A stretch of 64,000 bases of DNA from assembly GCA_019449635.1 (NCBI GenBank), contig JAGRPI010000012.1:1-64000 (forward strand), in the 5' to 3' direction. The first letter of the stretch is position 1, and every line of letters begins with the position of its first letter. The DNA is from Candidatus Ferrigenium bremense. Its GTDB lineage: Bacteria; Pseudomonadota; Gammaproteobacteria; Burkholderiales; Gallionellaceae. A model generated the notes under the pieces. It saw only the letters and a program-made list of their open reading frames with translations. It did no database searches and was not told the DNA's origin. Positions 1 to 64,000 of this stretch are shown here, piece after piece. Made by a program: the position numbers and the translations under genes.

Positions 1-1
1 A

Positions 2-514
2 GCAAAGAAACCGGCAGCTAAAAAGGCAGTAGCCAAAAAGCCAGCCGCTAAAAAGGTTGCAGCAAAGAAACCGGCAGCTAAAAAGGCAGTAGCCAAAAAG
101 CCAGTAGCCAAGAAGGCGGTAGCCAAGAAGGCGGTAGCCAAGAAGCCGGCCGCTAAAAAGGCAGTAGCCAAGAAGCCGGCCGCTAAAAAGGCAGTAGCCA
201 AGAAGCCGGCCGCTAAAAAGGCAGTAGCCAAGAAGCCGGCCGCTAAAAAGGTTGCAGCTAAACCGGCAGCCAAAAAGGTTGCAGCTAAACCGGCAGCCAA
301 AAAGGTTGCAGCTAAACCGGCAGCCAAAAAGGTTGCAGCTAAACCGGTAGCCAAAAAGGTTGCAGCTAAACCGGCAGCCAAAAAGGTTGCAGCTAAACCG
401 GCAGCTCCTGTAGCAGCAGCCAAGCCAGCAGCACCGGCTCCTTCTGCACCAGCACCTGTGCGTCCGGCTGCAACATGGCCTTTTCCTACACCGGGGATCG
501 GTAAGCCGAACTAA
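2..514 (+). CDS. Histone H1-like / AlgP-like Lys-Ala-Pro-rich protein, C-terminal part (5' truncated by window edge)
   Basis: Open frame from base 2 reads [19 protein letters not shown]...PTPGIGKPN and stops at TAA 512-514; typical [10 protein letters not shown] repeats. Confidence 0.8.
151..406 (+). repeat. Coding tandem repeats: 30-bp unit (3 exact copies, 151-240) then 27-bp unit (about 5 copies, 251-385)
   Basis: cgctaaaaaggcagtagccaagaagccggc x3; gttgcagctaaaccggcagccaaaaag x5 (one copy with gtagcc). Confidence 0.9.
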
Positions 515-933
515 GTCGGGGTGTGCTGTTGTGGCAGCCGCCACGACACGGTGAGCGAGCCTTCTGGTGTGGGAGGTGCGTGTTCGGCTGCCCCCTGATG
601 CTTCGGCAGTAGGGGTTTTCCCTGGAGCGCTTGGTTCCGGGCGCGCTAATTGGCGCGTACGCCTTTTTATTTCGCTGGCGCGATGTTGGCGTTTTTTGTA
701 GTCGTTGCAGGCTGGATGGTTTGCGGCTGTTTTTGTGCGCCCTGAATCATGTGTTGGGCATGGCGGGAAAATTGTGCGCTCTGAATCGCTCTGTTTGCCT
801 TGTATTCCTGCGGGCAGCATATGCGATATCTCGGATCGCATAGTTTTGCTGTTTGGCAACAAGCTCCAATCAAGCCGGCATTTTCATGCCAGTCCTTTTA
901 GACCGGCCGTTTCATTTCAGCGAGCGCAACAGT

Positions 934-2025
934 TTAGACGTTGAACAGGAAATTCATTATGTCGCCGTCCTGCACGACATAATCCTTACCTTCGACGCGC
1001 ATCTTGCCTTTTTCCTTCGCACCCGCCTCACCACCGCAGGCAATGAAATCAGCATAAGAAATGGTCTGCGCGCGAATGAATCCCTTCTCGAAGTCCGTGT
1101 GGATCACGCCTGCCGCCTGCGGCGCAGTGTCACCCTTGTGGATGGTCCAGGCGCGCACCTCCTTCACGCCGGCAGTGAAATAGGTTTGCAGACCGAGCAG
1201 GTCGTAGCCGGTGCGGATCAGGCGGTTCAAACCGGGTTCATCCAGGCCAAGGTCGGCGAGAAATTCCTTCTTGTCGGCGTCGTCGAGGTCGGCCAACTCT
1301 GCTTCGATTTTGGCGCATAGAGCGACGACAGGTGCCCCTTCTTCCGCCGCATGTTCGCGCAGGCGGTCAAGATGAGGATTGTTCTCGAAGCCATCTTCCA
1401 GCACATTGCCGACATACATTGCGGGTTTGATCGTGAGCAGGCACAGCGGCTTGATGAGATGCTTCTCTTCATCGTTCAAATCAAAGGTGCGCGCGGGCTT
1501 GCCTTCATTCAGATGCGGCAGCAGCTTTTCCAGCACGGCAACCAGCTTCTGCGCATCCTTGTCACCGGACTTGGCCTTCTTGCCGTCGCGCTGGATCGTG
1601 CGCTCCACCACGGCAAGGTCAGCCAGCGCCAGTTCGGTGAGGATGACTTCGATGTCGGATATGGGATCGACGCGTCCGGCCACATGCACCACGTTGGGAT
1701 CATCGAAACAACGCACCACGTTGACGATAGCATCGGTCTCGCGGATGTTGGCAAGAAACTGGTTGCCGAGGCCTTCGCCTTTGGATGCGCCAGCGACCAA
1801 TCCGGCAATATCAACGAACTCGACGATGGCAGGCTGCATGCGTTGTGGCTTGACGATCTTCGCGAGCTCGGCCATGCGTGCATCCGGCACCTCAACGATG
1901 CCGACGTTCGGCTCGATGGTGCAGAACGGATAGTTCTCCGCAGCGATGCCGGCCTTGGTCAGCGCATTGAACAAAGTGGATTTGCCGACATTGGGCAGAC
2001 CGACGATTCCGCATTTCAAACTCAT
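934..2025 (-). CDS. ychF: Redox-regulated ATPase / Obg-family GTPase-like YchF
   Basis: [42 protein letters not shown]...; full-length 363 aa. Confidence 0.97.
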
Positions 2026-2050
2026 GGTTGTTCCCTTTTAAAAACTGCAA

Positions 2051-2134
2051 CCCAAAACCCCCTCCAACTCCCCCTAGTCGGGGGAGAGACTGCTCCTCCA
2101 CTGACTAGGGGAGGCCGGGAGGGGTTCGGGTTTA
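2051..2134. repeat. Palindromic intergenic repeat (family A, 'CCCCTTGTCAGGGG/TAGTC' type)
   Basis: cccaaaaccccctccaactccccctagtcgggggagagactg...gactaggggaggccgggaggggttcgggttta; outer and inner inverted repeats; its edge overlaps the pth stop codon. Confidence 0.75.
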
Positions 2135-2707
2135 TGCACTATGCAGCTTCAACATCGCTGCTTCGGTTTTTCCTTCGATGACCAGATGTGCGACATGTAG
2201 CGCGCGCTGCATGGCCTCATCGATCAACTCTCGTTCTTCGCGTCGCGGGTCGTGCAACACGTGGCCGGCTACGTCGGTGCGCTCGCCGGGATGGCCGATA
2301 CCAAGGCGCAGCCGCCAGAAATCTTTTGTGCCGAGGTGCGCGATGATGTCCTTCAGGCCATTATGCCCGCCGTGTCCGCCGCCCAGCTTCAGGCGCGCCA
2401 CACCCGGCGGGAGATCCAGTTCGTCATGCACCACCAGGATTTCCGCCGGGGCGATCTTGTAGAACTGCGCCAGCGCGCCGACCGCACGACCGCTCACATT
2501 CATAAACGTCTGCGGCTTGAGCAGCAGCATCTCATGATCGTGAAACTGGCCTCGCGCCATCAGACCGTGAAACCTGGCTTCGCTCTTGAAGCCCAGATTC
2601 TGCAGGCGTGCAAGCTCATCCACCCACCAATAACCGGCGTTATGCCGGGTGGTTTCATATTCGCGCCCGGGATTGCCCAGGCCGACGATCAGTCGTATCG
2701 ATGACAT
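2132..2707 (-). CDS. pth: Peptidyl-tRNA hydrolase
   Basis: [32 protein letters not shown]... Confidence 0.97.
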
Positions 2708-2773
2708 AATGAAAACGAAAAACCCGCCATGCCGTGATCAGCAATGGCGGGTTGCATAACGATGTGCCTTGGC

Positions 2774-3442
2774 TTACTTCTTGGTTTCTTTGGCTGCCGG
2801 AGCAGCGGCTTTACCAGCCGGTGCGGCCGCTGGAGCGGGCGCTGCTTCGACAGCCGCTTCCGCTTCAACCGCGCCGCGCGGCACTTGTACGGTTGCCACC
2901 ACCGCTTCTGCGGTATGTGTGCCGTGTGCGGCAGTTTCCACGCCCTTGGGCAGCTTCAAGTCGGCTACGTGCACGGAATGTCCCAGTTCCAGCTTGCCCA
3001 GATCGACTTCGATGAAGGCGGGCAGATCCTTGGGCAGGCAGATGATATCCAGTTCATTTATCACATGGCTGATCTTGCCGCCGCCGGTTTTCACGCCCGG
3101 CGCGATTTCTGCATTCAGGAAGTGCAACGGCACCTTGATGTGCATCTTTTTCTTGGCATCCACGCGCTGGAAGTCGATGTGCTGCACTTGCTGGCGGAAC
3201 GGGTGCATCACGAAATCGCGCAACAGCACGGATTCCTTATTGCCTTCCAGGTTCAGCGTCAGCACGGAAGCATGGAATGCCTCCGAGCGCAGCTTGTGAT
3301 ACAGGTCATTGTGATCCAGTTCGATCATTACGACGTCGCCGGAGCCATAGACAATTCCTGGCACGCGGCCGGAATTACGCAGACGGCGGCTCGCACCCGT
3401 ACCTTGCGCTTTGCGGGTTGTTACATTGATTTCGATAGGCAT
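2774..3442 (-). CDS. rplY: 50S ribosomal protein L25/general stress protein Ctc
   Basis: [33 protein letters not shown]...; start trimmed from the longer ORF. Confidence 0.93.
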
Positions 3443-3538
3443 TTCACTTCTCCAAAAAACAGGCTTGCCCGCGACCAGGCAAACCCCACTTTGCAGCAAC
3501 CCCCATGGCTGCCGCTTATTTTATTCGGTGAACCCGTG

Positions 3539-4495
3539 CTATTCAGTGAACAGCGAGCTCACCGATTCTTCGTTGTTGATGCGGCGTATCGTTTCCGCCA
3601 GCAATTCTGCCGTGCTCAGCTGGCGTATGCGCTTGCAGTTGCGCGCCGCTTCGTTCAGCGGGATGGTGTCGGTGACGACCAATTCATCCAGCGCGGAATT
3701 TTCGATGCGCTCTATTGCCGGGCCGGACAGCACCGGGTGGGTACAGTAGGCCAGCACGCGTGCCGCGCCTTTTTCCTTCAGTGCATTAGCGGCTTCGCAC
3801 AATGTGTTGGCGGTATCCACCATGTCGTCCATGATCAGGCAGGTGCGCCCCACCACGTCGCCGATGATGTTCATCACCTTCGCCACATTCGGCTTGGGAC
3901 GGCGCTTGTCGATGATCGCCAGATCCGCTTCCAGTTCCTTGGCCAGCGCGCGGGCACGTACCACGCCGCCCACGTCCGGCGACACCACGATCAGGTTCGG
4001 GTAATTGTTCTTCCACACGTCGGACAGCAGGATCGGGCTGGCGTAGATGTTGTCCACCGGAATATCGAAAAAGCCCTGTATCTGGTCGGAGTGCAAGTCC
4101 ATGGTGAGCAGCCGGTCCACCCCGGCGCCGGTGAGCATGTCGGCCACCACCTTGGCGGTGATCGCGACGCGCGCCGAGCGCGGGCGGCGATCCTGGCGCG
4201 CGTAGCCGAAATACGGCATCGCGGCGGTGATCCGTCCGGCAGAGGCGCGCTTCAGCGCATCCACCATTACCATCACTTCCATCAGGCTGTCGTTGGTCGG
4301 CGCACAAGTGGATTGCAATACGAACACGTCCTTGCCGCGCACGTTCTCGAGGAGCTCCACCATCACCTCGCCGTCGGAAAAACGACCTACCGTGGCACGG
4401 CCGAGATGGATGTGCAGGTGCTGCGCGACTGCTGCGGCAAGCTTCGGATTGGCATTGCCGGTGAATACCATCAGGCGGTCGTAGGACACGTGCAA
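3539..4495 (-). CDS. prs: Ribose-phosphate pyrophosphokinase
   Basis: [19 protein letters not shown]...[19 protein letters not shown]...[13 protein letters not shown]. Confidence 0.97.
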
Positions 4496-4538
4496 CCCCT
4501 TAAAGAATCAAAAACAACAGGACAAACACTCTGAGATA

Positions 4539-4613
4539 TGGCTGGGGAGGTAGGGATCGAACCTACGAATGCCGGAATCAAAATCCGGTGCCTTACCACT
4601 TGGCGACTCCCCA
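4539..4613 (-). tRNA. tRNA-Gln(TTG)
   Basis: Reverse complement TGGGGAGTCGCCAAGTGGTAAGGCACCGGATTTTGATTCCGGCATTCGTAGGTTCGATCCCTACCTCCCCAGCCA; cloverleaf with TTG anticodon and encoded CCA. Confidence 0.95.
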
Positions 4614-4618
4614 ATAAC

Positions 4619-5491
4619 TTAATCGAGCACCCAATCATGCAACGGATGCCTTGCTAAACCTTGCGCCACCACGCCGCGCATATCGTGCGGCAACTGCCGC
4701 ATTACCGCTTCGGCCTGGTCGCGACTGCCGAATTCGGCAAACACGCAGGCACCCGACCCGGTCATCATCGCGTTACCTGAATTATCCAGCCAGGCTAAAT
4801 AACGCGCTACTTCAGGGTAAAGCTCGCACACCACGGATTGCAGATCGTTGCGCAGTTGCCGTTTTTCGCCGGCGGCACACTCCAGTTGCCGCTCCGAAAG
4901 GGCGCGCATTGTGATGGAAACCGTATTCCGTGTCAATTCCGGATGCGCAAAAATCTCTGCGGTCGGCACCTGCACCGGAGGGAACAGCACCACATACCAC
5001 GCCTCCGGCAATGGGTAGGCCTGCAACTCTTCGCCCACGCCCTCGGCAAAGGCGTTCTTGCCGAACACGAACACCGGCACATCCGCGCCCAGGCGCAGGC
5101 CGAGCCGCATCAGGTGCGCGCGCGGCAAACCCAGCGACCAGAGGCGATTCAGCGCGATCAGCGTGGTTGCCGCATCCGAACTGCCGCCGCCCAGGCCGCC
5201 GCCCATCGGGATATGTTTTTCAAGCGAGATGTCCACGCCCAACGTGCATCCGGTCTCGCCTTGCAACAGCCGTGCCGCGCGCACGCACAAGTCCTGCTCC
5301 TCGGCCACGCCCTCGATGGTATTGGTACGCCGCACCGCGCCATCCTTGCGCAGGGTGAAATGCAGCGTGTCATGCAGATCGATGAAGCGGAACAGGGTTT
5401 GCAACTGATGATAATTGTCCGGCCTGCGCCCGACGACGTGCAGGAACAGGTTAAGCTTGGCCGGCGCGGGGCAGGTGATCGTTCGCGTCAT
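4619..5491 (-). CDS. ispE: 4-diphosphocytidyl-2-C-methyl-D-erythritol kinase
   Basis: PAPAKLNLFLHVVGRRPDNYHQLQTLF...KHIPMGGGLGGGSSDAATTL. Confidence 0.96.
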   Translation of the reverse strand: MTRTITCPAPAKLNLFLHVVGRRPDNYHQLQTLFRFIDLHDTLHFTLRKDGAVRRTNTIEGVAEEQDLCVRAARLLQGETGCTLGVDISLEKHIPMGGGLGGGSSDAATTLIALNRLWSLGLPRAHLMRLGLRLGADVPVFVFGKNAFAEGVGEELQAYPLPEAWYVVLFPPVQVPTAEIFAHPELTRNTVSITMRALSERQLECAAGEKRQLRNDLQSVVCELYPEVARYLAWLDNSGNAMMTGSGACVFAEFGSRDQAEAVMRQLPHDMRGVVAQGLARHPLHDWVLD

Positions 5492-5508
5492 TTTGAGAAA
5501 AACATCTC

Positions 5509-5637
5509 ACCACGAAGCGCACGAAGATCACAAGGATTTTTCATGGAGCAGCATGCTCGAAAATATACTCCCAAGATGCCCCTATTCTTAAAGTAACGCA
5601 TGGTTTTTCTTCGCGACCTTCGTGTTCTTCGTGGTTC
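5509..5637. repeat. Intergenic inverted repeat ('ACCACGAAG...CTTCGTGGT' type)
   Basis: caccacgaagcgcacgaagatcac ... cgaccttcgtgttcttcgtggtt; inverted ends about 130 bp apart. Confidence 0.6.
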
Positions 5638-5653
5638 AAATGCAAGATTCAGG

Positions 5654-6217
5654 TTATGGCAGTTCCCACTCGTCGATCAGCAACTGCATCTGCAAGCCGT
5701 CGCGGCTCAGTTGCAGGCGCGTCGGCAAGCTGTCCTGCATGGCGGCGGAATGGCGCAGGTAGCGTATCTCCCAGCCATCCTGGCGCAGCACGGCGATCTG
5801 GCCATTGCCGTTGCGCTCGATTTGCGCCGGGCTTCCCGTTTCCGCCAAACCCAGCACCCAATGGTGCAGGCCGCGCAACGGCAGATACCAGCCGAGCACC
5901 TGTTGCATCAGGGTTTCCGCATCGCCGGCCTGGTAATGCTTGTCGCCGTCGTCCAGCGTCGCATTCTGCGCGTCGCGATAGACGCGCGCGGCGGTCTGCC
6001 CGAGCGGCGCAAGCAGCAGGATATCGTCGGATTGCGCCGTATGCGTCCAGCGCAATCCGGCGGAGTGGCGCGTGCCGTTGTAATTGACCGCAATGCGCCC
6101 GTTCAGCGCAAACGCTGCGGATTCCGGTTGTGCGGGACGCACGGCCGGCGCGGGTGCGGACGGCAACAACGCGCAGCCGCTCAACATGCCTGCCAGCAAT
6201 ATGCCCATCCACCGCAT
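5654..6217 (-). CDS. lolB: Outer-membrane lipoprotein insertion protein LolB
   Basis: MRWMGILLAGMLSGCALLPSAP lipobox; ALNGRIAVNYNGTRHSAGLRWTH; syntenic upstream of ispE. Confidence 0.85.
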   Translation of the reverse strand: MRWMGILLAGMLSGCALLPSAPAPAVRPAQPESAAFALNGRIAVNYNGTRHSAGLRWTHTAQSDDILLLAPLGQTAARVYRDAQNATLDDGDKHYQAGDAETLMQQVLGWYLPLRGLHHWVLGLAETGSPAQIERNGNGQIAVLRQDGWEIRYLRHSAAMQDSLPTRLQLSRDGLQMQLLIDEWELP

Positions 6218-7929
6218 CAGGGAATGAATTTCTTGATGACGGTCTGCAACGGAGTGCTGCCGGGATTGGCCTTGAGGCTGTCCTGCCAGACCTTCCGGGC
6301 CTCCTCCTTGTCGCCATGCACCCACAAGACTTCGCCAAGATGCGCCGCGACTTCAGGGTCGGGGTTGCCGGCAAAGGCGCGCCGCAGCAGCTTCAGGCTC
6401 TCGTCCAGCCTGCCGCTGCGGTAGTAGCCCCAGCCCACGCTGTCCATGATGGCGGCATCGTCGGGGGCGAGCTGCAAGGCTTTTTCCACCAGTTCAACCG
6501 CTTCCGCAAGCCGCTCGTTGCGTTCCAGCAGGCTGTAGCCCAGTGCGTTGTAAGCGTGCGCGTGGTCGGGCTTGATCTGGATCAGCTTGCGGATCAATTG
6601 CTCGAACACATCCGGTTTGCCGATCTTGTCGGCCAGCATCGCGGTTTCGTAAAGCAGGTCGGGATGGTTGGGCAGTTTCGCCAAGCCCTGCTGCAGCACC
6701 TGGTAGGCCTCCTCCAGCCGCTTCGCCTCGCGCAACAGTTGCGCCTCGATCAGCAACAGTTGTACGCGCTGCTGATTGTTGGCGGCCTGCGTCTGTTGCA
6801 GGTATTCCCTTGCCTCATCCAGTTTGCCGCGCTTGCTCAGCAGATAGGCAACGCGCAGACGTGCCGCGAACTGGTATTCGCCGCCCTTTACTTCGCGATA
6901 ATGCGCTATCGCCTCACCTTCGTTTTCCTTGGCCTCGCCCAGCTGCCCGAGGTAATACTGCACCGTATCCTGGTCTTTTTTGCCTTTTTCGAGCGCCCGC
7001 TGCAGTTGCGCCTCCGCATCCCCCAAATCGTTCATCTGCAGGGAGATCAGTGCGATCGCAAATGCCAGGTCGGGACTGTCCGGATTGTCTTTCGCCAAGC
7101 GCTGGAATTCGGCGCGCGATAGCCGGTATTGCTTCTGCTCCAGCAGCGCGCGGGCATATTGCAAACGGATTTCGCGTGCGTCCGGATATTCGGACAGATA
7201 GCTGCGCAACACCTCCAGAGCCAGTTGCGGGGTATTTTTCTGCAACAACTGGGCCTCCAGCGAGGCTGCCATATCCCATTCCGGGCGCAGGCTGCGCGCC
7301 TGCTGCACTTCGCTTGACGCAAGCGTATGGTCGCCGGCCTGCTGCGCCAGTTGCGCTACCGACCAATGTGCCTCTGCGACCTGCGGATAGGGCTGTGCGA
7401 GATTGCGCATCAGCTTCAATGCGGCGGGCTTGTCGGGATAAGGGGCGATCAGCTGGAATATCTGTATGAAACCGGTGCCGGGATGCGTTTTTTCCGCTGC
7501 CAGCACCTTGGCCAGCTCCGGCTGCGCCTCGTCCAGTTTCCCGCCGCGCACCAATACCGAAGCCAGCATGCGTCCCGCCAGAGGTGAAGCCGGCTCGATT
7601 TCCTGCCATTGCCGGAATGCTTCGATCGACTTGTTCATGTCGCCGGACTCGAATGCCAGTTGCGCGGCGCGCCTTGCCAGGCGCGGATCGCGGGTTTTCC
7701 TGGCGATGTCCGCGCTGCCTTCCACGGCCAATGCCTTGTGCCCGCGCTGGTTGGCGATCTCGGTCAGCAGGAATTCATAGAGCAACTCGTCGCTCAATTC
7801 GACATTAGGCAGCACCAGCGTGGCTTCCGCCTGCGGCTCGGGAGGCGGTGCCGGCTCGGTGCGCTGGGGAGCTTGCGCGCAGGCGGTGAGCAGCAAACTG
7901 CCGGCGATGAGGTAAATGAACGGGTTCAT
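6217..7929 (-). CDS. TPR-repeat lipoprotein
   Basis: MNPFIYLIAGSLLLTACAQ lipobox and many TPR motifs; overlaps the lolB start. Confidence 0.85.
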   Translation of the reverse strand: MNPFIYLIAGSLLLTACAQAPQRTEPAPPPEPQAEATLVLPNVELSDELLYEFLLTEIANQRGHKALAVEGSADIARKTRDPRLARRAAQLAFESGDMNKSIEAFRQWQEIEPASPLAGRMLASVLVRGGKLDEAQPELAKVLAAEKTHPGTGFIQIFQLIAPYPDKPAALKLMRNLAQPYPQVAEAHWSVAQLAQQAGDHTLASSEVQQARSLRPEWDMAASLEAQLLQKNTPQLALEVLRSYLSEYPDAREIRLQYARALLEQKQYRLSRAEFQRLAKDNPDSPDLAFAIALISLQMNDLGDAEAQLQRALEKGKKDQDTVQYYLGQLGEAKENEGEAIAHYREVKGGEYQFAARLRVAYLLSKRGKLDEAREYLQQTQAANNQQRVQLLLIEAQLLREAKRLEEAYQVLQQGLAKLPNHPDLLYETAMLADKIGKPDVFEQLIRKLIQIKPDHAHAYNALGYSLLERNERLAEAVELVEKALQLAPDDAAIMDSVGWGYYRSGRLDESLKLLRRAFAGNPDPEVAAHLGEVLWVHGDKEEARKVWQDSLKANPGSTPLQTVIKKFIP

Positions 7930-7977
7930 AAAATGCAGCGGTTGAGGTGGACGCACATTATACATAGCGGCATGAAT

Positions 7978-8140
7978 CTACTGCGCGACTCCGGGGCGGG
8001 GTCGGGCGGTGTTGGTTCCGGCATAACATGCTGCGCATGTGAGCCTGCACCGCAACTTCGTTGTCGCGCTCTTCACATACTGCTGGCTCCGGGCGCTGTG
8101 CTCCGGCCTCCCCCGCCCCGGAGCCGCTCGTTACGATTCC
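7978..8140. repeat. Intergenic inverted-repeat element (family C, shared ends with 14614-14735)
   Basis: ctactgcgcgactccggggcgggg ... ccccgccccggagccgctcgttacg. Confidence 0.5.
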
Positions 8141-8232
8141 TGCTGCTATGTATGGCAAAATCCGGCACACGGCATGCTGGCGGCAAAGGCGTTGCTCCCG
8201 AGAATAGAGTGCCCCGGTTTATAGAGGTTCCC

Positions 8233-8844
8233 TTATTTCTCCAGCCAGTCCTGCAGGAACGCCCATTGTTCCAGCTCGCGTTCGGCGAGGTAGGGCGGCA
8301 GGTCGAACAGGGATTTTCCTTCGAAGGCGGCATTCACATACACCTGCGTTTCGCGCAGGTAGGCCAGGATCGGCAGGTCGAGGGTGGAGAGGAAATGCTC
8401 CAGCGCCCAGGCGGCCTTGGTGCGCATCTCCATGCGCATGCCGACGATGCCGATGTGGCATTTGTTCTTGCGCACCGTCTTTTCCTCGGCCAGCGCCTGC
8501 AGGAAGTCGCGGCTGGCTTGCAGGTCGAACAACGAAGGGGCGACCGGCACGATGATCTTGTGCGCCAGTTTGACGGCATGGTCAAGGTTCTTGCCATGCA
8601 GGCCGGCGGGCGAGTCGATCACCAGCCAGTCATTAGGCCGGTCATGCGCTTTTTTGGAGTCGAGCGTGCGGATGCGCGGCAGATCGGCGGGGCGCGTGGC
8701 GAGCCACAAGGCCGAGGATTGTTGCCGGTCCAGGTCGAGCATCGCCACCTGCTGCCCGCGGCTGGCCAGATAGCCGGCAATATTGATCGACAGCGTGGTC
8801 TTGCCGCTGCCACCTTTTGGATTTGCAACCAGAATCGTCTTCAT
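8233..8844 (-). CDS. ParA/MinD-family ATPase (plasmid-partition-like)
   Basis: MKTILVANPKGGSGKTTLSINIAGYLASRG deviant Walker A. Confidence 0.88.
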   Translation of the reverse strand: MKTILVANPKGGSGKTTLSINIAGYLASRGQQVAMLDLDRQQSSALWLATRPADLPRIRTLDSKKAHDRPNDWLVIDSPAGLHGKNLDHAVKLAHKIIVPVAPSLFDLQASRDFLQALAEEKTVRKNKCHIGIVGMRMEMRTKAAWALEHFLSTLDLPILAYLRETQVYVNAAFEGKSLFDLPPYLAERELEQWAFLQDWLEK

Positions 8845-8876
8845 TTCAGGGCACCTTTCAGTTTTTTCCCGTGAAC

Positions 8877-10355
8877 TTACCTGCGGCCTCCCAACAACGA
8901 GCCCAGCACGCCGCGGATGATCTGTCGCCCGACTTCCGAACCGATGGCGCGCGCGGCGCTCTTGGCCAGTGCCTCGGCGGCACCCTCGCGGCGCCTTCCT
9001 CCTCCCAGCACGCTGCCCAGCATCCCGCCCAGCCCGCCACTCTCGGCTGGGGCGGGTTGTGCGGTAGCCTGCTTTTCGGCGGTGCGCCCCTTGAGTATCT
9101 CGTAAGCCGATTCGCGATTCACGGCTTTTTCGTAATGTCCGGCGAGCAGCGAATCCTGCATGAGGGTTTCGCGTTCAGCATCCGTGAGCGGGCCGATCTG
9201 CGCCTGCGGCGGGATGATGAAGGCGCGCTCGACGATACCCGGCGTACCCTTCTCATCGAGGCAGGAGACCAGCGCCTCGCCGACGCCGAGTTCGGTGATG
9301 ATGGAGGTTTCATCCAGTTCTGGATTGTCGCGCATGGTTTCGGCTGCGGCTATTACGGCTTTCTGGTCGCGCGGGCTGAAGGCGCGCAGCGCATGCTGGA
9401 TGCGGTTGCCGAGCTGGCCCAGCACCTTGTCCGGCACGTCGGCGGGATTCTGCGTGACGAAATACACGCCCACGCCCTTGGAGCGGATCAGGCGCACCAC
9501 CTGTTCGATCTTGTCGAGCAGCGCGGTGGGCGCGTTGCTGAACAGCAGGTGCGCCTCGTCGAAAAAGAACACCAGCTTGGGCTTGGCGAGGTCGCCCGCT
9601 TCCGGCAGGTTCTCGAACAGTTCGGCGAGCAGCCACAGCAGCATCGTTGAGTACACCTTGGGTGAGGTCATCAACTGGTCGGCAGCGAGGATGTTGATCA
9701 TGCCGCAGCCGTCGCTGCCGGTCTGCATCAGGTCGGCGATGTTGAGCATCGGCTCGCCGAACAGCTTGTCGCCGCCCTGCGTTTCGATCTGCAGCAGGCC
9801 GCGTTGGATCGCGCCGATGCTGGCGGTGGAGATGTTGCCGTATTCGGTGGTGTAATCGGCGGCATTGTCGCCCACGTTCTGCACCATAGCGCGCAGATCC
9901 TTCAGGTCGAGCAGCAGCAGGCCGTTGTCGTCGGCAATCTTGAATACCAGCGAGAGCACGCCCTGCTGCACCTCGTTGAGGTTCAGCATGCGCCCGAGCA
10001 GCAGCGGCCCCATGTCGGAAACGGTGGCGCGCAGCGGGTGCCCCATTTTTCCGAACACGTCCCAGAATGTCACCGGATAGGCGCGATGGGAAAAGCCTTC
10101 CAGCCTGAGCTGTTCCACCCGTGCGGCGATTTTTGCGTTGCCGCCGCCGGTTTTGCCGATGCCGGACAGGTCGCCTTTGATGTCGGAGAGGAATACCGGC
10201 ACGCCGATGCGGCTGAACGCTTCCGCCAGCGTCTGTAACGTGACGGTCTTGCCGCTGCCGGTCGCACCGGTGATCAGCCCGTGGCGGTTGGCCATCTGCG
10301 GCAACAGGCAGAGTTCATGTTTGGCGTTCCTGGCGATCAGCAGCGGTTCGGTCAT
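8877..10355 (-). CDS. HerA-like/DUF853 helicase-like NTPase
   Basis: [45 protein letters not shown]; start trimmed to [10 protein letters not shown]. Confidence 0.9.
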
Positions 10356-10438
10356 GGCAGTCCGGCTTGGGTTGGCCTGTATTGGGATATTGAAGCGTAA
10401 ATGATAACATCGCACCATGATTTTTTTGGGGGAACAGC

Positions 10439-11164
10439 ATGGCCGGGCATAGCAAGTGGGCAAACATTCAACACCGCAAGGGCAAGCAGGACGTCAAGCG
10501 CGGCAAAATCTTCACGCGACTGATCAAAGAGATCACCGTCGCGGCGCGCATGGGCGGCGGCGATCCGGGAGCCAATCCGCGCCTGCGCCTGGCGATTGAA
10601 AAGGCGCGCGAAAACAACATGCCGAAAGATACCGTGGAGAATGCGATCAAGCGCGGCAGCGGCCAGCTCGAGGGGGTGAATTACGAGGAGCTGCGCTACG
10701 AAGGCTACGGCATCAACGGCGCGGCGGTGATGGTGGATTGCATGACCGACAACAAGACGCGCACCGTCGCGGAAGTGCGCCATGCCTTTGCCAAGAACGG
10801 CGGCAATCTGGGAACGGACGGCTCGGTGGCTTTCCTGTTCAAGCATTGCGGACAGATGATCTTCGCGCCGGGCACCGACGAGAACGGCCTGATGGAAGTC
10901 GCGCTGGATGCCGGCGCGGAGGATATTTCGACCAACGACGACGGCAGCATCGAAGTGATCACTGCGCCGCATGATTTTGTGAACGTGAAGCAGGCATTGG
11001 AAGCGGCGGGCTACAAACCGGAATTCGGCGAAGTCATCATGAAGCCCGCCAACGAAGTGGTCTTTACCGGCGACGATGCGGCGAAGATGCAGAAGCTGCT
11101 CGATGCGCTGGAAGACCTGGACGATGTACAGGAGGTTTATACCACTGCGGTGATCGAAGAGTGA
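10439..11164 (+). CDS. yebC: YebC/PmpR-family transcriptional regulator/translation factor
   Basis: [32 protein letters not shown]. Confidence 0.97.
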
Positions 11165-11173
11165 GGGGCGAGG

Positions 11174-11257
11174 AAAAACCAACCCCCCCAGCCCCCCTTG
11201 TCAGGGGGGAGCGCATAGTTCTCCCCCTGACAAGGGGGGGGTAGAGGGGGTTGGTTT
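11174..11257. repeat. Palindromic repeat family A, nested palindromes
   Basis: aaaaccaacccccccagccccccttgtcaggggggag...ctccccctgacaagggggggtagagggggttggtttt; overlaps the TTG start region of ruvC. Confidence 0.8.
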
Positions 11258-11796
11258 TGCTCAACCCACAATCATCAGTCCGCATTTTAGGTATCGATCC
11301 CGGCCTGCGCATCACCGGCTTTGGTGTTTTGGACAAGCAAGGCCAGCAACTCAGCTACGTCGCCAGCGGTTGCATCAAGACGCCTGACGGGGAGTTGCCG
11401 GAGCGCTTGAAGGCAATCCTGAATTCCCTGGGCGAGGTGATCGCGCAGCACAAGCCGGATCAGGTGGCGGTGGAAAAGGTGTTCGTCAACGTCAACCCGC
11501 AATCCACCCTGCTGCTCGGGCAGGCGCGCGGCGCGGCGATTTGCGCGGCGGTGCTGGCGAACCTGCCGGTGGCGGAATATACCGCGCTGCAGGTGAAGCA
11601 GGCCGTGGTCGGCAACGGTCATGCCGGGAAGGAACAGGTGCAGGAAATGGTGCAACGCCTGTTGAAGTTGTCCGGCACGCCCAGCCCGGATGCGGCGGAC
11701 GCGCTGGCCTGCGCGATCTGTCATGCGCACGGCGGGCAAGGTCTGGGCGTATTGGCGACGGCGGGATACCGCATGAAAAATGGGAGATTGGTTTGA
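11251..11796 (+). CDS. ruvC: Holliday junction endonuclease RuvC
   Basis: [21 protein letters not shown]...; only TTG starts available (11251 or 11257), inside the repeat edge. Confidence 0.95.
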
Positions 11797-12374
11797 TTGG
11801 AAGGCTGACTGGGATATTGTTGGAAAAGAACCCGCCGCAAATCCTGCTGGATGTGCAAGGCGTGGCCTACGAACTGGACGTGCCGATGAGCACGTTCTAC
11901 AACCTGCCGATACTGCACGAAAGAGTGGTGCTGCATACGCAACTCATCGTGCGCGAGGATGCACATTTGCTATATGGTTTTTCAAGCAATGAGGAACGCA
12001 TCGCGTTTCGCCAGTTGCTCAAGATCAGCGGCGTGGGACCGAAGCTGGCGTTGTCGGTGTTGTCCGGTTTGAGCCTGAACGACCTGGCGATTGCGGTGGC
12101 AAACAAGGAGGCAGGCCGCCTCACCAAAATTCCCGGCGTCGGCAAGAAGACCGCCGAGCGGCTGCTGCTGGAATTGCAGGGTAAATTTGCGGCAACCGGC
12201 ACAAGCGCTACGCAAGGCGCGGCGGCCGCATCGTTCGGCAGCGACATCGTCAACGCGCTGCTGGCGCTGGGCTATAACGAAAAAGAGGCGGACTGGGCGG
12301 TCAAGCAATTGCCCAAGGATGCCGATGTTTCGGGCGGCATCCGCCAAGCCCTTAAGTTATTATCCAAAGCATGA
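11793..12374 (+). CDS. ruvA: Holliday junction DNA helicase subunit RuvA
   Basis: [38 protein letters not shown] start overlapping the ruvC stop. Confidence 0.95.
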
Positions 12375-13426
12375 TCCATAGCGACAACCTCTCCGCCGAA
12401 CCGCGTTTGATCGCTTCCACGCCCGTTTCGAAGCAGGAGGAGGCGCTGGAGCGCGCGCTGCGCCCCAAGCAGCTCGACGAATACGTCGGGCAGGAAAAGA
12501 TCCGCGGCCAACTGGAGATATTCATCGAAGCGGCGAAGCGGCGCAGCGAGCCGCTCGACCACGTGCTGCTGTTCGGTCCGCCGGGACTGGGCAAGACCAC
12601 GCTGGCGCAGATCATCGCGCGCGAGATGGGCGTGAACCTGCGCCACACGTCCGGCCCGGTGCTCGAGCGTGCCGGCGACCTAGCCGCGCTGCTGACCAAC
12701 CTCGAACCGCACGACGTGCTGTTCATCGACGAGATCCACCGCCTCTCGCCGGTGGTCGAGGAAATCCTGTATCCGGCGCTGGAGGATTACCAGATCGACA
12801 TCATGATCGGCGAAGGCCCGGCGGCGCGCTCGGTGAAACTCGACCTGCCGCCGTTCACCCTGGTCGGTGCAACCACGCGCGCCGGGATGCTGACCAATCC
12901 GCTGCGCGACCGCTTCGGCATCGTGGCGCGGCTGGAGTTCTACACGCCGCAGGAATTGCAGCGCATCGTGCTGCGTTCGGCGGGGTTGCTGGAAATGAGC
13001 CTGACCCACGATGGCGCGCTGGAGATCGCCAACCGTTCGCGCGGCACGCCGCGCATCGCCAATCGGCTGCTGCGCCGCGTGCGCGATTTCGCCGAAGTGA
13101 AGGCGGACGGCAATGCCACGCGCGAAGTGGCGGACGCCGCGCTGACCATGCTGGATGTGGACTCGCAGGGCCTGGATGTGATGGACCGCAAACTGCTGCT
13201 GACTGTGATCGAGAAGTTTCTCGGTGGGCCGGTCGGCGTGGACAACCTTGCCGCGGCGATCGGCGAGGAACGCGACACCATCGAGGATGTGCTGGAGCCC
13301 TACCTGATCCAGCAGGGCTATCTGCAACGCACGCCGCGCGGGCGCATGGCCACCGCGAATGCCTACCGCCATTTCGGGTTGGTGGTGGCGAATAACCCCA
13401 TCAACAGGGATTTGCTGGATGAATAA
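12371..13426 (+). CDS. ruvB: Holliday junction DNA helicase RuvB
   Basis: [29 protein letters not shown]...[24 protein letters not shown]. Confidence 0.98.
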
Positions 13427-13823
13427 GCACAAGGTCTTTGCCCTGCCTGTCCGGGTCTATTTCCAGGACACTGACGCGGGCGGTGTGGTGTATCACGCCA
13501 GCTATGTGAACTTCATGGAGCGGGCGCGCACCGAGTGGCTGCGCACGCATGGCTACAGCAATGCCGGATTGATGAAGGAGTTCGGCGTGGTGTTCGTGGT
13601 GCGCTCGCTCAGGCTGGATTATCTCAAGCCCGCGCTGCTCGACGATCTGCTGGACGTGACGGCACAGATCAAGGACATCGGGCGCAGCCGCCTTGATTTG
13701 CTGCAGAGTGTGCTGCGCGGGGATGAGTTGCTGACCGAAGCGGAGGTGCATCTGGTCTGTGTCTCGCTGGAAGGTTTCAAGCCGGTCAGCGTGCCGGAGG
13801 TGTTGCGCAAGCAGTTGAAATAG
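13419..13823 (+). CDS. ybgC: Tol-Pal-associated acyl-CoA thioesterase
   Basis: [34 protein letters not shown]. Confidence 0.95.
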
Positions 13824-13828
13824 GAAGC

Positions 13829-13882
13829 AGGAGCGCGCCCTGCGCGCGAACAGGCCCGTAATCGCGCGCAGGGCGCGCTCCT
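13829..13882. repeat. Perfect 21-bp-stem hairpin (REP-like) between ybgC and tolQ
   Basis: aggagcgcgccctgcgcgcga-acaggcccgtaa-tcgcgcgcagggcgcgctcct. Confidence 0.85.
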
Positions 13883-13926
13883 ACACTTTAGGTGGATAAT
13901 TTGGGTTTAATCGGGAAAGGACAGTA

Positions 13927-14604
13927 ATGGAAGTGACGCAGGATTTGTCATTCATACATCTCATCAGCAATGCCAGCATGCTGGTGCAACTGGTGATGGG
14001 CCTGTTGCTGCTGGTGTCGCTGCTGTCGTGGTGGTACATCTTCCTCAAGCTGTTCGCCATCCGCCGCGAAGTCAGGCTGACCGGGAAATTCGAGGATGCG
14101 TTCTGGCACAACCAGAACCTCAATGAGCTTTACAAGCAGGTAAGCGGTACTGCGCAGCACAACCAGGGTGCGCTGGAGCGCATCTTTGCCGCCGGTTTGG
14201 TCGAGTTCGTCAAATTGAAAAAGCAGCATGGGGTGGATGCCGCAGCGGTGATGGACGGCACGCGCCGCGCGATGCGCGCCACCTACCAGCGTGAGATGGA
14301 CAGGCTGGAGTCACATCTGGCGTTCCTCGCTTCGGTCGGCTCGGTCAGCCCGTACGTCGGGTTGTTCGGCACGGTATGGGGCATCATGAATGCGTTTCGC
14401 GGCCTGGCGAATGTCGGGCAGGCGACGCTGGCGCATGTCGCACCGGGTATCGCCGAGGCGCTGGTGGCGACAGCCATGGGCCTGTTCGCGGCGATTCCGG
14501 CGGTGGTCGCCTACAACCGCTACGCGCATGACATCAACCGCCTGGCCACGCGCTTCGAGAGCTTCACCGAAGAGTTCTCCAACGTATTGCAGCGCCAGCC
14601 ATGA
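13927..14604 (+). CDS. tolQ: Tol-Pal system protein TolQ
   Basis: SLLSWWYIFLKLF...; GLFGTVWGIMNAFRGLANVGQATLAHVAPGIAEALVATAMGLFAAIPAVVAYNR. Confidence 0.97.
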   Translation: MEVTQDLSFIHLISNASMLVQLVMGLLLLVSLLSWWYIFLKLFAIRREVRLTGKFEDAFWHNQNLNELYKQVSGTAQHNQGALERIFAAGLVEFVKLKKQHGVDAAAVMDGTRRAMRATYQREMDRLESHLAFLASVGSVSPYVGLFGTVWGIMNAFRGLANVGQATLAHVAPGIAEALVATAMGLFAAIPAVVAYNRYAHDINRLATRFESFTEEFSNVLQRQP

Positions 14605-14613
14605 ACACATCTG

Positions 14614-14735
14614 AAAACCTACTGCGCGGGTGGCTGGCTTCGTTGCTCGGTGCTCGCTCCGTCGCCTGCCAGAACGGTATGTCTCGGTCGCTCCGCGTCT
14701 CGCGCCTTGCCATCCATCCCGCTCGCTACGGTTTT
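14614..14735. repeat. Insertion-like element between tolQ and tolR (family C)
   Basis: aaaacctactgcgcgggtggctggcttcgttgctcgg ... cccgctcgctacggtttt; inverted ends, related ends at 7978-8140. Confidence 0.55.
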
Positions 14736-14740
14736 GAGAG

Positions 14741-15172
14741 GTGTTTGTGAATTCTGAACGCCGCGCCGCGCGCCGTCTGATGAACGAGATCAACGTCGTT
14801 CCGTATATCGACGTGATGCTGGTGCTGCTGGTGATCTTCATGGTGACCGCGCCGCTGATGAATCCCGGGCAGATCGATCTGCCGCAGGTCGGCAAGTCGC
14901 TGGCCCCGCCGGTCGCGCCGCTGGAGGTCATCATCAAAAAAGATGCCACACTGGCGCTGCGCGATCATTCCAGGGGCGGCAAGGAAAGCCGGGTTTCGCG
15001 CGAAGAGCTGGTTGCGATACTGAAAACCAGGCAGGGTATACAGGCGGAGCAGGCGGTGGTGATTTCCGCCGATAAGAACGTGCGCTATGAAGAAGTCATC
15101 AACGTGATGGATGTGCTGCAGCAGCAGCAGATCAAGAAGGTCGGGTTGCTCACCCAAGCCAAGGGTAAATGA
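14741..15172 (+). CDS. tolR: Tol-Pal system protein TolR (ExbD family)
   Basis: RLMNEINVVPYIDVMLVLLVIFMVTAPLMNPGQIDLP; GTG start at 14741 or 14747. Confidence 0.95.
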   Translation: MFVNSERRAARRLMNEINVVPYIDVMLVLLVIFMVTAPLMNPGQIDLPQVGKSLAPPVAPLEVIIKKDATLALRDHSRGGKESRVSREELVAILKTRQGIQAEQAVVISADKNVRYEEVINVMDVLQQQQIKKVGLLTQAKGK

Positions 15173-15864
15173 GCGCAATCGTTTATCGCGAACCTTACCA
15201 ATTGCCCGCGGGCATCCTGGCCGTGGCGGTGCATGGCGTGTTTTTCGCATTGCTGTATTTCGGTTTTGCCTGGCAGACGCAGCCCGCCGGAGCGATGAGC
15301 GTGGAGTTGTGGCAAAGCCTGCCGGACATGGTTGCCGCGCCACCCGTCCAGGCCAAGGTCGAGAAGGCCGTGCAAGCGCCGCAACCGGAAAAAACAGTTA
15401 AGCCGGATATTGCGCTGCCGGACAAGAAGAAACCTGTCCTGAGCATCGTCGAAGGGGTTGAAGCCAAGCCTGCTGCGGCAAGCAAAGAAAACCAAGCCAA
15501 GCCCATGGTACAAAAGCCGGGCACCTCCGGCGCGGACAGGCAGGCTGCGCGCGAGCAGGCCGAACAGGCGGCGGCGATTGGCCGCGTGATAGATGAATAC
15601 ACCGGCAAGATCATCGGCAAGGTGCGCCGCAATATCGTGATGCCGCCGGATGTGGCGAACGATGCGCGCGCCGAATTTTCGGTGACGCTGCTGCCGGGCG
15701 GTGCGGTGCTGAGCACAAGACTGACCCGATCCAGCGGCAATGCGGTTTATGACAATGCGGTGGAGCGCGCGATATTAAAATCGCAACCGTTGCCGTTGCC
15801 CGCCGATGTGACGATGTTCAATAGATTTCGTGAATTGAAGCTGGTGTTCAGGCCGGTTGAATAG
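15169..15864 (+). CDS. tolA: Cell envelope protein TolA
   Basis: Single TM then K/A/E-rich linker and TonB/TolA-like C-terminus (IIGKVRRNIVMPPDVANDARAEFSVTLLPGGAVL); position in the tol operon. Confidence 0.92.
   Translation: MSAIVYREPYQLPAGILAVAVHGVFFALLYFGFAWQTQPAGAMSVELWQSLPDMVAAPPVQAKVEKAVQAPQPEKTVKPDIALPDKKKPVLSIVEGVEAKPAAASKENQAKPMVQKPGTSGADRQAAREQAEQAAAIGRVIDEYTGKIIGKVRRNIVMPPDVANDARAEFSVTLLPGGAVLSTRLTRSSGNAVYDNAVERAILKSQPLPLPADVTMFNRFRELKLVFRPVE
15433..15455. repeat. Copy of CCTGTCCTGAGC..GTCGAAGG repeat inside tolA
   Basis: cctgtcctgagcatcgtcgaagg; encodes PVLSIVEG in frame; compare 48741-48764. Confidence 0.65.
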
Positions 15865-15874
15865 AGGAGCGTTT

Positions 15875-17146
15875 ATGGTGTTGCGCGTATTGCGGGGCGT
15901 GGCCGGGTTGCTGCTGTGGGCGCAAGCATCAATGGCGGGCGCGGTGTTGAATATCGAAATCATCGGTGCGGGAGAACACCAGATTCCGATTGCCATCGTG
16001 CCGTTCGGCGGGGACGACAAGCTGGCGCAAGCCATCAACGAGGTGGTGACGGGCGACTTGCAGCGCAGCGGGCTGTTCCGTTTGGTTGACCCGACAGGAA
16101 AATCGCCGCACGAACCTGCCGAGGTCAGCTATCCGGATTGGCAGGTGCGCGGCGCGGAGGCGCTGGCGATCGGCACGGTTGCGGCACAACCCAATGGCCG
16201 CCTCGAGGCGCGCTTCCGCCTGCTGGACGCGGTCAAGCAAACGGAGCTGACCGGCCAGGCAGTCTCGGCAGGCGAAAACCAGATACGCGCCATCGGGCAT
16301 CGCATCGCGGATCTGATCTATGAAAAACTGACCGGCGACAAGGGCGTGTTCAGTACGCGCATCGTTTATGTGAACCGCGTTGGAAAGAATTTCCGCCTGA
16401 TCGTGGCGGACAGCGACGGTTACAACGAGCAGACCGTGCTGGCGCAAAGCGAGCCGATCATGTCCCCCTCCTGGTCGCCGGACGGCAGCCATCTTGCCTA
16501 TGTGAGCTTCGAGACCATGCATGCCGTGGTGTATGTGCAATCGCTGTACACCAATCAGCGCATGGTGCTGGCCGATTTTCGCGGCAGCAACAGTGCGCCG
16601 GCCTGGTCGCCGGACGGCAAGCAACTGGCGCTTGTGCTGACGCGCGACGGCAGTTCGCAGATTTACCTGAGCCGCCCGGATGGCAGCGGCATGCGGCGCA
16701 TCACCTTCAGCGGCGCGATCGATACCGAGCCGAATTTTTCACCGGACGGGCAATACCTGCTATTCACCTCGGATCGCGGCGGCAGCGCGCAGATCTACCG
16801 CATGCCCGTGGAGGGCGGGGCAGCAGAGCGTCTGACGTTCGGTGAAGGCACCAACTTCTCGCCGCGGCACAGCCCGGACGGCAAAAGCTTTGTGTTTGCG
16901 CATCTCGACAATGGCAAGTTTTATGTTGCCGTGCAGGACTTTCAGACCGGGCAGATGTCCCTGCTCACCGAAGGCGGATGGGAGAAAAAACCCAGCTTCG
17001 CGCCCAACGGAAAACTCATTCTGTTTGCCAGCGAGGCGCGCAGCCGTGGTATATTGGCGACCGTTTCCAGCGACGGTCGTGTCAAGCAGCATATGTTCAC
17101 GCAAAGCGGTGATGCACGCGAACCAGTGTGGGGACCATATCCTTAA
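15875..17146 (+). CDS. tolB: Tol-Pal system beta-propeller protein TolB
   Basis: WSPDGSHLAYVSFE...FSPDGQYLLFTSDRGGSAQIYRM WD40-like repeats. Confidence 0.96.
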   Translation: MVLRVLRGVAGLLLWAQASMAGAVLNIEIIGAGEHQIPIAIVPFGGDDKLAQAINEVVTGDLQRSGLFRLVDPTGKSPHEPAEVSYPDWQVRGAEALAIGTVAAQPNGRLEARFRLLDAVKQTELTGQAVSAGENQIRAIGHRIADLIYEKLTGDKGVFSTRIVYVNRVGKNFRLIVADSDGYNEQTVLAQSEPIMSPSWSPDGSHLAYVSFETMHAVVYVQSLYTNQRMVLADFRGSNSAPAWSPDGKQLALVLTRDGSSQIYLSRPDGSGMRRITFSGAIDTEPNFSPDGQYLLFTSDRGGSAQIYRMPVEGGAAERLTFGEGTNFSPRHSPDGKSFVFAHLDNGKFYVAVQDFQTGQMSLLTEGGWEKKPSFAPNGKLILFASEARSRGILATVSSDGRVKQHMFTQSGDAREPVWGPYP

Positions 17147-17170
17147 CCTAACCTAGCAAAGGGGAATGCC

Positions 17171-17677
17171 ATGAAAAAATTAATAATCAGTATCGTATTG
17201 GTCAATTTGCTTGCTGCCTGCGCCAGTGAACCAAAGAAGGAGGCTGCTGCTCCAGCACCTGCGCCCAAGGCAGAAGCACCCAAGGCGGCTCCTGCTCCCG
17301 CACCCAAGGCAGAAGTCGATCCGCTGAACGATCCGAACAGCATTCTGGCCAAGCGCAGCACCTACTACCCGTTCGATGTGTCGGTGGTACAGGAGGCGGA
17401 CAAGCCGGTCGTGCAGGCACACGCCAAGTATTTGAGCGAGCATGCCAACCGCAAGGTGCGTCTCGAAGGCAATTGCGACGAGCGCGGCAGCAATGAATAT
17501 AACCTCGGCCTCGGTCAGCGCCGCGCCGATGGTGTAAATAAGATGCTGGTACTGGGTGGAGCGAAAGCGGATCAGTTGGAAAGCGTCAGTTATGGCGAAG
17601 AAAAGCCCATGGCATCCGGTCATGACGAAGCCTCCTGGTCGCAGAATCGCCGTACCGACCTGAACTACACAAAGTAA
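17171..17677 (+). CDS. pal: Peptidoglycan-associated lipoprotein Pal
   Basis: LLAACASEPKKEA lipobox; OmpA-like VRLEGNCDERGSNEYNLGLGQRRADGVNKMLVLGG. Confidence 0.96.
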   Translation: MKKLIISIVLVNLLAACASEPKKEAAAPAPAPKAEAPKAAPAPAPKAEVDPLNDPNSILAKRSTYYPFDVSVVQEADKPVVQAHAKYLSEHANRKVRLEGNCDERGSNEYNLGLGQRRADGVNKMLVLGGAKADQLESVSYGEEKPMASGHDEASWSQNRRTDLNYTK

Positions 17678-17681
17678 TACC

Positions 17682-18431
17682 ATGCTGAAGCAGCGAGTCC
17701 TCTTGTTGCTGGCTTTGTGTTGTGCCGCTCCCGCGCAGGCGGGGTTGTTTTCGGATGACGATGCGCGCAAACAGATCCAGCAGCTTGAGGAGCGTGTGCT
17801 CAAGCTGGAAGCTGCCACCGAACAGCAAACCAAGTCACTGCTGGACTTGCTGGGGCAGATCGAAGCGCTGAACGGTGAAATCCGCAAGCTGCGCGGGCAG
17901 AATGAAGAACTGGCGCACGGCTTGCAGGATGCCGAAAAACGCGAAAAGGATTTTTATGTGGATCTGGATACGCGCCTGCGCCGCTTCGAACCCACGGATA
18001 ATGCGGCGCAAACCGGCGGCGATACTGCCGCGGTGCCGGTCGATTCCGATGACCCTACAGCGGAAAACCGCGCCTTTGAAGCGGCCTACGGCTTGTTCAA
18101 GGGGGGGAGCCATGAAAACGCGGTTATGGCGTTTCAGGAATTCCTCAAGAAATACCCCGGATCGGTGCATGTGCCCAATGCAGATTATTGGCTGGGCAAT
18201 GCACAGTTCGCGCTGAAGGATTACAAGAATGCGCTCGCTACCTACCAGGGCCTGCTCAAGGCTTTTCCCGGCATGCCCAAAGCGGCCGAGGTGCTGTTCA
18301 ACGTCGCCGGATGCCAGCAGGAATTAAAGCAGGGTGCGGCCGCGCAAAAAACCCTCAAGCAACTTGTCGCCAAATACCCTGACAGCGAAGCTGCCGGGAA
18401 GGCCAAGAAACTCATCACTACTGCCAAGTAG
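17682..18431 (+). CDS. cpoB: Cell division coordinator CpoB/YbgF
   Basis: Coiled coil plus TPR: YPGSVHVPNADYWLGNAQFALKDYKNALATYQGLLKAFP. Confidence 0.93.
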   Translation: MLKQRVLLLLALCCAAPAQAGLFSDDDARKQIQQLEERVLKLEAATEQQTKSLLDLLGQIEALNGEIRKLRGQNEELAHGLQDAEKREKDFYVDLDTRLRRFEPTDNAAQTGGDTAAVPVDSDDPTAENRAFEAAYGLFKGGSHENAVMAFQEFLKKYPGSVHVPNADYWLGNAQFALKDYKNALATYQGLLKAFPGMPKAAEVLFNVAGCQQELKQGAAAQKTLKQLVAKYPDSEAAGKAKKLITTAK

Positions 18432-18436
18432 TCGCC

Positions 18437-19096
18437 ATGCCTTCCCATGATTTAGATGCACAGTTGCGCATCAGCGAAATATTTTTTTCCCTGCAAGGCG
18501 AGACCGGCCGCATCGGCCTGCCCACGGTGTTTATCCGCCTGACTGGATGTCCGTTGCGTTGCACCTACTGCGACACGACCTATGCTTTCACAGGCGGGAA
18601 GAACATGAGCGTGGCGGAAATCCTCCGCCAGGTTGCCGACTATACGCCGCATTATGTGACCGTCACCGGCGGCGAACCGTTGGCGCAAAAGAACTGCCTG
18701 GCGCTGTTGCACGCATTATGCGATGCGGGCTACGAGGTGTCGCTGGAAACCAGCGGCGCCCTGGATATCGGCGAAGTGGACGCGCGCGTGATGCGCGTGG
18801 TGGACATCAAGACCCCCGCATCCGGCGAAGCCGAGAAGAACCGCTGGGAAAATCTGTCGCTGCTTAACCGGCATGACGAAATCAAATTCGTGCTGTGTGA
18901 CGAGAACGACTACCAATGGGCAAGGCAAATCCTGCAGCAACATCGCCTGACCGAAAAATGCGAAGTGGCTTTCTCGCCCGCGCATGGCGCGCTGGATGCG
19001 ACGCAGCTGGCAGAATGGGTCTTGCGCGACCGCCTGCCGGTCAGGATGCTGCTGCAGTTGCACAAGCTGCTGTGGAACAATGCGCTTGGGCATTAG
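18437..19096 (+). CDS. queE: 7-carboxy-7-deazaguanine synthase QueE
   Basis: LRISEIFFSLQGETGRIGLPTVFIRLTGCPLRCTYCDTTYAF radical SAM motif. Confidence 0.95.
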   Translation: MPSHDLDAQLRISEIFFSLQGETGRIGLPTVFIRLTGCPLRCTYCDTTYAFTGGKNMSVAEILRQVADYTPHYVTVTGGEPLAQKNCLALLHALCDAGYEVSLETSGALDIGEVDARVMRVVDIKTPASGEAEKNRWENLSLLNRHDEIKFVLCDENDYQWARQILQQHRLTEKCEVAFSPAHGALDATQLAEWVLRDRLPVRMLLQLHKLLWNNALGH

Positions 19097-19110
19097 ATTC
19101 AAAAACGGCA

Positions 19111-19246
19111 ATCAGCCACGGATGTACACGGATTATCACGGATAAAGCATTATGAAAAATTTCGCTACTCACAGGAATAATGCCCAGGATAAAAAGTGTG
19201 ATGCGCTGGTAATCCGTGCTTATCCGTGTTTATCTGTGGCTAATCT
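19111..19246. repeat. Intergenic inverted-repeat element ('AGCCACGGAT...ATCTGTGGCT' family D)
   Basis: atcagccacggatgtacacggattatcacgg...aatccgtgcttatccgtgtttatctgtggctaat; second copy at 47523-47622. Confidence 0.7.
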
Positions 19247-19255
19247 GTTTTCCCA

Positions 19256-19933
19256 ATGATGAAAAACGCTGTCGTGCTCTTGTCGGGTGGGCTGGATTCG
19301 GCAACCGTGCTGGCCATGGCGCGCGCGCAGGGTTTTGCCTGCTACACACTGAGCGTGGATTACGGGCAGCGCCATCACGCCGAACTGGCCGCCGCGCAGC
19401 GCGTCGCGCAAATGCTCGGTGCGTATGAACACCGGGTGATCAATATCGATCTCACCGGATTCGGCGGCTCCGCCCTCACCGACAACAACATCGCCGTGCC
19501 GCAACAGGCGACGGAAGGCATCCCGCTGACTTACGTTCCCGCACGCAACACCATCATGCTGTCGCTGGCCCTGGCCTGGGCCGAAGTACTGCAGGCGCAG
19601 GACATTTTCATCGGTGTGAACGCGGTGGATTATTCCGGTTATCCCGATTGCCGCCCCGCCTATATCGAGGCCTTCGAACGCATGGCCAATCTCGCCACCC
19701 GGGCCGCCGTCGAAGGCCGTCCGCTGACCGTCCATGCGCCGTTGCTGTACTTGTCCAAGGCGGAGATTATCCGGCAGGGAAATGCGCTCGGGGTGGATTA
19801 CGCGCAGACCGTTTCCTGCTATCAGGCCGATGAATCGGGGCGTGCCTGCGGCGTATGCGATTCATGCCGCCTGCGCAGCGCCGGGTTTATTGCCGCCGGT
19901 GTGGATGACCCGACCGCATATCGTGCAACATAG
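19256..19933 (+). CDS. queC: 7-cyano-7-deazaguanine synthase QueC
   Basis: [37 protein letters not shown]...[10 protein letters not shown]. Confidence 0.96.
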
Positions 19934-20010
19934 CCGCCAAGCCTTGTTGCAAGCGGCATTTTGCGTTGACAGGGTGGGCCAAACCCGTATAATTCGCGCT
20001 CTTTTGCGAG

Positions 20011-20086
20011 GGGTCGTTAGCTCAGCCGGTAGAGCAGCGGACTTTTAATCCGTTGGTCGCCAGTTCGAATCTGGCACGACCCACCA
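20011..20086 (+). tRNA. tRNA-Lys(TTT)
   Basis: gggtcgttagctcagccggtagagcagcggacttttaatccgttggtcgccagttcgaatctggcacgacccacca. Confidence 0.97.
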
Positions 20087-20121
20087 CCTGCAAATGAGTC
20101 TTTGGTTGTACTCGCATTAAA

Positions 20122-20197
20122 GCCGCTTTAGCTCAGTTGGTAGAGCAACCGCCTTGTAAGCGGTAGGTCGTCAGTTCGAATCCGACAAGCGGCACCA
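20122..20197 (+). tRNA. tRNA-Thr(TGT)
   Basis: gccgctttagctcagttggtagagcaaccgccttgtaagcggtaggtcgtcagttcgaatccgacaagcggcacca. Confidence 0.95.
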
Positions 20198-20252
20198 TCC
20201 CTTTCAGCTGCCACAGATCGTTGTGAAGATTCATTTGATAAATATTTTTTGT

Positions 20253-20269
20253 GTTAAGCATTCCTTAAG
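20253..20269 (+). promoter_or_regulatory. PmrA/QseB-like box GTTAAG-N5-CTTAAG upstream of the cytochrome operon
   Basis: gttaagcattccttaag, hexamers 11 bp apart, 49 bp before the ATG; a PmrA/QseB-type regulator is encoded in the same cluster. Confidence 0.55.
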
Positions 20270-20318
20270 CTTGGCCTTTTATCCTGAACGCCTCGTAATT
20301 TATTTCAGGAGATCAAAA

Positions 20319-20738
20319 ATGTTTCGTGTATTTTATGCATCGGGTCTGGCACTAATGGCTATTGTTGGATTGGCGGCGCAGCCGGCTTTTGCGGAAACGC
20401 CCAACGAGATACTGGCTTCCATCCAGAAGGAAGCGTCGGGCACGGCCGGCTCCCAGGGATTCTCGGCCGCGCGTGGGGAGAGTTTCTTCAAGGCAAAGCA
20501 CGGCGGCGAATGGAGCTGCGCTTCCTGTCATACCGATAACCCCGCTGCGCCGGGCAAGCATGCCAAGACCGGCAAGGCCATCGAACCGCTGGCACCGTCT
20601 GCCAATGCGGAGCGATTTGCCAGCCCGAAGAAAGTGGAAAAATGGTTCAAGCGCAATTGTAACGATGTGTTGAGCCGTGTCTGCACGCCGCAGGAAAAGG
20701 GCGACGTGCTTGCCTACCTGCTTGCCGTCAAGAAATAA
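20319..20738 (+). CDS. SHP-like (DUF1924) monohaem cytochrome c
   Basis: Signal peptide; WSCASCHTDNPAAPGKHAKTGKAIEPLAPSANAERF...CNDVLSRVCTPQEKGDVLAYL. Confidence 0.88.
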   Translation: MFRVFYASGLALMAIVGLAAQPAFAETPNEILASIQKEASGTAGSQGFSAARGESFFKAKHGGEWSCASCHTDNPAAPGKHAKTGKAIEPLAPSANAERFASPKKVEKWFKRNCNDVLSRVCTPQEKGDVLAYLLAVKK

Positions 20739-20748
20739 GGAAATTGCC

Positions 20749-21321
20749 ATGTCGATTCATAAGCAAAAAACTTTCCGGGTGCTTGCCGTTGTCTTGCTGG
20801 CAATGGGCGTAACGTTGTCTGTCGCGCAGGCCGATGACGATGACCGCGATGAAAGATACGGCGGAAGGTATGGCGAGAAGTACGGTGAGAAGCACAGCGG
20901 CAAATACGGTGGCGAAAACCGCGGCAAGCCAGTCCAGCCCGCGCAGACTAACGCCAAGTTCCAGCGGGAATGTTCCGATTGCCATATCGCCTATGCGCCG
21001 GGGCTGCTGCCCGCCGAATCCTGGCGCAAGGTCATGGCCGGTCTGGATAAGCATTTCGGCTCGGATGCATCGCTGGATGCGCAGGACAACAAGGAGATCA
21101 CCGCATTTCTGGTGAACAACGCCTCCAACCGCTGGAGCGCTTCGACAGCGCCGCTGCGAATCTCCGAAACCGCCTGGTTCAAGCGCAAGCACGACGATCA
21201 CGAGATTTCTCCGGCGGTCTGGAAAAACCCACTGGTAAAAAGTCCGGCCAACTGCGCGGCTTGTCATCCGCGGGCAGAGCGCGGCGACTTCAACGAACAT
21301 GATATAAGGATACCTAAATAA
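20749..21321 (+). CDS. Diheme cytochrome c (DHC-like)
   Basis: CSDCH and CAACH; secreted; SHP-DHC-CYB gene order. Confidence 0.88.
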   Translation: MSIHKQKTFRVLAVVLLAMGVTLSVAQADDDDRDERYGGRYGEKYGEKHSGKYGGENRGKPVQPAQTNAKFQRECSDCHIAYAPGLLPAESWRKVMAGLDKHFGSDASLDAQDNKEITAFLVNNASNRWSASTAPLRISETAWFKRKHDDHEISPAVWKNPLVKSPANCAACHPRAERGDFNEHDIRIPK

Positions 21322-21333
21322 TATGGAGACATC

Positions 21334-21990
21334 ATGAGTCAACGTATTCTGGTTTGGGATGTGCCGACGCGGGTCTTCCACTGGCTGCTGGTGCTGTCAT
21401 TTGCTGGTGCATACCTGACCGCAGAATCGGAGCTTGACCGCGATATCCATGTGGTGCTCGGCTACACATTGCTGGGCCTGCTCGCATTCAGATTGCTGTG
21501 GGGATTTTTCGGCACACGCTATGCGCAGTTCCGTTCTTTCCTGTTCAAGCCCGGCGAGATCGTGGCGTATGTGCTGTCGCTGCTCAAAAGCAAGCCCGCG
21601 CATTACGTGGGGCATAATCCGGCCGGAAGCGTGGCAGTCTGGCTGCTGCTGGGACTGGGTATTCTGTCAGGTGTGTCCGGGGTGCTGGCGTTCCAGGATA
21701 TCGGTGGCGATGTGATAAAGGAGCTGCATGAGCTTGCATCCGAAGCCATGCTGGCCGTCGTAGTGATCCACATCGCCGGAGTGGTGGTGAGCAGCGTGCT
21801 GCATCGTGAAAATCTGGTGCTTTCCATGGTCACCGGTTTCAAGACTGCCGAGCCGGATGAAGGTATCCGTCGCTCATATCTCTGGCTGGGTATCATAATA
21901 TTGGCCACTGTGTTGGCATTCTGGGTCGGTTATCCGGCAACCGGGATGTTCAAGCCAAGTGCAGATACGCTGCGCCAGACAGTACGATAA
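21334..21990 (+). CDS. Cytochrome b561-type membrane protein
   Basis: VWDVPTRVFHWLLVLSFAGAYLTAE...HVVLGYTLLGLLAFRLLWGFFG. Confidence 0.92.
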   Translation: MSQRILVWDVPTRVFHWLLVLSFAGAYLTAESELDRDIHVVLGYTLLGLLAFRLLWGFFGTRYAQFRSFLFKPGEIVAYVLSLLKSKPAHYVGHNPAGSVAVWLLLGLGILSGVSGVLAFQDIGGDVIKELHELASEAMLAVVVIHIAGVVVSSVLHRENLVLSMVTGFKTAEPDEGIRRSYLWLGIIILATVLAFWVGYPATGMFKPSADTLRQTVR

Positions 21991-22015
21991 CGATTGATAT
22001 TTCACTCACGGGTGG

Positions 22016-22699
22016 ATGATGCGCGTGCTGGTAGTCGAAGACGACGCCCTGCTGGGCGATGCGATTCAGGCTGGCCTGAAGCAGTCCGGCTACGCCGTGG
22101 ACTGGATGAAAGACGGCGCAGCGGCGGAACAGGCGCTCGCCACCGAACCTTATGCGGCGATGGTGCTGGATCTGGGCTTGCCGCGTCTCTCCGGGCTGGA
22201 GGTGCTGCACCGCCTGCGCAGCCGCAATGTCCGGACAAATACACAGATCCCCGTGCTGATCCTGACCGCGATGGACACGGTGGATGATCGCATCAAGGGG
22301 CTGGATGCCGGCGCGGACGACTATCTGGCCAAACCGTTCGACATGGGCGAACTGGCGGCGCGCCTGCGTGCGCTGATTCGCCGCGCCAGCGGGAAGGCCG
22401 AGCCTTTGCTGGAGGTTGCCGGGGTCGAGCTTGACCCCGCCGCCCATCGCGTGCTGTACCGGAACCAACCGGTCGAGCTTTCGGCCAGGGAATTCGCGGT
22501 GCTGCATGCACTGATGCTCAGCGCGGGAAAAGTGCTGTCGCGCGCCCGGCTCGAAGAACAGCTTTATGCGTGGGGCGACGAGATCGAAAGTAATGCGGTG
22601 GAAGTGCATATCCATCATCTGCGCCGCAAGCTTTTCCCCGAACTGATCGAAACCATACGCGGCGTCGGCTATCTGATGCCGCGCGACAAGGCCTCCTGA
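22016..22699 (+). CDS. OmpR-family response regulator (QseB/PmrA-like)
   Basis: MRVLVVEDDALLGDAIQAGLKQSGYAVDW...LEEQLYAWGDEIESNAVEVHIHHLRRKL. Confidence 0.93.
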   Translation: MMRVLVVEDDALLGDAIQAGLKQSGYAVDWMKDGAAAEQALATEPYAAMVLDLGLPRLSGLEVLHRLRSRNVRTNTQIPVLILTAMDTVDDRIKGLDAGADDYLAKPFDMGELAARLRALIRRASGKAEPLLEVAGVELDPAAHRVLYRNQPVELSAREFAVLHALMLSAGKVLSRARLEEQLYAWGDEIESNAVEVHIHHLRRKLFPELIETIRGVGYLMPRDKAS

Positions 22700-22700
22700 A

Positions 22701-24134
22701 ATGCGGCAACGCACATCGCTCAAGCAACGACTGCTTGCGCTGGCATTGGCGGCGATCACGCTGGTCTGGCTCGGCGCGACCGCCTTCACCTACCACGATG
22801 CGCGCGAGGAGTTCGACGAGGTGCTGGACGCGCACCTGGCGCAGGCTGCTGCGCTGCTGGTCGTCCAGGCATCGCACGACCTCGACGAGCTTGAAACCGA
22901 ACATGCACCGTTGCTGCACAAATATGCCCGCCGCGTCGCATTCCAGGTATGGGACAAAGGACAGCAGCTGCGGCTGCATTCCGCCAACGCCCCGCAGGAA
23001 CCGCTGGCGAGCAGGGAGCGCGGCTTCAGCGACAACATCATCGACGGAAAACGCTGGCGCGTGTTCAGCACCTGGGACGAATCCGGCGAATACCTGATCC
23101 ATGTCGCAGAACGTACCGAGGTGCGCGACGAACTGGCGCGCGGCATCGCGGGCAATCTGCTGCGGCCGCTGTGGTTCTCCCTGCCGCTGCTGGCGCTGCT
23201 GCTGTGGGTCGCGGTGCTGCGCGGCCTGCGCCCGCTCGACGAGCTGACCCGCGAAGTGGAGCAGCGCGAACCGGACAATCTCGCCGCGCTGGATGCATCG
23301 TCCGCGCCGCGCGAAGTGGTGCCGCTGATCGAGCGGCTCAACCGGCTGTTCGTCCGCATCGATGCCTCCATGCAAAAAGAGCGGCGCTTCACCGCGGACG
23401 CCGCGCATGAATTGCGCACCCCGGTGGCCGCGATCAAGGCGCAGGCCCAAGTGGCGCGCGCCTCAACCGGAGAGACGGAACGCATCCATGCGCTCGACAA
23501 CGCGATCCTCGGCTGCGACCGCGCCGCCCATCTGATCGACCAACTGCTGACGCTGGCGCGGGTCGATACGCTGGATCGCGGTGTGATGGAGCCTTGCCGG
23601 CTCAGGGATATCGCCGCCGAAACGATCGCGGCGCTTGCGCCGGCCGCTCTGGAAAAAGGCGTGCAATTCGAATTGCTGGCGGGCGATGAAGCCATCTCGG
23701 TGCGGGCACGACACGGTGAGGCGGAGCCTTCCGGTGCGGGAGTGCCCGCATCGCACCTCCTCCCGCAATCGGCTGGCTACGCCAGTAACGTGTCGGAGGT
23801 GCGCGGCAATCCGGGGCTGTTGCGGGTGCTGCTGCGCAACCTGCTCGACAATTCGATGCGCCATTCCCCGCCCGGCACGTCGGTCCAGGTAAACATCTCC
23901 CATGAGCCGGGAAAGGTCAGCCTGTCGGTGAGCGATAACGGCCCGGGCATTCCGGAACAGGAGCGCGACAAGGTGCTGGAGCGGTTCTATCGCCCGCTGG
24001 GCACGCAGGCCAGCGGCAGCGGCCTGGGCCTGTCCATCGTCAAACGGATTGCCGAGGTGCATGACGCAACCTTGCAGATACTGCCCGCGAGCGAAGGGCA
24101 GGGATTGCGGGTGACGGTGTGCTTCAAGTCTTGA
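22701..24134 (+). CDS. Sensor histidine kinase (QseC/PmrB-like)
   Basis: RFTADAAHELRTPVAAIKAQAQVAR; N-box LLRNLLDNSMRHSPPG; GSGLGLSIVKRI. Confidence 0.94.
   Translation: MRQRTSLKQRLLALALAAITLVWLGATAFTYHDAREEFDEVLDAHLAQAAALLVVQASHDLDELETEHAPLLHKYARRVAFQVWDKGQQLRLHSANAPQEPLASRERGFSDNIIDGKRWRVFSTWDESGEYLIHVAERTEVRDELARGIAGNLLRPLWFSLPLLALLLWVAVLRGLRPLDELTREVEQREPDNLAALDASSAPREVVPLIERLNRLFVRIDASMQKERRFTADAAHELRTPVAAIKAQAQVARASTGETERIHALDNAILGCDRAAHLIDQLLTLARVDTLDRGVMEPCRLRDIAAETIAALAPAALEKGVQFELLAGDEAISVRARHGEAEPSGAGVPASHLLPQSAGYASNVSEVRGNPGLLRVLLRNLLDNSMRHSPPGTSVQVNISHEPGKVSLSVSDNGPGIPEQERDKVLERFYRPLGTQASGSGLGLSIVKRIAEVHDATLQILPASEGQGLRVTVCFKS
23703..23801. repeat. 99-bp in-frame repeat insertion within the histidine kinase gene
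   Basis: Flanked by GTGCG on both sides; first part matches intergenic 547-585 (cacgacacggtgag.cg.agccttc.ggtg.gggag). Confidence 0.65.
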
Positions 24135-24223
24135 TGCCGCTCAGCGGATAATTCGGTAAGATTGCGTCCGCTCGCCAATCACGGCGCGCGCCGCAAAAAA
24201 TTCCGATACTGAAAGGCTAGGCA

Positions 24224-25006
24224 ATGCTGGAGATGTTTTCTACCCCCCAGTTCTGGGTGGATGTGTTCAAGATCATCATGATCGACCTGTTGCTGAGCGG
24301 CGACAACGCGGTGGTGATCGCGCTGGCGTGCCGCAACCTGCCGGAGGCGCAGCGCAGGAAGGGCATCCTGTTCGGCGTGGGCGGCGCAATCGGCTTGCGC
24401 ATTGTGCTGACCTTCTTTGCGGTCGGCCTGCTGTCGTTGCCCTACCTGAAGCTGGTCGGCGCGTTGCTGCTGCTGTGGATCGGCGTCAAGCTGATCCTGC
24501 CCGAAGAGGAACACAGTGCGGACAACATCAAAGCCGATACGCGGCTGTTCGGCGCGATCAAGACCATCATCATCGCCGACTTCGTGATGAGCCTGGATAA
24601 CGTGCTGGGGGTGGCCGCGGCGGCCAAGGGCAACGTGTCGTTGCTGGTATTCGGGCTGTTGGTCAGCATTCCGCTGATCGCCTGGAGCAGCCAGCTGGTG
24701 CTGAAGCTGATCGATCGTTTTCCGTTCATCATCTACGCGGGCGGCGCGCTGCTCGGTTATGTGGCGGGCGAGATGCTGGTCAGCGAGGCATTGTTCGCAA
24801 CGCTTGTCGAAACGCGCCACTATCTGCACTGGCTGGTCCCGGCAGCATGCGCGTTGCTGGTGGTGGCGCTCGGCAAATGGCTGGCGCTGCGCAAGGCGGT
24901 TTCCATGCCAGTGGTCGATCTGGTGGATGAAACGGTTTCGGCAGGGATGGGCGACCCGTCGCCCAACTCGCAGAAGGTGGACGCTGCACCAAGCAATAAA
25001 TCATAA
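24224..25006 (+). CDS. TerC-family integral membrane protein
   Basis: DLLLSGDNAVVIALACRNLPEAQRRKGILFGVGGAIGLRI. Confidence 0.94.
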   Translation: MLEMFSTPQFWVDVFKIIMIDLLLSGDNAVVIALACRNLPEAQRRKGILFGVGGAIGLRIVLTFFAVGLLSLPYLKLVGALLLLWIGVKLILPEEEHSADNIKADTRLFGAIKTIIIADFVMSLDNVLGVAAAAKGNVSLLVFGLLVSIPLIAWSSQLVLKLIDRFPFIIYAGGALLGYVAGEMLVSEALFATLVETRHYLHWLVPAACALLVVALGKWLALRKAVSMPVVDLVDETVSAGMGDPSPNSQKVDAAPSNKS

Positions 25007-25017
25007 AGGGGGAGACG

Positions 25018-25443
25018 ATGAAGATACTGATTCCGGTGGATGGTTCGGCCAATGCGCAGCGTGCGGTTGACCATGTGATCAAGCATATCGCCGCGCTGAA
25101 GGAACGCCCGCAACTGCTGTTGCTGAACGTGCAGTGGAATGTGGCGACCGGCAACGTCAAGCTGTTCATCGACCAGAAGACCATCGACGATTATTACCGC
25201 GAGCAGGGCACGGCGGCATTGCAGTCGGCGCGCGCGGCGCTGGATGCCGCCGCCCTGCCCTACCAGTACCACATCAGCGTCGGCACGCCGGCAGAAGCAA
25301 TCGTGCAATACGCCAATGAGCAGGGCGTCGACCAGATCGTGATGGGCAGGCAGGGGCAGGGCGGCTTGCAGGCATTGCTGCTGGGGTCGGTGGTGAACAA
25401 GGTGCTGCATTTGGCAGGCTGTCCGGTATTGCTGATCAAATAA
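25018..25443 (+). CDS. Universal stress protein
   Basis: MKILIPVDGSANAQRAVDHVIKH...DQIVMGRQGQGGLQALLLGSVVNKVLH. Confidence 0.94.
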   Translation: MKILIPVDGSANAQRAVDHVIKHIAALKERPQLLLLNVQWNVATGNVKLFIDQKTIDDYYREQGTAALQSARAALDAAALPYQYHISVGTPAEAIVQYANEQGVDQIVMGRQGQGGLQALLLGSVVNKVLHLAGCPVLLIK

Positions 25444-25570
25444 TAGGGAGTCCTTCAGGCGGTCTATTTCCTTAAATTCGCTATAAATCAAAAGGATTAT
25501 GGTGTGTTGTTGAGAAATATCTTAATATTCAGAATGTAATCTGCTTGACGATAAGCATCGGGGAGTGGCA

Positions 25571-28192
25571 ATGAACAAGTGGTCGTTCTGGAAAAAGGAC
25601 TGGTTCGTCGGTTTGCTGGTCGCATTGGTGTTTATGTTTGGTGCGGGCAGCGACCTGATGCAAAGCCTGGAGCGCAAGGCTTACGACCTGGGGGTGCTGG
25701 CCTCGTCGCGCACGCCGAGCGACAAGATCGCGGTGATTGCGATCGACGAGCAGAGCATCGCCAATCTGGGACGCTGGCCATGGCCGCGCGAGATCCACGC
25801 CAGGATGGTCGATATCCTGGCGGCTGGACAAGCCAAGGTGATCGGTCATACCGCCTTTTTCTTCGAACCGCAGGTTGACGCCGGCTTGGGCTACATCCGC
25901 AGGATTGCCGGGTTGCTCGGCAAGGCTTCCCTGCTGGAGGCATCCGGCCCGGAGAATCCCAATCCGGAAAGCCTGGCTGGCACGGCGGTTGCGGCAAGCG
26001 CGGTGAATCCGGCAAGCACGGTCGTTCCTGCCAGCCCGGCGGAATCGCCCCAGCTCGATGCGTTGCTGCTGGAGGCGGCAAAAAATCTCGATAACGACAA
26101 AAAGCTCAGCGAGAGCATGGCCAAGGCCAACGATGTGCTGCTGGCGATGTTCTTCGAGTTGGGCGAGCCGCAAGGCAAACCCAACCAGGCATTGCCCGAC
26201 TATGTGCTGCGCAATAACCTCGGCAACGTGAAAGATGCCGGCGGCTCCGGCGCACATCCGCTACCCTCGCGGAGCGTGCTGTCGCCGATCCCGGCGCTGG
26301 GCAGCAAGGCGTTGGCCATCGGGCACCTGAACAGTTTTCCGGACGTGGATGGCGCGGTGCGCACCGAGCCGCTGGTGGTGGGCTACTACAACCAATATTA
26401 TCCGTCGCTGTCCTTGATGCTGGCAGCCAGGAGCCTCAATCTCGAACCCAGGGATATCCATGTCAGCTTCGGGGAGGGTGTGCAGTTGGGCAACCAGAAA
26501 ATCGCCACCGACCCGGACTTGCAGATGCACACTTATTTTTACAAGGACCGGGATGGGCGGCCCGCCTTTCCGGTGGATTCCTTCTATGACGTGTTCACCG
26601 GCAAGATCCCCGCGGAAAAATACCGCGACAAGATCGTGCTGATCGGCGCGTCGGCTGCCGGCGTGGGCACTTTGCAGGTGACGCCGGTTTCTCCGGGAAT
26701 GGCTCCCGCACTGATTCTGGCGCATTCGGTCTCCAGTATCCTCAAGGGGGATTATTTCGTTGCACCGGGCTGGGCGAAAATGGCAGAAGCTGGTGCTTTC
26801 CTGCTGGTTGCGCTGTACCTGATCCTGTTGCTGCCGCGCCTGAACGCGGCCATCGGCGCGGCGGTTACCGGAACGCTGCTCGTGGCGTTGCTGGCGACGC
26901 ATTTCGTGCTGATGATGACGCAGGCGCTGTGGCTGCAGTTGATGTTGCCCGCAACATTGCTGCTGGTCGGGCACGCGTTGCTGACCACCAAGCGTCACCT
27001 GCTGACCGAGAAGGGCAAACAGAAATCCGATGCCGAATCTGCCGAAAGCAACCGCATGCTGGGCCTGGCTTTCCAGGGGCAAGGGCAGCTGGACATTGCC
27101 TTCGACAAGTTCCGCAAGGTGCCGGTTGACGATAGCCTGATGGATGTGTTGTATAACCTGGGCCTGGATTTCGAGCGCAAGCGCCAGTTCAACAAGGCCG
27201 AGTCGGTATTCAAATACATGGCCGAATACAACCCCAGGTTCCGTGACCTGGAACAACGCCTGACACAAGTGCGCGCCATGTCCGAAACCGTCATCCTGGG
27301 CGGCGGAGGGGGCGGCCGCACCAACGCCAGCACCATGATGCTGGATAAGGCGGGCGTTTCCAAACCGATGCTGGGCCGCTATGAGATCGAGAAGGAACTC
27401 GGCAAGGGTGCGATGGGTGTGGTGTATTACGGCAGGGATCCGAAGATCGGCCGTGTGGTGGCGATCAAGACCATGGCGCTGGCGCAGGAGTTTGATGCGG
27501 ACGAATTGCAGGACGTGAAGGAGCGGTTCTTCCGCGAGGCCGAAACGGCCGGGCGCCTCAACCATCCGAACATCGTATCCATCTATGATGCCGGCGAGGA
27601 GCATGACCTGGCATATATCGCAATGGAATTCCTCAAGGGCAAGGATCTGGTGCCGTTTACCAAGCCGGATAATCTGCTGCCGTTGCCCAGGGTGATAAGC
27701 ATCATCGCCCGCGTTGCCGATGCGCTGGATTACGCGCACAAGCAGAATGTGGTGCACCGCGACATCAAGCCGGCCAACATCATGTACGACGCGGAGACGG
27801 ATACGCCCAAGGTGACCGACTTCGGCATTGCGCGCATTACCGATTCGAGCAAGACCAAAACCGGCATGGTGCTTGGCACGCCATCGTACATGTCGCCGGA
27901 GCAATTGGCGGGCAAAAAAATCCTGGGCAGTTCCGACCTGTTCTCGCTGGGGGCGAGCTTGTACCAACTGGCTTGTGGTAAGCTTCCGTTCGAGGGAGAC
28001 TCGATGGCGCAGCTGATGTACCGTATCGCCAACGAACCGCACACTGATATTTTGAAAGTCCGGCCGGATTTGCCGCCATGCCTTGTGGCGATCATCAACA
28101 AGTCGCTGGCCAAACAGAACGAAGACCGTTATGCCAATGGCGCGGAGATGGCCGAAGCATTACGCCAATGCGCAGCCAGCTTGCAGGGGTGA
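25571..28192 (+). CDS. CHASE2-domain Ser/Thr protein kinase (N-terminal CHASE2, TMs, TPR-like linker, C-terminal kinase)
   Basis: DKIAVIAIDEQSIANLGRWPWPREIHA (CHASE2); YEIEKELGKGAMGVVYYGRDPKIGRVVAIKTM...HRDIKPANIMYDAETDTPKVTDFGIAR. Confidence 0.93.
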   Translation: MNKWSFWKKDWFVGLLVALVFMFGAGSDLMQSLERKAYDLGVLASSRTPSDKIAVIAIDEQSIANLGRWPWPREIHARMVDILAAGQAKVIGHTAFFFEPQVDAGLGYIRRIAGLLGKASLLEASGPENPNPESLAGTAVAASAVNPASTVVPASPAESPQLDALLLEAAKNLDNDKKLSESMAKANDVLLAMFFELGEPQGKPNQALPDYVLRNNLGNVKDAGGSGAHPLPSRSVLSPIPALGSKALAIGHLNSFPDVDGAVRTEPLVVGYYNQYYPSLSLMLAARSLNLEPRDIHVSFGEGVQLGNQKIATDPDLQMHTYFYKDRDGRPAFPVDSFYDVFTGKIPAEKYRDKIVLIGASAAGVGTLQVTPVSPGMAPALILAHSVSSILKGDYFVAPGWAKMAEAGAFLLVALYLILLLPRLNAAIGAAVTGTLLVALLATHFVLMMTQALWLQLMLPATLLLVGHALLTTKRHLLTEKGKQKSDAESAESNRMLGLAFQGQGQLDIAFDKFRKVPVDDSLMDVLYNLGLDFERKRQFNKAESVFKYMAEYNPRFRDLEQRLTQVRAMSETVILGGGGGGRTNASTMMLDKAGVSKPMLGRYEIEKELGKGAMGVVYYGRDPKIGRVVAIKTMALAQEFDADELQDVKERFFREAETAGRLNHPNIVSIYDAGEEHDLAYIAMEFLKGKDLVPFTKPDNLLPLPRVISIIARVADALDYAHKQNVVHRDIKPANIMYDAETDTPKVTDFGIARITDSSKTKTGMVLGTPSYMSPEQLAGKKILGSSDLFSLGASLYQLACGKLPFEGDSMAQLMYRIANEPHTDILKVRPDLPPCLVAIINKSLAKQNEDRYANGAEMAEALRQCAASLQG

Positions 28193-28195
28193 ACT

Positions 28196-29023
28196 ATGAA
28201 AATAGAAGACGCGCTTGAAATAGTCAGCCAAACCAATCCGGGTATGGTGCGCTCTCACAACGAAGACAGCGTTGCGCAGGAATTGGCTTGCGGCTTGGTC
28301 GTGCTGGCAGACGGGATGGGTGGTTATAATGCCGGGGAAGTGGCGAGCGGCATTGCCGTTTCGGTCGTTGCGACGGAAATCTGCCAGCACTTGCAGAATG
28401 CCAGCCCGACGGACCGCGATGAGGCGAGCGGCGAGGAGCTGGGAGTGGTGCTGCTGCGCGACAATATTCAGCGGGCGAACGCTTCGATTTTTCATGCCGC
28501 GCAGAGCCAGCCGCAATATGCGGGGATGGGGACGACCATCGTTTCCGGGCTGTTTTATGACAACCGCGTGGTGGCCGGGCATGTGGGTGATTCGCGCATG
28601 TACCGGTTGCGCGGCGAGACGCTGGAGACGATTACCCGCGACCATTCCCTGCTGCAGGAACAGATTGACGGTGGAATGATCAGCGTTGAGGATGCGCGCT
28701 TGTCGAAGAACAAGAATCTGGTGACGCGCGCGGTCGGGATCGATGCAGAGGTGGTGCCGGAAATTCATGTGCATGACGTGCTGGTCGGGGATATTTACCT
28801 GCTGTGTTCGGACGGACTGAACGACATGGTGGAAGACGAGGATATCCAGTCCACGCTGTATGCGATGCAGAGCAACCTGCCGCTGGCGGCGGAACAATTG
28901 ATCCAGATGGCGAATGACAATGGCGGCCGCGACAATGTCTCGGTGATACTGGTAAAGGTGAACGGCGCATTCTCTGCGCCGCGTGGTTGGCTGGCAAAGC
29001 TGCTCCATTGGTTCAAGAAATAA
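28196..29023 (+). CDS. PP2C-family Ser/Thr protein phosphatase
   Basis: NPGMVRSHNEDSVAQ...VLADGMGGYNAGEVAS...GHVGDSRMYRLR...SDGLNDMV. Confidence 0.95.
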   Translation: MKIEDALEIVSQTNPGMVRSHNEDSVAQELACGLVVLADGMGGYNAGEVASGIAVSVVATEICQHLQNASPTDRDEASGEELGVVLLRDNIQRANASIFHAAQSQPQYAGMGTTIVSGLFYDNRVVAGHVGDSRMYRLRGETLETITRDHSLLQEQIDGGMISVEDARLSKNKNLVTRAVGIDAEVVPEIHVHDVLVGDIYLLCSDGLNDMVEDEDIQSTLYAMQSNLPLAAEQLIQMANDNGGRDNVSVILVKVNGAFSAPRGWLAKLLHWFKK

Positions 29024-29078
29024 TTGGTGGTTCAAGAAATAATCGGCTCAAAATTCAGTTTGGGGAAGGGTCACGACT

Positions 29079-29945
29079 ATGGCTGCAAAATTGATACTTA
29101 GCATGGATGGGGTGGTAATGAAGGAATACCCCCTGAGCAAGGAGCGCATGACCATCGGGCGCAAGGCGCATAACGATATTGTCATCGATAATCTGGCGGT
29201 GAGCGGCGAGCATGCCGCGATCGTCACCATACTGCACGATTCCTTCCTCGAAGACCTGGACAGTACCAACGGGCTGGAGGTGAATGGGGTTCCAACCAAA
29301 AAACACTTTTTGCAAAACAATGACCTGGTTGAAATCGGCAAATACAAACTGAAATACATTAACGATCAGACCGCACAGGCAACTCCGGCTGATTTCGAAA
29401 AGACCATGGTATTGCGTGCGCCGGTCAAGCAGGCTGTTCCGGGCGCGGAAACAGGCGATGCAACCATCAGCCTGGTGAAGACGCAATTCATGCCGAATGC
29501 CAAGCCTGCTGCAGAAGCGATGGAGAAAACCGGAAAATTTGACGCACAGCCAGCCAAGCCTGCCGCCGCGCCGACGGCCAAGCCAACCGCCGCTCCCGCA
29601 GCCGCGCCGACTGCCGCTCCCACTGCCGCACCAACCGCTGCACCAACCGCTGCACCGGCTGTGGCCGCCGCCCCCGGACCGCAGGCGGCTGCGGTGCAAA
29701 TCCTGACCGGTCCCAATGCAGGCAAGGAATTGGAGCTGGTCAAGAATCTCACCACGCTGGGCAAACCCGGCGTGCAGGTGGCAGTCCTGACACGCCGCCC
29801 GCACGGTTATTTCATCACCCACGTGGAAGGTGCAAGCCATCCGACGGTGAATGGTGTGTCATTGAGCGACCAGCCGCGCCAGCTTAATGATCATGATGTG
29901 ATCGAGCTGGCCGGAGTGAAGATGGAGTTCTACGTCAAGGGGTAA
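29079..29945 (+). CDS. FHA-domain protein with Ala/Pro/Thr linker
   Basis: MTIGRKAHNDIVIDNLAVSGEHAAIVTILHDSFLEDLDSTNGLEVNG; PTAAPTAAPTAAP linker; second FHA-like C-terminal part. Confidence 0.92.
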   Translation: MAAKLILSMDGVVMKEYPLSKERMTIGRKAHNDIVIDNLAVSGEHAAIVTILHDSFLEDLDSTNGLEVNGVPTKKHFLQNNDLVEIGKYKLKYINDQTAQATPADFEKTMVLRAPVKQAVPGAETGDATISLVKTQFMPNAKPAAEAMEKTGKFDAQPAKPAAAPTAKPTAAPAAAPTAAPTAAPTAAPTAAPAVAAAPGPQAAAVQILTGPNAGKELELVKNLTTLGKPGVQVAVLTRRPHGYFITHVEGASHPTVNGVSLSDQPRQLNDHDVIELAGVKMEFYVKG

Positions 29946-30142
29946 CGGAAGGCAAAGACCACAGGGGCAATCCCCATGGCTGCCTTAAACGGAGGAGCGA
30001 ATATTTTGAGGTTTGAGATGCGAGGACTGAGGATAACTCCTCCCTCCTTCCCTTGTATCAATTCCATGCCCGGCCTGCCGGGCGGCGGAGAGCCTGTTTT
30101 CTGCATACCCCTTGCGGGCGTTTCTACCTTCTGTCCATTGCC

Positions 30143-32377
30143 ATGATTCGCGGCGTGAAAAAAAATGCAATACTGATCGGGCTGGGGATTCTGATCGTTT
30201 TGTTTTTTGTCGGCAACGCCGCACGTTTCTACAGGCTGGATTTCGTCGATCAGCTGTCTACCATCCTGTACGACTACCGCTTGCAGTTGACCATGCCGCG
30301 TTCGGTGGACGATCGTATCGTCATTCTCGATATCGATGAAAAAAGCCTCAAGGAAGAAGGCCGCTGGCCGTGGAGCCGGGATCGGCTCAGCTTGTTGATG
30401 GACAAATTGTTCGACAAATATGGCGTCGCGGTGGTCGGTTTCGACGTGGTATTTGCCGAAAAAGACGAGAGTTCGGGGCTCAAGGTATTACAAAGGATCG
30501 GGCAAAATCAACTCAAGGGTGATGCGCAATTCCAAGCGGCATTGGCCCAGATCCAACCGCAACTTGAATACGACAATCTGTTTGCCAGCAAGATCAAGAA
30601 TCGCAATGTGGTACTGGGTTATTACCTGACCAACCAGAAGGGCACCAGCATATCGGGGGCATTGCCCGAACCGGTCTTTCCGGCTGGCACGTTCAATGGG
30701 CGGCCGATCGGATTCACAAACTGGAACGGTTATGGGGCAAATCTTCCCGAATTGCAAAAAGCCGCGGCGAGCGCCGGACACTTCAACCCGCTGGTGGACG
30801 CCGACGGCGTGGTGCGTCGCGTGCCGATGGTCGCAGAATACGGCGGCGCATATTACGAATCCCTGTCGCTTGCGATGGTGCGCACCCTGCTCGGCCGACC
30901 CGGATTGCTGCCAGGCTTTGCCGACGGCAAGGCCAGTGGATATGGCGGCCTGGAGTGGCTGGAGCTGGATACGACCGCGGGCAACCTGAAAATTCCGGTG
31001 GACGATGAGGTTGCCACTTATGTGCCGTACCGTGGCAAACAAGGGAGCTTCCGCTATATTTCGGTTGCCGATGTGCTGCACGACCGCGTCGAGATTGCCC
31101 AACTCAAGGGCAAGATCGTGCTGGTGGGTACCACGGCCCCAGGACTGCTGGATATGCGCGCCACCCCGGTAGCGGAGGTTTACCCGGGGGTGGAAGTCCA
31201 CGCCAACATGATTTCCGGCATCCTCGACCAGAATCTGAAGGAACGGCCGGCCTACATGATCGGTGCAGAGGTGGTCTGGCTGTTGTTGATCGGTATAGCA
31301 CTGAGTTTCTTGTTGCCGACGCTCAGCCCCGTCAAGGCCATTCTGGCTTCGGCATTGATGTTCTCCGTGACATTGGGGCTGAGTGTGGTGGTCTGGCACT
31401 ATGGCAATGTGTTGCTGCTGGTGGCAAACAGCCTGGTGATGATCGCCCTGCTGTTCGCGCTGGACATGTCTTACGGCTATTTCGTCGAGTCGCGCACCAA
31501 ACGCCAAATCACCGGTTTGTTCGGCCAATACGTGCCGAGCGAATTGGTCGAGGAAATGGCGGAACATCCGGAAAGCGTGTCCATGGAAGGCGAGAGCCGC
31601 GAGATGACTATCCTGTTCTCCGATGTGCGCGGCTTTACCACCATTTCGGAGGGGCTGGATCCGAAAGAGCTGACGCTGCTGATGAACGAGTTCCTGACGC
31701 CCTTGTCCCGCATCGTCTACAAGCATCGCGGCACCATAGACAAGTACATGGGCGACTGCATCATGGCGTTCTGGGGCGCGCCCCTGCCGGATGTGAACCA
31801 TGCGCGCCATGCCATATTGGCGGGTATCGAGATGCAGGCGACCCTTAAAGCCTTGCAGCCGCATTTCAAGGAGCGCGGCTGGCCGGAAATCCGCATTGGC
31901 GTGGGCATCAACAGCGGGCGCGTCAGTGTCGGCAACATGGGCTCGGAGGTGCGCGTGGCCTACACGGTGATGGGCGACGAAGTGAACCTTGCCTCGCGTC
32001 TGGAAGGCATCACCAAGCAATACGGTGTCGGCGTGGTCGTCGGCGAAAACACCCGGAATACCGTAACCGATTTTGTTTACCGTGAGCTGGATCATGTGCG
32101 GGTAAAAGGCAAGGAGAAGCCGATAGCGATTTACGAGCCGATTGGCTTGCTCGGCGAAGTGAGCAAGGCGCTGCAGGACGAAATCAAGCTGTTCCATGAG
32201 GTGCGCCGCCTGTATCGCAGACAGGATTGGGATCAGGCCGAATTGCAACTGATGAACTTGCAGCGCATGTCGCCGGAAACCGCGCTGTATGGAATCTACG
32301 CCGAACGCATTGCCTACTTCCGCAAGAATCCGCCGGCTGCGGAATGGGATGGCGTTTTCGTGTTCCAGACGAAATAG
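30143..32377 (+). CDS. CHASE2-domain class III adenylate/guanylate cyclase
   Basis: DDRIVILDIDEKSLKEEGRWPWSRDRL (CHASE2); MTILFSDVRGFTTISEGLDPKELTLLMNEFL...YTVMGDEVNLASRLEGI. Confidence 0.95.
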   Translation: MIRGVKKNAILIGLGILIVLFFVGNAARFYRLDFVDQLSTILYDYRLQLTMPRSVDDRIVILDIDEKSLKEEGRWPWSRDRLSLLMDKLFDKYGVAVVGFDVVFAEKDESSGLKVLQRIGQNQLKGDAQFQAALAQIQPQLEYDNLFASKIKNRNVVLGYYLTNQKGTSISGALPEPVFPAGTFNGRPIGFTNWNGYGANLPELQKAAASAGHFNPLVDADGVVRRVPMVAEYGGAYYESLSLAMVRTLLGRPGLLPGFADGKASGYGGLEWLELDTTAGNLKIPVDDEVATYVPYRGKQGSFRYISVADVLHDRVEIAQLKGKIVLVGTTAPGLLDMRATPVAEVYPGVEVHANMISGILDQNLKERPAYMIGAEVVWLLLIGIALSFLLPTLSPVKAILASALMFSVTLGLSVVVWHYGNVLLLVANSLVMIALLFALDMSYGYFVESRTKRQITGLFGQYVPSELVEEMAEHPESVSMEGESREMTILFSDVRGFTTISEGLDPKELTLLMNEFLTPLSRIVYKHRGTIDKYMGDCIMAFWGAPLPDVNHARHAILAGIEMQATLKALQPHFKERGWPEIRIGVGINSGRVSVGNMGSEVRVAYTVMGDEVNLASRLEGITKQYGVGVVVGENTRNTVTDFVYRELDHVRVKGKEKPIAIYEPIGLLGEVSKALQDEIKLFHEVRRLYRRQDWDQAELQLMNLQRMSPETALYGIYAERIAYFRKNPPAAEWDGVFVFQTK

Positions 32378-32426
32378 GGAGTAGGGAGTAGGGAGTAGGG
32401 AGTAGGGAGTAGGGAGTAGGGAGTAG
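32375..32426 (+). repeat. Heptamer tandem repeat (TAGGGAG)x7 beginning at the cyclase stop codon
   Basis: tagggag repeated 7 times then tag; the first unit contains the cyclase TAG stop. Confidence 0.95.
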
Positions 32427-32497
32427 ATTTTCCCACTTTCTACCGAGGCGCGAAGCGCAGCCCCACTTCCCACTCGCCAGAGAAAGGTGGCAAAACA

Positions 32498-33262
32498 ATG
32501 AAGCTCAGGACTCTAGGATGCAGCGGCGGGATCGGTGGCAATCTGCGCACCTCCTCGTTCCTGCTCGATCATGACGTGCTGATCGATGCGGGAACCGGGG
32601 TCAACGAGCTCAGCCTCACCGAGATCAGCATGATCGACCATGTTTTACTCACCCATTCGCACCTCGATCATATCGCCTGCCTCCCGTTCATGGTGGACAG
32701 CGCGTGGTTCATGCGCGATCGCCCATTGACCATTTACGCCATCGAGGAAACGCTGGACATTCTCAGGCAACATATTTTCAACTGGAAAATATGGCCGGAT
32801 TTCAGTGAAATCCCCAATGCCCGGCAACCTTCCATGCGCTATCAGCCGATAGGGCTGGGCGAAACTGTCGTATTGGGCGGGCGCAAGATAACTGCCATCC
32901 CGGCCAATCATGCCGTGCCTGCGGTCGGCTTCCACCTGGATAGTGGCAAGGCGAGCCTGGTATATAGCGGGGATACCACCACCCATGATGCGCTATGGAA
33001 GGTGGTTAACCGGATCGAAAATTTGCGCTACCTCATCATTGAAACCGCATTCTCGGAGGGCGAAAAAGAGCTGGCAGTTCTTTCCAGGCATCTTTGCCCC
33101 AGTTTGCTGGCTGAGGAATTGAAAAAATTCCAGCGCGAAGCTGAGGTGTTTGTCACCCACCTGAAGCCCGGCGAAGCGGAGCTGACCATGCGGCAGATTG
33201 AAAGCGGCATTCAGGGTCGGCGCCCCAAAATGTTGTTGAACAACCAGGAATTCGAGTTCTGA
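32498..33262 (+). CDS. MBL-fold hydrolase, class II cyclic-nucleotide phosphodiesterase-like
   Basis: MKLRTLGCSGGIGGNLRTSSFLLDHDVLIDAGTG...VLLTHSHLDHIACLPFMVD HxHxDH motif. Confidence 0.82.
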   Translation: MKLRTLGCSGGIGGNLRTSSFLLDHDVLIDAGTGVNELSLTEISMIDHVLLTHSHLDHIACLPFMVDSAWFMRDRPLTIYAIEETLDILRQHIFNWKIWPDFSEIPNARQPSMRYQPIGLGETVVLGGRKITAIPANHAVPAVGFHLDSGKASLVYSGDTTTHDALWKVVNRIENLRYLIIETAFSEGEKELAVLSRHLCPSLLAEELKKFQREAEVFVTHLKPGEAELTMRQIESGIQGRRPKMLLNNQEFEF

Positions 33263-33417
33263 TGAAACAACCAGCCAACCCGCAAATCGGCGCTTGCAAG
33301 GCCAGTATTCATCCTGGCACTGGCCGGATATGATGTGCAGGTGCCGGATGGCGGGTTGTGGTCGGTCCCAAGATCGACGCAGCAGCTTGACGAAATGAAA
33401 CGGATAAGGGAGCAGGA

Positions 33418-35799
33418 ATGAGTACAGTTATGGCAGGCAATGCTGGTGAAATCAGCCTCAAGCTCGAGTTCACCAAGAGCCTCAATCACGTCGTCAACAA
33501 GATACACGCCGCCAGCAATATCGACGAAATCATGCTGGATGTCAGCAAGGACATCTGCGCGCTGTTCAATGCCGACCGGCTGACCATCTATGTGGTGGGC
33601 GAAGACAATGCCTCGCTTATTTCCAAGGTCAAAACCGGCCTGAATTCCTTCAAGGACCTCAAACTGCCGATTGCCGAACAGAGCGTGGCCGGTTATGCGG
33701 CAATGCACAAGAAACTGCTCAACATCAAGGATGTCTACGATGAGCAGGAACTGGCTGTCTATAGTCCGCACCTGCGTTTCCTGCAGGAGGTGGACAAGCG
33801 CACCGGTTACCGTACCAAGCAGATGCTGGTTGCGCCGATTCTGGATACCAGCGGCGATCTGGTGGGCGTCATTCAAGTCATCAACAACAAGGCCGGCGCC
33901 CCTTTTGCGGCGATGGTCGAGGAAGGCGTGCAGGAACTGGCACAGAGCATGGCAGTGGCGTTACGCCAGCGCCAGCAAAGTGCCACGGTCAAAACCAAAT
34001 ACGACCACCTGGTGGCCGATGCGGTGCTCTCCGCGGCGGAATTCGAATTGGCAACCCGCACCGCACGGCGCAAAGGGATAGACATCGAAGAGGTACTGAT
34101 CGATGAATTCCAGGTCAGCGCCGCCGCGTTGGGCAAGGCATTGTCCACCTTCTTCGGGGTCCCTTACGAGTCCCACAAGGCGGATCGCATCAAGCCTGCC
34201 GATTTACTGAAAAACCTGAAGCGGGAATATGTGCAAAGCAGCCACTGGATCCCGATCGAGGAGACCCAGGAGGGGCTGGTGATTTTGACCACCGACCCCG
34301 AGCGGATCCAGGCCTCGCGGGTGGTCAACAATATTTTCCCCAAGAACCGGCTGGTCTATAAAGTCTGTTCACAGCGCGAATTCAAGCAGACCCTGGACTT
34401 GTTCTACGGCGGAGGCGCAGCTGACGCCACCGGCGGCTTTGCGGCTGACGAGTCCTCGATGGATGATCTGCTGTCCAGCCTCGGCAGCGACGAAGAAGAG
34501 AGCGGCGGTGCCAGCCAGGATGATGTCAGTGCGGCGGCCGACAACGAACTGGTCAAACTGGTCAACAAGATCATCGTGGATGCGTACCGGATGGGGGCAT
34601 CGGACATCCATATCGAGCCGGGGCCGGGCAAGGCCAAGACGCAGATCCGCGTGCGCAAGGACGGCTCGCTGCTCAATTACATCGAAGTGCCCTCCACCTA
34701 CCGCAACGCGCTGGTGACACGTCTCAAGATCATGTGCGACCTGGATATTTCCGAGAAGCGCAAGCCCCAGGACGGCAAGATCAAGTTCAAGAAATATGGC
34801 CCATTGGATATCGAGCTGCGCGTCGCGACCATCCCGTCGCAGGGCGGGGTCGAAGACGTGGTGATGCGTATCCTCGCTTCCGGCGAGCCGCTGCCGCTGG
34901 AAAAGATGGGTTTCTCGGCACGCAATAACGAGTTGATCAAGGAGACGGTCAGCAAACCGTATGGCCTGTTTTTCGTATGCGGCCCGACCGGTTCCGGCAA
35001 GACGACCACGCTGCACTCCATCCTTAAGTACATCAACAAGCCGGACACCAAGATATGGACCGCGGAAGACCCGGTGGAAATCACCCAGAAGGGCTTGCGC
35101 CAGGTACAGATCAACAAAAAGGCCGGGCTGGATTTCGCGACCATCATGCGCGCCTTCCTGCGCGCCGATCCGGACGTGATCATGGTCGGCGAAATGCGCG
35201 ACAAGGAAACCGTGTCCATCGGCATCGAGGCCTCGCTGACCGGCCACCTGGTGTTTGCCACCCTGCATACCAACAGCGCACCGGAATCCATCAACCGCCT
35301 GCTGGACATGGGCATGGACCCGTTCAATTTTGCCGACGCGCTGCTGGGCATCCTCGCGCAGCGCTTGGGCAAGCGCCTGTGCGGCGACTGCAAGAAACCG
35401 CATATCGCGACTGCGGAAGAAATAAAATCGATGCTTGCCGAGTACAGTACCGAACTGCTAAACACAGCGGCATGGAAGAAAGACCCGGCTGCGGCGACCA
35501 AGGCCCTGTATGCCGAGTGGGTCAAGCTGTTTGCCGACGACAAGGGGCAGTTCACGCTGTACGAGCCGGTCGGCTGCGAAAAATGCACCGGCACCGGCTA
35601 TCGCGGGCGTGTCGGCCTGCACGAGCTGCTGATCGGCACCGATGCGGTCAAGAAAGCCATTCAGGAGCATGCGCGCGTCGCCGAGTTGCTGGCCATCTGC
35701 CTCGAAGATGGCATGCATACCCTGAAACAGGACGGCATGGAAAAGGTTCTGCAAGGCATTACCGATATGCACCAGATACGCGCAGTCTGTATCAAGTAG
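33418..35799 (+). CDS. GAF-domain-fused GspE/PilB-type secretion ATPase
   Basis: N-terminal GAF, degenerate MshEN-like segment, FFVCGPTGSGKTTTLHSILKYI (Walker A), GEMRDKETVSIGIEASLTGHLVFATLHTN, CxxC..CxxC zinc motif. Confidence 0.93.
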   Translation: MSTVMAGNAGEISLKLEFTKSLNHVVNKIHAASNIDEIMLDVSKDICALFNADRLTIYVVGEDNASLISKVKTGLNSFKDLKLPIAEQSVAGYAAMHKKLLNIKDVYDEQELAVYSPHLRFLQEVDKRTGYRTKQMLVAPILDTSGDLVGVIQVINNKAGAPFAAMVEEGVQELAQSMAVALRQRQQSATVKTKYDHLVADAVLSAAEFELATRTARRKGIDIEEVLIDEFQVSAAALGKALSTFFGVPYESHKADRIKPADLLKNLKREYVQSSHWIPIEETQEGLVILTTDPERIQASRVVNNIFPKNRLVYKVCSQREFKQTLDLFYGGGAADATGGFAADESSMDDLLSSLGSDEEESGGASQDDVSAAADNELVKLVNKIIVDAYRMGASDIHIEPGPGKAKTQIRVRKDGSLLNYIEVPSTYRNALVTRLKIMCDLDISEKRKPQDGKIKFKKYGPLDIELRVATIPSQGGVEDVVMRILASGEPLPLEKMGFSARNNELIKETVSKPYGLFFVCGPTGSGKTTTLHSILKYINKPDTKIWTAEDPVEITQKGLRQVQINKKAGLDFATIMRAFLRADPDVIMVGEMRDKETVSIGIEASLTGHLVFATLHTNSAPESINRLLDMGMDPFNFADALLGILAQRLGKRLCGDCKKPHIATAEEIKSMLAEYSTELLNTAAWKKDPAAATKALYAEWVKLFADDKGQFTLYEPVGCEKCTGTGYRGRVGLHELLIGTDAVKKAIQEHARVAELLAICLEDGMHTLKQDGMEKVLQGITDMHQIRAVCIK

Positions 35800-35807
35800 T
35801 GTTTCAC

Positions 35808-37601
35808 ATGCAATCTGCGAAACAGCTGCTGCATCGCCTCAAGGAACTCAACGAGATCGGCATCGCGCTGTCCCAGCAGCGCAACATCAACAGCCTGCTG
35901 GAAACCATACTGGTTGCGGCCAAGCGCATCACCAACGCCGATGCGGGAACGCTCTATCTGCATGAACCGGAACAGCGGGTACTGCGCTTCGAGATCATGC
36001 GCACCGATTCGCTCGACATCGCGATGGGCGGCACCAGCGGGGTGCCGATCACCTTTTACCCGATCCAGCTTTACGACAGGGAGGGCAAGCCCATCCATTC
36101 GATGGTGGTGACCCATTCGGCACTCAGTGGCGAGACGGTCAACATCCCCGATGCCTATACCGCGGAAGGCTACGATTTTTCCGGCACCAAGAGATTCGAT
36201 GCCAAGACCGGCTATCGCTCACAGTCTTTCCTTGCCGTGCCGATGCGCAATCATGAAAACGAGATCATCGGCGTGCTGCAGCTGATCAATGCGCAGGATC
36301 GCGAGAGCGGCGCGGTCGTCCCGTTCTCGGGCGACGACCAGCAGTTGCTGGAATCGCTCGCCTCGCAGGCGGCCATCGCGCTCACCAATCGCCGCCTGAT
36401 TGTGCAATTGGAAGAGCTGTTCGAATCGTTCATCCAGCTCATCAACACCGCGATCGACGACAAGTCCCCTTACACCGGCGGGCACTGCGCGCGCGTGCCG
36501 GTGCTGACCATGATGCTGGCCGAGGCGGTCAACCGCACCAACAGCGGCCCGCTCAAGGATTTCGAGATGAGCGAAAAAGACCGGCACGAACTGAAGATGG
36601 CCGGCCTGCTGCACGATTGCGGCAAGATCACCACGCCGGTGCATGTGGTGGACAAGTCAACCAAGCTGCAGACCTTGTTTGATCGTATCCATTTGGTCGA
36701 TACGCGTTTCGAGGTGCTCAAGCGCGACGCGGAAATCGCCATGCTGCGTGCTTTGTCTTGTTCCCCTCTCCCGCAAACCCTTGATGAAACAACTAGCCAT
36801 TCGACTAGGTCATCAAAAGACGATTCCCAAGTCGCTGGTTATCCCAGCCTCCCCTTGTCAGGGGAGGAGGTGAGCTTCCCCCCTGACAAGGGGGGAGAGC
36901 TTGCGAGGGGGCAGAGGGGGGTTGGGGTGAGGGGCGTGGAGGAAACCGCGATCCGCGCCGAATACGAGGCGCGCATCCGGCAACTCGACGATGACCGGGA
37001 ATTCCTGCGCCGCTGCAATGTCGGCGGAGAAGCCATGTCGGAGGAGGCGCAGCAGCGCGTACGCCGGATCGCCGCCTATCAATGGCGCGATACCGATGGA
37101 AGAACCGGCAACTTCCTCAGCGACAATGAAGCCGAGAACCTCAGCATCCAGGCCGGCACTTTGACGGCGGCGGAGCGTGAGATCATCAACCATCACATTG
37201 TCGTCACCATCAAGATGCTGGAAGCCCTGCCGTGGCCGAAACATCTCAAGAATGTTCCCGAATATGCGGGGGGGCACCACGAACGCATGGACGGCAAGGG
37301 CTACCCGCGCGGACTGACGCGCGACCAGATGTCGGTGCAGGCGCGCGTGATGGGCATCGCCGACATCTTCGAGGCGCTCACCGCCAAAGACCGCCCCTAC
37401 AAGCCAGGCAAGACCCTGACCGAATCGCTGACCATACTCGGCAAATTCAAACTGGGCGGCCATATCGATCCCGACCTGTTCGATGTATTCATCCGCGAAA
37501 AAGTCTATCTCGATTACGCCAGGCAATTTCTCGCGCCCGAGCAGATCGACGAGGTCGACTTGAGCAAGATCCCGGGAGTGAGCCTGAATTCATTGCACTA
37601 A
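35808..37601 (+). CDS. GAF-HD-GYP domain protein (c-di-GMP phosphodiesterase family)
   Basis: GAF; MAGLLHDCGKITTP...GGHHERMDGKGYPRGLTRDQM. Start reset to 35808; the supplied ORF's upstream part is out-of-frame read-through of the ATPase gene. Confidence 0.92.
   Translation: MQSAKQLLHRLKELNEIGIALSQQRNINSLLETILVAAKRITNADAGTLYLHEPEQRVLRFEIMRTDSLDIAMGGTSGVPITFYPIQLYDREGKPIHSMVVTHSALSGETVNIPDAYTAEGYDFSGTKRFDAKTGYRSQSFLAVPMRNHENEIIGVLQLINAQDRESGAVVPFSGDDQQLLESLASQAAIALTNRRLIVQLEELFESFIQLINTAIDDKSPYTGGHCARVPVLTMMLAEAVNRTNSGPLKDFEMSEKDRHELKMAGLLHDCGKITTPVHVVDKSTKLQTLFDRIHLVDTRFEVLKRDAEIAMLRALSCSPLPQTLDETTSHSTRSSKDDSQVAGYPSLPLSGEEVSFPPDKGGELARGQRGVGVRGVEETAIRAEYEARIRQLDDDREFLRRCNVGGEAMSEEAQQRVRRIAAYQWRDTDGRTGNFLSDNEAENLSIQAGTLTAAEREIINHHIVVTIKMLEALPWPKHLKNVPEYAGGHHERMDGKGYPRGLTRDQMSVQARVMGIADIFEALTAKDRPYKPGKTLTESLTILGKFKLGGHIDPDLFDVFIREKVYLDYARQFLAPEQIDEVDLSKIPGVSLNSLH
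36762..36946. repeat. Composite palindromic repeats inserted in frame in the HD-GYP gene
   Basis: cccctctcccgcaaa + tgatgaaacaactagccattcgactagg...gtcgctggttat + cctccccttgtcaggggagg...ccccctgacaaggggg...ggtgagggg. Confidence 0.8.
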
Positions 37602-37859
37602 ATAGTCAGGCCTGCATCCGGGATAGACCGCCGTACCATGTGACAAAATTTGGCAGCATCATGACAAAATCAAGAAATAATCGGCCAAGCGGTGAGTTCC
37701 ATGCTGCGCAATCTGCCAGTAAGCAGCCAAACGCGAGAATGTAAAAAAACGATCCGGTCATTCCGGTGCATTTAAAATCAAGCTAAATCAGATAGATGGG
37801 GTGGGGTCTGGTGAAATGTGACGATTTTTGAGGTATTTTATGATCTGTGGTCGTGATAC

Positions 37860-37875
37860 TGGCACGGCTATTGCT
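37860..37875 (+). promoter_or_regulatory. Sigma-54 (RpoN) promoter, -24/-12
   Basis: TGGCACGGCTATTGCT matches TGGCACG-N4-TTGCT; about 165 bp upstream of the pilin ATG. Confidence 0.75.
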
Positions 37876-37907
37876 GCATAAAGCAACGACACACATCGTG
37901 TGTGTTG

Positions 37908-38010
37908 ACCAGCGACTCGGCTGGCGTTGACCGGCGACTTGGCTGGCGTGGTTTGCCAGATTAGCCGAACGGCCATGCAAAGCGGTTTGGCAGCCTAGTC
38001 GAATGGCCAT
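37908..38010. repeat. Degenerate doubled copy of repeat family B in the pilin leader
   Basis: ttgaccagcgactcggctggcgttgaccggcgacttggctggcgtggtttgccagattagccgaacggccatgcaaagcggtttggcagcctagtcgaatggccat. Confidence 0.6.
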
Positions 38011-38037
38011 ACAAAGTTTCTACAAAAGGAGCATTAC

Positions 38038-38532
38038 ATGAAAAACGTACAAAAAGGTTTTACCCTGATCGAGTTGATGATCGTGGTTGCGATCATCGGT
38101 ATCCTGGCTGCGGTGGCGATCCCTGCTTACAGCGACTACACCAAGAAGGCCAAGGCGACCGAGCTGGTGCAAGGCACCTCAGCTCTGAAGACCGCTGTTG
38201 AGATCTGTATCGCCGATTTCCCGTCTACCTACAACACTGAGTGCCTTGGCGGTTCTAACGGTATTCCGGCCAACATGCCTGACGCGGCTGCGACCGGTAT
38301 CGATGGTTCGGCTGCCGCTACTGCATTCCTTCCTGGTACGAAGGTTATTGGAGCAAAGCGGGTTGCTAGCAATGGTACTGTACCGGTAATCACTGTGGCT
38401 GCCACGAAGGCTCTCCCTGGCAAGACCGACACAGTTAATGGGTTGATTTATACCCTGACCCCAAGTATTGGCTCCGCTGGTGTGGCTTGGACTTCGGGTG
38501 GTTCCTGTGTGACCGACACGCTGTGTAAGTAA
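38038..38532 (+). CDS. Type IV major pilin
   Basis: [46 protein letters not shown]-terminal disulfide-type Cys. Confidence 0.96.
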
Positions 38533-38548
38533 GGTAGTCTGAGGTTCG

Positions 38549-38577
38549 CACAAAAGCCGGGTTTCCCGGCTTTTGTG
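38549..38577 (+). terminator. Rho-independent terminator after the pilin
   Basis: cacaaaagccggg-ttt-cccggcttttgtg. Confidence 0.85.
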
Positions 38578-38608
38578 CTTTGTGGGAGTGCCTGTTCTGA
38601 GGGATATC

Positions 38609-40207
38609 ATGCAATTACGGATTACCGGATTATTCTTGGTCATTTTGTTATGCGCCATCTCGGCGTTATATGGCCAATTTCTGTGGAATCCCATCGTGTT
38701 CGACGATCTGCCGTTTTTTATGGTTAATGACGTTGGGCACCAGCCGGTGGATGATTACCGCTATGCGCCACTCGAGTTGCGCTCGCTGCCTTACGCCACG
38801 CTGGCGTGGGGGAAGGCGGCGTTCGGGCTGGATATGCTGCACTTCCGTATCGAAAACCTGTTGCTGCATGCGGCAACGACATTCTCCCTTTTCTTTTTGC
38901 TGACGCGGTTGTTCGATGCCATCTATGGTGCGCGCCCCGGTTCCTTGCTGAGCGCGCGCGCGCTGGCATTCTGTGCCGCACTGCTGTTCGCGCTGCATCC
39001 GGTGGCGGTCTACGCGGCGGGTTATCTGGTGCAGCGCACCATCGTCATGGCCACGCTGTTCGGCCTGCTGGCCATGCTGGCCTGGCTGCATGGCAGCGTC
39101 CGGCAAAAGCCGCTGTGGCTGTGGGCGAGCGTGCCGCTTTATTACCTGGCGGTGTTTTCCAAGGAGCACGCCATCATGCTGCCGGCGGTGCTGCTGGCGC
39201 TGACCGTGCTGTTGCATGACGATTGGCGGGCGAAGCTGCGTCAGCGCTGGGGTGTGTTCGTTGTGCTCGCCGTAGTTGCGTTGTTCGTGATCGCCGCCAA
39301 AAAAGGCGTGCTCGGCTCGGCCTATGAACCCAATGCTCCGGATATGCTGGATGCCGAGAGCAAGCTGAATTACCCGTTGAGTGTGCTGACGCAAGTGTGG
39401 CTATTCTTCAAGTATCTTGGCCTTTGGTTATTTCCCAATCCGGCGTGGATGTCGGTGGATATGCGCGAGCCTTTCGCGCAGTCGTTGTGGTCCCCTTATT
39501 TGCTTGCTTTCACAGGTTTTATCGCATGGGGTGCGGGCGCGGTATGGTTGCTGGTGAAGCGCGGCCGGTCCGGGCTGATTGGTTTTGCCATGCTGTTCCC
39601 GTGGCTGATGTTCATGACGGAGCTTTCTACGGTGCGTATCCAGGAGAATTTCGTGCTGTACCGCAGCTACCTGTGGGCGGTGGGGGCTTGCTGTTTGCTG
39701 CCGGTGTTGCTGGATAAGCTCGACAAACGCATTGCTTCGATCATCGTGGCCGCCGTGGCGCTGGCCATGTTCCCGGTTTCGATGGAAAGGCTCAGTTCAT
39801 TTGGCCATCCCTTGTTGCTGTGGAGGGACGCGGAAAAACTGGTCAAGGACCGGCCAGACCTGCCGGGGGCGTACCGCATCTACTACAACCGGGGAACCGA
39901 GCTGATCAAAATAGATGAATACGACTTGGCGATCAAAGATTTGACTCTGGCGATTGCGCTTTATCCGAACTGGCCTTTCTCTTACAACAATCTGGGATCA
40001 GCCTACATGAAGAAAAGCGATTGGCGTGCGGCGGCAGATGCTTTTACGCAGGCGATAGAGACCGCTAAAGCGAGAAAGCTGGGAACCAGCCCGAGGCCAT
40101 ATTACGGGCGCGCCTTGGCATATGAGGCAATGGGCGAAATTGGCAAGGCGAAGGAAGATTATCGAGTGACATGCCGCCTGGCCAAGAAGGGCTGCGAAAA
40201 ACTCTAG
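38609..40207 (+). CDS. Polytopic membrane protein with C-terminal TPRs (candidate glycosyltransferase-like)
   Basis: Multiple TM helices; FHPVAVYAAGYLVQRT-type motif; TPR tail LAIKDLTLAIALYPNWPFSYNNLGSAYMKKSDW; directly after the pilin. Confidence 0.7.
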   Translation: MQLRITGLFLVILLCAISALYGQFLWNPIVFDDLPFFMVNDVGHQPVDDYRYAPLELRSLPYATLAWGKAAFGLDMLHFRIENLLLHAATTFSLFFLLTRLFDAIYGARPGSLLSARALAFCAALLFALHPVAVYAAGYLVQRTIVMATLFGLLAMLAWLHGSVRQKPLWLWASVPLYYLAVFSKEHAIMLPAVLLALTVLLHDDWRAKLRQRWGVFVVLAVVALFVIAAKKGVLGSAYEPNAPDMLDAESKLNYPLSVLTQVWLFFKYLGLWLFPNPAWMSVDMREPFAQSLWSPYLLAFTGFIAWGAGAVWLLVKRGRSGLIGFAMLFPWLMFMTELSTVRIQENFVLYRSYLWAVGACCLLPVLLDKLDKRIASIIVAAVALAMFPVSMERLSSFGHPLLLWRDAEKLVKDRPDLPGAYRIYYNRGTELIKIDEYDLAIKDLTLAIALYPNWPFSYNNLGSAYMKKSDWRAAADAFTQAIETAKARKLGTSPRPYYGRALAYEAMGEIGKAKEDYRVTCRLAKKGCEKL

Positions 40208-40230
40208 CTCAAATAACGGCGTTGACGGGT

Positions 40231-41667
40231 TTATTGCCGATGCGCCCCGGCCATCTCCCTTAACTCCCGCAAGTCGCTTTCGATCACGGAGAGCTGGTAG
40301 AAGCTGCCGCCGGCCTGTTTCGCCAGTTCCAGCTGCTCGATCGCAGCAAACAGGTTGCCTTGCCAGGCATAGCCGTAAGCTTGCGCCTGGTGCTGTTCGA
40401 AGCGTTTGCCGAGCATGGCATAACTGCGCGCCTGCAGGTTGTACAGCATGGTGTCGCTGGGATGGCGGGTGAGCCGCTCGGTGAGCAATTTGACGGCGGT
40501 CTCCGCCTGCTTGCTGTTCAGCAGCAGATCGGCGTAGTCGTAAATCAGGGCGCGATGCTGCGGGAAGGTTTGCACGGCGGTGCGGTAGAAGGCCAGAGCG
40601 TCGGCATCGTTTTTCGCGGCACGGTTTACCCGTCCGGAAAGGGTTTCTATCATCGGATTGCGCCTGCCCATCGGGTCGTTCTGGGCTTGCCTGCGCAATG
40701 TCGCCAGTTCCTCTGTGGCGCGTCCGATGTCGTTGTTGCGCAGCAGAGAACTCACCAGCCCATAGCGCTGCGCGATCGGGTTACCATGTTTTTGCGCACC
40801 CAGCGCATCACTGAAATACGCGATGGCGTCCGGCGCGGCCTTTTGCAAGGCGATGAGTTTTGCGCGCACCAGCTGGAAATCCAGGCTGTCAGGGATCAGG
40901 CGGTAAGGCTGTTTCTGTACGCGGTTCCCGATGTCGGCGATGCGCTCGCTGGTGATCGGGTGGGTGCGCAGATAGCCCGGCATGTTCCCCTCCAGCAGGC
41001 GGGTGGCTCTTTGCAGCCGGTCCAGGAATTCCGGCATGGCGTGGATATTGAAGTTCGATTTCTGCAGGATATCCAGGCCGATGCGGTCCGCTTCCTGTTC
41101 GTGGGTGCGGGTGTAATCCAGTTGCTTCTGGATGGCGTGCGCCTGCATGCCGGCCAGCACCGCTTGCGAAGCCTGCGAGTTGTTGCGCGCGGCGAGAATG
41201 GCGATGGCGATCGCAGCCATCGAGGCCAGGCTGTCGTTTTGCTGTCCGGCTACCATGCGCGCCAGATGGTGTTGCGTGACGTGGGCGATTTCATGGCTGA
41301 GCACGGCAGCCAGTTCCGATTCGCCCTGCACGGTCAGCAGCAACCCGCTGTTCACGCCGATGAAGCCTCCCGGCAGGGCAAAGGCGTTGACGTTGTAATC
41401 ATCCAGCGCGAAAAATTCAAAGCCCAGGCTTGGCTCGGCGCTGTTTTCAACCAGCCTGTTGCCGAGCTGGTTGAGGTAATCATTGATTTCTGCATCGTCG
41501 AAGAATTGCTTGCTGGCACGGATCTGCATTACGCTTTGCTGGCCGATCTGGCGCTCTTGCAGCGGGGTCAGCACGGTTTGCGAGACATCGCCCAAGTCGG
41601 GCAGGCCATCGCTGACGGCGCAGGGTGAGAAGCACAGCAACGGCAGCAGCAGGGTCAGTTTTTTCAT
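40231..41667 (-). CDS. M48-family periplasmic metalloprotease with TPRs (BepA/YfgC-like)
   Basis: SELAAVLSHEIAHVTQHHLARM HExxH; signal peptide; TPR C-terminus. Confidence 0.92.
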   Translation of the reverse strand: MKKLTLLLPLLCFSPCAVSDGLPDLGDVSQTVLTPLQERQIGQQSVMQIRASKQFFDDAEINDYLNQLGNRLVENSAEPSLGFEFFALDDYNVNAFALPGGFIGVNSGLLLTVQGESELAAVLSHEIAHVTQHHLARMVAGQQNDSLASMAAIAIAILAARNNSQASQAVLAGMQAHAIQKQLDYTRTHEQEADRIGLDILQKSNFNIHAMPEFLDRLQRATRLLEGNMPGYLRTHPITSERIADIGNRVQKQPYRLIPDSLDFQLVRAKLIALQKAAPDAIAYFSDALGAQKHGNPIAQRYGLVSSLLRNNDIGRATEELATLRRQAQNDPMGRRNPMIETLSGRVNRAAKNDADALAFYRTAVQTFPQHRALIYDYADLLLNSKQAETAVKLLTERLTRHPSDTMLYNLQARSYAMLGKRFEQHQAQAYGYAWQGNLFAAIEQLELAKQAGGSFYQLSVIESDLRELREMAGAHRQ

Positions 41668-41734
41668 GATCGCTATGATAGTTGTTTTTGCTGCTGGTTC
41701 ACACTTTTAAGCACACTCGACTATTTTTCCCCGG

Positions 41735-41881
41735 CCACCCTAACCCCTCCCGGCCTCCCCTTGTCATAACCAGCGACTTGGCTATCGTTTTTTGATAGCT
41801 TAATCGAATGGCTAGTTGTTTTATCAGGGGAGGAGCCTTCGCTTCCCCCCGACAAGGGGGACTGAGAGGGTCTAAGGTGGA
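41735..41881. repeat. Composite repeat: family A palindrome interrupted by a family B hairpin
   Basis: ccaccctaacccctcccggcctccccttgtca-[taaccagcgacttggctatcgttttttgatagcttaatcgaatggctagttgttttatca]-ggggagg...gagagggtctaaggtgg. Confidence 0.8.
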
Positions 41882-41924
41882 CAGTGCGGCGCAAAATGCG
41901 CAGAATTGCGTCGTTTCAGGCAAG

Positions 41925-43232
41925 ATGACCCAAATGGACAAAATCGGCAAATATGAAATCACGCGCGAACTCGGCAGCGGGGCGACCAGTACCGTGTATC
42001 TGGCCACTGATACCTTCAGCAAGCAGCAGGTTGCCATCAAGCTGTTCGACCTGAAAAGCCTGCGCGATCCCAATAGCGCCAGGATCTACCGCAAGCTGCT
42101 GATGACGGAAGCTTCGCTGGCGGGCAAATTATCCCACCCGCATATTGTGAAGATCCTCGATGCGGTGATGGATGGCGATGTCAATTACATGGTGATGGAA
42201 TACATCGAGGGCAGCACCCTCGAGCAGTACGCCGAGGTGGACAACCTGTTGCCGATCAGCACGGTCGCGGAGATTACCTACAAATGCTGCAAGGCGCTCG
42301 AATATGCGCAGTACCAGGGCGTGATTCATCGCGATATCAAGCCGGCCAACATCCTCCTGCAGGGCGAAACCAATATCAAGATTTCAGATTTCGGCTCGGC
42401 GGCGATCCAGAACCAGCAAACCACCCAGGTCAGCGGGGTAGGTTCGCCGGCTTACATGTCGCCCGAGCAGGTCAAGGAATTGTCGCTGACGCACCAGACC
42501 GATATTTATTCATTGGGTGTGGTGATGTACAAATTGCTTACCGGCAAACTGCCGTTCGATGCGAGCAACAACTTCAGCATGATTTACCAGATCCTCAACA
42601 TCGAGCCACCGCCGCCCAGCACGTTCCGTCCCGAAATACCGCAGGAACTGGATGTGATCGTGCGGCGCGCGATGGAGAAGGATACGGCCAAACGCTATCA
42701 GACCTGGGATGAGTTTGCGCGCGATCTGGTCGGATTCTTCAGCCATGTCACGACGGCGCGGAAAGAGATTTTCGACACCGAAAAATTCGATACGCTGCGC
42801 AGCCTGGCGTTTTTCAGGAATTTCAGCGACGTGGAGCTTTGGGAGGTGTTGCGCATCAGCGAGTGGCGCAAGGTTCCCGAAGCCGAATATATTCTGCGCG
42901 ATGGCGAAAGCGGGCGCACTTTTTATATCTTGGCACAGGGTACGGTGCGTGTGGTCAAGCAGGGCAGGTTGCTGAGCCTGTTGCATCACGGCGACTGTTT
43001 CGGTGAAATGGCGCACCTTTTCGAGCATGAGTTCAAACGCAGTACCGACGTGGTCGCCAAGAGCGATGCGCTGCTGATCGAGATCAACCCCGATGTACTG
43101 GTGCGCGCCACGACCGGATGCCGCTTCCAGTTCGATGATGCGTTCCTGCGCATGCTGGTGAGGCGGCTGGCGGTGGCGAATAAACGAATCTCGCATTTGT
43201 TGGCGGACCAGGAACAAACGGAAAAGGAATAG
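41925..43232 (+). CDS. Ser/Thr protein kinase fused to a C-terminal cyclic-nucleotide-binding domain
   Basis: IGKYEITRELGSGATSTVYLATD...HRDIKPANILLQGETNIKISDFGSA; cNMP part ILRDGESGRTFYILAQGTVRVVKQGRLLSLLHHGDCFGEMAHL. Confidence 0.93.
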   Translation: MTQMDKIGKYEITRELGSGATSTVYLATDTFSKQQVAIKLFDLKSLRDPNSARIYRKLLMTEASLAGKLSHPHIVKILDAVMDGDVNYMVMEYIEGSTLEQYAEVDNLLPISTVAEITYKCCKALEYAQYQGVIHRDIKPANILLQGETNIKISDFGSAAIQNQQTTQVSGVGSPAYMSPEQVKELSLTHQTDIYSLGVVMYKLLTGKLPFDASNNFSMIYQILNIEPPPPSTFRPEIPQELDVIVRRAMEKDTAKRYQTWDEFARDLVGFFSHVTTARKEIFDTEKFDTLRSLAFFRNFSDVELWEVLRISEWRKVPEAEYILRDGESGRTFYILAQGTVRVVKQGRLLSLLHHGDCFGEMAHLFEHEFKRSTDVVAKSDALLIEINPDVLVRATTGCRFQFDDAFLRMLVRRLAVANKRISHLLADQEQTEKE

Positions 43233-43235
43233 GCA

Positions 43236-43337
43236 ATGTCAGGTTTCAGGAATATCAATGTTGCAGAGCTGGAAGCGAAGTTGCAGCGGGGCGGCATCGC
43301 GGCGCGGATGCAGGCCGGTTTGCCGGTGAGCGCGTGA
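43236..43337 (+). CDS. Small ORF (33 aa), possible rhodanese N-terminal remnant
   Basis: MSGFRNINVAELEAKLQRGGIAARMQAGLPVSA; TGATG overlap with the downstream tusA-like gene. Confidence 0.35.
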   Translation: MSGFRNINVAELEAKLQRGGIAARMQAGLPVSA

Positions 43338-43564
43338 TGGCATCCGATGTCGATCTGGACGTGCGGAAGTTGGCGTGCCCCTTGCCTATCCTGCGCGCCA
43401 AAAAATCCCTGTCGTCGATGAGCAGTGGGCAGATACTGAAGGTGGTGGCAACGGATGGGGGATCGCCCAATGATTTTGTCGATTTCTGCAGCAAGACCGG
43501 CAATGAGTTGCTTTCCTCGACCGAGGAAAACGGCGAATTCGTGTTCTTGATCCGCCGTCGCTAA
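43337..43564 (+). CDS. TusA/SirA-family sulfurtransferase
   Basis: DVDLDVRKLACPLPILRAKKSLSSMSSGQILKVVATD; CPxP motif. Confidence 0.92.
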   Translation: MASDVDLDVRKLACPLPILRAKKSLSSMSSGQILKVVATDGGSPNDFVDFCSKTGNELLSSTEENGEFVFLIRRR

Positions 43565-43667
43565 AACCCACCCCATCCCTCCCTTGTCAGGGAGGGTGCC
43601 TGGAGTAGGAATTCCGCTGCTCTGTTCCTCCCATGACAAGGGGAGGTTAGGAGGGGTTTGGGTTTAC
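43563..43667. repeat. Palindromic repeat family A between convergent tusA-like and valS genes
   Basis: taaaacccaccccatccctcccttgtcagggagg...cctcccatgacaaggggaggttaggaggggtttgggttta; both ends contribute TAA stops. Confidence 0.8.
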
Positions 43668-46657
43668 CCAAGCTTGCCGCGCTGTGCTTGCAATTGCCCC
43701 AGCGTCGCGCTGAAGTCCTCCATACGCTTGCGTTCCTGCTCCACCACGGCGGCGGGAGCGCGATCCACGAAGCTGGCATTCGACAGCTTGCCTTGCGCCT
43801 TGGCGATTTCGCCCTGCAGGCGCGCGATCTCCTTGTCCAGCCGCTCGCGTTCTGCCGCAACGTCGATTTCGATCTTGAGCATGAGGCGGAAATCACCGAC
43901 GATCTGCACCGGGGCATCGGAGTCTGGCAAGGCGCCTTCCGTAGCGGATATCTCGGAAAGCCTTGCCAGCGCGGCGAGATACGGGGCGTAGGCTTCGATC
44001 GCGTTCTTGTCGCCGGCGGCGGCCAGCGGCACCTTCAGCGCCGGAGAAAGGTTCATCTCGCCGCGCAGGCTGCGGCAGGCATTGACCATAGCCTTCAGCG
44101 TTGCCACCCACGCTTCGGATTTTTCGTCGCAGCGCGTCAAGTCGGCGCGCGGGTAGGCCTGCAGCATGACGGAAACCCCTCCCTCCGCCCTCCCCTTGTC
44201 ATAACCAGCGACTTGGCTATCGTCTTTTGATAGCCTAGTCGAATGGCTAGTTGTTTCATCAGGGGAGGGCGCACGGCCGGCGACCGGCGCGACCTTCTGC
44301 CAAAGTTCTTCGGTGATGAACGGGATCAGCGGGTGGGCGAGGCGCAGCACGGTTTCCAGCACGCGCACCAGCGTGCGCCGCGTGGCGCGCTGCCGCGCAA
44401 GGATTGAAGATTCGTCACGCGCAAGTGTGACATCGTTCGTCCCCTCGCCCGCTTGCGGGAGAGGGTTAGGGTGAGGGATGCTTAACTGCACCTTGGCGAG
44501 CTCCACGTACCAGTCGCAGTATTCGTCCCAGACGAATTCGTAGATCGCCTTGGCCAGCAGGTCGAAGCGGTAATCGGCGTAATGCCTCGCTACCTCGTCT
44601 TCGACGCGCTGCAGCCGGCTGACGATCCAGCGGTCGGCTGGCGAGAAATCAAGGTAGCCGCTGTTGCAGGTGTCCTTGCCGTGTTCTTCCAGGCCGCAGT
44701 CCTTGCCTTCGCAATTCATCATGACGAAGCGCGTGGCGTTCCACAGCTTGTTGCAGAAATTGCGATAGCCTTCGCAGCGCTGCATATCGAACTTGATGTC
44801 GCGTCCCGGCGAGGCGAGCGAAGCAAAGGTGAAGCGCAACGCGTCGGTGCCGAAGCCGGGGATGCCCTGTGGGAACTCCTTGCGCGTGCGCTTCTCGATC
44901 TGCTCCGCCTGCTTCGGGTTCATCAATCCGCTGGTGCGCTTCTTCACCAGTTCCTCGATGCCGATGCCGTCGATCAGGTCGATCGGGTCGAGCACGTTAC
45001 CCTTGGACTTGGACATCTTCTGTCCTTCCGCGTCGCGGATCAGGCCGTGCACATACACATCCCTGAACGGGATCTTGCCGGTGATGTGCCTGGTCATCAT
45101 CACCATGCGCGCCACCCAGAAGAAGATGATGTCGAAGCCGGTGACCAGTACCGAGGACGGCAGGTACAGGTCGAGCGCGGGGTTGGATTTCGCCGGATAG
45201 TCCGGCGTCCAGTCCAGTGTGGAGAACGGCCACAATGCGGAGGAGAACCAGGTGTCGAGCACGTCGTTGTCGCGGTCGAGTTGCCCGGCATAACCTGCCT
45301 TGTCCGCCAGGCGGCGCGCTTCGGCCTCGTCATGCGCGACGAACACTTCGCCGTTCACGCCGTACCACGCGGGGATCTGATGCCCCCACCACAGTTGCCG
45401 CGAGATGCACCAGTCCTGGATGTTGTTCAGCCACTGGTTATAGGTGTTGACCCAGTTCTCCGGGTGGAACCTGATCTCGCCGCTTGCGACGCATTCCAGC
45501 GCCTGTTCGGTGATGCTCTTGCCGCCGTTACCGGGCTTGCTCATCGCGACGAACCACTGGTCGGTGAGCATCGGCTCGATGATGACACCGGTGCGGTCGC
45601 CGCGCGGCACTTTCAATTTGTGTTTGTCGATCTTATCCAGCAACCCGGCGGCTTCGAGGTCGGCGACGATCTGCTTGCGCGCATCGAAACGGTCGAGGCC
45701 GCGATATTTTGCCGGTGCATGGTCGTTGATCTTGGCGTCCAGCGTGAGGATGGAGATCATCTCCAGCTTGTGCCGCTGCCCCACCGCGTAGTCGTTGAAG
45801 TCGTGCGCCGGCGTGACCTTCACGACGCCGGTGCCGAATTCCCTGTCCACATATTCGTCGGCGATGATCGGGATGTCGCGCTCGCACAGCGGCAACTTCA
45901 CTTGCTTGCCGATCAGGTGCTTATAACGTTCGTCGTTCGGATGCACCATCACCGCGACGTCGCCGAGCATGGTCTCGGGGCGGGTGGTCGCTACAGTGAG
46001 ATGAGTCAGGCCATGCACAGCATCCGGCTCGGCCAGCGGATAGCGGATGTGCCACATGAAACCGTCTTCCTCTTCCTGCACCACCTCGAGGTCGGAGACG
46101 GCGGTGTGCAGCTTGGGATCCCAGTTCACCAGCCGCTTGCCGCGATAGATCAGGCCTTCATTGAACAGGCGCACGAAGGTCTCGGTGACGGTCTTGTTCA
46201 AGCTGGGATCCATCGTGAAGCGCTCGCGCGACCAGTCGGGCGAGGTGCCTAGACGGCGCATCTGTTTCGTGATGGTGTTGCCGGAGTATTCCTTCCACTC
46301 CCAGACTTTTTCGATGAATTTCTCGCGGCCCAGGTCGTGGCGCGAGATGCCCTGTGCGTCGAGCTGGCGCTCGACGACGATCTGCGTGGCGATGCCCGCG
46401 TGGTCGGTGCCGGGCTGCCACAGCGTGTTATCGCCGCGCATGCGATGGTAGCGCGTCAGCGCGTCCATCAGCGTCTGGTTGAAGCCGTGCCCCATGTGCA
46501 GCGTGCCCGTGACGTTGGGCGGCGGCAGCAGGATGCAGAAGTTGTCGGTCTTGTCCGGATCGAGCCCGGCCTTGAAGTGGCCGGATTGTTCCCACTGGGG
46601 ATACCAGCGCGCTTCGATGTCTTTCGGTTCAAAACTTTTGGCGAGTTCCATATTCAT
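43664..46657 (-). CDS. valS: Valyl-tRNA synthetase
   Basis: [26 protein letters not shown]...[23 protein letters not shown]...[20 protein letters not shown]. Confidence 0.98.
44178..44277. repeat. In-frame composite repeat inside valS (site 1)
   Basis: ccctccccttgtca-[taaccagcgacttggctatcgtcttttgatagcctagtcgaatggctagttgtttcatca]-ggggaggg; encodes [24 protein letters not shown] on the minus strand. Confidence 0.85.
44436..44480. repeat. In-frame repeat inside valS (site 2), CCTCGCCCGCTTGCGGGAGAGGGTTAGGGTGAGGG type
   Basis: cccctcgcccgcttgcgggagagggttagggtgaggg; encodes [12 protein letters not shown] on the minus strand. Confidence 0.8.
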
Positions 46658-46694
46658 GCTTGTTCGATTGAGGGTGCTGCGGAAAAGGGCGCGA

Positions 46695-47087
46695 TTATAG
46701 CCCGTGACGCGTCTTCAGCGCACCGCGCAGCAGTTCGGGCAATTCGGCTTTGAGGTCGCTGACCGCCTGCTCGACGGCTTGACGCTGCAGTTGTTCGAGA
46801 TGGAGGTTGAGTTTATGGATGAACACGGTTTCGAGGTGTGCTTCGACCTGCCGCAACAGCCGCTGTATTTCTTCCTCGTTTGAAGCGCATGATGCGGGAA
46901 TGACCGCTTCGGGAGCGGGAACTTCCCGGTCGGTGCCGGGCTGAGGCACGCTGGACGGTTCAGTCTGTCCTTCTGTGACGACCTCGGTGAGGGTCGGAAA
47001 GTCGTCCGGCGTATCTTCATCCGCAACCTGGGTCAGCAAGGGCAGGTTGTCCGGCAAGTCGCCGCTGGGCAATTTGATGGGAGTCAT
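46695..47087 (-). CDS. Hypothetical acidic protein between holC and valS
   Basis: [37 protein letters not shown]...; start overlaps the holC stop. Confidence 0.65.
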
Positions 47088-47509
47088 GGCGCTTTGGACA
47101 GGTCGATATGGCTCAACTCATAGCCGCGATCGCGATAGAACTTGAAACGTTCGCGCCCCAGGCGGCTGTCCTCGGCGTCGTGTCCGACGATCTCGATGAC
47201 GCGCTCGAAGCGGCTGAAGAACGGGACGCATTCGCCATGCAGGCTGATCAGCAGGTCGTAATGGGGGAAACTGTCGTTGCCGCCGTTCAACACGACGGGC
47301 CATTGTGCCGCATCTTCAGCATCGCTGCGGCAATGCGGGATAAACGCCATGGCAGGATAGTGCCAGAGCAGTCTGTCCAGCGCCTCGGCAGTCGCCGCAT
47401 CCGGCGTGCTGAGCGCCACGCGCACGCCGTGCTGCATGGCCTTGTGGCTCAACTGGCAGGCGGTGCGCAGCTTGTCGGTGGAGCCGGTGTAGAAATCGAC
47501 TTTAGTCAT
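47084..47509 (-). CDS. holC: DNA polymerase III chi subunit
   Basis: TKVDFYTGSTDKLRTACQLSHKAMQHGVRVALSTPDAATAEALDRLLW; pepA-holC-valS synteny. Confidence 0.9.
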   Translation of the reverse strand: MTKVDFYTGSTDKLRTACQLSHKAMQHGVRVALSTPDAATAEALDRLLWHYPAMAFIPHCRSDAEDAAQWPVVLNGGNDSFPHYDLLISLHGECVPFFSRFERVIEIVGHDAEDSRLGRERFKFYRDRGYELSHIDLSKAP

Positions 47510-47522
47510 GATGAAAAATCAT

Positions 47523-47622
47523 TCAGCCACGGATGCACACGGATAAACACTGATTAAGGCAAAACCAAATTTGGGGTGCATGGTTTCATCCGTGAATATC
47601 CGTGTTAATCCGTGGCTAATTC
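47523..47622. repeat. Inverted-repeat element family D
   Basis: tcagccacggatgcacacggataaacactga...ttcatccgtgaatatccgtgttaatccgtggctaa. Confidence 0.75.
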
Positions 47623-49131
47623 TCATTTGCCGGCACGATTGATGAGGTACTGCGTGAGCAGCGGCACCGGACGACCGGTCGCGCCCTTGTCCTTGCCGGA
47701 TTTGTGTGCCGTGCCGGCGATGTCCAGGTGTGCCCAGCGGTAGTCCTTGGTGAAACGCGACAGGAAACAGGCCGCGGTGATGGTGCCGCCCGCTCGCCCG
47801 CCGATGTTCTGCATGTCGGCGAAGTTGCTGTCCAGCAGCGGCTGGTAATCATCCCACAGCGGCAGTTGCCAGGCGCGGTCATACGCTTGTTCTCCCGCCG
47901 CCAGCAATTCCTTGGCGAGCTTGTCCTCGTTGCTGAACAGGCCGCTGGCGACATGTCCCAGCGCGATGACGCAGGCGCCGGTGAGGGTGGCGATGTCGAT
48001 CACGGTATCCGGTTTGAACTTCGCCGAGTAGGTGAGCGCATCGCACAGGATGAGGCGGCCTTCGGCGTCGGTGTTGAGGATCTCGATGGTCTGGCCGGAC
48101 ATGCTGGTGACGATGTCGCCGGGCTTGGTGGCGCGGCCGGAGGGCAGGTTCTCGCAAGTCGGGACTACGCCGACCACGTTGAGCTTCAAGCCCATCTCGG
48201 CGATGGCCTGTATCGTGCCGAGCACGCTGGCCGCGCCGCACATGTCGTATTTCATCTCGTCCATCTCGGCGCCCGGCTTGAGCGAGATGCCGCCGCTGTC
48301 GAAAGTGATGCCCTTGCCGACCAGCACGATGGGTTTCTGTTTCTTGTTCGCACCGTTGTATTCCAGCGTGATGAGCTTGGCGGGTTGCTCGCTGCCGCGC
48401 GTGACGGAAAGAAAAGATCCCATGCCCAACTTCTGCATGTCCTTTTCTTCCAGCACGGTGGTCTTGATGGATTTGTGCGCTTTGCCCAGCGCTAGCGCCC
48501 TGGCGGCGAGATAGGTCGGCGTGCAGATGTTGCCCGGCAGGTTGCCCAGCGTCTTGGCAAGTTCCATGCCGTGTGCGGTCGCCACAGCCTGGTCGAGAGC
48601 ATTCTTCAATGCGGCAGACGGCTTCTCCAGCGTGGCAAAGGTGATACTCTTCAGTGCGGCCGCTTTGGCGGGTTTGCTCTTCATGCCGTCGGCACGGAAA
48701 GCCTGCTCGGCAGCGGCGAACACCGCTTGTTTGATGACCCAGGCCTGTCCTGAGCTTGTCGAAGTGGCGGCATCCTTTCCGACGCCTTCATCGATGACGT
48801 ACAGCGCGGCATCCTTGGCGGCGGTGGCGTTCAGGGCGGCGAAGGCGGCGTGCAATATCTCCACGCTGGCCTTGTTGCTCAGTTCGCTGGCTTTACCCAG
48901 GCCGACCAGCAATACGCGTTCGGCAGCGATACCGGGGAGTTTGTGCAGCAGCAGGGTGGATGCGGACTTGCCGTTCATGTCGCCGCGCGCGATGAGGTCG
49001 CTCAAATGATGCGCTGCAACCTTGTCGAGTGCCTGTGCCGCCGGCGAGAGTTTTCCGCCTTCATACACACCAACGACCACGCAGCCGCTGCGCTGCTTTT
49101 CCGGGTTGCTTTGTTTTATGCTAAATTCCAC
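47623..49131 (-). CDS. pepA: Leucyl aminopeptidase (M17)
   Basis: VGKGITFDSGGISLKPGAEMDEMKYDMCGAASVLG...NTDAEGRLILCDALTY; probable GTG start at VEFSIKQ. Confidence 0.96.
   Translation of the reverse strand: MEFSIKQSNPEKQRSGCVVVGVYEGGKLSPAAQALDKVAAHHLSDLIARGDMNGKSASTLLLHKLPGIAAERVLLVGLGKASELSNKASVEILHAAFAALNATAAKDAALYVIDEGVGKDAATSTSSGQAWVIKQAVFAAAEQAFRADGMKSKPAKAAALKSITFATLEKPSAALKNALDQAVATAHGMELAKTLGNLPGNICTPTYLAARALALGKAHKSIKTTVLEEKDMQKLGMGSFLSVTRGSEQPAKLITLEYNGANKKQKPIVLVGKGITFDSGGISLKPGAEMDEMKYDMCGAASVLGTIQAIAEMGLKLNVVGVVPTCENLPSGRATKPGDIVTSMSGQTIEILNTDAEGRLILCDALTYSAKFKPDTVIDIATLTGACVIALGHVASGLFSNEDKLAKELLAAGEQAYDRAWQLPLWDDYQPLLDSNFADMQNIGGRAGGTITAACFLSRFTKDYRWAHLDIAGTAHKSGKDKGATGRPVPLLTQYLINRAGK
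48741..48764. repeat. CCTGTCCTGAGCTTGTCGAAG repeat inside pepA
   Basis: aggcctgtcctgagcttgtcgaag; encodes TSTSSGQA in frame. Confidence 0.75.
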
Positions 49132-49163
49132 GAGTTGCTCCCTATAGAAAGACCTGCATTTCA

Positions 49164-50336
49164 ATGCCCGATTATCCGCAAACTCACCGCATAAAGTCAA
49201 AGCCGGCACGCTTTGGGCTTTTTCATCGCGCCTTGGCAAGCGAATTTGCCGGCAATGGATTGCTGGTGTTCGCAGTGTTGCTGGGTATTGTGGTGGTCAG
49301 CCAGCTGATACGCCTGTTAAGCGATGCGGTCAGCGGCGTAATCGCGGTGGATGGCGTGCTGGCGCTGCTGGGTTTTGGCGCCATGAATTACCTGCCGGTG
49401 CTGCTTTCGATCAGCCTGTTCATTTCCATTATACTCACGCTGTCGCGTTGTTATCGCGACAGCGAGATGGTGGTGTGGTTTTGTTCCGGGGTCGGGTTGG
49501 CGCGCTGGATACGTCCGGTGCTGTGGTATGCCTTGCCGGTAGTCGGGGTGATTGCCATGCTCAGCCTGGTGCTGTCGCCGTGGGCGTTGCAAAAAGCCGA
49601 CGAATTCAAGAATAAACTGGAAAGCCGCGATGATGTGGCTGCCGCCACTCCGGGCACATTTCGCGAATCGAAGCAGGCCGACCGGGTATATTTTGTCGAG
49701 AACATGTATGCCGGGTCCAATCGCGTCAGCAACGTTTTTGTACAATCGGAACAAAACGGCAAACTTGGCACGATGGTCGCCCGTCAGGGTTTGCAGGAAA
49801 CGCTGCCCAACGGGGATCGTTTTCTGGTGTTGCTCAATGGCACGCGCTATGAGGGCGTGCCCGGGCAACGCGACTACAACATCGTGGAGTTTGAGCGCTA
49901 TTCGCTACGTATCGACAGTGCGCCAGTCAAGCTGGCACAGCCTTGGTCGCGCACCATGTCGACACCGGAGCTATGGCGCAACCGCACAACATGGAATCTG
50001 GCCGAACTGGAATGGCGGCTTGGGCTGCCGATCAGCGCATTGATTCTCGCCCTGTTGGCGATCCCCCTGAGCTACGTCAATCCGCGCGCCGGCCGCTCGC
50101 TTAACCTGGTTCTGGCGATCGTGCTGTACATGCTGTACAGCAACATGATCAGCGTGACCAATGCGTGGGTCGGCCAGGGCAAGTTGTCGCCCGGCATCGG
50201 TTTGTGGGGCATCCATACGGTGATGCTGGTGATAACGGCGCTGATATTTTATCGCCGCATGGCATTGTTTTCGTTGCGCAGGGTGCTGGCGAGAAAACGT
50301 CCTCATCCTCCCGGAGAAGCCGGGGCGGGAATATGA
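49164..50336 (+). CDS. lptF: LPS export permease LptF
   Basis: YjgP/YjgQ family topology; FRESKQADRVYFVENM; ALLAIPLSYVNPRAGRSLNLVLAIVLYMLYSN. Confidence 0.93.
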   Translation: MPDYPQTHRIKSKPARFGLFHRALASEFAGNGLLVFAVLLGIVVVSQLIRLLSDAVSGVIAVDGVLALLGFGAMNYLPVLLSISLFISIILTLSRCYRDSEMVVWFCSGVGLARWIRPVLWYALPVVGVIAMLSLVLSPWALQKADEFKNKLESRDDVAAATPGTFRESKQADRVYFVENMYAGSNRVSNVFVQSEQNGKLGTMVARQGLQETLPNGDRFLVLLNGTRYEGVPGQRDYNIVEFERYSLRIDSAPVKLAQPWSRTMSTPELWRNRTTWNLAELEWRLGLPISALILALLAIPLSYVNPRAGRSLNLVLAIVLYMLYSNMISVTNAWVGQGKLSPGIGLWGIHTVMLVITALIFYRRMALFSLRRVLARKRPHPPGEAGAGI

Positions 50337-51409
50337 ACCTGCTGACACGCTACCTTGGTCGCGAAATTTACCTCAGTATCGCACTGGTGTTTGCCGCACT
50401 TATCATGTTGTTCGCCTTCCTGGATTTGATCCATGAACTGAACGTGATGGGGCAGGGGCAGTACCATTTGGGCTACGTATTGCTGTTCGTGATGCTGACT
50501 ATCCCCGGCCATGTTTATGAGCTGTTTCCGGTGGCGGTGCTGGTGGGCACGATTTTCGCGCTGGTACAGATGGCGGCCAGTTCGGAGTTGACCGTTTATC
50601 GCTCATCCGGCGCATCGCTGTGGCAGATGATCGGTGCGCTGTTCAGGATTGCGCTGCCGCTGGTGGTGCTGAGTTTTGTCTGCAGCGAATTCATTGCCCC
50701 GCCAAGCGAGCGAATGGCCCAGCAATTGCGCCTGAAAGCGCAGAATGCGCAAGTTTCGCTCAAGGAGTTCCGCTCCGGTGTGTGGGTCAAGGATGATCGC
50801 AGCTTCGTGAACGTGAAGAACGTGATGCCGGACACCAGCCTGTTGAATATCGATATTTACCGGTTCAATGAGACCCATCACTTGCAGGCGATCACCCATG
50901 CCAAGCGGGCCAACTTTATCGAACAGGGGCGCTGGCAGCTTGAAGAGGTGATGGAGACGCGCTTCGACAAACGGGGCACCAGTATCGAGACTGCTCCCAG
51001 CCAGGAATGGCGTTCGGCGCTTAACCCGAGCATCCTGAGCGTGTTGCTGGTGGTGCCGGAACAAATGTCCGCCTACGACCTGTATCAATATACCGGCCAT
51101 CTGAAAGACAACAACCAGAAAAGCACGCGCTACGAAATTGCGATGTGGAACAAGCTGGTTTATCCATTTGCGTTAATGGTAATGATGCTGCTGGCGCTGC
51201 CGTTTGCGTCTTACCATCGGCGCGCGGGAGGGGTCGGTGCGATGATATTCATGGGTATTGTGCTTGGCCTGGTGTTTCACTTTGTCGGGCGGCTGTTCGC
51301 CAACCTGGGTGCGCTCAATGACTGGCAGCCATTTGTCAGCGCGACGGCGATGACGGGTTTGTTCATGTCGCTGGGGATGTTGATGTTGTGGTGGACCGAG
51401 CGACGCTGA
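50333..51409 (+). CDS. lptG: LPS export permease LptG
   Basis: MNLLTRYLGREIYLSIALVFAALIMLFAFLDLIHEL...; follows lptF with overlap. Confidence 0.95.
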   Translation: MNLLTRYLGREIYLSIALVFAALIMLFAFLDLIHELNVMGQGQYHLGYVLLFVMLTIPGHVYELFPVAVLVGTIFALVQMAASSELTVYRSSGASLWQMIGALFRIALPLVVLSFVCSEFIAPPSERMAQQLRLKAQNAQVSLKEFRSGVWVKDDRSFVNVKNVMPDTSLLNIDIYRFNETHHLQAITHAKRANFIEQGRWQLEEVMETRFDKRGTSIETAPSQEWRSALNPSILSVLLVVPEQMSAYDLYQYTGHLKDNNQKSTRYEIAMWNKLVYPFALMVMMLLALPFASYHRRAGGVGAMIFMGIVLGLVFHFVGRLFANLGALNDWQPFVSATAMTGLFMSLGMLMLWWTERR

Positions 51410-51484
51410 CGGGATATTGAAAAACTGTCAATCCGGTTTTTGATCCTGTTTGCCCGTTATAAACGGCACCCTTCCAAAACCCGG

Positions 51485-51901
51485 TCAGTCACGGTCGGAT
51501 GATGTGGCAGCAGCAGAAACGCCACTGGCAGATTGCACTGTCTTCACCTCTTGGTCCTGCCTGATCATCTGTTTTACCTGCTCGCGTTTTTCCGCCGGTA
51601 CTTTGCTGAAGGCGCGATATTTTTCACGGGCGGCGTTACGCTGCTCCGGCGTGAGCTTGCTCCATGCCTCCAGTCGACCATGGAAACGTTTTTTTTGTTC
51701 GGGGGTGAGATGCGGGTAGCGCTTGGCCGTTTTGAGCAGGCGGTGTTGCTGTTGTTCAGGCAGGCTATCCCACTGCCGCGACAAGGGGGCGAGGGCTTCC
51801 TGTTGCGCGGGCGCAAGTGAATGCCAGGATGTTGTTGCCGCCCCGGCAGGCATGCCGGTCAAACCCAGCGACAAGAAAGCAATGATTAACAGATTTCGCA
51901 T
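51485..51901 (-). CDS. DUF3106-like secreted protein
   Basis: Signal peptide; WHSLAPAQQEALAPLSRQWDSLPEQQQHRLLKTAKRYPHLTPEQKKRFHGRLEAWSKLTPEQR. Confidence 0.8.
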   Translation of the reverse strand: MRNLLIIAFLSLGLTGMPAGAATTSWHSLAPAQQEALAPLSRQWDSLPEQQQHRLLKTAKRYPHLTPEQKKRFHGRLEAWSKLTPEQRNAAREKYRAFSKVPAEKREQVKQMIRQDQEVKTVQSASGVSAAATSSDRD

Positions 51902-51923
51902 TGATTGGAATAGATTGTAAGGG

Positions 51924-52289
51924 TTAATCGACAAAAACTTCCAACGGCAAGTCGTCGGTCAGGATGGCAGCATCCAGATGGCTCAGGTCAGTCTCTTGGG
52001 TGTGATGCCAGTAGCTTAGCCCGCCGAAAAGTATCGCTACAAGCAGAATGATCGCTGCCACCCATTGATGGGTGGAATGCGGCATCAGCCAGCGCATGCT
52101 GTGTCCTGTGCTCAGCATGAAGACCGGTTCACGATGCGACTGCCTTTCCAGCGCAGCGTTGCGCGCCCGGCGCAGTGCGGCGGCGGTATCGTCATCAAGC
52201 CGTTGTGCGGCACGTGTAAGCAACTGGGCAATATGTTCCGGGGCGATGTCCCGGGAATGATTGTTCGGCGGATTGATATTTGTGTTCAT
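51924..52289 (-). CDS. DUF3619-like single-TM protein, possible anti-sigma partner
   Basis: N-terminal helical domain plus TM (WVAAIILLVAILFGGLSYW); overlaps the sigma-factor gene end. Confidence 0.6.
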   Translation of the reverse strand: MNTNINPPNNHSRDIAPEHIAQLLTRAAQRLDDDTAAALRRARNAALERQSHREPVFMLSTGHSMRWLMPHSTHQWVAAIILLVAILFGGLSYWHHTQETDLSHLDAAILTDDLPLEVFVD

Positions 52290-52855
52290 GGCAGTTCTAT
52301 CCCCTTTCCCTTGAGAGAATCGGCAAGCGCGTGTGCCGCGCGCGAACAATGGGTTTTTACGCTTCCTTCGGTGCACCCCATCGCTGCGGCAGTTTCTTCC
52401 GTGTCAAAACCCTCCCAATAACGCAGCAGGAAGGCTTCACGTTGACGTGGCGGAAGCTTACCAAGCGCCTGTTCGATCAGCGCGATTACCTGGCTTTGCT
52501 GCAGGGCAGCATCGGGCGCGGCAGGGGCGCTCCGGTTTTCGTCATCTTTCAGGTTGTCGAGCGGATCATATTCAACATCTTCATCCCGGGGAGCGAATGA
52601 AGAAAATAAAACTGTCCAGGCATTTTTGACCTTTTGCCTGCGGTAATAATCACGGATGGTATTTTGCAGGATACGCTGGAACAACAGCGGCAATTCTGCG
52701 GCTGGCTTGCCCCCATATTTTTCGGCGAGCTTAAACATCGCGTCCTGTACGATATCCAGCGCGGTGTGCTCATTATGCACGGCATACAACGCCTGCTTGT
52801 AGGCGCGGCGTTCTGCCGTACTGAGAAATTGGGATAATTCGGTGCGGCTGGCCAG
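52286..52855 (-). CDS. ECF-type RNA polymerase sigma factor
   Basis: ALDIVQDAMFKLAEKYGG...LGKLPPRQREAFLLRYWEGFDTEETAAAMGCTEGSVKTHCSRA; the frame continues upstream of the supplied TTG start to a CTG preceded by aaaggag. Confidence 0.85.
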   Translation of the reverse strand: MASRTELSQFLSTAERRAYKQALYAVHNEHTALDIVQDAMFKLAEKYGGKPAAELPLLFQRILQNTIRDYYRRQKVKNAWTVLFSSFAPRDEDVEYDPLDNLKDDENRSAPAAPDAALQQSQVIALIEQALGKLPPRQREAFLLRYWEGFDTEETAAAMGCTEGSVKTHCSRAAHALADSLKGKGIELP

Positions 52856-53063
52856 TTTAGTCGCTCCTTTCCGCAGTTGCGAATGTTAGCAAATTTTTGA
52901 TGGCCGGCATGAAAAACCTGCTGGAATAGGCGCTAGCCGTCAAGGGCCGGAAGGCAAGAAGTCCGAACCAGATGAGTCGATGGCACTGAGGCTGCCGGAT
53001 TGCGTGCGGGGGGTGGGGTAACGATCAGCCTCGAGGCAGCTTTAGGGTGGCTGCACGGCAGAA

Positions 53064-53086
53064 ATCCCCCGGCATTGCCGGGGGAT
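53064..53086. terminator. Hairpin terminator candidate
   Basis: atcccccggca-t-tgccgggggat just 3' of the minus-strand gene at 53092. Confidence 0.6.
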
Positions 53087-53091
53087 GTTTG

Positions 53092-53520
53092 TTAATGATG
53101 ATGTTGGTGGGCGGTTGGGTCGGGGGCGGTTATGGGCGCTTCTGTGACCTCCTTGAACAGTGCGTGCCATTTCTTGTTGAATTCGCCAAAGGTCGTCTGG
53201 CCATTGTACAGGTCTGGCACGATGGTCAAAAAAAGCAAGTGCAGGTCGACCGAAATTTTAACCGGGCTGAGATTGACGCATAGCGATCTGGCATCGATCC
53301 AGTCGGCTATGGCCTGTTTCTGCCGTTCGTCAGGAATTGCCTGGTCAGTCAGCATTTGAGGCTTTGTCACATCTTGCCCATCAAGCACCACATGGCTTGC
53401 AATGGAAAAAAATCGGGCATCTTTTTCCAGCCCTTTCAGGCATTGCGAAGTCTTGTTTTGAGCCTCTGCATAGGAATGACTGGAAATAATCATAAAGATA
53501 ATTAGTAGTGTGATCCTCAT
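53092..53520 (-). CDS. Secreted hypothetical protein with His-rich C-terminus
   Basis: MRITLLIIFMIISSHSYAEA signal peptide; ends PTAHQHHH. Confidence 0.65.
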   Translation of the reverse strand: MRITLLIIFMIISSHSYAEAQNKTSQCLKGLEKDARFFSIASHVVLDGQDVTKPQMLTDQAIPDERQKQAIADWIDARSLCVNLSPVKISVDLHLLFLTIVPDLYNGQTTFGEFNKKWHALFKEVTEAPITAPDPTAHQHHH

Positions 53521-53784
53521 AAATTTTCTCTCTTTAATTTAAAGCGTAAAAAAAAATAATGCAAAAAATGCTCGGATATTACCTGTGCTGCTCCAACCAC
53601 CCATCTGCTCATGCTTGCGTTTCCTGAATTTCCTTCGGGGTCGTCATGGTTTCAGCGGGCTGTTTTTTTGCGAAGTGATTGCGTTGCCGCTACACACTCT
53701 TGAATTGGGTTTGCCTTGAAAAACTTTGATATCCTACTACAAAAATGCATGGCTTGAATTGAACGTTGGCCACTGAAAATACAT

Positions 53785-53811
53785 AAAAAAAGCCAGCATA
53801 AAAGCTGGCTT
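53785..53811 (-). terminator. Rho-independent terminator of the cytochrome c gene
   Basis: Minus strand: agccagcttttatgctggctttttttatg. Confidence 0.75.
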
Positions 53812-53850
53812 TCTGAGTCAAAACCGCCAAAAAAACGGTTCCCGCTGCAA

Positions 53851-54183
53851 TTACTTGAAGGACAATATCATATCCAATATAGCGCTGAGATTTTCATCGC
53901 TTAGGGCGCCCTTCTGCGGAGGCATTTGGTTATCGCCCCACGTGCCCTTGGTGCCGTTGAGGACTTTTTTGGTCAAGTCTTCTTTTGCAGTTGCCACGCC
54001 GGCATACTTCATGCCGACATCCTTAAAAGCCGGCCCATACCCTTCATAGTCCATTGCATGGCAACCTTTACAAACAGACTTGCTAAACGCCAATTTACCC
54101 GCTTCCACATCGGCAGCACTTGCATTACCGGCAAACATCAGTGCCGCTGTAGCTGCCGCGATACCTACCCAAGATGCTTTCAT
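53851..54183 (-). CDS. Small monohaem cytochrome c (c551/c552-like)
   Basis: Signal peptide; VCKGCHAMDYEGYGPAFKDVGMKYAG...NQMPPQKG. Confidence 0.92.
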   Translation of the reverse strand: MKASWVGIAAATAALMFAGNASAADVEAGKLAFSKSVCKGCHAMDYEGYGPAFKDVGMKYAGVATAKEDLTKKVLNGTKGTWGDNQMPPQKGALSDENLSAILDMILSFK

Positions 54184-54429
54184 AACAATCTCTCCAAAAT
54201 AGTTTTATATAACCACTCCCCGTTCCAGGGCATTTGCATCCTAGCATGAGCAGGCGGGCTTTGAAAATCCCTTTTTGTTTTGCCGATGCCGTTCATGTTT
54301 TCGATGCCGCTCATGGTCGCATTAACGCTCAAGAGTGAATCGATGTTGACAGCCCTGGATAAATCTTTTCATCCCCTCTTGACGGTAGTGTTTACTTTGG
54401 GCATGATGCGACAAAATGCCGCAGTTAAA

Positions 54430-54471
54430 GGAGCTCGATAATAATAATTCGGAGCTCGATAATAAAAATGT
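54430..54471 (+). promoter_or_regulatory. Direct repeat GGAGCTCGATAATAA with 21-bp period upstream of nirK
   Basis: ggagctcgataataataattc|ggagctcgataataaaaatgt at 54430 and 54451. Confidence 0.55.
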
Positions 54472-54629
54472 TCGCGACGCGCTTTTGTTTGTAGCAGGGT
54501 TTGCTTTGTGTAGTGTTTGTGCCGTTCATGCTGTTGGTGGTGCATGGGACGGCACGTATTAAAGTTGTAGTCGTTGTAGCGTGTAGCATGTTTGTTTTTA
54601 ATAACCAATGAAACGGGAGAGGAATCATC

Positions 54630-55655
54630 ATGAAAGTAAAAGGAATCATCGGAGCATTGTCACTGGGTCTGCTGACATTGGGTTCGTCAGCATCATGGGC
54701 TGCGGACGTGGCAGCTACTGCTCCTGTATCGATAGCCGGGGCTGTAGATATTCATCAGGATCCGACTGCAGTGGGGACGCCTGTAGGCAAGCGTAAGCCG
54801 ACAACAGTCAAAATGGCGCTGGAGGCGGTAGAGCTGGAAGGGATCCTTGATCCTGCCAAGAAGACCACATTCACCTATTGGACATACAACGGGAAAGTAC
54901 CGGGCCCGATGCTGCGTGCCCGCGTGGGTGACACGATCGAAGTGACCTTGGGCAACAGGAAAGACAGCAGCGTAACCCACAACGTTGACCTGCATGCTGT
55001 ATGGGGTCAAGGCGGTGGTGCTGCGGCGACTGTCGTTGCACCTGGCGAATCGAAGTCTTTTGTCTTCACGGCTATGAACCCGGGCATCTATGTTTACCAC
55101 TGCGCTACGCCCATCATTCCGCAGCATATCTCGAGCGGCATGTACGGCCTGATCCTGATTGAACCGGCTGGCGGCCTGCCAAAGGTTGACAAGGAATTTT
55201 ACATGATGCAGGGCGACATCTACACGGACGGCGCTGCTACCGGCCACCGCGCATTTGATGTTCCCAGCCTGCTGGCCGAGCATCCTACCGATGTCGTGAT
55301 CAACGGCTCGCGCATGGCACTGGCTAACGCCCCGATGCACGTCAAGGTGGGTGACAATGTCCGCGTGTTCTTCGGTGTTGGCGGTCCTAACCTGACCTCG
55401 GCCTTCCACGCAATCGGTACCATCTTTGACAAGGTCTACCCTGAAGGTGCTACTAATAAGGAACCGCACCTCAACGTGCAAACCACCGTGGTGCCTCCTG
55501 GTGGTGCGACGATGGTGGAATTCAATGCACGCGTTCCGGCCAAGTACATCTTTGTTGACCATGCGCTTTCCCGTTTTGCAAAGGGTAATGCAGCTATCAT
55601 GGTTGCCGAAGGTGACGAGCAACCTAATGTATTCCGCACCGGCAAGCTGAAATAA
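54630..55655 (+). CDS. nirK: Copper-containing nitrite reductase
   Basis: Cupredoxin ligand motifs: THNVDLHA, YVYHCATPIIPQHISSGMYGLI, SAFHAIG, FVDHALSRF; signal peptide. Confidence 0.93.
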   Translation: MKVKGIIGALSLGLLTLGSSASWAADVAATAPVSIAGAVDIHQDPTAVGTPVGKRKPTTVKMALEAVELEGILDPAKKTTFTYWTYNGKVPGPMLRARVGDTIEVTLGNRKDSSVTHNVDLHAVWGQGGGAAATVVAPGESKSFVFTAMNPGIYVYHCATPIIPQHISSGMYGLILIEPAGGLPKVDKEFYMMQGDIYTDGAATGHRAFDVPSLLAEHPTDVVINGSRMALANAPMHVKVGDNVRVFFGVGGPNLTSAFHAIGTIFDKVYPEGATNKEPHLNVQTTVVPPGGATMVEFNARVPAKYIFVDHALSRFAKGNAAIMVAEGDEQPNVFRTGKLK

Positions 55656-55705
55656 TAGCGGCAGACTCTAAGCGCCCTTCGCCGTAAGGAGGGGTGGCAG
55701 TTCGA

Positions 55706-55740
55706 AGGAGCAAGGCTGTAAAGCCTTGCTCCTTTTTTTT
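55706..55740 (+). terminator. Rho-independent terminator of nirK
   Basis: aggagcaaggct-gta-aagccttgctcct followed by a T run. Confidence 0.92.
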
Positions 55741-55882
55741 ACCTAACGAAGGATGCGTGGCACGATAAAGTTATTATATCGAATGACGGCATCTGGGCTG
55801 GCTATACCCGTCAGATATGGGAAATTTCAGAGCGGAGTGCGACTATAGGGGGGCCAGTGCGCATCCATGGCAGAACAGTTTG

Positions 55883-64000: not shown

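What the first reader, a model, noticed from the sequence alone, without database searches (positions are those of the whole stretch)
23700..23806. 99-bp in-frame insertion next to the histidine-kinase N-box, flanked by GTGCG
The expected junction is ...DEAISV-RGNPGLLRVLLRNLLDN. Instead 33 codons (RARHGEAEPSGAGVPASHLLPQSAGYASNVSEV) intervene, exactly 99 bp, with GTGCG at both edges (possible 5-bp target duplication). An internally deleted relative seems to lie at 547-585 in an intergenic region.
Basis: partly seen in the sequence, partly recalled or inferred. Interest (0 to 1): 0.7.

Follow-up and report, generated by a model that had tools for sequence, protein, structure and literature searches.

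The report
In-frame mobile palindrome inside histidine kinase
A roughly 100-letter mobile DNA hairpin, one of about 35 copies in this Gallionella genome, has inserted itself in frame into a sensor-kinase gene (and, elsewhere, into many housekeeping genes), and it belongs to an apparently undescribed family whose loops are conserved while its stems differ from copy to copy yet stay self-complementary.

Summary
Window 23700-23803 is a 99-bp insertion with a 5-bp GTGCG duplication. Ten orthologous kinases lack it and two Gallionella-lineage kinases carry it (same site, plus a nested 60-bp element). It is one member of a dispersed family: about 35 places in this genome, copies in 21 of 300 sampled genomes of the order. 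Across 24 sites with an empty counterpart, the insertion is exactly 99 bp at 17. All but two lengths are multiples of three. Hosts include hisF, rsgA, dapF, uvrD, rlmN, anmK and peptide deformylase genes.

Anatomy: two conserved, mutually inverted loops (about 32 and 34 nt), each on a 9-bp stem. The stems differ between copies but remain complementary (95.5% and 93.3% of cells paired; 17 of 18 pairs show two-sided changes). The internal 19-nt spacer is the reverse complement of the outer junction and resembles the target site (permutation p = 0.0014).

Best reading: a non-autonomous, hairpin-forming mobile element that works like Rickettsia palindromic elements and REPINs but is not shown to belong to either. 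The spacer may act as template or guide for the ends (inferred). The mobilising enzyme is unknown; Y1/RAYT transposases are not supported.

The parts
22701..24134 (+). Host gene: sensor histidine kinase, 477 aa (2CSK_N, HisKA, HATPase_c), next to its response-regulator gene 22016-22699
   Evidence: ORFs; Pfam
23700..23704 (+). Left copy of the 5-bp target duplication GTGCG (GGTGCG if 6 bp)
   Evidence: Sequence; single copy at the empty site of orthologues
23701..23709 (+). Outer arm of hairpin 1 (TGCGGGCAC); pairs with 23742-23750. Its outer part overlaps the target duplication
   Evidence: Covariation over 33 sites
23710..23741 (+). Conserved loop L1 (GACACGGTG...GGTGCGGGA), with a mini-hairpin GGC-GGA-GCC
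   Evidence: Alignment A1
23742..23760 (+). Internal 19-nt spacer J' (GTGCCCGCA-T-CGCACCTCC): inner arms of both hairpins, reverse complement of the outer junction; proposed template/guide
   Evidence: guide role inferred
23761..23794 (+). Conserved loop L2 (TCCCGCAATCGGCTGG...GTAACGTGTC), with a mini-hairpin CTGGC-TAC-GCCAG; the nested 60-bp element sits here in L031 and L042
23795..23803 (+). Outer arm of hairpin 2 (GGAGGTGCG); pairs with 23752-23760
   Evidence: Covariation
23799..23803 (+). Right copy of the target duplication GTGCG
535..615 (+). Probable decayed copy, one loop recognisable, flanked by GGCAGCCG/CGGCTGCC
   Evidence: BLAST E 1.7e-4; model E 0.025; fold z -1.6

Best explanation
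The 99-bp segment is a copy of a non-autonomous, palindromic mobile element that inserted at GTGCG in the kinase gene and duplicated 5 bp. Because 99 is a multiple of three and the frame used has no stop, the host protein gains a 33-residue loop and is not truncated. The element can fold as two adjacent hairpins (or, with similar energy, one long hairpin). Its loops are conserved and presumably carry the recognition signals. Its 9-bp stems differ among copies, but their inner strands complement the outer strands. Shown: insertion, duplication, dispersal, anatomy, covariation, in-frame recurrence. Inferred: it moves as a single-stranded hairpin through a protein supplied in trans, and the inner spacer templates or guides the outer ends, so insertion favours sites resembling it. 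It is most likely near-neutral for the kinase, as a disordered surface loop just before the N-box helix.
For: Empty and filled sites of the kinase and of 23 other sites; dispersed copies; stem covariation, 156 two-sided changes against 43.5 +/- 5.4 in shuffles and 21-36 in slid controls; insertion in frame in many conserved genes; spacer-target similarity p = 0.0014, opposite strand p = 0.83; arms following the spacer where it differs from the target at L006, L008, L233; insert modelled as a disordered loop.
Against: No transposase is linked to it; movement has not been observed. The spacer-target similarity is modest and nearly vanishes (p = 0.047) without GTGCG-type copies. Duplications are unclear or absent at some sites, for example L020 and L245. 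The stem covariation could also come from later template switching or from selection on structure.
Confidence: 0.85

Rival explanations
1. A REP/REPIN of the usual kind, mobilised by a resident REP-associated tyrosine transposase (RAYT, Y1 family).
For: Inverted pair of short hairpin units separated by a spacer, like a REPIN (PMC3116915). Four Y1 genes in this genome.
Against: The Y1 genes lie among other, unrelated inverted repeats and no copy of this element was found in the regions around them. G016, G020, G022 and G026 carry copies but no Y1 match (draft genomes). REPINs are extragenic with conserved stems; here insertion is largely genic and the stems vary.
Confidence: 0.12
2. Stem complementarity is not part of the transposition mechanism: arms are re-matched after insertion by template switching between inverted repeats (quasipalindrome correction).
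For: The process is known to homogenise inverted-repeat arms (PMC8604942, PMC7202029). Arms follow the spacer at L006, L008, L233, which it would also produce.
Against: It does not explain the resemblance of spacers to the target in relatives, nor the match of GTGCG-type spacers with GTGCG targets at several unrelated genes.
Confidence: 0.3
3. The insert is a functional, selected regulatory segment of this kinase, not a neutral passenger.
For: Insert 98-99% identical between the window and L031/L042 while the rest of the gene is 90%.
Against: Elements at hisI and the ABC-transporter site are likewise mostly more conserved than their flanks, so the conservation belongs to the element family. 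Ten orthologues do without it. The model gives a disordered loop.
Confidence: 0.07
4. Assembly or binning artefact.
For: The genome is a draft in 42 contigs, and several contigs end in copies.
Against: Independent assemblies carry the insert at the same codon; the reading frame is intact; copies occur in many genomes.
Confidence: 0.01

Closest known systems
Rickettsia palindromic elements (RPE) and their Wolbachia counterparts
   Same: Roughly 100-150 bp palindromic elements fused in frame inside conserved protein genes, with intergenic copies too (PMC2229807, PMC10969869).
   Different: Different lineage (order of Betaproteobacteria); here loops are conserved and stems hypervariable, a 5-bp duplication is shown at several sites, and the modal insertion is exactly 99 bp. 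No RPE sequence was compared directly.
REPINs (REP doublets forming hairpins)
   Same: Inverted pair of short hairpin units around a spacer, dispersed, no protein of its own (PMC3116915).
   Different: REPINs are extragenic and tied to a RAYT; here copies are frequent in genes, stems vary, and no RAYT link was found.
IS200/IS605 family (IS608) ends
   Same: Works like it in one proposed respect: end hairpins with element sequence pairing to flanking/target sequence and so choosing the target (PMC5934647).
   Different: IS608 inserts 3' to TTAC and carries tnpA/tnpB; here there is a 5-bp duplication, 9-bp pairing, and no linked Y1 gene.
YPAL/RU-2 and other bacterial MITEs
   Same: Small non-coding mobile units; YPAL makes duplications of variable size and its targets span or adjoin dyad symmetry (PMC2229807).
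   Different: Sequence relation not tested; hypervariable self-complementary arms are not part of the description read.

Membership tests
Rickettsia palindromic elements | In-frame insertion in conserved protein genes | tested here: met
   Empty/filled comparisons and Pfam of hosts
Rickettsia palindromic elements | Sequence homology with an RPE family / Rickettsiales host | not tested
   RPE sequences were not compared; the hosts here are Gallionella and other members of its order
REPIN | Two inverted hairpin units around a spacer | tested here: met
REPIN | Association with a RAYT gene flanked by the same repeats | tested here: not met
   Four Y1 loci without copies nearby
REPIN | Extragenic location | tested here: not met
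   Most resolved sites are inside genes
MITE (general) | Short, dispersed, non-coding, with inverted repeats and target duplication | tested here: met
   the inverted repeats GACACG/CGTGTC are subterminal, and the duplication is unclear at some sites
MITE (general) | Ends shared with a transposase-bearing element | tested here: inconclusive
   Only the Y1 family was searched by profile; no full-size partner was seen
IS200/IS605-derived element | Insertion without target duplication, Y1 transposase in trans | tested here: not met
   GTGCG duplicated at kinase, L002, L004, L234; copy-rich genomes without a Y1 match
Rfam RNA family | Match above gathering score | tested here: not met
   Only three tRNAs in the window

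The most novel reading that the evidence does not exclude
A roughly 100-bp mobile element whose internal 19-nt spacer is a rewritable DNA guide/template: it regenerates the element's ends and selects target sites by complementarity, so that each lineage of copies carries its own target address between constant loops and can settle in coding DNA without breaking frames.
Probability: 0.2. Interest if true: 0.85.

Novelty: new variant of a known kind. Interest (0 to 1): 0.6.

Why it matters
In-frame palindromic elements inside conserved genes have been known mainly from Rickettsia and Wolbachia. Finding them in iron-oxidising betaproteobacteria, with two dozen empty/filled pairs across species, makes the open question of how such elements move and why proteins tolerate them directly testable. 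The conserved-loop, variable-but-self-complementary-stem design is unusual, and suggests that an internal segment specifies the ends and the target.

Tried and rejected
RAYT/Y1 transposase as mobiliser: not supported. Phage or plasmid origin: no DNA match in either collection. Rfam family: none. Selection for stop-free frames in the element: 3.73 open frames versus 3.42 +/- 0.22 in Markov controls, not convincing. Spacer copied from the target: disfavoured, because GTGCG-type spacers nearly all keep ATGCG where the target has GTGCG, and arms at L006, L008 and L233 follow the spacer, not the target in relatives. Single origin of the kinase insertion: the gene tree is unresolved, so neither shown nor excluded. 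No paper on such elements in Gallionella turned up; that library is incomplete.

Full report
Check of the observation. The kinase ORF 22701-24134 (477 aa; 2CSK_N, HisKA, HATPase_c) contains GTGCG at 23700-23704 and 23799-23803, 99 bp apart. Orthologues come mostly from Gallionella and related metagenome genomes. Ten read straight through a single site, (G)GTGCG in most. Two, L031 and L042, carry the same insert at the same codon, extended to 159 bp by a nested 60-bp element. The window gene also has three extra bases immediately left of the insert, so it is 102 bp longer than the empty orthologues.

It is a dispersed family. BLAST of the segment found 20 further places at E < 1e-11 in the same genome. 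A covariance model built from 33 site-unique copies finds about 35 distinct places at E < 0.01. Copies occur in 26 of 61 genomes in the first survey of relatives, nearly all of them in the genus, and in 21 of 300 sampled genomes, 12 of 134 genera, of the order (strict filters, hence a lower bound). No match was found in the phage or plasmid collections. The copy suggested at 547-585 looks like a decayed one.

Anatomy. A 19-nt spacer J' (23742-23760) is flanked by two conserved loops, L1 (23710-23741) and L2 (23761-23794), which are roughly inverse to each other and each contain a mini-hairpin. Outside them lie arms of 9 nt (23701-23709 and 23795-23803). Each outer arm pairs with the adjoining half of the spacer, giving two hairpins side by side. 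Over 33 sites the stems pair in 95.5% and 93.3% of cells. Seventeen of the eighteen pairs show changes on both sides, and there are 156 two-sided cells over the whole structure, against 43.5 +/- 5.4 in shuffles and 21-36 in slid controls. The sequences come from one genus and its order, so the shuffles overstate significance; the slid controls do not share that fault. The loops are the conserved part and the stems the variable part. The two-hairpin form and one long hairpin have similar DNA energies: -16.3 and -14.7 versus -32.6 kcal/mol. Loops can be exchanged: L028 and L029 carry other loop sequences on equally self-complementary stems.

Empty sites elsewhere. Flanks of 14 copies of this genome, and of nine copies of relatives, were joined without the element and searched in 24 genomes of the genus. 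Counting the kinase and one further site (L023), empty counterparts were obtained for 24 sites. The insertion is exactly 99 bp at 17 of them (counting the kinase as 99 plus a separate 3), 96 at two, 102 at one, 156 and 219 where other elements are nested, 100 at L010 (which has a run of 11 C and either breaks the frame or is a sequencing error), and 161 at L023, which is not in a resolved gene. Hosts identified by Pfam include HisF-type, RsgA, PhoH, an HrpA-like helicase, YhdP, a D-Ala-D-Ala carboxypeptidase, AnmK, peptide deformylase, RlmN, DapF, UvrD, an RNB nuclease and a GHMP kinase. In the kinase-like orientation the element is nearly always read in the same frame (...GAGV-ASHLLPQSAGYASNVS...). 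Frame-preserving lengths in genes are what selection against disruption would leave; no clear excess of open frames over composition was seen.

How it inserts. GTGCG is duplicated at the kinase, L002, L004 and L234 sites (one copy mutated at L002). Several other sites have shorter or unclear duplications. Each spacer resembles its own target better than other targets (p = 0.0014 over 24 sites; opposite-strand control p = 0.83; p = 0.047 without GTGCG-type spacers). Where spacer and target differ, the evidence suggests that the spacer is inherited and not copied from the target. GTGCG-type spacers nearly all keep ATGCG in their second half. At L233 the target TTGCG is retained on the left while the right arm reads GTGCG, like the spacer. 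At L006 the right arm reads GCGCG like the spacer while the left keeps GTGCG. At L008 the left arm follows the spacer. I therefore propose that the spacer templates the outer ends and biases target choice. This step is inferred. The alternative is that template switching between inverted repeats re-matches the arms later, a process known from other systems (PMC8604942, PMC7202029).

What moves it is unknown. The genome's four Y1 transposase genes lie among unrelated inverted repeats, and no copy of this element was found within the regions taken. Several copy-bearing relatives show no Y1 gene, although these are draft genomes.

Effect on the kinase. The insert (residues 335-367) lies between the strand ending at 333 and the VRGN strand at 366-369, just before the N-box helix 371-388. 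AlphaFold gives residues 328-363 pLDDT below 50, as a disordered loop; the whole model is only moderate (mean 64.7). The insert is more conserved (98-99%) than the rest of the gene (90%). The same holds at two other shared sites, hisI and the ABC transporter, in most comparisons, so the conservation seems to belong to the element (constraint or conversion among copies) and does not show a role in the kinase.

Comparison. It works like Rickettsia palindromic elements in residing in frame in conserved genes (PMC2229807, PMC10969869), and like REPINs in being an inverted pair of hairpins (PMC3116915). The guide-like pairing recalls IS608 (PMC5934647). It fails defining tests of REPIN/RAYT (no linked RAYT, genic location) and of IS200/IS605 (target duplication); homology with RPE was not tested. 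I rate it a new variant of a known kind: protein-coding palindromic mobile elements.

Noticed in passing
window 44200-44263: A copy of a second short palindromic family (about 60 bp, CATAACCAGCGACTTGG...CCTAGTCGAATGGCTAGT...ATCAG; at least 40 places in this genome). Its flanks CGCCCTCCCC/GGGGAGGGCG are again complementary to each other.
   Followed up: partly
L031, L042 (kinase); L023, L028, L030, L252: Members of that second family are nested inside loop L2 of the first; in the kinase genes L031 and L042 the nested copy adds exactly 60 bp and keeps the frame.
   Followed up: partly
L010 around 1509-1613: The copy in this locus has a run of 11 C in its spacer and makes a 100-bp insertion that breaks the frame, possibly a slippage (phase-variable) site or a sequencing error.
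   Followed up: no
L213-L220 (G106): In a genome of another family of the order, copies sit inside a longer dispersed repeat (flanks ataagttcttggatttnctccggc / accgtgtcctccgtgattca shared by many copies).
   Followed up: no
L168-L170: The four Y1 transposase genes of this genome are bordered by their own inverted repeats (GGGGTCAGC.., GGGGACAGACC.., GGGGCCAGGC..), likely their cognate repeats.
   Followed up: no
window 300-420: Tandem AAAAAGGTTGCAGCTAAACCGGCAGCC repeats coding for a lysine/alanine-rich tail near the window start.
   Followed up: no
window 2797-2898: Weak match to the element model on both strands (E 0.21 and 0.35), perhaps another decayed copy.
   Followed up: no
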